Below, piece by piece: positions 1 through 34,342 of a stretch of 34,342 bases of DNA. The notes under the pieces are model-generated. The model saw only the letters and a list, made by a program, of their open reading frames with translations, ran no database searches and had not been told where the DNA came from. The stretch spans positions 1-34,342 of IMG/VR virus record IMGVR_UViG_3300021599_000985; one strand, 5' to 3'. Within the stretch, counting starts at the first letter, position 1. Every line of letters starts with the position of its first letter. The translations under genes and the position numbers were made by a program. The DNA is from a virus.

Positions 1-421
1 GGCATCCAGACAATACAATAACGCCTTCCGAGTATTCATTAAGTATCTCCCTATCAATACGTGGCTTGTGATAAAAGCCTTCGTTCCATGCGAGCTCTTG
101 CAAAATATTTATGTTCTCTAAACCCTTTTTGTTTTTAGCAAGTAGAATAATATGGTTATAGGCCTGAATTGATTTATCTGTTTTAGACGAACGATCAAAT
201 CTATCTGTAGGAGATATATACGCCTCTACCCCAAGTATAGGCTTTATACCCTGTTCCTTACAGGCTATTTGCATTTCACGATGTGAAGACAATGTTCCGT
301 GGTCAGTAATTGCTAATGCTGTTTGCCCAGCATCTTTTGCTGCTTTAACTAAGTCTGCAGGCGAATTAAGACCATCCATTAATGAATAGTATGAGTGAAC
401 ATGCAGATGTGTAAAACTCAT
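1..421 (-). CDS. dnaE: DNA polymerase III alpha subunit (DnaE-type), N-terminal part; runs off the left edge
   Basis: This is the N-terminal 140 codons of a replicative DNA polymerase of the bacterial C family. The PHP domain is clear: HLHVHS at residues 5-10 and ITDHG at residues 38-42 carry the metal-binding histidines and aspartate, followed by the typical GVEAY segment. In this family PHP precedes the palm and fingers, which would lie left of the window. The ATG shares its A with the TAA of the upstream 68-aa gene (TAATG), so the two are translationally coupled. With the phage DnaB, primase and SSB just upstream, it implies a largely self-encoded replisome. Family assignment is firm for PHP/DnaE. 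Whether the polymerase core is complete cannot be seen here. Confidence 0.93.
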   Translation of the reverse strand, partial: MSFTHLHVHSYYSLMDGLNSPADLVKAAKDAGQTALAITDHGTLSSHREMQIACKEQGIKPILGVEAYISPTDRFDRSSKTDKSIQAYNHIILLAKNKKGLENINILQELAWNEGFYHKPRIDREILNEYSEGVIVLSGC

Positions 422-627
422 TAATAACCGCCACAGCATTCGTTTCTAGTATGATAAAGTCTAATCTTTGTCATAGTTTTTTTATTTGGTGCATACAGGT
501 CTTCTTTGCAACAACCACATTTCATATGCCATTCCCTGGCAAAAAAATCATACACCGCACCGACGTAATTTTTGTATTTATTTGAAACAAAAGTTTCAAA
601 TGGATCAGGTATATCGTATGAAATCAT
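421..627 (-). CDS. Small cysteine-rich protein, unknown function, probably leaderless
   Basis: A 68-aa protein I do not recognise. It has a CGCC cluster around residues 37-40 and a CC pair near the C-terminus (ECCGGY), a spacing that could bind one zinc, plus an aromatic N-terminal half. It sits between SSB and DnaE and its stop overlaps the DnaE start (TAATG). There is no Shine-Dalgarno before its ATG. Instead a TAAAAT box lies exactly 6 nt upstream, so the transcript probably begins at or next to the ATG. A role in replication or as a DnaE partner is only inferred from position. The ORF is short, but its promoter and coupling to dnaE support it as real. Confidence 0.7.
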   Translation of the reverse strand: MISYDIPDPFETFVSNKYKNYVGAVYDFFAREWHMKCGCCKEDLYAPNKKTMTKIRLYHTRNECCGGY

Positions 628-633
628 ATTGTT

Positions 634-662
634 ATTTTAACAAATATTGCAGGGCCAGTCAA
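634..662 (-). promoter_or_regulatory. Promoter for the 68-aa gene and dnaE, leaderless type
   Basis: Reading on the minus strand, TTGACT (657-662) is followed by a 17-bp spacer and TAAAAT (634-639), with a TG one base before the -10 (extended -10). The predicted start falls at about 627, the A of the ATG, so the mRNA would have no leader. The -35 lies inside the terminator hairpin that ends the SSB transcript. Confidence 0.7.
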
Positions 663-676
663 TAGACTAGCCCTGC
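649..676 (-). terminator. Hairpin after SSB, probable terminator
   Basis: The 7-bp arms GCAGGGC (649-655) and GCCCTGC (670-676) pair perfectly. After one mismatch there is an inner AGTC/GACT stem and an AATA loop. It lies just downstream of the SSB stop codon. The following minus-strand bases are AT-rich but contain no solid T-run, so termination may be partial. The hairpin overlaps the -35 of the next promoter. Confidence 0.6.
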
Positions 677-687
677 ATTTATTTATA

Positions 688-1359
688 TTACCAATCTACG
701 CTTGAACTTGATTCAGAAACTTCGTCTGAAGATCCGCCTTCACCCATATAAAAAGCTTCTTGCTCAGCATATGGAACATGTCTTACAGCAGTTTTTTCTA
801 GATCAAATAGTTCTAGGCCAGAGAAGTCAAATTGTGCTTCGTCTTTTGCTAGAGGAATGATTGTATAACTTGTATCTGTTTTTGAACCGTTGCGCTTAAT
901 TCTCCACATCAGGTTAGTGATGCTTCCCATTTCGCCAGCATATTCAATTAATGTAGGTGTAATTGTTTTACCGCTTGTGCCTTGTGAAAGAATTGCGACG
1001 TATGGATCATTCTTTCCGTCATCTACCAACACGTTAATGTATAGTCGTGTTCTTGCTTTCCAGCCAGCCTTTGGATCCTTGCGGTGTTGTTCCTGTGCCC
1101 AGTCACGGCCTTCAGACTCCATTGTATCTAGAGCCTTGCGACGGTAATCTTTAGGGTTTGTATGCTCTAGTGCAATAAATCCACATCCGAGCTTATCATT
1201 ATAATTTGGTGAATCTGGGTCTAGCTCTTGAAGGAATCTAACCTTTACGCTTTCTCCGTCTTCAATTTTTAGCCAGCGTCCTTTGTTTTCATCTCCGCCG
1301 CTATATGTAGGCTTATCTAGTGCCTTGTTTAGGTCTTTTAGACCCTTTACTATACTCAT
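688..1359 (-). CDS. Single-stranded DNA-binding protein, gp32-like
   Basis: A 223-aa protein with the layout of T4 gp32-type phage SSBs: a short basic N-terminus (residues 1-16), a core beginning KGRWLKIEDGESVKVRF (26-42), a middle TRLYINVLVDDG strand (104-114), and a very acidic Ser/Asp/Glu tail ending in DW. That tail is the usual docking site for replication partners in this group (known of the family). C59 and H66 are present, but where many gp32-like proteins have a Cys-x2-Cys pair this one has D86 and Q89, so the zinc site looks lost. The start is supported by AAAGGAG before the ATG and by a nearby promoter. Its own promoter and terminator suggest stoichiometric expression separate from the rest of the replisome. 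Confidence 0.85.
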   Translation of the reverse strand: MSIVKGLKDLNKALDKPTYSGGDENKGRWLKIEDGESVKVRFLQELDPDSPNYNDKLGCGFIALEHTNPKDYRRKALDTMESEGRDWAQEQHRKDPKAGWKARTRLYINVLVDDGKNDPYVAILSQGTSGKTITPTLIEYAGEMGSITNLMWRIKRNGSKTDTSYTIIPLAKDEAQFDFSGLELFDLEKTAVRHVPYAEQEAFYMGEGGSSDEVSESSSSVDW

Positions 1360-1404
1360 TTATTCTCCTTTGTAGTTGATGGTATAAATCCATCTGTATT
1401 TTTT

Positions 1405-1433
1405 ATTATATCACGAGTTCCAAGATCTGTATT
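1405..1433 (-). promoter_or_regulatory. Promoter for the SSB gene
   Basis: The minus strand has TATAAT (1405-1410) with a TG one base upstream. That TG belongs to the TGA stop codon of the primase gene. The -35 at 17 bp is weak (AATACA, 1428-1433), as is common with extended -10 promoters. It gives a leader of roughly 40 nt ending in a good AAAGGAG site. Confidence 0.6.
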
Positions 1434-2409
1434 CTATGTCGGATACAGAATTTTTAATACAGGCTCTAATCTCTTCGTCGGTCAAATCACCTGCATCTTT
1501 TGCACCATGAGGATATATCTTACCATATTCATACGAAGACCACAATAGGTCTTTATTTCTTAATCTATTTGCTATGCTATATCCAAGCTCTCTGCCTGCT
1601 AAATCATTGTCCGTCATTATGGTTATTTTATTAAAATATCTATTAAGCAATCCTTGCTGCTCTACTGACAAAAATCCGCCTAGGGTGGCCACAACGTTTG
1701 GAAATCCCGCCTGATGAACTCTTATTGCATCAAAATTAGATTCTACTACAATTACATGATTGCCAATTTTTTTTGCACGATGTATGTTAAACATAGTTTT
1801 GCTCTTAGGAAGGTTTGTGCTGTTCTTAAAAGCCTTACCCTCAATAGATCTTCCTACAAGTCCTATTGGAATACCGCTAGGGCTGTGAACTGGCGTTATT
1901 ACCATTGACATATTTAAAGAATATCCCAATCCGAAGTGCTTCATAGAGTCTTCGTTTATTCCTCTTGAGATTAAATAATCTTTTGCTGCACTAGAATTTA
2001 AAAGATTTAAATGCAATCCGTCTAAAGTTTCTTGAGAAAACTCTTCAAAGTCTGGCTTATCTTCAAACATACCAGAGACTATCTCGTCAAAATTATTTAA
2101 TATCTCTGCCTCTTGGGATAAAATAAATCTCATTGCTTGAAAATCATTTTTGTTTAAAACACGCTTTACTAGTTCTATTAATGTTCCAGACTCTCCACAT
2201 GAGGGGTTAAAACAAAGCCATGCACCAGTGCTTTTATTTATGCAGCAAGAAGCAGTATGTCTATTTGAATGAAATGGGCAATAGAACATTACCTCGTTTC
2301 CAGGTTCCGCCGTTATATCAAGACCTAAGCTTTTTACAATTGACTTGATATGGTTGGGCGCATACTGCGTGGAATCAATTTTCCTTGCGTTATGCCCTCT
2401 GATAGCCAT
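1411..2409 (-). CDS. DNA primase with CHC2 zinc finger and TOPRIM domain
   Basis: About 332 aa from the chosen start. The N-terminal zinc finger has C44-x2-H47 (CPFH) and C66-x4-C71, a slightly wider second pair than in bacterial DnaG. The TOPRIM domain follows, with VIVVESNFD carrying the catalytic glutamate and MTDNDLAG carrying the DxD metal site. It ends without a DnaB-binding C-terminal domain, as in many phage primases. It makes RNA primers for the phage replisome. I chose the ATG at 2409, preceded by a purine-rich AGGAAAG stretch. An upstream ATG at 2460 is in frame but has no ribosome site. Even so, the start overlaps the preceding gene by 76 nt in another frame. The TGA stop forms part of the SSB promoter. 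Confidence 0.88.
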   Translation of the reverse strand: MAIRGHNARKIDSTQYAPNHIKSIVKSLGLDITAEPGNEVMFYCPFHSNRHTASCCINKSTGAWLCFNPSCGESGTLIELVKRVLNKNDFQAMRFILSQEAEILNNFDEIVSGMFEDKPDFEEFSQETLDGLHLNLLNSSAAKDYLISRGINEDSMKHFGLGYSLNMSMVITPVHSPSGIPIGLVGRSIEGKAFKNSTNLPKSKTMFNIHRAKKIGNHVIVVESNFDAIRVHQAGFPNVVATLGGFLSVEQQGLLNRYFNKITIMTDNDLAGRELGYSIANRLRNKDLLWSSYEYGKIYPHGAKDAGDLTDEEIRACIKNSVSDIEYRSWNS

Positions 2410-2636
2410 GCCTTCTTCTTTCCTACGTATACTCCATAAAGTGTCATTAAGAACACCCATGTCTGACCGTCAAATTCTATCGAAAATGCTGTGTCTATGT
2501 CAAGTACCCTAGCGTACCCTTTGCTTCTCATGTCATGACTAAGCATGTTTTCGTACTGGTATTTTAATCTAGGTATACCAGAATCGTCAGCAAACTCAAC
2601 CCTTACTTGAAATCTTTTTATCTGTTTGTGATTCAT
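2334..2636 (-). CDS. Small protein between helicase and primase, unknown
   Basis: About 100 aa from the ATG at 2636 (MNHKQIKRFQ). A longer reading from 2678 would run deeper into the helicase gene and is less likely. The visible pattern is beta-rich (RVEFADDSGIPRLKYQ, IDTAFSIEFDGQTWVFL) with a basic C-terminus. I do not recognise the family. It overlaps the end of dnaB by 41 nt and the start of the primase by 76 nt, both out of frame, so the three are likely co-translated. Position suggests an accessory primosome component, but nothing in the sequence proves it. No strong ribosome-binding site is visible. Confidence 0.6.
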   Translation of the reverse strand: MNHKQIKRFQVRVEFADDSGIPRLKYQYENMLSHDMRSKGYARVLDIDTAFSIEFDGQTWVFLMTLYGVYVGKKKAWLSEGITQGKLIPRSMRPTISSQL

Positions 2637-3864
2637 TTTGTTGGAACGGATTTTCGTAAATTTCCTTGACGATACCACGATTGATATCCCAGTCTAAATA
2701 AAAATTAAAATCGTGACCGTGTCTATTTTTTCTTGACACAATCTCAATCATATTAGTTTGAGGATATCTATGAACAGCCAGTGCCATGTCTGCATCGTAT
2801 TCAATTGCTTTTGACCATGCCACTTGAGACATCATCGGTGGATTATCTTGATCTGAAATGTCGTCTGCTGTTGCTGCAGTGATATCAATAATTGGAATAT
2901 TATTTGACACTGCAAGCATTTTAAACTCACGAGAAACGTTTCTATTTCTTTCTACTTCAGAATTAGAACGCTTGTTGTCATTAAATAGCTGATGATAATC
3001 TAATATAACTAAATCTGGCTTATGCTGATCAATCTTACCTTGAATTGTAGCAGGGGTTACTTCAGAATTTCCTTCATTTGAAATAAGAACAAAGCTGTTC
3101 TTTCCCTCAAACTTTTTGTTTCCCCACGACCTAAAGTCGTCAATATTAATATCTCCTTTTGATAAATCACTTGCACGAAATATTCCAGATCCGAGCATTG
3201 TAAATATGCGGTCACGCATGTTTTCGGGAGACATTTCAAGAGAAACAATCATAGGCTTAAATCCTTGTTCCCAAGCCTTACACGCTAGGTACGCCGTGAA
3301 CCAAGTTTTACCTTTACCTGGCCAGCCGATGGCGACAATTAAATGACCTGGAGCCATGCCCGTTGGGTATGCCTTATCGATTGCAGAAAAGCCAGTAAGG
3401 ATTCCTGGAGCTCCGCCCATTACCGCAGATCTATCTTTTACTGCTTGATAATGTCTTGCTGCATTTTCTACATCAATTATATCTAAATCTCTTACGTTAT
3501 TTGTATACCTGCTTAAATTTGCTAAGTCGCTTTGCATTTGTGCAAGGACTCTAGAGGCTGCATCTTCTTTTAATGCAGAACCTCCACGTATGATGATGGA
3601 CTTTAACTTATTAGAAATGAATTCATTTTTTAATTGGTCTAGGTAGTAACCTGTTTCGGCTTTAGAGTCTACTGGCTCAAAATCTTTGTGTCTTTCAATT
3701 AAGATTCCAACCTCTGGGACTGCTTTAAACTTATAGTAATAACTCTTTAAGCTTTCCCAAATATCTCTGTGAGAAGTAAATAACTCGTCTACGTTATCCG
3801 CAAGCAGAGTGCTTATGTCTTTATTTTTACATACAGCAGATATTAATGTTGCCTCTGTATTCAC
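2596..3864 (-). CDS. dnaB: Replicative DnaB-type helicase
   Basis: A 422-aa RecA-fold hexameric helicase. An N-terminal helical region of about 120 residues, shorter than in bacterial DnaB, leads through a linker to the ATPase core. The P-loop GWPGKGKT is at 180-187, SLEM follows at 208-211, Walker B DLVILDY is at 284-290, and a later DADMALAV segment (357-364) matches the DnaB/RepA pattern. An SRKNRHG stretch near 377-383 probably holds the arginine finger. It unwinds the fork and recruits primase. The start is GTG at 3864, with GGAGGG upstream, and it shares a base with the stop of the previous gene (TAGTG). It is next to a possible loader gene and upstream of the primase, forming a primosome cluster. 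Confidence 0.93.
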   Translation of the reverse strand: MNTEATLISAVCKNKDISTLLADNVDELFTSHRDIWESLKSYYYKFKAVPEVGILIERHKDFEPVDSKAETGYYLDQLKNEFISNKLKSIIIRGGSALKEDAASRVLAQMQSDLANLSRYTNNVRDLDIIDVENAARHYQAVKDRSAVMGGAPGILTGFSAIDKAYPTGMAPGHLIVAIGWPGKGKTWFTAYLACKAWEQGFKPMIVSLEMSPENMRDRIFTMLGSGIFRASDLSKGDINIDDFRSWGNKKFEGKNSFVLISNEGNSEVTPATIQGKIDQHKPDLVILDYHQLFNDNKRSNSEVERNRNVSREFKMLAVSNNIPIIDITAATADDISDQDNPPMMSQVAWSKAIEYDADMALAVHRYPQTNMIEIVSRKNRHGHDFNFYLDWDINRGIVKEIYENPFQQNESQTDKKISSKG

Positions 3865-4178
3865 TATTCGCCCTCCACCATCTTTTTAGTCGCATCAAGC
3901 AAGATGCTGCGATTAACCTTATCTTTTTGTATTTCTTTATTCAAAACATCTATTCTGTCAAAATTGTTATAAAAAAAATTTAATGGGTGACCTGATTTAC
4001 TTGTACTAAAATAATACACTAAGAGCTCCTTGGCACGTTCGTAGCCTACGCTATCTATAACATCTTGCATTGCCCACTTTTCACGAAACTTGTTTATTGA
4101 AATAGACTTATTGTATTTTTCTTTATACAAAGAAATGTATAGGCCAATTAATACGTAAGGCTGTTTTTCATTTGCCAT
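3864..4178 (-). CDS. Small helical protein, candidate helicase loader
   Basis: A 104-aa basic, helix-rich protein with no domain I can name with certainty. The middle contains RAKELLVYYF followed by GHPLNFFYNNFDRI, an aromatic patch of the kind seen in small phage replication accessory proteins. Its stop codon overlaps the GTG of dnaB (TAGTG), so synthesis of the two is tightly coupled, and small genes in this position are often helicase loaders (general knowledge). The role is inference from position and coupling. Its ATG at 4178 is preceded by AAAGAG inside the previous gene, whose end it overlaps by about 11 nt. Confidence 0.6.
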   Translation of the reverse strand: MANEKQPYVLIGLYISLYKEKYNKSISINKFREKWAMQDVIDSVGYERAKELLVYYFSTSKSGHPLNFFYNNFDRIDVLNKEIQKDKVNRSILLDATKKMVEGE

Positions 4179-4371
4179 TATTTAACTCTTTTTCTACTTC
4201 ACGAGTTTTTTCAATTAGCTTTTCTTCAACAAATTTATAAACACGCTCTGTTGCGGAATTTACGTTTTCACCAGATCTGACATCATCTTCTACGCCAATG
4301 CCTATCTTAATGCTTTCGTAATTGCCAAGATTCCTTGTAAACGAAAGGTCCACCTTAACTTTCGTTGTCAT
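4168..4371 (-). CDS. Small acidic conserved-looking phage protein, unknown
   Basis: A 67-aa protein with a beta-strand start (KVKVDLSFTRNLGNYESIKIGIG), an acidic EDDVRSGENVNSATERVY segment, and a C-terminal charged helix (FVEEKLIEKTREVEKEL) likely to form a coiled coil. No enzyme motif is visible. The ATG at 4371 has AAGGAG upstream and overlaps the stop of the zinc-finger microprotein (ATGA). It belongs to the tightly packed early operon between the DNA-binding small proteins and the primosome, so a replication or regulatory role is plausible but unproven. Confidence 0.65.
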   Translation of the reverse strand: MTTKVKVDLSFTRNLGNYESIKIGIGVEDDVRSGENVNSATERVYKFVEEKLIEKTREVEKELNNGK

Positions 4372-4472
4372 TTATGCTCCTTCATATGTCTGCTTAAACT
4401 TTCGTGAGCAAATACGCCCCACCTAAGTTCCCAACTCTTCCCGCACTTTTCACATGTAAGTATTCTAGACAC
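4368..4472 (-). CDS. 34-aa zinc-finger microprotein
   Basis: A very short ORF with a GTG start at 4472, fitting exactly between the HTH gene (stop at 4474-4476) and the 67-aa gene. Its sequence has CEKCGKSW near the N-terminus and SRHMKEHK at the C-terminus, giving C-x2-C ... H-x3-H, a C2H2-type finger with a longer-than-usual 18-residue middle. GGAAGG lies 6 nt before the GTG, an excellent ribosome site. The stop TGA overlaps the next ATG (ATGA), so it also couples translation across the gap. Start, stop and spacing make it very likely a real gene. The function is unknown; nucleic-acid or protein binding is inferred from the fold. Confidence 0.72.
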   Translation of the reverse strand: MSRILTCEKCGKSWELRWGVFAHESLSRHMKEHK

Positions 4473-4473
4473 T

Positions 4474-4953
4474 CTACGCCTTCCATACAGGTACAAATCC
4501 GTTATCGGTCTTAGTATACAATATAATGTTGTGTTTGAAAAGACCCAATAATTCTGCCCTTGACGGAAGGTTTCCTGAATGCCCTGCGTCCAATATGTAC
4601 TGATGTATGTCCAAAATGTCCGATTCGCTAAATAAATATTTAGACCAATTTTTATTGTCTGGATCGCTAATAGAATATATCTTTACGGGTGTTTTAATTT
4701 TACCCTCTAGTATATAGTCTTCAATAGTTATCCTGTGTTTATTTAATAACGAAGCAACTTCTGAAATAGAATAAGCCTTAGACATATTTTTTTCAACCTG
4801 CGAATATGAATACAATACTCTTTTTTTACTTTCATAGTGCCAGGCAATGACTTCGTCTTTAGATCTTGAAGCTCTTAAAACCTTATGCACTTTTTCGTTT
4901 AAGAAGAAATACCGTAGTTCTTTGAGTTTTGATTTTCTAGTTTTTCTAGCCAT
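4474..4953 (-). CDS. Putative DNA-binding protein with MerR/excisionase-like helix-turn-helix
   Basis: 159 aa. A basic N-terminus (MARKTRKSKLKELR) precedes a middle domain with KAYSISEVASLLNKHRITIEDYILEGKIKTP, the pattern of a winged-helix/MerR-like HTH where helix 2 reads DNA and the IL-G-KI-P turn begins the wing. A YLFSESDILDIHQYI helix then completes the domain. It is probably a sequence-specific DNA binder acting as a phage regulator or replication accessory (inference). The ATG at 4953 overlaps the zinc-ribbon gene by 55 nt and has GGAAG immediately before it, closer than ideal, so the exact start is uncertain. It is followed by the zinc-finger microprotein, making three consecutive small genes with nucleic-acid-binding features. 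Confidence 0.75.
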   Translation of the reverse strand: MARKTRKSKLKELRYFFLNEKVHKVLRASRSKDEVIAWHYESKKRVLYSYSQVEKNMSKAYSISEVASLLNKHRITIEDYILEGKIKTPVKIYSISDPDNKNWSKYLFSESDILDIHQYILDAGHSGNLPSRAELLGLFKHNIILYTKTDNGFVPVWKA

Positions 4954-5084
4954 CTTCCGAAAGCACTCGTTTCTTTGTTAATCATATTACGTTTACCACA
5001 CAAAATGCAGAAAACTTCTACGTGAAGTTTTTGTGAAAAAACTCTATCTACAAACACTCTTCCACCGCATTTACCGCACCACAT
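4899..5084 (-). CDS. Zinc-ribbon protein
   Basis: 61 aa from the ATG at 5084. It opens with CGKC (residues 3-6) followed by GGRVFVDRVFS and then CILC (residues 27-30), a two-CxxC zinc ribbon, with a helical tail (FGRWLEKLEN). The start shares its A with the TAA of the metallophosphoesterase gene (TAATG). A GTG further upstream is in frame but would run into that gene. Zinc ribbons of this size in phages are often transcription- or replication-associated. No specific partner can be named. It overlaps the following HTH gene by 55 nt, which suggests coordinate production. Confidence 0.75.
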   Translation of the reverse strand: MWCGKCGGRVFVDRVFSQKLHVEVFCILCGKRNMINKETSAFGRWLEKLENQNSKNYGISS

Positions 5085-5884
5085 TATAAAGAAATCACTT
5101 TCCCGTCTACAACGCACGAATAATCTGGAGCAACATGAATCATTTGAATATGAGGATAGTCGTTTACAATATGAGCTATTGCAAATCCCTTTTGCCAGTC
5201 ATGGTGTTGGGTGTACTTCATTCCTGGACCCTTTTCATCACACATGTGTCCAATTTCATACCCACGAAGCGTTTCGCCCTCTCCATTATTTCTTAGTTCA
5301 TAAGTTACAAGGTGTGATGCAATTCTGTGTGAGTGTCCACGGATAAGAGATACTTGAAGATCTTCCATGTCTTTGCGAACAGAGCCAGTTGCGGAAATTG
5401 AAATTCCATGATGTACGTGAACGTCTCCGAAGCGTCGCTTTGGCAATGAATCATAGTATATGTATTCATATCCTAATGTATCTAAATTCCACAGGGTCTC
5501 TGGTGTAACCTCTTTTAGATAATCTGGAAGCTTAGCATCCATATAATTAAAAATACGAACATCGTGATTTCCTAATGCCGAAAACAATTGTGCCTCTGGC
5601 AACATTTCACGAGTCTTTGCATAGAAATCTCTTGCTCCCTTTGCTTCATGCCTCATCATCGGAACTATTAGATCTCTGCTGTCTGTCTTATGTAAATTTA
5701 AAAATTCCGCTGATCTTCCTTCTGTATACTTGCTGTAGCAAGCTTGATCATCAGTGTCTCCTAAATAATCCACTACGTCGGGCTTAAACCATTTCATAAC
5801 TTTAAACCACAGAGCAATCATTTTATCATCTTGATATGGGAATTGCTGATCTGAAGACAGCATCCATTTTAAATCGTTAGCCAT
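5084..5884 (-). CDS. Calcineurin-like metallophosphoesterase
   Basis: A 266-aa enzyme with the metallophosphoesterase motif series: SDQQ near 11-14 (D-x-Q where D-x-H is usual), GDTDD at 42-46, GNHD at 105-108, HHG at 158-160 and GHSH at 183-186. These residues bind a di-metal centre that hydrolyses phosphoester bonds. Relatives include nucleases, phosphodiesterases and protein phosphatases, so the substrate is unknown. It is the first gene after the late operon and heads the early/replication cluster behind a consensus promoter, so a DNA-processing role is a fair guess. The start at 5884 is supported by TAAGG six nt upstream. No signal peptide or membrane segment is seen, so it should act in the cytoplasm. 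Confidence 0.88.
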   Translation of the reverse strand: MANDLKWMLSSDQQFPYQDDKMIALWFKVMKWFKPDVVDYLGDTDDQACYSKYTEGRSAEFLNLHKTDSRDLIVPMMRHEAKGARDFYAKTREMLPEAQLFSALGNHDVRIFNYMDAKLPDYLKEVTPETLWNLDTLGYEYIYYDSLPKRRFGDVHVHHGISISATGSVRKDMEDLQVSLIRGHSHRIASHLVTYELRNNGEGETLRGYEIGHMCDEKGPGMKYTQHHDWQKGFAIAHIVNDYPHIQMIHVAPDYSCVVDGKVISL

Positions 5885-5905
5885 TAAATACCTTAATATA
5901 TGTAA

Positions 5906-5926
5906 AAAGTCGCAAGAAGCGACTTT
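5906..5926 (-). terminator. Intrinsic terminator at the end of the late operon
   Basis: A perfect 8-bp stem (5906-5913 with 5919-5926, core AAGTCGC/GCGACTT) with the 5-nt loop 5914-5918. On the minus strand it runs straight into TTTTT. It would stop transcription arriving from the structural genes. It lies just downstream of the promoter at 5938-5965, so transcripts from that promoter would begin with this hairpin. Confidence 0.75.
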
Positions 5927-5937
5927 ATGTTATATGA

Positions 5938-5965
5938 ATTATAACATAATGTTTTGACTTGTCAA
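5938..5965 (-). promoter_or_regulatory. Consensus sigma-70-type promoter for the early/replication operon
   Basis: The minus strand has a perfect TTGACA (5960-5965), a 16-bp spacer and a perfect TATAAT (5938-5943), with TG one base before the -10. It is the best promoter match in the window. It begins only about 4 nt after the stop codon of the last late gene. Its predicted start near 5931 gives a leader of roughly 46 nt that opens with the terminator hairpin and ends in TAAGG before the ATG at 5884. Confidence 0.85.
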
Positions 5966-5969
5966 TAGT

Positions 5970-6431
5970 TTATTCGGTTAAACTGGAAGTATTTCCGCTA
6001 GCACTCCAATGTATCTTTGCCGTTGTTATTGTCTTTGTGCCTTTAGGGGCTTTGCAAATTATATTAAACTTATCTTTACTTGCATTGATAATATATGGAG
6101 TATATAAAGCTGATGAGTCTGCTGCAGAAGCATACTCAATTGTTACATTTACTGTTGGAGTTTCTATAAACCCGATACTCGATAAGCCTACTGAAAAAGA
6201 TTTCATATCTGTCTTTAAAGTTTTTCCAGAAATAATTCCGCCAACCGTAGTATTAAATCCTTTAACACCTACAACTGTTCCGCCATTAATAGTTGTGCTT
6301 TCAATCTTTACTGGAGTTACCGTTTCGCCTTTAGCAATAATATTAATATTCTCAACGATCTTACGCAAGACGTCGGCTGTTACTGGATCCCCGTCTCCTA
6401 TAGTTACTGGTGTTAGATTATTAAATGCCAT
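5970..6431 (-). CDS. Beta-rich virion protein, likely tail-tip or fibre accessory
   Basis: A 153-aa protein with no enzyme motif. A short N-terminal helix (VLRKIVENINIIAKGE) is followed by Gly/Thr-rich strands (STTINGGTVVGVKGFNTTVGG) and a C-terminal beta domain ending IHWSASG. This composition is typical of small phage adhesin or baseplate-decoration proteins. It is the last gene of the late operon, after the large S74 fibre and the 52-aa coiled-coil protein, and has GAGGAG before its ATG. A tail-tip location is inferred from composition and position. I cannot name a family. Confidence 0.65.
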   Translation of the reverse strand: MAFNNLTPVTIGDGDPVTADVLRKIVENINIIAKGETVTPVKIESTTINGGTVVGVKGFNTTVGGIISGKTLKTDMKSFSVGLSSIGFIETPTVNVTIEYASAADSSALYTPYIINASKDKFNIICKAPKGTKTITTAKIHWSASGNTSSLTE

Positions 6432-6433
6432 AT

Positions 6434-6592
6434 TTACTCCTCAGTATTTTTAGACTTTTCCATTTCTTCTATTTTATCCGATAGCTGCGTAATTTCAGCA
6501 CGAAGAATTGCCATGGTTGTCTCATATTGTGAGACAAGATCTCCAATTCTTTGTTGAAGAGCATTTACAACTAATTCAATTTTTTCTGCCAT
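6434..6592 (-). CDS. 52-aa coiled-coil protein, unknown
   Basis: A short ORF from ATG 6592 to TAA 6434 reading MAEKIELVVNALQQRIGDL and ending EKSKNTEE. Hydrophobic residues recur at heptad spacing (I5, L12, I16, L19, ILRAEITQL, IEEM), so nearly the whole protein should be one amphipathic helix or coiled coil. AAGGAGATAAA precedes the ATG, and the stop sits 2 nt before the next start, so it is clearly translated with its neighbours. It lies between the S74 fibre and the last virion gene. A trimerisation aid, chaperone or small structural protein are all possible. Confidence 0.78.
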   Translation of the reverse strand: MAEKIELVVNALQQRIGDLVSQYETTMAILRAEITQLSDKIEEMEKSKNTEE

Positions 6593-6623
6593 TTTATCTC
6601 CTTGATAGATAAACAGTATACCA

Positions 6624-9575
6624 TTACGACTCTAGGGCGTCAAGCCTATCTAATATTCTACTAACTACTTGTGCTAGGACTACTGAGAGCCCTGCATAGT
6701 TTACTGCATCTGGTTGACCTTCGTCGTCATATGTCACCAATAGTTCAAGTCCAGGTATCTCTGCAACTTCTTCTGCAATTAATCCAGTATACCAAGTATT
6801 ATCTCCACGTTCCATATCTTTTATTCCATGGTATTTAACTGGCCTTAAAAGTTTGACAGATTCGTTTGGGTAAGAAATTTCCTCTATATCAGTTTTGTAT
6901 CTTCTAGAAGAAGTGGATCTAGCTACCTTTCCAAAGGTGGTTCCTGCAGTGCTTACAATTTGCATGTTTGCAACAGCAGCTGTAGTGTCTCCAGATCTCA
7001 TGTAAAAAGATCCTACCGTATCTGTGTAAATACCTCCGCTTCCAAATAGTTTAGTTGTATTGTCAACTGAATTTAGTAGTATAGAAGTGCTTGCGTCTGC
7101 CCCAATAGAAATAACAGATGATCCTATATATGCTCTAGGATATACGGATGCAGTCGAGCTTGGGTCAGCGCTTCCACCTTGCATAATTATTGCTGAAGTT
7201 GTTCCACCAGCAAGCACCCCATAAATGTGACCGACTGTAGTACCACTTAGTGTAACCTCTAAGCTATCAATACCAGAATTTTGTAATTTAACATTTGTGC
7301 TACTGGTACTTGTTTGAACCACTGATCCTGTTATTGTTCCACCAGTAATTGTGTTTCCCTTAATTGTGTTTCCTTCAATTGTTGTTCCTGAAATTCTTCT
7401 ACCTGTAATAGATCCATTCCATCCATCTAAAATTAATTCAGTATATCCTGTAGTGTAATAACTTCTTGATTTAATATATTGATTATCTACTGTCCATCCA
7501 TTAGTAGAATCTCCTAAAGAAATAGTTCCCGTTGAAGATATATTTAATGTTTGGTATCCTCCGTTTGTTGCACGAATTCCATTTCCGTCTACAACAAATC
7601 CATTAAAACCTGCAGATCCTCCAGAAATATTTAATCTTGCAACATCAATTGTTCCCGTTGTTACTCTGCTTCCATTAATTACTGTTGTATTAAGATCTAA
7701 GACTGTGTTAATGTCAGATGCCGACATTTTTAATGCCACTGCGTCTGATGCGGCTTGTGCGGCATTTGCTGCTGCAGTAGCACTTTGTCCTGCAGCTATT
7801 GCCGCATTGTAGGCTTCATCTCCCCTGGCTTTTGCAATTGCTGCTTGGCTTGCTGCTGCGCCAGCATCGGTTATACCCTGTAAAGCATTTGTTTTAACTG
7901 TATCAATTGTAGTTCCGTCTGAAAGCTGTGTCCCTACTGTTAATGTTCCGTAGAATGTAGAGTTTCCATTTATTGTAACTCCACTTGCTATTAGTGCACC
8001 TTCTTTTGTAACTCTAAAAGGAGCAGTAGACGAAGAGTTTCTTCCAATCCACAGTCTATAGGTTGGATCATTTGCATCAAGCCTGATTATGTTATCTGTA
8101 TTTGAAACACCTAATTCAATTACTCCAGTGCTGTCTAGCCTTGCATTATTTTTAGTAAGCTTTGTGCCGTCTATTGTCCATTGAGCAATTTGTCCTTTAC
8201 TTGCAGTCATCAAGCCGTCGGAAGACTGTAGCTTAAATGTTTCTCCGTTTGCATCGTATCCAAATATGCCTTCGCTATTAAATCTAACTCTTGTGCCGCT
8301 TGTAGGAGAAGCCCCTGCATAAAGAACTCCGCTTGTTGTTGCACCTGCTGGTATAGCTAACTGAACGTTGCCTGTAAACTTTCCGCCAGTGGCATTTATA
8401 TTTCCAGTTAGGTATAGGTTGGCTCCATTCCAATACATGAACTCTGTTGGGTTTCCAACTCTAAATTGTCCTGTTGTTAGCCAAAAATTGTTTCCAACAT
8501 TTGTGGTAGATTTATTTAAAATAATTCCGTGATAGGTTCCGCTTGTTAATGATGGAGTTGTTAATGGTTCTGTATTTAAATTAATTCCTTGAGAAATTCC
8601 TGTTCCAATTTTAAATAGATCTTGGGATGCTCCACCTATTGCAATATATGATTTAAGTCTTGCCAGGGCTCCAGCTGCTGTTCCGTCTGCATCTGAAGCT
8701 ATAAATGTTCCCGAAGCGGCTCCAGTCCAATTTACTACGTCGTAAGGGGTAGTTGAGGCAACTTGATAATAATATGTTGTGTTTGGAATTAAACCTGTAG
8801 CTGTAAAAGAAGTTGTTGATCTTCCAGAAACGGATGCATACTCCCATAGCGGAGTTGGAACTACAGATGGATCATTGGTAGACCACCGTATAGCATAACC
8901 AGCAGTTTTTGTATCTGTGGATTGTGCCCACGATATTGTTGAGACTAAACTAAATCCGCTTAGGTCAGAAGGATCTATAGATGCAGAAGCGCTGGTGCTT
9001 CCTGGGTTTGCTACGGTGAATGTTGTGTCTGGGTCAGCAGTCTTTATTGTGATTGGTCCTGCAACCGTACCCTTTTTATGTGCTTCTCTAAATATATCTC
9101 TATGAACAACATATACCCATTTGTTATTGTAATCAGAAGTAATAACACTGCATTGAGTATCTGTGCCTACAAAAACTACCTTAGAAGAAGAGTTGAAAGA
9201 GTTTGTGTCGCTTTCATATACTATAGTGTCGCCATATGTTTTAAATGTTGGTTTGTCCCATGAAACTGTGTATGAAGAAACTCCACCGACTGCTACAACA
9301 TTTGTTGGAGCTTCTGATAAATCTGGTATTGTCAGCTCAATTGAATATGTTGCAGAAGGAGGTCCGAGCAGTGGGGTTGATTGTGTCTCATCTGGATTTT
9401 TGTAATAATAATTAAAAACAAAATTATATTTACCTACAAGCTTTACTGGTAAATTTTCTATTGTTACAGAGTATGAGTCTTTAGAAAGTATATTATTAGA
9501 TGCATCAATTCCATCTTCATTTTTTTGAAGATCTGCCGTGCTTATAAAATCCCCATCAAGGCCTGGATCTCTCAT
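6624..9575 (-). CDS. Large tail fibre/tailspike-like protein with C-terminal Peptidase_S74 chaperone
   Basis: 983 aa. The N-terminal third has fibronectin-III-like modules (around residues 95-290: APTNVVAVGG, YTVSWDKP, TTYYYQVAS). A middle region has repeated Gly/Thr beta turns (ITGGTITG, IEGNTIKGNTI) and a short Ala-rich coiled segment near 570-610. The last 95 residues, from about 889 (SSRRYKTDIEEI ... YTGLIAEEVAEIPG ... VNYAGLSVVLAQVV), match the intramolecular chaperone autoprocessing domain of phage tailspikes, which trimerises the fibre and then cleaves itself off by a Ser/Lys dyad (known of the family). It is probably a host-recognition fibre. The start is ATG 9575, coupled to the previous stop (TAATG) without its own ribosome site. 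Confidence 0.88.
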   Translation of the reverse strand: MRDPGLDGDFISTADLQKNEDGIDASNNILSKDSYSVTIENLPVKLVGKYNFVFNYYYKNPDETQSTPLLGPPSATYSIELTIPDLSEAPTNVVAVGGVSSYTVSWDKPTFKTYGDTIVYESDTNSFNSSSKVVFVGTDTQCSVITSDYNNKWVYVVHRDIFREAHKKGTVAGPITIKTADPDTTFTVANPGSTSASASIDPSDLSGFSLVSTISWAQSTDTKTAGYAIRWSTNDPSVVPTPLWEYASVSGRSTTSFTATGLIPNTTYYYQVASTTPYDVVNWTGAASGTFIASDADGTAAGALARLKSYIAIGGASQDLFKIGTGISQGINLNTEPLTTPSLTSGTYHGIILNKSTTNVGNNFWLTTGQFRVGNPTEFMYWNGANLYLTGNINATGGKFTGNVQLAIPAGATTSGVLYAGASPTSGTRVRFNSEGIFGYDANGETFKLQSSDGLMTASKGQIAQWTIDGTKLTKNNARLDSTGVIELGVSNTDNIIRLDANDPTYRLWIGRNSSSTAPFRVTKEGALIASGVTINGNSTFYGTLTVGTQLSDGTTIDTVKTNALQGITDAGAAASQAAIAKARGDEAYNAAIAAGQSATAAANAAQAASDAVALKMSASDINTVLDLNTTVINGSRVTTGTIDVARLNISGGSAGFNGFVVDGNGIRATNGGYQTLNISSTGTISLGDSTNGWTVDNQYIKSRSYYTTGYTELILDGWNGSITGRRISGTTIEGNTIKGNTITGGTITGSVVQTSTSSTNVKLQNSGIDSLEVTLSGTTVGHIYGVLAGGTTSAIIMQGGSADPSSTASVYPRAYIGSSVISIGADASTSILLNSVDNTTKLFGSGGIYTDTVGSFYMRSGDTTAAVANMQIVSTAGTTFGKVARSTSSRRYKTDIEEISYPNESVKLLRPVKYHGIKDMERGDNTWYTGLIAEEVAEIPGLELLVTYDDEGQPDAVNYAGLSVVLAQVVSRILDRLDALES

Positions 9576-10528
9576 TAGAATGTTAGCCCTATTCTATATT
9601 CTATATCCATCTCTCTGCCGTAAGTTTTATTAACAGCATTAGTCAAAACAGATCTACTAATAATTGATGAATAAGAGTTAAATGTATCTTCATCGTTAAT
9701 CCTTAGCCCGTCTAAAAGTACCGTTGTTGCTCCTGATGATTTTGCTTTTGCGCCAACAGACACCTTTACTATAGATTCGGCATCTGGAGTTCCTGAGCCA
9801 TATCCTGAAGCATATAAATTGTTTAGAGTTATTGCTGAAAGCCTGTTATCGGTTGCACCAGCTCCAGTAAGTCCTGGGAATCTAATTTCATAATAGCTTG
9901 TTGTTGTGCTATAAAATCTAACAAACACATAATCTAAATTTGTATCTTGTTGTTTAAGAGCAAGAGTTAGACTATCGTTTTGACTATACCCAGAGATATC
10001 AAAATTTGTATTTAAATTATATTTAATTGACTGGTTTGCCGATGCAGAAAGGCTAAACCATGTGTTTCCTATTCTAGGTGCTGGCGTGTAGGATACAACT
10101 GCTGGTCCTCCAGCATCGTCTAGCCAGCTTAAATTATTTTCAAATGTAGAAATAAATCTGCTTGAGTAGTCAGTATTTCCTTCTGTTTCGCTTGCAAATA
10201 ATCCTACTTCTTTTATTGTTCCTACTATATCTGTTGGAATTGTGGTTTTATAAACCACAGCATAAGTTGAAGCTTGAGTTAGTGGGTTTGTTTGAATATC
10301 TATGCTGCCTAAATTTACTGCAGATCTATAAAATTCAAAATCTAATTGGCTGTTTTCTACAGAAGGGGTGCTTGATCCTATGCCTAAAGCTATGCTTTTA
10401 TTATTAAAGGTTACAGCTCCAGCTAAATAGGAAGTCAAAAATCTTTTTCCAAATCTTGTAAGGATATTAGACTGACGACAAATTTCTTTGCCTTCTTCAT
10501 AAAATACATATTCTCCTACTAGGTTCAT
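9575..10528 (-). CDS. Minor tail protein/fibre with lectin-like region
   Basis: 317 aa. The N-terminal 130 residues carry a pattern typical of tail-fibre base domains: NILTRFGKRFLTSYLAG, then IALGIGSST, and TIKEVGLFASETEG. This is the fold that often joins fibres to the tail tip. The C-terminal half (YTPAPRIGNTWFSLSAS ... YYEIRFPG ... ITLNNLYASG) looks like a concanavalin/LamG-type jelly roll that could bind glycans. GGGAGGA sits before its ATG, inside the end of the preceding gene. It overlaps the S74 fibre start by one base, so both belong to one receptor-binding module. The exact function is inferred. Confidence 0.72.
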   Translation of the reverse strand: MNLVGEYVFYEEGKEICRQSNILTRFGKRFLTSYLAGAVTFNNKSIALGIGSSTPSVENSQLDFEFYRSAVNLGSIDIQTNPLTQASTYAVVYKTTIPTDIVGTIKEVGLFASETEGNTDYSSRFISTFENNLSWLDDAGGPAVVSYTPAPRIGNTWFSLSASANQSIKYNLNTNFDISGYSQNDSLTLALKQQDTNLDYVFVRFYSTTTSYYEIRFPGLTGAGATDNRLSAITLNNLYASGYGSGTPDAESIVKVSVGAKAKSSGATTVLLDGLRINDEDTFNSYSSIISRSVLTNAVNKTYGREMDIEYRIGLTF

Positions 10529-10529
10529 A

Positions 10530-10883
10530 TTATCCTCCCTTTCCGTAAACGCCTATAACATCTTCTCCGCCACTATTTTTAACATTAAATATAAATCTTG
10601 CTCTAGGTATGTTTTTTTGATCAAAATATATCTCTGATTTTACTACAGATATGTCTTCTAAATTTGGAGCTTTAAGCTTGCTTAAATCTTCTTCTTCATC
10701 ATCATTGTCTTCGCCAATTTTTACCTCAAAAGTAAATTTGTCTTTAGGCAAAGTTGAGCTTGCGCTTTCGTCAAAATCAAAAGTAAAAGGGTCTACCTTG
10801 TCCCAGTGTTCTTTTTTAAGAACCTTGGTTAAAGGGTCATCCTCAAATAACTTTAATTTAGGGTTTGTTGGATTCTTTGCCAT
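10530..10883 (-). CDS. Small acidic protein of the tail-tip cluster, unknown
   Basis: 117 aa with a basic N-terminus, a strongly acidic middle (GEDNDDEEEDLSKLK) and a C-terminal beta segment (IPRARFIFNVKNSGGEDVIGVYG). I do not recognise the family. There is no ribosome site before the ATG at 10883. A TGG-TAGAAT box ends 6 nt upstream, the same leaderless-promoter layout as at three other genes here. It lies between the large hub-like protein and the LamG-like minor tail protein, so it is probably a virion or assembly protein, though its acidity would also fit a tail-assembly chaperone. Confidence 0.68.
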   Translation of the reverse strand: MAKNPTNPKLKLFEDDPLTKVLKKEHWDKVDPFTFDFDESASSTLPKDKFTFEVKIGEDNDDEEEDLSKLKAPNLEDISVVKSEIYFDQKNIPRARFIFNVKNSGGEDVIGVYGKGG

Positions 10884-10889
10884 ATCAAC

Positions 10890-10898
10890 ATTCTACCA
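10890..10898 (-). promoter_or_regulatory. Candidate extended -10 promoter, leaderless type
   Basis: The minus strand reads TG-G-TAGAAT, with the hexamer at 10890-10895, followed by 6 nt and the ATG at 10883. No convincing -35 is seen at 16-18 bp, where the DNA is the end of the 1083-aa gene. The case rests on the extended -10, the spacing to the ATG and the absence of a Shine-Dalgarno. It is weaker than the other promoters. Confidence 0.45.
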
Positions 10899-10900
10899 TT

Positions 10901-13900
10901 TCAGCTAACATAAATCGACCTACACAATATTTTTGTTGAAGGCCCGTCCACCCAATCGTGGTTCATATCTAAAACTACATATTTTCCAACGGAGTAGCCT
11001 GCTGGAACTGAACTGTCCTCTGATGAGTATAGCTCTGATTTAGGATAAGATATTTCTACAATATCCCCTATTTGCAAAAGCGGATTAAAAAATACGGACA
11101 TCTCTATAATAGTTTGTTGTCTAGACCACTGGGTTTTCATCCATTCAGATAAAGCTTTTGCTTCAGACTCTTTTTGTATCCAGTTTGAATCAAATGCAAA
11201 CTGTTCTTGTTTTTCTTTATCAGTAAGGTTAGGATCTATATATTCAAATGAATCTGATTTTACAATGCTGTCTCCAATTACTTTAAAAAACTTTGTTTCT
11301 CCATCGCTTAGCATAGTATAAGTTCCTGAGTTATTTATAACAAAAGCTTCCATGGTGAAGGCATCTATGTTAGATCCTACAATAGTTGCAAATGGATTCA
11401 TTGTAATTACTGGATATCTTGGTATGGCTGGAGCATTGTCTCCTGAAGTTATTCTGGCAGATAGCTTTATAATTTCTCTTGCTACTGGTCCAAACTCTTC
11501 CATGTATCCAATTTCTTCGGTTACGGATCCCTTTGATAAGATAAAACTTGAAAACTGTTTTACTAAAAATGAATTTTGCCCAAGGTAGCTCTTGTATGGG
11601 TTATAGACTTCCTTTGTAACAAACTCGCTTTCGGTAATAGGAGAGGTGTATAGATAATCATATCTAGCCGTTCCTATTCCAGCCACAAGACCGACTCTGT
11701 TTGTTGTAGGCAAAGGGTCTTTGTCTAAAATAAATATCTCCGTGTTGTCTATCATTAGCTTAAAGGTTTTATAGGTTTCAGTACCGTTGGTTGTTTGATT
11801 TACCTTTAATTGAATATTATACATCTTGCCACCAGTTATGTTTTGAAATTGATTTGAATCAGTTTGGCTGTCTGGCAAAGTTGTGGCTACTCCATTTACA
11901 ACCTTAATTATCTTTACGCATCTTTCTTTTAAATCTCTTGCAACTGCGCTTTGTACAGGCTCGACATGAACTATATACCCTGATGTGTGATCTTCGTTTA
12001 AACAAACTGCAATTCCCCCTACACAAATTTGATTTCCGCTTGCCGTGCCGTCTGAATTTTTTGCAATAGGAAAATACATGCTTGTTGCAGCAACAAAATT
12101 ACTATAGCCCGATCTTATTGTTTTTGCAGTTGTGCTAGATATAGTGTATTTTGTAGGAGATGTTGATGTTGGTGTTGCTGTAATTAATGAGTTTACTGTA
12201 AGCATAGATCTTGGTGTTTTAAGACCTTGTGAGTCTGTTGACTCTAGCGTAATTAAATTGTTATTTAAAGTAGAGGTTTTGGCATCTTTGTCATAAACAT
12301 ATGTTGTCCATCTTGATTTAATTGCGCTTAGATTTACCTCATGTGTTGCTGGAGCAGTCAATAAATTAAAAGCGTTTCTTTGCTTTATTCTAAATTCTCC
12401 CGTTGGCTTAAAGGTGCCCGCCTCTGAAAGACCCTGATATTTTGCAATATCAATGTCTGATGTTATCCATTGCTCTGCCGTTAAATTTTGTCCTGCAACC
12501 TTGTATGTATATTTAATTGCATCAAATTCTATTACTTCTTTGTTAATCAAAAGATATCCTGCTTTTTGATAAAACACATGGTCTACTGCTGATTCATACA
12601 CAGAAACTGGTTCGGTAAAAATAGATCCTCCTGGGCCAGTAGATGAGCTTAGGGTTTGTGTGAGTGCAGCTGCACCTAGTTTAATTATTCCAGACTCGTA
12701 GACTGGATCTGCAGAGTATGTATACTGAGAAGTTAATTGCGGAGTGTATCTAACCTTGACAGCTTTTGCCGAAGGAACAACTGTCTTTTTTAAATCTACG
12801 ATGTTTGGAAGATTGTTTCCAATCTTTTCGTATCTAAATTTAAATGCTGCATTTTTATTTTGAAATAAATACTCTCTTGTATAAAACTGCAAAACATCAT
12901 ATTCGTCAAATACGGCAACCATTTGAGTATCATTACACAAATCTTGTAAATGCTCCCACATTGTTTTTGTGCTATTTGTATAATAAAATAAAGGGGTTAC
13001 AGTAGAAGAGTCTGTTGTTGTTGTATTAAAATTGTAATTTGTAAATCCTACACTGTCTAACAACCTTCTTATAATTGCTTGAGAAGAATAATCTCTCATT
13101 AAAATATCTGGAGCCATTATCTTTTGAAGATAGCCTGCGCCATCTAATGCACTTATAGACACATCTCCATATTCACTAAGGGAAATTTCTTCTGTAGCAT
13201 AAAAAACTCCGTAAGGAATTTTATCTGAATTTTCTATTGTAATAAATGGCTCTATTATAATATTTTTATAAAGATTTATTTTATCTTTATTAAAGGCAAA
13301 TGTTTTATCATACATAAATCCTGTTTCGTCATAGCAGTTTAAATCTATGGATAGGGAGTTTGCCGTAACCATTCCAACTGGAGTTATTCCGTCTGAAGAG
13401 CTTGAAGACTGTTTTCTTACATCAAAAGTAACAATCCTATCGGTTACATCTTTAATATATTTTGCTGCAATTTCAATAATTCCAACATACTCATTTGCCG
13501 TTGTTACCGATGTAACCTCTACTTTAATTTCTGAAATTCCTACAGGAGACGATGGAGTAGTAAATTTAGTTGTAGACCAAGAAGATCCGTTATAGTATAG
13601 ATCCACAACGCCGTTATTTGGAACAACAGCGTTTGTAGATATTGTAGATTCAACCCCTGCTAAATTTTTAATCTTAACTGTCCAGGCGTTGGGCTTGGTG
13701 TGGGATGTTTCAAACTTTATTGTAATTTTATTAGATGCAGCCGTCTTGCTTACTGGATAAGAAACGGTTAGTAGGCATCCAGTAAGAGATGTTCCTATTG
13801 CTCTCTTACTTACCCAATACTTATATTCAACCTTATCCCCTGGATAATATAGCCTATATGTTTGATTAGATGAGGCAGAATATACTGTTGGATATTGATT

Positions 13901-14152
13901 AACTGCTGAATTTAATATAAAATATTTAATTCCTGCAGTCTTAGGCCTTCTTGGATCAATTATAGATTTAATTGGAAATAGTTTTTTAAACGGCAGGGTG
14001 TCCCCCGAAGATGTTGTTACATCTGTTGAAGAAACAATATCTGCACCATCAATTAAATCATTCATGTTATATTCAATCCAGCACCCAGGTACGGATGTGT
14101 ATGAAACTGATTTGTTGATAGCCTCTAGAGCTGTGTTGTAACCCGTCAGCAT
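10901..14152 (-). CDS. Large tail-tip/hub-like minor tail protein
   Basis: 1083 aa, the second gene after the tape measure, where siphophages place the tail-associated (Tal/hub-like) protein. Visible features: a beta-rich N-terminus (PGCWIEYNMNDLIDGADIV), a hub-like middle around residues 350-430 (AIIRRLLDSVGF, TMWEHLQDLCNDT, VFDEYDVLQFYTREYLF), a LamG-like insertion near 680-840 (SNFVAATSMYFPIAK, GGKMYNIQLKVN, TNRVGLVAG), and a C-terminus with LLQIGDIVEISYPK, typical of tail-tip proteins that set membrane contact. No peptidoglycan hydrolase motif is recognised. Its ATG overlaps the preceding stop. The structural role is well supported by position; the detailed domain calls are moderate. Confidence 0.8.
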   Translation of the reverse strand: MLTGYNTALEAINKSVSYTSVPGCWIEYNMNDLIDGADIVSSTDVTTSSGDTLPFKKLFPIKSIIDPRRPKTAGIKYFILNSAVNQYPTVYSASSNQTYRLYYPGDKVEYKYWVSKRAIGTSLTGCLLTVSYPVSKTAASNKITIKFETSHTKPNAWTVKIKNLAGVESTISTNAVVPNNGVVDLYYNGSSWSTTKFTTPSSPVGISEIKVEVTSVTTANEYVGIIEIAAKYIKDVTDRIVTFDVRKQSSSSSDGITPVGMVTANSLSIDLNCYDETGFMYDKTFAFNKDKINLYKNIIIEPFITIENSDKIPYGVFYATEEISLSEYGDVSISALDGAGYLQKIMAPDILMRDYSSQAIIRRLLDSVGFTNYNFNTTTTDSSTVTPLFYYTNSTKTMWEHLQDLCNDTQMVAVFDEYDVLQFYTREYLFQNKNAAFKFRYEKIGNNLPNIVDLKKTVVPSAKAVKVRYTPQLTSQYTYSADPVYESGIIKLGAAALTQTLSSSTGPGGSIFTEPVSVYESAVDHVFYQKAGYLLINKEVIEFDAIKYTYKVAGQNLTAEQWITSDIDIAKYQGLSEAGTFKPTGEFRIKQRNAFNLLTAPATHEVNLSAIKSRWTTYVYDKDAKTSTLNNNLITLESTDSQGLKTPRSMLTVNSLITATPTSTSPTKYTISSTTAKTIRSGYSNFVAATSMYFPIAKNSDGTASGNQICVGGIAVCLNEDHTSGYIVHVEPVQSAVARDLKERCVKIIKVVNGVATTLPDSQTDSNQFQNITGGKMYNIQLKVNQTTNGTETYKTFKLMIDNTEIFILDKDPLPTTNRVGLVAGIGTARYDYLYTSPITESEFVTKEVYNPYKSYLGQNSFLVKQFSSFILSKGSVTEEIGYMEEFGPVAREIIKLSARITSGDNAPAIPRYPVITMNPFATIVGSNIDAFTMEAFVINNSGTYTMLSDGETKFFKVIGDSIVKSDSFEYIDPNLTDKEKQEQFAFDSNWIQKESEAKALSEWMKTQWSRQQTIIEMSVFFNPLLQIGDIVEISYPKSELYSSEDSSVPAGYSVGKYVVLDMNHDWVDGPSTKILCRSIYVS

Positions 14153-14610
14153 TATACTTCTTCCAGGCCTATACTAACGTCCCAAAATTCTTGAGCGGCA
14201 TCAGAAGATTTTGATTTTACGTTTCTCTTTATAAGAGTATGACTACATTCTGAAAACACTACATTAATAATTTCATCTCTTGCAGAAACTGCATTGTAAG
14301 AAATTTTTAATTTAAAGGATCCCTTTCCTTTGTCATGATAGAAAGTTTTTAAATCTACTGCTCCATATCCGCTATCTATTGTCATACTGCTATATGAAGG
14401 CAACATTCTCCAGCTGGTAGATATGACTTTTTTGTCTGCTGTAAACAGCTTACGCATAGTACCATTAGCCATTCTTTGTTGTTTTTCAATTCTATTGTTT
14501 GCAATACTTATTGGCTCTCTATTATGTTCAGTTAATTTTACCCAGGTTGGGGTGTCTGTTGTAGAAGTGTCTATGTAAAGAACTGAACCTACTGGTAGTG
14601 TTATTGCCAT
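14152..14610 (-). CDS. Distal-tail-like minor tail protein
   Basis: 152 aa immediately downstream of the tape measure, the usual place of the distal tail (Dit) protein, though it is shorter than classical Dit (about 250-300 aa) and has no obvious galectin-like extension. The middle, RMANGTMRKLFTADKKVIS followed by TSWRMLPS, is a pattern I associate with minor tail proteins of actinobacterial siphophages, and a SISYNAV-like strand series follows. It is probably a ring protein joining the tail tube to the tip (inference). Its stop overlaps the start of the 1083-aa gene. Its own start overlaps the tape-measure stop, so the three are co-translated. Confidence 0.7.
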   Translation of the reverse strand: MAITLPVGSVLYIDTSTTDTPTWVKLTEHNREPISIANNRIEKQQRMANGTMRKLFTADKKVISTSWRMLPSYSSMTIDSGYGAVDLKTFYHDKGKGSFKLKISYNAVSARDEIINVVFSECSHTLIKRNVKSKSSDAAQEFWDVSIGLEEV

Positions 14611-17600
14611 TACGATCTCCTTGGACCTATCTCAGAAATTGATCTTTTGTTTCCCTTATCAAGAATTTCAATTGTAGCTTGAGATACTTTTCTAACCAGG
14701 GCATCTGTATTTTCTCCTGGGGCCTGAACTATAGTTTGATTAAGAACAATTGGCTGCTGTGGCTCAGACTGAGCTGCTAAATTAGCAAAACTTTTTTTGC
14801 CAGCATTTACGTCATAAGTCGGAGTTGCAAATGGTATGCTGTTTAGATTAGGTATAACCATATTACCATAAATTACCTCTGGTCCCATGTCACCCACAAT
14901 TGTAGGGATACTTGGATCAATGTTCATTAATCCTTTTCCAGCTTTTACTCCTGGCATTGACCATTCACCTGAACGCCAGTTTGCACCATTTCTAGTTACG
15001 GAAAGAACCCATTTTGCTCCGTTGCTATCTATAAATGTATTTTTTGTTTTATCTGCAGATGCAGCAAGTGCTTCTTTCATAGTTGTAAATTGCGGTGGTC
15101 TTGTTCCTGTTACTGGTTTAGTTATAGTTCTTCCGCCGCCGCCACTTGTGGTTACGGTTGGAAGTGATGGTTGACCTGCTGCTTTTTTAAATATATCTAC
15201 AAGGTTTTTGTCACCGATAACAAGACTATCTGCTTTTATAGATTTTGTTGCAAGGTCTGAGGCCTGATCTATTTTTGTTGGACCTGCTGGTCTAAGTCCA
15301 TCTTTAAATGGTATGTTAGGACCTGGATCTTTAAGCTTTTTGCCAGCTGCTTCTGTTGGGGCAACTAGTCCTGCGCCTAAATACTTTCCTAGTTCGGTTG
15401 CTGCAAATTGTTCTTTAGTTCCACCCGTTTCTGTCATCCACTTAGCCATGTTGAAATTATAAGATGTTTGTGCTTGATTTAAATTATCAATAATACCCGA
15501 AAGCTTTGCTATTTGTTTATCTATAGACGCAAGAGATTCTCCTGCCAGTGCTGCTGCATCTGCAATCTTTGTATTAGCATCTTGAATTTTTTGAATTTGA
15601 TCAATTAATGGTGCATTTGCCTTATCTCTTGCAGCCTCAATTGATCTTGTTTGCCCGAGGGTTTGTAGATTTTGAACAGCTGAATCATATCTTAATCTTG
15701 CCTGAGCTGCTTGTTGCGTATTGCCAGTAGACTCTGCGAATTGTAATTCAAGTCTTGCTGACTCCATCTCACGATTAAGATCAGCATCTTCCTTGGAAGC
15801 ATTAAGTGCTTTAATTCTTGCGTCTGCAAGTTTATTAGTTTGATCAATTTGTTTTTGAAGAGCTTTAATTTTATCTCTTGCATCTATTTGATCTTGAACC
15901 TTTTGCCCTCTTGCCTGTATTGCTAAATTGTTTCTTCTTGTTTGTAATTTACCAAGCTGGTCATACTCGTCTTTTAATAAACCAGTTTTGTTTACTGCAA
16001 TAACTCTTTCACTTATAGCATTACCTAAATTATATAAAGCCGCTGTTTGATCAGCACTCAATTTAGACAAATCTCCAGCCAGCCCCATGGCTTGCATTCT
16101 AAGCTTTTGCCACACACTAACAACGGTATCTGATGTATTTGCAAGCTCTTTAATTGCTGGGTTAGCTTTTGCCATTTCTTTAATTGTTGCCGCAGTTAAT
16201 GTTGTTTGCTTATATTGACTTTGATTCAAATAATCCATCATTTGAATTTCAGCTTGGTACATACTAATTTTTTCAGTTTTGCCAGTCTTGTCTTTCTTTG
16301 CAGCTTCTTCGCTCTTTTTAATAATTTCTTCAATTCCAGCGTCTACTGCGGTCAATGCAGTATTTAATGCAGCTGCTTGAGACTGAGCATTACCTAGTCT
16401 TGTAGCAGTATCAAATGATTTTAATGACCCAGCTGCTGCACTCTTTGCATCTTGAATTGCACTAAAGTCTTTATTACCTACAGTAGATATTGATGCCATA
16501 TCCGCATTTTTTGATAATGCAAACATTGCATATATTTTTTTTGTAGCTTCATCCGCAGACATTCCAGCAGCGATAAATTGTTGTTTAAATCTAACTGCTA
16601 GGTCTCCAAGCTCTGCTTTCTTTGTAGAATTAATTAATTTAATTTGTTCATCAAAAGCACCCTTAACCTCTTCTTTTAACTTACGATATTCGGTAATAGT
16701 CATCTTAATTGGAATACCTGCTTGGGTCATGCTCTCATATGAAAGCTTGTTGGCCTCCATTAGATCTTTTGATCTTTGAATACTATCTTTAATCTTTTGA
16801 TTATAATCAACATATTTAACTCCAGCTTTTTTAGCAGCCTCTGCTGTGAGTCCAAACCCTAAAGCATTGAGCTTCATCTGCTCTTGATGCTTTTTATATA
16901 TAGTAAATCCTGCTGTAAGAGCTGTTGTTATACCAGTTATTGCTAATCCTAGTGGGGTTGCAGATGCAAGAACTCTTCCAAATATAGGTCCTAGTTTTGC
17001 CATTACTGGACCTGCAGTTGAACCCGCCTTGCCCATTGCCATTAAGTTTGCTGATGTTTGTGCAAGAGGTTTAATTGTTGATGTTGCACTTTGAGGAAGC
17101 TTGCTTGTAATACCCCTTGTCATTCCGCTCATTGCGCCCATAGGTAGTAAGAAAGGAAGTATATTTGAAACATTGGATATTGATGCTCCAGCGGTTCCGC
17201 CAACTTTATTGCCCAGCATGTTTCCTAAGAAAGGAATACCCATTGCTGCCGCAAGCATTGCAACAAGACCTCCTGCTGCATAGCCCTTAACTGGTCCACC
17301 ATCAGCATACCCTTGTGGTCCAGAAGACATACCCACATACCCGCCTGAAGCTTTTCTTTGTGCTCCCTTAAACGCTAAAAGTGCTGCTGCGTCTTGCATC
17401 ACTCCCTTTTTAAACTTTTTTGTTCCGCCTGTTACGTGTGCAGATTTTGCTCCAGTTACTGGATCAGTTAACATTACTGCAGACTTACCTTTTTTACCTG
17501 CATCAGAATCTGGAAGCTGATAATAGAATGGATCTGCTCCTGCTGCTTTTCTGGCTGCATCTGTACTCATTTGTCCCGAAGACTTTCCACCTTTAAATGT

Positions 17601-20600
17601 GTCTGCTCTGAACATAGATGGTTTTTGTGCTTTTTCTAAAGCTGCTTGTATTTCAGTTCTAGCTCCTTTAGGAATTTTGTCTATTGAATCTTTTGTCATT
17701 CCCCAAATTGCTGACAAATCTCTATCGTGATAAATTCTTCCTTCTGGAAGCAATACAGCATTTCTAAGTAATAGCTTTTGTAATTCTTTTTTAGCTTTAG
17801 GGGATAAGTTTTTGAAATGTCTTGTGTTAAATATTTTTTCAGATTGAAGTGCACGCAAAAGCTCGCTACGAGTAAGACCTCTTTTGCCTTCTCTTAAATA
17901 TTGGTTTTCTTTATCAGTTAAAGAAAGAGTTTGCTCATCATAAACCTGAACAGTGTGTTCTGGCATTACCCTTGCAAGTGTGTCGGCACCTTTAGGAAGA
18001 TTATCTCCAAACACTGAGCCAAGCTCAGCTGCAGTCATTTGTGCTGGCATGCTTATGTGCGCTGCCTGTCTAGGCCTTGATGCACTTTGTCCATCAGCAA
18101 TGCTATTTAATTTATCAAGAAGTGGAACTCCAAGTTTATCTACAGCCGACTTCTTTAATACATACTCTCCCTCTGTTAACCATGCAGGTACGGTGTCTGT
18201 CCCATGTGGTCCACCGTGAGCCATATATACTGGACCGCCAGTTGCAAATCTTTTTGGCATTGTGGTTTCAGTGCTGTATGGAGCACCATAAGTTTTAACA
18301 CCTAGCCCTCTTGCAATTTTATTTAGCAACTCTCTAGTTCTTCCAGGTCTTGATAGCTCTTTCATATTGGTCTTGCCTGTTTTAGGATCCATCACTGGTT
18401 GATTTAATAAAGGCACGCTTGTTAAAGCAATAGATCTTCCTTGCGCTCCCGCTATGTTTGTTGCGGTTGTCGCCATCATTGCTTCTACTTCTGCGTTTAA
18501 TGCTAATATTTTTTGTCTTGCTTGATCTACAGTAATTTTGCTTGCTTGTAGCTCTGCAACAATTTTTGCAGAAGCGGCTGCAGCATTAGAAGTAATCTCT
18601 GTCATTCTTGGAAGAAGTGCTTGATAAGAATCTGATAACTCAGAAGTAATTAGTCCAGTTCTAGAAACTTCTGTCTTTAAAGCTTTTATTTCTGCTTCGG
18701 ACTGCATAGCCAATGCCGCAGTCATGGAGTGCCATTTTGCTGCTTCTTCTGCAACTATACCTGTAGAAACTCCTTTAATAGAAGTAAGTCCTTCTATTTT
18801 TGGCAAATCTCCTGACATGTACATCTGAGGATTTCCGCCAATTTTTTGATTAACTTTAGGTGCGCCAGGAACTGTTCCAAATATTGTTTGTGTCATTCTT
18901 TGATCTGTTGTCATTCCAGAAACTGGATTTAAATGAGACATCGATCTTGTATCTGTTGGGCTTATTAGTGGATGTCCAGGATTTACTTGTCTTCCGCCTC
19001 CTGCAACTATAGTTCCAGCGGCTGTTGTAAACACAGGGGTTGTAGATATCTGTCCTGCTTTTGCCTTGGCTTCTAGTATGGAGAGTTCTGCAATCAATCC
19101 TTCAATTGATGTTTTTAATACAGTAGCAGCTTTTGCATCACTGTAAAATGTAGCTTCAATTAATGATCCTGCTTTTTGAGCAGCCATCATTTGAGGGGTA
19201 AGCATTTTCCAGCCTTCGCCGCCCTTAAACAATGCTTTAAAGTGTGCCGCTCCTTTAATTATGTATCCGAAGAAGTTGGCGAGCACACCAGTTAACATGA
19301 TTATTGGTCCAATTACTGCAGTAAGTCCTGTAACAAATGTTAAAATAGTTTTAATTGGTGCAGGCAATTTATTTACAAATTGAACAATATTATCTACAAC
19401 TTGAACAAAAAATGTTTGAACCTTAAGAAATTCTTCTCCGATGCCCGCTAAATTAGCCCTTAAAGATTCTACCGCTCTTTTATATCTTCCTGAAGCTGAG
19501 TCTGTTACAAGAGATAACTCTCGATCAGCGACTGCGGCAAGATCTTGAGTACTTGCTTTCATAAGGTCTAATACCTGTAAAGTTTGGCTTCCTTCTTTTC
19601 CTAAATTTTCAAACAAGGCTTGCATTCTTGCAAACTGGAATTTTCCAAATAACTGTTCAATTGCTTGAGATTTTTGAAGTGGATTTAAATTATCTAGAGC
19701 TCCCTGCAGCTCCATAATCATTCCTGTTAAATCACCTGCGTTATCTGTAACTATTCCCTTTAAATCTATTCCCATTGCAGCAAATTGTTCTGTCGCAACT
19801 TTTGTTGGATTGATTAAAGATGCAAGTGCTGACTTTAAAGCATTGGCGCCTTCTGTTGCATTAATTCCACCTTCACGCATTGCTGTTAAATAAAGAGCAA
19901 GATCTTTTACGCTTCCCCCAAGTCCCTGAACTACTGGACCAGCTTTTGGAATTGCCTCAATTAGATCTGCAAGGCTTGTTGAAGTTTGGTTTTCAACAGA
20001 GTTTAAAAAGTTAATTGATTCTGTAAGTTCTTGTGTGTTTTGTTTAAATGCTGTTTGTATTGCAAGAGTTGCTTTCATTGCGTCTTGACGATCTACTTCA
20101 CCGAGGACTGCAAGCCTGCTTGTTTCTTTTACTGAACCAATAAGTTCTTCGCCTTGTTTTCCTGTGGCTGCTATATCAGCAGCAAGTTGTATTGTCTCTT
20201 TAAAAGATGTTCCATATGCGGATGCAAGTTCTTTTGCTGTTGAAGAAACGTCTCTTCTAATTGCCGCAAGGTCTGCCGCAGATGTTGCAGCAACTCCGCC
20301 GTAAACCTTTGTTAATCTTGTTAACTCGGAATCTGCTTCTCTAAATGCTTTTGCTGCTGCGGCACCAAATGCTGCTAGCGGCACGGTTAGACCTACGGTT
20401 AATTGTCTACCAGCCCACTGTGTATTCTTACCCCAGTTAATTAACTGAACTCCGCCATCCTGAATAACTTTATTCATTATTTGAAGTTCTTGTCTTGCTA
20501 ACGCTGTTTTATTTTTTACTGCATCTAGTCCTTGAGGAATATGCACATTGTATTGCATTAAACCTTGTGCATTTTTCCCAAGGGGTTGAACTATTGCATT

Positions 20601-20957
20601 TTGTAGTGCTACCTGTTGCTTGGCTAATTCTCTTATAAGCCCGCCAGAGGTCTTTGTATGCTCTTGAAAAGTTCTGAAATAGTCTCTTAGCTTTAGCTTT
20701 CCACCGTCAAGGTTTTTACCAAATTTTTCTACATCAGAGGTTAATGTTACGAAGTGTGTTGAAAACTGGCCAGTTCTTCTGAGGTTTTCTGCAAATGAAC
20801 GATTCATGACCGCAACTTGGTTTGCAAGTTTTGCGTCCGACTGAATTATCTGGGCTTGTAATTTAGATAAAGATGCTGATACCTTATTGACATCTGCAAT
20901 AAGATTTGAAAAATCTGCATTGGCAACTATATTAGTTACAATGTTTTCATCAGCCAT
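14610..20957 (-). CDS. Tape measure protein
   Basis: 2115 aa, by far the largest gene; it sets tail length and is ejected with the DNA. In order: an N-terminal coiled region (1-150), a TP901/PhageMin_Tail core at about 170-480 (FREADSELTRLTKVYGG, ELASAYGTSFKETIQLAADIA, EAIPKAGPVVQGLGGS), a hydrophobic span near 530-570, a GG-x-GTDTVPAWLTEGEYVL motif near 915-932, an unusual charged segment at about 1000-1120, two further hydrophobic stretches (1226-1280, 1322-1357), a Gln/Lys-rich coiled coil at 1665-1765, and a GDMGPEVIYGNMVIPN motif near 2025. At the usual 0.15 nm per residue the tail would be roughly 300 nm (inference). It follows the gpG/gpGT chaperones as expected. Confidence 0.96.
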   Translation of the reverse strand: MADENIVTNIVANADFSNLIADVNKVSASLSKLQAQIIQSDAKLANQVAVMNRSFAENLRRTGQFSTHFVTLTSDVEKFGKNLDGGKLKLRDYFRTFQEHTKTSGGLIRELAKQQVALQNAIVQPLGKNAQGLMQYNVHIPQGLDAVKNKTALARQELQIMNKVIQDGGVQLINWGKNTQWAGRQLTVGLTVPLAAFGAAAAKAFREADSELTRLTKVYGGVAATSAADLAAIRRDVSSTAKELASAYGTSFKETIQLAADIAATGKQGEELIGSVKETSRLAVLGEVDRQDAMKATLAIQTAFKQNTQELTESINFLNSVENQTSTSLADLIEAIPKAGPVVQGLGGSVKDLALYLTAMREGGINATEGANALKSALASLINPTKVATEQFAAMGIDLKGIVTDNAGDLTGMIMELQGALDNLNPLQKSQAIEQLFGKFQFARMQALFENLGKEGSQTLQVLDLMKASTQDLAAVADRELSLVTDSASGRYKRAVESLRANLAGIGEEFLKVQTFFVQVVDNIVQFVNKLPAPIKTILTFVTGLTAVIGPIIMLTGVLANFFGYIIKGAAHFKALFKGGEGWKMLTPQMMAAQKAGSLIEATFYSDAKAATVLKTSIEGLIAELSILEAKAKAGQISTTPVFTTAAGTIVAGGGRQVNPGHPLISPTDTRSMSHLNPVSGMTTDQRMTQTIFGTVPGAPKVNQKIGGNPQMYMSGDLPKIEGLTSIKGVSTGIVAEEAAKWHSMTAALAMQSEAEIKALKTEVSRTGLITSELSDSYQALLPRMTEITSNAAAASAKIVAELQASKITVDQARQKILALNAEVEAMMATTATNIAGAQGRSIALTSVPLLNQPVMDPKTGKTNMKELSRPGRTRELLNKIARGLGVKTYGAPYSTETTMPKRFATGGPVYMAHGGPHGTDTVPAWLTEGEYVLKKSAVDKLGVPLLDKLNSIADGQSASRPRQAAHISMPAQMTAAELGSVFGDNLPKGADTLARVMPEHTVQVYDEQTLSLTDKENQYLREGKRGLTRSELLRALQSEKIFNTRHFKNLSPKAKKELQKLLLRNAVLLPEGRIYHDRDLSAIWGMTKDSIDKIPKGARTEIQAALEKAQKPSMFRADTFKGGKSSGQMSTDAARKAAGADPFYYQLPDSDAGKKGKSAVMLTDPVTGAKSAHVTGGTKKFKKGVMQDAAALLAFKGAQRKASGGYVGMSSGPQGYADGGPVKGYAAGGLVAMLAAAMGIPFLGNMLGNKVGGTAGASISNVSNILPFLLPMGAMSGMTRGITSKLPQSATSTIKPLAQTSANLMAMGKAGSTAGPVMAKLGPIFGRVLASATPLGLAITGITTALTAGFTIYKKHQEQMKLNALGFGLTAEAAKKAGVKYVDYNQKIKDSIQRSKDLMEANKLSYESMTQAGIPIKMTITEYRKLKEEVKGAFDEQIKLINSTKKAELGDLAVRFKQQFIAAGMSADEATKKIYAMFALSKNADMASISTVGNKDFSAIQDAKSAAAGSLKSFDTATRLGNAQSQAAALNTALTAVDAGIEEIIKKSEEAAKKDKTGKTEKISMYQAEIQMMDYLNQSQYKQTTLTAATIKEMAKANPAIKELANTSDTVVSVWQKLRMQAMGLAGDLSKLSADQTAALYNLGNAISERVIAVNKTGLLKDEYDQLGKLQTRRNNLAIQARGQKVQDQIDARDKIKALQKQIDQTNKLADARIKALNASKEDADLNREMESARLELQFAESTGNTQQAAQARLRYDSAVQNLQTLGQTRSIEAARDKANAPLIDQIQKIQDANTKIADAAALAGESLASIDKQIAKLSGIIDNLNQAQTSYNFNMAKWMTETGGTKEQFAATELGKYLGAGLVAPTEAAGKKLKDPGPNIPFKDGLRPAGPTKIDQASDLATKSIKADSLVIGDKNLVDIFKKAAGQPSLPTVTTSGGGGRTITKPVTGTRPPQFTTMKEALAASADKTKNTFIDSNGAKWVLSVTRNGANWRSGEWSMPGVKAGKGLMNIDPSIPTIVGDMGPEVIYGNMVIPNLNSIPFATPTYDVNAGKKSFANLAAQSEPQQPIVLNQTIVQAPGENTDALVRKVSQATIEILDKGNKRSISEIGPRRS

Positions 20958-20966
20958 TTATACTAT

Positions 20967-21634
20967 TTACTCCTTAACATATCCTAGTCCTGCTCCTATG
21001 CCAAAGCCAGCTTCGCTTGCTAGTGGTCCTTGCAAAGAAACAATATCGTTTTCATCTGCATCTATTCCTAGCGCCCTTCTTCTGACTTCTTCAAAACTAG
21101 AACTGTTTTCTTTTTTCTCATCATCCTCTAAATTAATACCCTTAAGGCTTGCCGTAAACTTTCTTTGTTCTGATTCCTTTTTAGATACTGCTTTTAAAGT
21201 TTGAATAAGTTCTGGCATTGATAGATTTGCTTCTAGCTCATCGTAATTCCGCCAATGTCCTAGAAGAAAAACTTCTCCTTCTAAGGCGGCTAGATCTAGT
21301 TCATCCCAGCTAGAACCGCCGCCTGAGTTAAATCCGCATTGTCTGCATCCATCTTAATTCCGCCACAGACTTCTAGGATTCTGTTAATTGTTGGAATGTC
21401 TAATGCTGCTTCTAAAGCATCTCTGTCTTTTACCAAGTTTGGTAGCTGCCCTTCAAGAGCAACTCCGCAAGCATCAATCAAAAGATCAAGCGACTCTGCT
21501 TGTTCTGTAACCTGTGATGTCTTGGTTATTACTGCCATAAACTTTCTTAGTTCTTTAATAGATAACGGCTTCAATTTTACTATTGAGCCATCTTGTAGAG
21601 TAACTTCTTCTACGCTGTATACTGTAGTTGCCAA
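20967..21634 (-). CDS. Tail assembly chaperone gpGT, -1 frameshift product
   Basis: Inferred fusion of gpG (21634 to the slip site) with the downstream frame ending at 20967. The downstream frame has an ATG at 21218 but is open upstream of it to beyond the gpG stop, reading SGGGSSWDELDLAALEG then VFLLGHWRNYDELEANLS before the MPEL. This block strongly resembles the T part of actinophage gpGT chaperones. A -1 slip within 21326-21332 would give about 222 aa: 103 from gpG, 36 from the link and 83 from the rest. The T part recruits the tape measure while the G part coats it (known of lambda-type systems). Independent starting at 21218 is the less likely alternative. It sits directly upstream of the tape measure. 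Confidence 0.85.
21296..21634 (-). CDS. Tail assembly chaperone gpG
   Basis: 112 aa, the short unshifted product of the chaperone pair. An N-terminal beta segment (YSVEEVTLQDGSIVKLKPLSI) is followed by helices, and it ends ADLTQAAVLAGMN at TAG 21296. The TTG start at 21634 is supported by a strong AAGGAGG site. It keeps the tape measure soluble while the tail tube assembles. It is transcribed from the promoter at 21661-21689, directly after the terminator that ends the tail-tube gene, so chaperones and tape measure are set apart from the abundant tail-tube protein. Confidence 0.87.
   Translation of the reverse strand: MATTVYSVEEVTLQDGSIVKLKPLSIKELRKFMAVITKTSQVTEQAESLDLLIDACGVALEGQLPNLVKDRDALEAALDIPTINRILEVCGGIKMDADNADLTQAAVLAGMN
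21326..21332 (-). promoter_or_regulatory. Candidate -1 ribosomal frameshift site T TTA ACT
   Basis: In the gpG frame this heptamer reads T-TTA-ACT at codons 102-103. The P-site tRNA can re-pair TTA to TTT, as in canonical U UUA AAC. The A-site re-pairing ACT to AAC is imperfect. It is the best slip candidate in the short window that the frames allow: the -1 frame has a TAA just upstream (within AATTAAGATGG) and gpG stops at 21296. Confidence 0.5.
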
Positions 21635-21660
21635 TTTATCCTCCTTGGATAGTCTTAATT

Positions 21661-21689
21661 ATTATAGCATAATGATATTACATATACAA
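21661..21689 (-). promoter_or_regulatory. Promoter for tail chaperones and tape measure
   Basis: The minus strand has TATAAT (21661-21666) preceded by TGC (extended -10), a 17-bp spacer and TTGTAT (21684-21689). It lies directly downstream of the terminator at 21691-21720 and gives a short leader ending in AAGGAGG before the TTG start at 21634. The core ATGCTATAAT is identical to that of the promoter at 25463. Confidence 0.7.
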
Positions 21690-21690
21690 C

Positions 21691-21720
21691 AATAAAGCCC
21701 CCTAAAGAGGGGGCTTTATT
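21691..21720 (-). terminator. Strong intrinsic terminator after the major tail gene
   Basis: A perfect 13-bp inverted repeat (AATAAAGCCCCCT at 21691-21703 with its complement at 21708-21720) and a 4-nt loop. The GC-rich core is flanked by A and T stretches, so it can work in both directions. It sits 13 nt after the end of the major tail protein gene and should cap that abundant transcript. Confidence 0.88.
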
Positions 21721-21732
21721 ATCTTAATTTAA

Positions 21733-22416
21733 TTAAGCTGGGGTCCAAGTACGGTCAATAATCTTACCGTATTCTGATCCTACGTAACCTGCGTCTGGAA
21801 GAAGACGGAATGTTACTGGGAATGTGGTTGGAGTATTACGTGCAAGTGAGAATTGTGACTGTTGTACAGACAATACACGACGTGCATAGTAAATACGCTC
21901 TGAGTTTGGTGTGCTGGTTGTTGGAGCTTGTCCAATAGCAACTAGCTGACGCTCTGTTGGAGCAACACCTAGAGATCCTGCTTCAAGTCCAAGAGTAGCT
22001 CCTGAATTTGTAAGAGTTGATTGTCCCTGTCCGAAAACTACAAGAACGTTCTCTAGTGTTCCTTCTGCCATTTCAGTTGCGATCATAACTTCCATCGCAG
22101 ACTTAAATAGCTTTGCTGTATCAAGCAACTGGTCTACAGTTACTGAATCGTAAGTTGGGTTATAAGTGATCTGAAGACCATTGTTAGTAAATCCAACGTT
22201 ACGGAAAGCATTGTTTGTTGTTGACTGTGCAGCATCTAGTGTAGTACGATAAGAAGCAGTTGAAGCAAATGCTGGAACGCCATCTTTTGCAGATGTACCA
22301 GTTCTTGCAACACCTGGCTCTGTATTTTCTACATAACCTGATACTGTGGAGTCGGAATTCGAGATGTAAAGCGGTGAAGCTCCCACAAGAATATTTTTGG
22401 CTGAGTTAAATGCCAT
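21733..22416 (-). CDS. Major tail (tube) protein
   Basis: 227 aa. The N-terminus MAFNSAKNILVGASPLYIS, the YNPTYDSVTVDQLLDTAKLFK segment and the C-terminal ERIYYARRVLSVQQSQFSL / FPVTFRLLPDAGYVGSEYGKI form a pattern typical of siphovirus tail-tube subunits, which stack as hexamer rings around the tape measure. Position agrees: after the tail terminator gene and before the chaperones. It has a strong AGGAGG site, its own candidate promoter at 22441-22469 and a strong terminator behind it, the insulation expected for one of the most abundant virion proteins. Codon choice looks more C-rich than in its neighbours, fitting high expression (impression only). Confidence 0.85.
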   Translation of the reverse strand: MAFNSAKNILVGASPLYISNSDSTVSGYVENTEPGVARTGTSAKDGVPAFASTASYRTTLDAAQSTTNNAFRNVGFTNNGLQITYNPTYDSVTVDQLLDTAKLFKSAMEVMIATEMAEGTLENVLVVFGQGQSTLTNSGATLGLEAGSLGVAPTERQLVAIGQAPTTSTPNSERIYYARRVLSVQQSQFSLARNTPTTFPVTFRLLPDAGYVGSEYGKIIDRTWTPA

Positions 22417-22440
22417 CTTTATGTTTCCTCCTGTTTCAAA

Positions 22441-22469
22441 AAAATATATATATATTTTGTTGCTGTCAA
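22441..22469 (-). promoter_or_regulatory. Candidate promoter for the major tail gene
   Basis: A perfect TTGACA on the minus strand (22464-22469) is followed by an AT-only tract. A -10 could be TATTTT at 17 bp (22441-22446) or TATATT at 15 bp (22443-22448). The alternating TA run and T7 make the -10 ambiguous. It lies in the 126-nt gap before the tail-tube gene. The rest of that gap holds a weak 6-bp hairpin at 22501-22520 and a repeated CAAAGATT, nothing more. Confidence 0.5.
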
Positions 22470-22542
22470 TCTTTGAATCTTTGGCTGGCTAGGCCCTTCC
22501 CTCTATATCCAATAATAGAGTATAATGCCCCTTAACGCAAAT

Positions 22543-23064
22543 TTAATTAAAACGTCCGCTTGAGTCTACATTCCTAGAATATTTGACCTCTAGGATAACA
22601 TCGGCTGAGAAAAACCCAGCTAGCTCTTCAGATGGGCTGGTGGGGGATATGTCTGCTACAAATATACTATAGAATTTAAATTTATTTGAAGGTATTGGAC
22701 TTCTGTTTATTTCCGTAGCAGAGTCATCCATTCTCCTATATAGGTCGACCATAAGGTTTCTGATCTGAGCAATCTCTGATATATCTGTAGAATAAATAGA
22801 ATATAGTATTTGCTCACAACATATTACCCAGTTGTCTTCATATGACATTCCAATCTTGTCATATACTATATGAGTCTTCCCGCTTAAAAACTGATTCATT
22901 TCTGGCATTTGTTGAACTGGAATTATTGGGACCAGCTCCTCGCCCAGGTTATCGCTATAGTATTCCTGCGGGTCAAGAATGTCTATGTCCTTTAAAGACT
23001 GCCACAGGTGTTTTCTTAAATCATACATTACATCGTACTTGTAATCGTTAGCTGATGGGCTCAT
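22543..23064 (-). CDS. Tail terminator-like protein
   Basis: 173 aa between the gp10-like neck gene and the tail-tube gene, the conserved place of the tail terminator (lambda gpU-like) that caps the tube and joins it to the neck. Features: an N-terminal helix (YKYDVMYDLRKHLWQSLKD), a central EDNWVICCEQILYSIYST strand, a helix with NLMVDLYRRMDDSATEIN, and a C-terminal strand (FFSADVILEVKYSR). This alpha/beta order fits the family, but the assignment rests mainly on gene order. A GGAGG site precedes the ATG, and its first bases overlap the preceding stop (ATGA). Confidence 0.7.
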   Translation of the reverse strand: MSPSANDYKYDVMYDLRKHLWQSLKDIDILDPQEYYSDNLGEELVPIIPVQQMPEMNQFLSGKTHIVYDKIGMSYEDNWVICCEQILYSIYSTDISEIAQIRNLMVDLYRRMDDSATEINRSPIPSNKFKFYSIFVADISPTSPSEELAGFFSADVILEVKYSRNVDSSGRFN

Positions 23065-23792
23065 GCTATACCTCCGAATGCTGCTGCTACCGCAGAAGAA
23101 GCTTGCAACTCTACAGTGTTTGGTGAAAAAGAGTATTTTACTTTTTTAATATCGGGAGGTAATTTCATTGCTCTAGACATTGATGAATTAAATATTTGTT
23201 GAAATCCTGATTTCTTTATTGATAGGTTTACTAAGTTTCCAGTGAAGAATCTTGCGTATGATATTTGAAATCTATTTGTAGCTTTGCCTCCGCCTGGTCT
23301 TTTTACTGTTACTGCAGCACCTTTAGGCATTCTAATTACTCTTTCATCTATTTCAAAAACAAGTCTTTCAGCAGATCTAGGTCTAATTACTACTGGGTTG
23401 CCCGCTTCCATAACTCTTGCCTTTTCTCTAAAAACATGTCTTGACTTTCCGTAGTTTGTTGGCACCATAGATTTTGAATCAATAAAAGAATATCCCATAC
23501 TAAATGAAAGCCCCATTGATTCTTTTATATTTAATTTAAATAGTCTGTGAGATTTGTTTCCAGTTTTTTTCCACTCATATACGTGATGCAGTGTCGATGG
23601 ATTTATTCTTGCTTGAGCATCAACGTATTCTCCAAAATCTTTTTCAATTTGAGAAAATATTACATTTCTAAATTTAGACTGAAATTGTTTACTAGTAGTC
23701 AACTTTGATACAACTTGAGACTGATAATATATGGCAGCAGAAATTTGAGCAACAGTGCTATCTTTAATAATAACGCCAGTCGTGCCAGACAT
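23061..23792 (-). CDS. gp10-like neck/tail completion protein
   Basis: 243 aa from the ATG at 23792; a TTG at 23816 is also possible. It lies between stopper and tail terminator, where HK97 gp10-like tail completion proteins occur. Features: an N-terminal helix (AAIYYQSQVVSKLTTSKQF), a long basic middle (RHVFREKARVMEAGNPVVIRPRSAERLVFEID), a KRPGGGKATNRFQISYARFF segment and a C-terminal helix. No enzymatic motif is seen. Either start overlaps the stopper gene out of frame, by 94 or 118 nt, which is unusual, and neither has a good ribosome site, so expression probably depends on translation of the stopper gene. Family call is moderate. Confidence 0.66.
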   Translation of the reverse strand: MSGTTGVIIKDSTVAQISAAIYYQSQVVSKLTTSKQFQSKFRNVIFSQIEKDFGEYVDAQARINPSTLHHVYEWKKTGNKSHRLFKLNIKESMGLSFSMGYSFIDSKSMVPTNYGKSRHVFREKARVMEAGNPVVIRPRSAERLVFEIDERVIRMPKGAAVTVKRPGGGKATNRFQISYARFFTGNLVNLSIKKSGFQQIFNSSMSRAMKLPPDIKKVKYSFSPNTVELQASSAVAAAFGGIA

Positions 23793-24103
23793 GTGCTTGC
23801 TAAGTCCGCTTGCCAAATTACATTATCTTCTGAGTCACGTAAATTTGTAATCTTTTCTCTATACCCAATTTTTGAAACAGTTCTTATTTGTATAATTTGC
23901 TCATTTGTATACTTGTTGCTTAGTATCTGCTTGTCTCCACTCCTTGAAGTTGTTGAGTTAGAGATTACGCCTTTTGCATGACATGGCATTGTCCTGTCAT
24001 ACTGCCATTCTTTTTTTAATTGCCCAGTCTCAGTATCTTGATTGTCTATTTGTTTATAGACATCCATTCTCATACTGAGTATAGAATCTATTAAATCATT
24101 CAT
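23699..24103 (-). CDS. Head-tail stopper-like protein
   Basis: 134 aa. The main body (MDVYKQIDNQDTETGQLKKEW, GVISNSTTSRSGDKQIL, IRTVSKIGYREKITNLRD, NVIWQADLA) resembles small head-tail joining proteins that plug the connector. A normal member would end near DNVIWQADL. Here about 24 more residues follow (LARLALLLKIALLLKFLLPY...), a very hydrophobic leucine-rich tail encoded where the next gene begins in another frame. The ATG shares its A with the adaptor stop (TAATG). The extension could be a real membrane-like tail, or dispensable residue of an overlap, or point to a local sequence error. Confidence 0.7.
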   Translation of the reverse strand: MNDLIDSILSMRMDVYKQIDNQDTETGQLKKEWQYDRTMPCHAKGVISNSTTSRSGDKQILSNKYTNEQIIQIRTVSKIGYREKITNLRDSEDNVIWQADLASTCLARLALLLKIALLLKFLLPYIISLKLYQS

Positions 24104-25077
24104 TATATAACAACCATATGACTAACTACGTAGTCTGACAAAAGATTATCTACATAAAGATTGCCCGTTGTTGTGTGTGCCTCTGATGTATATTCAAAGT
24201 CCCAATCAAATGTAGAGATAGACTTTATATATTTGTTTCTCCAAATTCTATCTCTTGAAAAATAGTCTTTCATTAATTCTACTGCAGCTTCTTCAATTTC
24301 ATTTGGGACAGCATCCCAGCCAAATTGAGCATTAATTCTATATACTAAATCTTTTCCGAATGCTCCGTTATATGAATCATTAATTGATGGTGGAACCATT
24401 CCGTTTGCTATGTAAACAGTATTATCTAGCATGCCAGTTCTGTCTACCCTGATTCCAAATCCAGAATCAGAAATTACAGTTTGGTATAGCCAATTGTTTG
24501 TTTGATTTAAAGTATTAACCAGAAGTACATCGTTTTGATATATTTTATAAATTTTGTTAATTTTTGATGGCAAAGGTAAAACATCTGACCCTGAGCCATA
24601 GGCTGTTATTGTCTCTGGATACAAATAAAATTTTTGTCCTGTAAAATTTTCAATAGTTTTTCTTGCATACTGCTCTGCACGCATAATTTGAGAATATGTT
24701 TTATAGTTTGGATCAGAAGGGTCTGAACCTAATCCTAATTCTTCTCCTGCTTGCGTTACATCAACATATGGCGTTATTACATCAACATAATGATCTTTTA
24801 CAAAAGACTGCCCCTGTACGGTATACTGCCATCTAACTTTTAGCTTTTTATTTCTATCAACTAAATTTAATGGAGGAAATACTTCATAAACTCCAATGTC
24901 TGTTTCAAATTTTGAAGCTGTAGAGGCTGACTGAACAATATTAGGATCTATAGAGTATTCTGGATCTAGTGTTACATCATAAAAAGATGCTGTAGGTAAG
25001 GTGTCTGCATCTACTGCATTTCCCTGCCAATACAATTTGTGTCTTATAGGTGCATTGTTACCTATCAATATATCCAT
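24103..25077 (-). CDS. Head-tail connector/adaptor protein with N-terminal extra domain
   Basis: 324 aa. The C-terminal two thirds carry the helical adaptor pattern of the gp6/gp15-like connector family: YSQIMRAEQYARKTIENFTGQKFY, then strands with PLPSKINKIYKIYQND, and a final IEEAAVELMKDYFSRDRIWRNKYI helix. The first 110 residues look like a beta-sandwich (HKLYWQGNAVDADTLP, VYEVFPPLNLVDRNKKLKVRWQY), an addition compared with a typical 100-170 aa adaptor. It attaches to the portal and gates the DNA channel. It is located downstream of capsid and upstream of stopper, as expected. Confidence 0.76.
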   Translation of the reverse strand: MDILIGNNAPIRHKLYWQGNAVDADTLPTASFYDVTLDPEYSIDPNIVQSASTASKFETDIGVYEVFPPLNLVDRNKKLKVRWQYTVQGQSFVKDHYVDVITPYVDVTQAGEELGLGSDPSDPNYKTYSQIMRAEQYARKTIENFTGQKFYLYPETITAYGSGSDVLPLPSKINKIYKIYQNDVLLVNTLNQTNNWLYQTVISDSGFGIRVDRTGMLDNTVYIANGMVPPSINDSYNGAFGKDLVYRINAQFGWDAVPNEIEEAAVELMKDYFSRDRIWRNKYIKSISTFDWDFEYTSEAHTTTGNLYVDNLLSDYVVSHMVVI

Positions 25078-25080
25078 TTT

Positions 25081-25434
25081 TTAAAGATTATCCTCTTGAG
25101 CCTGCTCTTCTTGCATTGCAACAAAAGGATGCTCTTTTGTAAAAGTAAATCCTAGAATGTCATATCTAAAGTTTTCTCTAGTCATTCTAACCAATACGGT
25201 GTCTTCTGCATTTACTGATTTTGGATCAAGTCTTGGAAGAACTTCTTCAGTTGAAAATACGTCTTCGTTTGCATCTTTAATTTTTTCTAGAGTCTTCTGG
25301 TAAACTGTCCAGGTAACTCCATCTTCTGCTAATGCGGCAATTATGTCTGCTTTGCTTTTAATTCCGTCAGTGTCTACTGCAAAGTTCTCTGCAATTTCTC
25401 TGAGTTCTGCAACTTTTAATGTCTCAAATGACAT
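25081..25434 (-). CDS. Small head-module protein with SAP/LEM-like N-terminus
   Basis: 117 aa. The first 40 residues (TLKVAELREIAENFAVD ... KSKADIIAALAEDG) form the two-helix SAP/HeH/Rho-N-like motif, often found in small phage proteins beside the capsid gene. The C-terminal part (EDTVLVRMTRENFRYDILGF) is a beta segment of the type seen in head-tail or decoration proteins. AGAAGGAG precedes the ATG, and its own promoter lies at 25463. It is the first gene after the capsid terminator. The function is unknown; a connector or genome-end role is only suggested. Confidence 0.68.
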   Translation of the reverse strand: MSFETLKVAELREIAENFAVDTDGIKSKADIIAALAEDGVTWTVYQKTLEKIKDANEDVFSTEEVLPRLDPKSVNAEDTVLVRMTRENFRYDILGFTFTKEHPFVAMQEEQAQEDNL

Positions 25435-25462
25435 GTATTACTCCTTCTACTAGGTATCAACA

Positions 25463-25491
25463 ATTATAGCATTGTTAAATTCAAATGAAAA
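25463..25491 (-). promoter_or_regulatory. Promoter for the connector operon
   Basis: The minus strand has TATAAT (25463-25468) with a TGC extension, a 17-bp spacer and TTTTCA (25486-25491). The -35 lies inside the last T-rich bases of the capsid terminator, so terminator and promoter share DNA. Transcription would begin about 20 nt before the AGAAGGAG of the 117-aa gene. Confidence 0.7.
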
Positions 25492-25521
25492 GCCCCCCAA
25501 AAATTAATTTGAGGGGCTTTT
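25488..25521 (-). terminator. Intrinsic terminator after the major capsid gene
   Basis: The 9-bp arms AAAAGCCCC (25488-25496) and GGGGCTTTT (25513-25521) enclose a loop rich in A and T. On the minus strand the stem ends in CTTTT followed by CATTTG. It lies 21 nt after the capsid stop codon. It limits readthrough from the abundant capsid message into the connector genes. Confidence 0.8.
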
Positions 25522-25542
25522 AGCGGATCTAAATCCTATATA

Positions 25543-26598
25543 TTAGGAAGCGACCTTAACGTTCTTGACAACTACCCAGCAGTCTGCCTGCTCGATTTGA
25601 ACGCCTACACGAGTATACATTGTGTACTCGATAGAGTCCTTACGTGGCCAGAAGAATCTGTAAACGGTTACGTCACGCTTGATACCAATAACAATGTTAT
25701 TTGGGAATGTCAAGTGTAGATCTCCGTGTGATCCTGAAGCTCCTGTGTGAGTTCCTGTCTGTGTTTCTGGAAGTAGTGGTACTTCAACAATTGGAATTCC
25801 AAATGCGAATGGTGCCACAAATCCTGCTGGACCACCTAGACCTGGTTGAGTTCCACGGATAACGCTTGAAGCGATATCTTGTGGGTTAGCTGAACCGTAG
25901 TCACCCAACTGTGATGCTGAGTATAGGTAATCTTGAATTAGGTTTGACCCTGAAAGGAAGCGAAGGTCTGCACGACGTTGCTTGTACTTTCTTGGCATAG
26001 CCTTAAGTGCTGAGTTGAATACTGCACGAGAAACGTTTGCTCCCGCTGCATCAACAACACGACCTGTTGCCTTTGACTTCTTTACAACGCCATCGAATGA
26101 CTTGTAAAGTGCGTCTGATGTTAGAGATGTATCTCCGTTTAGAAGAACATCTTCAATGTCATTTCCTGCTTGTGTTGCCATCAAGCGTGCAATGTGATCT
26201 TCAAGATCTGCACCCTCAATGTTGTCTTCTAGAGACTCTGTTGAAAGCTCCCAGTCCATGCGGAGTTTCTTTGTTGTAAGAGAAATCTTTGAGAAAGTAA
26301 CAGCTGAGTTTACACCAGTGTTCTCTCCTTCTGAAGCAAGCTTCATAAGCTTCTCTCCTACAGACATACGATCAATTTCTGCTGTGTCTGACTTCAATCT
26401 TACTGTACGTGCGACCTTGCCGATTACGGTTGCGTCGAACATATAGTCAAGGAAGCGAGCAGATTGTTCTGGGTTAAGGAGACCACCGTTGCCAGCTTCG
26501 CTAGCTCTGTGTGTTCCTGTTCCTCCAGTTGTCGAAGCAAATGTGCCAGTTACTGTTGTACCAGCTTCAGCTGCTTTTTCTAATAGTTCATTGCTCAT
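25543..26598 (-). CDS. Major capsid protein, HK97 fold
   Basis: 351 aa. An N-terminal flexible stretch rich in Gly/Thr/Ser (about residues 1-40) leads into LLNPEQSARFLDYMFDATVI, then MSVGEKLMKLASEGENT, an E-loop-like segment, a spine helix (LEDHIARLMATQAGNDIEDVLLNGD), and C-terminal strands (FGIPIVEVPLLPE, FPNNIVIGIKRDVTVYRFFWPRKDSIEYTM). This is typical of HK97-fold capsids cleaved or guided by a linked protease/scaffold. It lies directly after the protease/scaffold gene and before the strong terminator. TAAGGTAGG precedes its ATG. No clear crosslinking lysine/asparagine pair can be judged from sequence alone. Confidence 0.92.
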   Translation of the reverse strand: MSNELLEKAAEAGTTVTGTFASTTGGTGTHRASEAGNGGLLNPEQSARFLDYMFDATVIGKVARTVRLKSDTAEIDRMSVGEKLMKLASEGENTGVNSAVTFSKISLTTKKLRMDWELSTESLEDNIEGADLEDHIARLMATQAGNDIEDVLLNGDTSLTSDALYKSFDGVVKKSKATGRVVDAAGANVSRAVFNSALKAMPRKYKQRRADLRFLSGSNLIQDYLYSASQLGDYGSANPQDIASSVIRGTQPGLGGPAGFVAPFAFGIPIVEVPLLPETQTGTHTGASGSHGDLHLTFPNNIVIGIKRDVTVYRFFWPRKDSIEYTMYTRVGVQIEQADCWVVVKNVKVAS

Positions 26599-26612
26599 TA
26601 TTTATACCTACC

Positions 26613-27959
26613 TTAGTTAAATATTTCGTTTACGGAACCGAGGAAAGAACCGTTCCATTTAGATTTCTTGATTGTTACCTCTTCTGATCGGCCAAGATCG
26701 GAAGACTTCTTAATTGCGGTTTCTGCTTCTACGGCATCTACACGCTTTTGAACTCCCGCTAGGGTGTTCTTTACTTCGTTGACAGCGCTTGATAACGCTG
26801 CACCTTGTTCTGCCAACTCTGAAATTCTAACATCTACACTCTTGCTGAAAGTCTCAACTGTTTCCTTGATGGATGACACTTGAGCAGCATTTGATTCGGA
26901 TGCTTTATTCAAAGTTTCTGAGAAAAAGCCTTTTAGTTCGCCTAACATTTTTGCAAAATCAGGTTCTGCATTGACCTCAATTTCTGATACGTCGGCTGCT
27001 TTTTCCAGAGTCTCGGCAGGAGCGTCTTCGGCAGGAGCTGCTGCTTCTGCTGGTGCATCTGCTGTAGCCTCTGTCTCAGCTGGAGCTGCATCTGCAACTA
27101 CTGCTGTATCTTCTACGGTTGCTTCTGGTGCTACTGCATCTTCTGCAACTACGTTTTCTGTATTTTCTGACACTTCTTTACCTCCTTCTGCGTTTGCCTG
27201 TTTTGCTATTTGTGTATCAGGCAACGTAAATCTTGATTGCTTATATGCATCAAGAATCTTATCTATTTCTTTTGACTTATTAACGTCTGAGCTTTCAACC
27301 CATCCAATAAGTTCTGCTGGCTTTCCAGATACTGGAGAGTCATATGTTTTTTCTGTTGAAATAAAAACAGAATCACTTTCTTCACAATAAAAAATATTTT
27401 CCATTTTTGTTTCTGCTGCAATTCCTTTAAAAATAAGTTGTCCGTTCATTTTTTGAATAGACAAGATATTACAAAGTTCATTTGCTGGAGAATCAACAAT
27501 TGAAAGTTCCATTAAAGAATATTCTTTTATAAATCTAGTTGTCTTACCTGTTGACTTATTAACTTCATTATCTGACTCAATTATTTTGCCGCCGATTGAA
27601 AATCCAGATAGGGTTCCGTCTAAAACTTTTTCCCATGTGTCCTGTGCGCCTTTTGAAATGTAAGCATCTACATATACGCCATTATAAAATTCTTTTGTAG
27701 ATGGGTCATAAAATGTTTCTGGTTTAAATGAAATCATTTTACCTACAGCATTTGATCCGTGCATCTCTCTAATGTTTCCACGGAAAGATTCGAATGCTTT
27801 AATGCTTGCTTCTGCTGTTACAACATCTCCTGTTTGATCAAGATTGTCTAGTGTAGCAAAACCAGAGACGGTTCTTTTCTCACGGTTTACCTTTGTAAAA
27901 GGTACCGAAAGAGATATGTCGTTGCCATTGCTGGACCATGCAGATTTTTCAATATTCAT
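26613..27959 (-). CDS. Prohead protease fused to scaffold-like C-terminus
   Basis: 448 aa. Residues 1-165 form an HK97-type prohead protease (S78-like): REMHGSN with the catalytic His67, LSGFSIGG with Ser121, and ELSIVDSPAN at 151-160. A small beta region (180-240) follows, then an Ala/Glu/Pro-rich acidic linker (about 270-330), then a coiled coil (about 340-430: FFSETLNKASESN, VSSIKETVETFSKSV, LAGVQKRVDAVEAE). Protease and scaffold in one chain is known in several phages: the scaffold guides capsid assembly and is then digested. The ATG has no Shine-Dalgarno but a TATAAT box 7 nt upstream, a leaderless layout. It is immediately upstream of the capsid gene. Confidence 0.9.
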   Translation of the reverse strand: MNIEKSAWSSNGNDISLSVPFTKVNREKRTVSGFATLDNLDQTGDVVTAEASIKAFESFRGNIREMHGSNAVGKMISFKPETFYDPSTKEFYNGVYVDAYISKGAQDTWEKVLDGTLSGFSIGGKIIESDNEVNKSTGKTTRFIKEYSLMELSIVDSPANELCNILSIQKMNGQLIFKGIAAETKMENIFYCEESDSVFISTEKTYDSPVSGKPAELIGWVESSDVNKSKEIDKILDAYKQSRFTLPDTQIAKQANAEGGKEVSENTENVVAEDAVAPEATVEDTAVVADAAPAETEATADAPAEAAAPAEDAPAETLEKAADVSEIEVNAEPDFAKMLGELKGFFSETLNKASESNAAQVSSIKETVETFSKSVDVRISELAEQGAALSSAVNEVKNTLAGVQKRVDAVEAETAIKKSSDLGRSEEVTIKKSKWNGSFLGSVNEIFN

Positions 27960-27966
27960 ATGCTTA

Positions 27967-27995
27967 ATTATAGGTTTTTATATATAAAAAGGCAA
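27967..27995 (-). promoter_or_regulatory. Promoter for protease/scaffold and capsid genes, leaderless type
   Basis: The minus strand has TATAAT (27967-27972), a 17-bp spacer and TTGCCT (27990-27995). The -10 ends 7 nt before the ATG at 27959, so the start of transcription should fall at or next to the start codon. No TG extension is present here. The spacer contains a self-complementary TTTTATATATAAAA. Confidence 0.65.
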
Positions 27996-28012
27996 ATATT
28001 GGTTGAGTAGGG

Positions 28013-29596
28013 TTAGTCGACCTGTCTTCCATCGCCCTTAGCATTTCTGCCTTCTCCCGAAGAATCTGATGAATTTGCCGACCTCTCAGAATCTCTTGCC
28101 CTAGTTTTTCCAGCCTGACTTCTTTCTTCTGCGGCTGCCTCTGGCTTTAATTGAACGACTTCGTCCCCACCTTCTAGGGGAATCATACCCTTTCTAATTC
28201 TAACTTCATTGGGGGTAATTACTTGCATTCTTAAATATCTTTCGTCAATCTTAGACTGAGTGTCTTCATCAGTTAAAGTTAATTCATTGAATTTAAGCAA
28301 TAATGCATCAGTTTTTTCTTCGAATATCCTATTAATTTTTTTCTCAAGAATCATTTGTGACGGCCTGCAAACTTGTTCTTTAAACGTCTTGTCCGCATCT
28401 CTGGCAACCGCTAAGTTGACTCCTTCTGGTGTTCCAATTTTATTAATAGGTACACGATGTGCAAGAAGAATTTCATCTCTATTAGACTTGCGGTATTTTT
28501 CAAAAGACCCTTCTTGACTGCCTGCCTCTATAGGCTCCATTTTAAATTCAACTTTAGAGTCTGCAGAATCAGCTGGCAGTGGAACATAAAGGGACCTGTG
28601 GTTTTTGCCCTTAAGCCCTACTTGGAAAAATTCGAGGAGTTTTCTTTCTGATTCCGTTGAAAGCTTTGCTCCCTTAACGGTAATAATATATCTTGGGACC
28701 GCCTTATTTTCAAAATAATCAATGTTATATCTTCCAGACAATTCATTACCAGCAAGTGCTACCTGGGCAGCGATTATGTCTGGAATTCCATAATAATTAT
28801 TCATAGGGGTATATTTCTTTAAATGAATAATTTCATTAGGACGATCTTCTTGTCCTGCAATCGGATTTTCTGTTTGGTTGTCTCCGAAGTTATTAAAGAA
28901 TACTGCCTTGCCATATAGTAATTGAACAAAGCCATCTCTTAGTCTGCGAACACGCATTGTTTTTGAAGGAATATGCCCTATGTATCCTATATTTCCAGCT
29001 GTCGTTCTACCTACCTCTATGTAGCCATTTCCTGTAGCTTCTAAATCTGTGTAAACCTTAATCAATGTTTGTGTAAATGTATCTTCTTCGTTTGTAGTGT
29101 CTAGCCAAGAATGTAGGTCTTGTCTTAATTTATTAAGTTTTCTGCGTGCTCTTTCAAGTTGTTTTTCATCCGTAATAGAATCAAATGCATCATTTGTTTT
29201 TTTAGTTTCAATAAAATCATATCCGAGTCCTACAATGTTTGCAACTTTAGCATTAATTGCTGCGTAGTTGTATGTAGAGATTTCATAAACCTTTGACAAA
29301 TATTCAAGGTTATATGGAGGCTCAATAAGATCAAACATTGCATAGCCAGTAATTGCTTGTGCTAAGAGGTTCTGCTGTGTGCCTGTGTTTTCTACTCCGC
29401 TAAATGCTTTTGAAAGCTCTCTACTTACTTTTCTCTTAAATGTAGGTCCAAGCCCTTTTACCTTCTTAAGATCTTCTAAGCCTGCAGCAAATGGGTCTGT
29501 TGAGGCTTGCTCTTTTTTGAATGTAAACCAATCTGAGTTATTGGTGATGTCGATGATGTTTTCTTTTGAATCATCATCTAAGAATTCTACTGTCAT
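28013..29596 (-). CDS. Portal protein, PBSX/HK97-like family
   Basis: 527 aa. The portal fold shows as: PPYNLEYLSKVYEISTYNYAAINAKVANIVG near 90-125, LEATGNGYIEVGRTTAGNIGYIGHIPSKTMRVRR near 190-220, and IDYFENKAVPRYIITVKGAKLSTESERKLLEFF near 300-330, then a helical NRDEILLAHRVPINKIG segment. The portal is the dodecameric ring at one vertex through which DNA enters and leaves. A basic/acidic Ser-rich tail follows. It overlaps the upstream gene by 4 nt (ATGA) and stands first in the head module. The terminase is not next to it, which is unusual. Confidence 0.92.
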   Translation of the reverse strand: MTVEFLDDDSKENIIDITNNSDWFTFKKEQASTDPFAAGLEDLKKVKGLGPTFKRKVSRELSKAFSGVENTGTQQNLLAQAITGYAMFDLIEPPYNLEYLSKVYEISTYNYAAINAKVANIVGLGYDFIETKKTNDAFDSITDEKQLERARRKLNKLRQDLHSWLDTTNEEDTFTQTLIKVYTDLEATGNGYIEVGRTTAGNIGYIGHIPSKTMRVRRLRDGFVQLLYGKAVFFNNFGDNQTENPIAGQEDRPNEIIHLKKYTPMNNYYGIPDIIAAQVALAGNELSGRYNIDYFENKAVPRYIITVKGAKLSTESERKLLEFFQVGLKGKNHRSLYVPLPADSADSKVEFKMEPIEAGSQEGSFEKYRKSNRDEILLAHRVPINKIGTPEGVNLAVARDADKTFKEQVCRPSQMILEKKINRIFEEKTDALLLKFNELTLTDEDTQSKIDERYLRMQVITPNEVRIRKGMIPLEGGDEVVQLKPEAAAEERSQAGKTRARDSERSANSSDSSGEGRNAKGDGRQVD

Positions 29597-29934
29597 TTTA
29601 AACCACCCAACTTTTTCATTTCGTCTTTATAATTTCCAATATCTAATGGATCTGGTATTAGTCCCCATTTTAATCTTTGTTCTTGTTCGGCATACTCTTC
29701 ATCTGTGACTTTTCGTCTTGCTGAAAGAAATTTAGGCCCGCCCTCATATATACCGTACGAGCGAACTTCTCTAGCCAAAGCATCGATTCTGGATCGATTT
29801 CCTTTTTTTGACGTAACCGAAAGATAGTTTCCTTCATCATCACCAATCCAGCGCCCGTCGGGCATTTCCCAAACGTATACCCCTAGGGTGCTTTCTTCTT
29901 CTAAAGTCTTATACTTTATCTTATTCATATCCAT
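29593..29934 (-). CDS. Small protein at the start of the head module, unknown
   Basis: 113 aa of unknown family. Visible pieces: VYVWEMPDGRWIGDDEGNYLS (a beta-hairpin with conserved-looking Trp/Gly/Asp), KKGNRSRIDALAREVRSYGI, and a C-terminal EYAEQEQRLKWGLIPDPLDIGNYKDEMKKLGG. It overlaps the portal start (ATGA), so it is likely co-translated with it. There is no Shine-Dalgarno before the ATG at 29934, but an extended -10 box ends 8 nt upstream. It is likely a head-assembly or packaging accessory by position (inference). Confidence 0.72.
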   Translation of the reverse strand: MDMNKIKYKTLEEESTLGVYVWEMPDGRWIGDDEGNYLSVTSKKGNRSRIDALAREVRSYGIYEGGPKFLSARRKVTDEEYAEQEQRLKWGLIPDPLDIGNYKDEMKKLGGLK

Positions 29935-29942
29935 ATGTCTTT

Positions 29943-29951
29943 ATTTTACCA
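29943..29951 (-). promoter_or_regulatory. Candidate extended -10 promoter for the head operon
   Basis: The minus strand reads TG-G-TAAAAT (hexamer 29943-29948), ending 8 nt before the ATG at 29934, with no ribosome site in between. The -35 at 17-18 bp is poor. A TTGACA at 29978-29983 is too far away (about 29 bp) to serve as its -35. It is part of a palindrome that could be an operator. Confidence 0.5.
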
Positions 29952-29973
29952 TTATTACTTACACAAGTCCAGG

Positions 29974-29998
29974 ATTTTGTCAATAAATATGACAAAAT
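29974..29998. repeat. Perfect 9-bp palindrome, possible operator or weak terminator
   Basis: The inverted repeat ATTTTGTCA-N7-TGACAAAAT lies in the 66-nt gap between the LamG-like adhesin gene and the head operon, 2 nt after the adhesin stop. The stem is AT-rich with only two G-C pairs and is not followed by a T-run, so it is a poor terminator. Its position about 25 bp upstream of the candidate -10 would suit a regulator-binding site. Confidence 0.5.
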
Positions 29999-30000
29999 TA

Positions 30001-31827
30001 TTAAATATTTGCAGATTGATACTCAGTATTATTAACTAGGTAGGCTGTTTGGTCATTCCCTAGGTCAGATTCTGTAATAGAAAAAGAAATGTCTGACACA
30101 GATAGCACATATTGCTTTGTATAAAGCTGGTAATGATTTGTGGCCTGCCCAGCAGTCAGGGCATCTGGGTAGAGGGCTATATTGCTATACAAATTACTTG
30201 TTCCAGAAACTGAGCCTGACTGATTAGAGTTAAACTTAATATTACTTGTTGCCGCTGAAGATAGCACTAAGACCATATGGTGTGGCATGCCTCTAGTTAA
30301 GAAGTCAGATATATTTGTTGCAGATGTGTAATCTACGCCATTTACATAAATATTAGATATGCCAGACTTATTGATTACTCCAGTAGAACTCCACTCAAAT
30401 ATTTTGGTATTACTAGAAAACAAAACATTTTGTAAAGATCCTGCTAAGGACGGGGTGAAGACAAACTCTATGGTTCTAAATTGAGTATTTGAGTCAACGC
30501 TAATACCTCCGCCGTTATACATTCTTAATCCATTATAATCATTATAAGAAATTATAGGATGATTATATCTTGACAGTCCGTAATCTAAAGATGAATATAT
30601 TCTGTCTGAAGAATTGTCTGCATAAAAATCTGTGTTCGAATAAAGGTCAAGTGAAATTGATCTTAACGCTGGCAGATCTTTTGAGGTGTCAGAAGAAGAC
30701 ATTGTTACCTTTAAATAAAGTAGTCCTGAAGATATTCCGTCATTTTTATTAAAAAATGGTATTGGAAAATTATTTTTACAATTTTGCCAGGCTGCGTTGT
30801 CCTGGCTGACCTGAACGATAATATTTTCAACATCGTCATCCCAGGATATTTGAGAGCTAGAAACATTTAAAGAGCTTGGGACTATAATGGTTTCTGTAAA
30901 AGTAAATGTTTTAGTAGAAGGACTTATTGTTTTTGCAAAAGTAATATAAGACTGATCTGTAGACATTACAACATTTTCATCAATAATTTGTGACCACGGC
31001 TTAGTCTCTGGATAAGAGTATCTTGCAACTGGTCTAATTTTTGAATGATTTAAGCTGAAGAAAATACCGCCGTCTGGGTATACTATTTGAGAGTAGTCTA
31101 GTTCTTTTATTCCTTCAGAGTAATGTTTAGCAATTTTTAATCCTGTTAAAGCATGTCTATAAAAAGAAACAGAGTCAATTACAAAATAATTATTTGGCAA
31201 AGACGGGCCTGTTTTCCAGGCTGTTGAATTGTTAGAAAAAACAAAATTATTCAATGAGGATGAAGAAACTAGATTTCCATTTATATACATAGATAAATTA
31301 TTTTTTGTATATATACAAACAACATGAATAGCTTTATTGTTTGAGTATTTATATCTTGTTTCGTTTAATCCTGCTTTAAATATAAGGTCTCCATTTTTAT
31401 AAAATACCCCAATATTTTCATCTGGATCTCCTATAATGGTTACTTGTGTATTGTTTGCATTTGGCAATTTTACCCAGGCCTCGATAGAAAATTGATTATC
31501 TGAATAATATTTGTTTGCAAGCCCTGGAGCTTCATACTCCATAATTGTAGTATCTGATACAAGTGTTCCATATATACCACCTGCAACTAATGGCATTATT
31601 TTAGACCCCGATATTCCAGAAACTGTTCCATTGTTAAAATTTCCAGAGTAGTCTAGGAGAGCTTGACCAGATATTTCTTCGTATGAAGTAAATGCATCTC
31701 GTAATGCTTGATATGTAGGATATGTAGAAATAATTTCATTATAATAATCAAACGTTCCAGATTTTACTTCATCTAGTGTGTAATAAGATACGGGGAAGTC
31801 AGCCAGTACGGTTCTAAAATATGACAT
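30001..31827 (-). CDS. LamG-like adhesin/tail protein
   Basis: 608 aa with two concanavalin-like (LamG/laminin-G) regions. The first spans about 80-240: NGTVSGISGSKI, FSIEAWVKLPNANNTQVTIIGD, LSMYINGNLVSSSSL, VIDSVSFYRHALTG. The second spans about 430-580: YNGLRMYNGGGISVD, RTIEFVFTPSLAGS, PHHMVLVLSSAAT, IALYPDALTAGQATNHY. Between them is a beta-sandwich stretch. Such proteins bind carbohydrates on the host surface. AGGAG precedes the ATG. It is the last gene of the right-hand adhesin cassette and lies upstream of the head genes, separate from the tail-tip set near 6-14 kb. Confidence 0.78.
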   Translation of the reverse strand: MSYFRTVLADFPVSYYTLDEVKSGTFDYYNEIISTYPTYQALRDAFTSYEEISGQALLDYSGNFNNGTVSGISGSKIMPLVAGGIYGTLVSDTTIMEYEAPGLANKYYSDNQFSIEAWVKLPNANNTQVTIIGDPDENIGVFYKNGDLIFKAGLNETRYKYSNNKAIHVVCIYTKNNLSMYINGNLVSSSSLNNFVFSNNSTAWKTGPSLPNNYFVIDSVSFYRHALTGLKIAKHYSEGIKELDYSQIVYPDGGIFFSLNHSKIRPVARYSYPETKPWSQIIDENVVMSTDQSYITFAKTISPSTKTFTFTETIIVPSSLNVSSSQISWDDDVENIIVQVSQDNAAWQNCKNNFPIPFFNKNDGISSGLLYLKVTMSSSDTSKDLPALRSISLDLYSNTDFYADNSSDRIYSSLDYGLSRYNHPIISYNDYNGLRMYNGGGISVDSNTQFRTIEFVFTPSLAGSLQNVLFSSNTKIFEWSSTGVINKSGISNIYVNGVDYTSATNISDFLTRGMPHHMVLVLSSAATSNIKFNSNQSGSVSGTSNLYSNIALYPDALTAGQATNHYQLYTKQYVLSVSDISFSITESDLGNDQTAYLVNNTEYQSANI

Positions 31828-31849
31828 AGACTTCTCCTATAATTATTGA

Positions 31850-32050
31850 TTAACTAACTGCTGTTATTTGTGTTTGCTTTTCTGCAATAAGTGCATTTAA
31901 AGTTTCAACCACTGCTGGATCTGGCTGAGTTTTTGCATTTTCCGCAATAAGTCTTACTTCAAAAGAGTACATCTGATACTCTAAGTTTCTTACCTCAGCT
32001 TGAGTAATTGCAGACTTTTCATCATCTGTTAGCTTTGTATATGTTGGCAT
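31850..32050 (-). CDS. Small helical protein of the adhesin cassette, unknown
   Basis: 66 aa: MPTYTKLTDDEKSAITQAEV and a following charged, leucine-spaced region (LEYQMYSFEVRLIAENA, VVETLNALIAEKQTQIT) suggest two amphipathic helices, probably a helical hairpin. AAGGAGAATAAA precedes the ATG, and the previous stop is 1 nt upstream. Two such small proteins stand in a row between the fibronectin-like and LamG-like genes. A role as assembly factor or minor structural subunit of the adhesins is inference only. Confidence 0.75.
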   Translation of the reverse strand: MPTYTKLTDDEKSAITQAEVRNLEYQMYSFEVRLIAENAKTQPDPAVVETLNALIAEKQTQITAVS

Positions 32051-32051
32051 T

Positions 32052-32252
32052 TTATTCTCCTTGTTCTATTTTTATTTTTTCAGACTCAACGGCTTGAATC
32101 TTTTTATTTATTTCTGAGATGCTGAAATTTATTTCAGCAATTTCCTCCTGATTTAAATCAGGGGTAATTTTATTACTATAGGTGTATTTTTCTCCGCCTA
32201 ATTTTTTTAAATACTGATCTATAAGTTCAATTTTACCTTCTTTTGTTATCAT
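32052..32252 (-). CDS. Small helical protein of the adhesin cassette, unknown
   Basis: 66 aa from the ATG at 32252 (MITKEGKIELIDQYLKKLGG). I prefer this start because AGGAG lies 8 nt upstream. A TTG at 32276 would add 8 residues but sits inside the previous gene without a ribosome site. The C-terminal half (NQEEIAEINFSISEINKKIQAVESEKIKIEQ) is a clear coiled coil. It is paired with the 66-aa gene that follows. Function is not recognised. Confidence 0.74.
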   Translation of the reverse strand: MITKEGKIELIDQYLKKLGGEKYTYSNKITPDLNQEEIAEINFSISEINKKIQAVESEKIKIEQGE

Positions 32253-32266
32253 ACCATATTCTCCTG

Positions 32267-34117
32267 TTATAGCCAACTAGAAAATGGGCCATTAACTGTG
32301 GCTCCAGTATTTGAGTCAGTTCCATATAATTGACATCTTAAATATCTAGAACTTGCGCTGTATGGAACATCTGGCACAGTTCCGTTAGATCTAACCAGAT
32401 AGTGCCAGTAGTATCCGTTGACTGTGGTAGCTGTATTGTAAGAAGTAGTAAAGTTTTTAGTACCATTATTAACTAGTGTTCCTCCGCCTGCCGCAGTTCT
32501 AACTTCCCAGTAAACACCTACAAGGTTTAAAGATCCGCCATAAGAGGTGCTTGATGGGTTGTCTATACCCCATTTAATGACTGAAGCAGTTCTTTCAAAT
32601 TGAACAGTTGGAGCCGAGTTAATAAATCCTGGTTGGGCAAGTGTTGTTGCTGATGTTGTTCCATCACTTCCATATCCGCCATAATTACTTCCATATCCAG
32701 TAATTGTGACATAGTATGTTGTGCTATTAGATAGTCCAGTTACTGAATAAGAGGTTGATGTTGTGCTTGTATTTACTATGTTATTTCCTCCGCTTGAAGT
32801 ACCGACCCAGACCCTGTAGCTATCTGTATAAGTTGTTGCACTCCATGAAATATTAAATGATGTAGAAGTAACGCTAGATGTGGACGGAGAAGGCGTTCCT
32901 GGTGCTGGATATGCAACAGTTGCAGAAGTTTTATATGCTCCGTATGGAGTCCATACGTTATTATCTCCTGATGCAGAAATGTATGCATAATACGTTGTTC
33001 CAGGATTAAAGTTTGAAGTAAACGTTACTGAAGTATTTGTTGTTTCTGCATCGTAAGAAACAGTAGGGTCTCCCGTCCAGTTAGATTGACTTACCCAATA
33101 TATTCTGTATTTTGTTGCATTTGTTGCTCCAGACCAAGAAACAAAAAAGCTTGTTTGGCTTATAGAAGACGATGCTGATGTTGGCGAAGTTGCGTTTGGC
33201 TGAACAAGAGTTCCGCTTCCTGTTCCATATGTAGAATATGTTGCGGCAGCTGCAACTGAAGGTTGATTTGATCCGTACCCTTGAGTTGTAGATGTTCGTG
33301 GATAAACAATATATGTTCTAGAGTTATCATCTGGAGGATTGTAAGTAAAACTAGTCAAAGTATTTCCAGTATTTGTATATAAAGATCCGTTTACATATAT
33401 GTCATACGAGACTGCTCCGACAGCTGCCGTCCAACTTAAAGACACTATTCTATTTGTATTAACAGCTCTTACAGAAAAAGAGGCTGATCCTGCTGTTCCA
33501 GATCCAGAAAATGTTCTTGCTCCTATATTTACAGAAGGCGCTCCTGCAGTTCCTCCATAAGTAGTTTCATAAGTAGTAGCATTTGAAACAGCTGTCCAGC
33601 TTCCGCTATAAGTTAAATTAGATACGTTAAAAGTAACTGTTGGGGCCGAGACAGATTGTGTTGTGTTTGTAGCAGACAAAGAGCTTACAAATGGAAGCAT
33701 TGTAATTCCTGTAGTTGCTGAAGTGGTTGTCTCGCCTCTTTGGTTGATAGCTTTTACCTTAACTCCAATTGTTTTATCTGCATCAGATGCTGTTGTTGTA
33801 TATGTGGATGCTGTTGCTCCTGATATATCTACGCCTGATCTTGTCCACTGATAAGTGTATGATGTTGGAGCATATGCATCGTCTGCGTTCCAAGAGCCTA
33901 CTGTTGTGCTATATGTACAACCAATTCTTCCGTTTGTCCCAGAGGATACAGTTATAGATGGGTTTGCTGAAGAACTTGGGAATTCTGGATAAGTAATTGC
34001 CCATGAACTACCATTAAATATCCAGGCTTGTTTAGCTGTTGACCAGGCAGAACCATTATAAAATTTTAATGATCTTTGTGTCTTCCAGTCAGTTCCATCA
34101 TATATTTTTAAAGTCAT
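32267..34117 (-). CDS. Multi-domain Ig/fibronectin-III-like virion protein
   Basis: 616 aa, very rich in Ser, Thr, Gly and Tyr. Three short tryptophan repeats open the protein (IYDGTDWKTQR, FYNGSAWSTAK, IFNGSSWAITY). An Ig-like module follows (SYTYQWTRSGVDISGATASTYT, residues about 85-125), then several fibronectin-III-like modules (SLSWTAAVGAVSYDIYVNG, FFVSWSGATNATKYRIYWVS, FNISWSATTYTDSYRVWVG with SYSVTGLSNSTTYYVTITG), and a unique C-terminal domain from about 510. Such modules decorate tails and capsids and assist weak surface binding. The start at 34117 has TAGGAA upstream and follows the previous stop by 8 nt. Confidence 0.82.
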   Translation of the reverse strand: MTLKIYDGTDWKTQRSLKFYNGSAWSTAKQAWIFNGSSWAITYPEFPSSSANPSITVSSGTNGRIGCTYSTTVGSWNADDAYAPTSYTYQWTRSGVDISGATASTYTTTASDADKTIGVKVKAINQRGETTTSATTGITMLPFVSSLSATNTTQSVSAPTVTFNVSNLTYSGSWTAVSNATTYETTYGGTAGAPSVNIGARTFSGSGTAGSASFSVRAVNTNRIVSLSWTAAVGAVSYDIYVNGSLYTNTGNTLTSFTYNPPDDNSRTYIVYPRTSTTQGYGSNQPSVAAAATYSTYGTGSGTLVQPNATSPTSASSSISQTSFFVSWSGATNATKYRIYWVSQSNWTGDPTVSYDAETTNTSVTFTSNFNPGTTYYAYISASGDNNVWTPYGAYKTSATVAYPAPGTPSPSTSSVTSTSFNISWSATTYTDSYRVWVGTSSGGNNIVNTSTTSTSYSVTGLSNSTTYYVTITGYGSNYGGYGSDGTTSATTLAQPGFINSAPTVQFERTASVIKWGIDNPSSTSYGGSLNLVGVYWEVRTAAGGGTLVNNGTKNFTTSYNTATTVNGYYWHYLVRSNGTVPDVPYSASSRYLRCQLYGTDSNTGATVNGPFSSWL

Positions 34118-34125
34118 CTGTATTC

Positions 34126-34342
34126 CTAGTAGAAGACATATAAATCGCCTGCTGCAGTTCCAGATGGTGGAGTGCCAGTGTTGTTATAAAATATTTTATT
34201 TGAATTAGCAGTATTTGTTCCATTTGAATATGCTGTTGCAGCAACAGTTACAGATCCTCCAAGTGCTACTGCGGACCCATTTACTGTAATAGATGAGTTT
34301 ACAAGTTTAGCATTTGTGATAGAACCATCTGCAATAGTTGGA
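34126..34342 (-). CDS. Tail fibre-like protein, C-terminal end; runs off the right edge
   Basis: The last 71 residues of an open frame that enters from the right edge and stops at TAG 34126. It reads PTIADGSITNAKLVNSS, then ITVNGSAVALGGSVTVAA and ends GTAAGDLYVFY. The short Gly/Ser/Thr repeats of the type ITVNGSAVALGGSV are common at the ends of phage tail-fibre and baseplate wedge proteins. The remaining part lies outside the window, so domain order and length are unknown. It belongs to the same operon as the fibronectin-like gene 8 nt downstream. Confidence 0.72.
   Translation of the reverse strand, partial: PTIADGSITNAKLVNSSITVNGSAVALGGSVTVAATAYSNGTNTANSNKIFYNNTGTPPSGTAAGDLYVFY

Follow-up and report, generated by a model that had tools for sequence, protein, structure and literature searches.

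The window (the entire stretch of 34,342 nt that was analysed) contains a small gene on the minus strand at positions 4368–4472, which encodes a zinc-finger microprotein of 34 amino acids. The gene begins with a GTG codon (4472–4470), ends with a TGA codon (4370–4368) and is translated as VSRILTCEKCGKSWELRWGVFAHESLSRHMKEHK. A GGAAGG ribosome-binding site (4484–4479, minus strand) is located exactly 6 nt before the GTG, within the 3′ end of the preceding gene. In most relatives the start codon has the same GGAAGGCGGA element ahead of it. The preceding gene (4474–4953, minus strand) encodes an HTH protein of 159 amino acids (phrog_9440, with a MerR-like annotation in Streptomyces phages), and its stop at 4474 falls one base ahead of the GTG. 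At the other end the TGA shares an ATGA overlap with the start of a phrog_5189 gene (67 amino acids; 4168–4371). The operon then continues, always on the minus strand, with genes for a phrog_11101 protein (3864–4178), a DnaB-like replicative helicase (2596–3864), a DNA primase (phrog_47; 1411–2460) and a single-strand DNA-binding protein (phrog_9721; 688–1359). The initial annotation had placed a 34-residue GTG frame between two genes, with this ribosome site and with a stop overlapping the next ATG. All of these features are present, on a strand about which that annotation was silent.

The four putative zinc ligands are arranged as C7-x2-C10, 18 residues, and H29-x3-H33, the two pairs and long middle that had been read from the sequence. 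The cysteine pair is encoded at 4443–4454 and the histidine pair at 4374–4388, both on the minus strand. Just upstream of the HTH gene (4899–5084, minus strand) lies a gene for another small candidate zinc-binding protein, phrog_12850, with two C-x2-C pairs; its true start is probably the ATG at 5084. At 421–627 on the minus strand there is a 68-residue Cys-rich protein (...KCGCCKEDLYAP...RLYHTRNEC...) without a PHROG match.

The frame is short, and might be a chance opening or the decayed piece of a larger gene. Frames of the form C-x2-C-x14-22-H-x3-5-H arise by chance with a mean of 0.29 per window (200 order-1 Markov simulations), and the Cys/His motif by itself is weak evidence that could be due to chance. 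The frame is kept in all 28 IMG/VR loci first found via the HTH gene, and in a wider sample it is intact in the same slot in 76 of 80 IMG/VR loci. This sample was picked by the neighbouring HTH gene only, and not by the finger. Among its 30 distinct finger proteins C7, C10, H29 and H33 are invariant, as are R17, F21, L26 and the glutamate preceding the last histidine. The pooled pN/pS for these proteins is 0.31, and none of the 47 close pairs reaches 1. A chance frame is ruled out by the conservation and the purifying selection, and the intact relocated copies with promoter-like elements of their own (see below) also argue against any non-coding origin, so that this reading retains a negligible probability. 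The frame is almost certainly a real gene, because it is conserved in relatives and not because of its motif. The initial annotation had looked to relatives for a broken frame or lost ligands beside retained flanking genes; there the frame, the ligands and the purifying selection are all kept. A frameshift extension of the HTH gene is likewise ruled out, since the relative frame of the two genes differs between the window and its relatives, and since at some loci they are separated by a gap of 100–300 nt. Such a gap is seen in L190, L202, L240, L250 and others, where the finger still adjoins the phrog_5189 gene.

A DNA-level search with a degenerate pattern that encodes RWG[IV]F[AG][HN][DEA]x[LI][ST]RH located the finger on at least 120 contigs of uncultured phages. 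The conservation figures given above were taken from the HTH-selected set because the pattern-found sample is biased by the pattern itself. In all the fetched loci taken together, every one of the 88 distinct cores has the form C-x2-C-x17/18-H-x3/4-[H/C], so the unusually long middle remarked upon in the initial annotation is general. Both cysteines (alignments A1, A4 and A6) and H29 are invariant. Position 33 is histidine in 84 of the 88 distinct cores and cysteine in the remaining 4, a substitution that a zinc site would be expected to allow. The sequences of a second subfamily resemble CPxCNKELEVRSDFAHxTLSNHxxKEH.

The RWG core of the first subfamily, to which this search was confined, has no match in 84,980 bacterial and archaeal genomes by DNA pattern and alignment. 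When the 34-mer and consensus sequences were run by tblastn against isolate phages and plasmids, nothing convincing was found, and a blast of the locus DNA against phages returned chance pieces only. No Pfam model reaches its cut-off, the best being zf-C2H2_4 (E = 0.0082); against the zf-C2H2 models the window protein scores 8.9 bits (cut-off 25.2) and 15.3 bits (cut-off 27). There is no convincing match in PHROGs (best 0.0086, in one of 51 members) or NCBIfam (best 0.0071), and three representatives gave zero matches in PADLOC. A profile search of the PDB matched the C-x2-C knuckle only. We found no paper on the family in the open-access literature. The family is thus without an entry in any protein family library searched here, and is a variant of the C2H2 kind.

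AlphaFold models of both subfamilies have the beta-beta-alpha order, with the last ligand just beyond the helix (pTM 0.41–0.45). In the window type the strands comprise residues 3–6 and 13–16 and the helix residues 21–32 (pLDDT 79); in the second subfamily the corresponding elements are 4–8, 15–19 and 23–34 (pLDDT 83). The ligand set is that of a C2H2 finger in the broad sense, where replacement of the last histidine by cysteine is allowed. Together with the conservation of the ligands, the predicted fold suggests that the protein very probably adopts a zinc-bound C2H2-like structure. The nearest solved structures found by Foldseek include many C2H2 fingers, several of them bound to DNA; the top matches are BCL11A (probability 0.75), Tramtrack (2drp) and GAGA factor (1yui), none of them significant for so short a query.

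The finger resembles the classical TFIIIA type (Pfam zf-C2H2 and zf-C2H2_4) in its C-x2-C, the hydrophobic residue before the helix, the L-x2-H-x3/4-H and the predicted beta-beta-alpha order. It nevertheless falls outside that class, since its Cys–His spacer is 17–18 residues rather than the 12 of eukaryotic C2H2 fingers (PMC9779718), the entire protein is a single finger and its scores lie below the Pfam gathering cut-offs. Ros/MucR proteins share with it a single C2H2-type finger on the bacterial side. However, Ros has a 9-residue spacer and is a longer protein in which basic flanks stabilize DNA binding (PMC9779718), while the phage finger is almost without flanks, which places it outside this class also. 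AFV1p06 of the archaeal virus AFV1 is another small viral protein based upon one C2H2-like finger with a variable fourth ligand. It has N- and C-terminal extensions and a glutamate as the fourth ligand (PMC3541406); its virus and host are different, and the likeness is not one of shown sequence relation.

The position of the gene varies between phages. It lies with the HTH or the phrog_5189 gene in 82 of the 120 pattern loci listed, and elsewhere in 38. In 19 of 19 large contigs the gene is single, lying either in the replication operon or at another place. The sole multiple copy seen is in a small contig (L059) with two finger genes, one of which has a leaderless-type promoter. Where a large contig has the finger elsewhere the HTH gene is present, usually diverged (25–30%; 72% in G023), with the single finger far away, and the slot next to the HTH gene is empty in those contigs where it was read (G023 and four others). 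In a separate HTH-selected sample of the diverged clade the finger occupies the slot in none of 80 loci, and is found elsewhere in five of the six of these contigs >100 kb that were searched. Functional dependence on the adjacent HTH gene is accordingly unsupported; the finger persists away from an empty slot in G023 and the class-B contigs, and so is independent of that neighbour. It is missing altogether from one class-B contig (103 kb) and, in the window's clade, from two contigs that have the HTH gene (115 and 114 kb), which indicates that it is not essential everywhere. A third context is seen in L113, L129, L173 and similar loci: a small C-x-H-x-W...C-x2-C protein precedes the finger, the stop of the one being closely coupled to the start of the other, and a TGCCC...GGGCA hairpin comes after the finger.

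The finger shares 59–72% identity across the two clades, the highest value of the genes compared (HTH 26–29%, phrog_5189 48–54%, phrog_11101 25–34% and DnaB 35–40%). Either the finger is under strong constraint, or it has been transferred from phage to phage.

In twelve relocated finger copies the ATG is preceded, at exactly 6 nt, by a sigma70-like element, TTGAC-N17-TA...T. Across all fetched loci the element occurs at this distance before 41 distinct ORFs, compared with 0–4 at neighbouring distances; a second peak of 21 is seen at 20 nt. The 6-nt arrangement is common to a set of small phage genes (in L119, L147, L171 and L173, for example), which on its sequence looks like a leaderless early regulon. 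Homologues of the 68-residue Cys-rich protein have a leaderless-type promoter in many loci too. The relocated fingers likewise look as if they were transcribed leaderless from a host-type promoter. Such a promoter would in turn suggest expression early in infection, which we consider rather probable.

Of 19 large contigs, 15 carry a WhiB gene. WhiB is taken as a marker of actinophages (PMC10202952, PMC6802176), and the phages therefore probably infect Actinobacteria. They are probably also of freshwater origin, as judged from the literature on WhiB-bearing phages. The order of HTH, small genes, DnaB and primase is shared with the Stanwilliamsviridae (Streptomyces) and with the Rhodococcus phages Trina and Weasels2. 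Unlike the window, these isolates have an acidic protein of roughly 100 amino acids filling the slot, and have no finger anywhere at a meaningful score.

The best explanation as a whole, which we put forward tentatively, is an early regulatory or adaptor zinc-finger peptide of actinobacteria-infecting phages resembling the 130-kb phages of Streptomyces and Rhodococcus. The peptide would fold around one zinc ion as a single C2H2 (rarely C2HC) beta-beta-alpha finger. In the lineage of the window, where the gene precedes those for replication, its translation would use the ribosome site within the HTH gene. Other lineages would have it as a cassette that has moved, in many cases accompanied by a host-sigma-type promoter of its own and predicted to start leaderless. 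As the most likely mechanism, R17, the helix A-H-D-T-L-S-R and the E-H-K end would make up a conserved face of the rigid finger. Through this face it would engage a partner that is itself widely conserved, most probably a protein of the host or the phage, and thereby serve as a regulator or adaptor. A role as a host-takeover or regulatory peptide had been suggested in the initial annotation, and the promoter-like elements before the relocated copies lend this some support.

Single DNA-binding fingers usually use their flanks. The near absence of flanks in the phage finger points to a protein partner rather than a nucleic acid, a preference that we hold with some hesitation. The main rival, ranked next, is a nucleic-acid-binding regulator that would place its helix and basic residues on DNA or RNA, and so tune phage or host transcription in the manner of AFV1p06 or the GAGA-factor finger. 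This is a possible, if less probable, reading. The DNA-bound C2H2 fingers at the head of the Foldseek matches and the conserved basic residues R3, K12, R17, K31 and K34 would suit it, and speak against a protein partner; moreover AFV1p06 is a virus-encoded stand-alone finger that binds DNA (PMC3541406). Yet the Foldseek matches are all non-significant, the acidic residue that the RWG subfamily conserves at position 2 of the helix disfavours contact with the phosphate backbone, and the flanks amount to only some 6 and 1 residues, while fingers in few copies rely on extensions of the motif (PMC3541406).

The peptide might instead be an anti-defence protein or host-factor inhibitor, encoded by an early gene that is short and mobile, and would then block a target involved in defence or shut-off. 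Its varied positions among accessory genes, the predicted leaderless host-type promoters and its occasional loss would fit such a function. Against this, anti-defence genes typically change fast, whereas the finger is strongly conserved and almost universally single-copy; in the lineage of the window, moreover, it is part of the replication operon. PADLOC, a library of defence rather than counter-defence, gave no match. We regard this reading as quite unlikely.

A bolder version of the early regulatory or adaptor reading would see an undescribed family of zinc-finger microproteins, a single wandering gene of freshwater actinophages expressed from leaderless host-type promoters at the start of infection and directed to one target conserved across hosts. 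That would make it a minimal host-takeover effector consisting of one zinc finger, a proposition that we consider rather doubtful.

Annotation usually passes over genes of this size. The finger is unlisted in the libraries searched, yet is carried on at least 120 viral contigs, and none of the other genes compared across the deep split between two phage clades is as well conserved. With a middle of 17–18 residues and a single finger as the whole protein, it widens the notion of a bacterial-side C2H2 finger. Its single copy, shifting position and promoter signature offer a testable route into how these (probably freshwater) actinobacterial phages begin infection.
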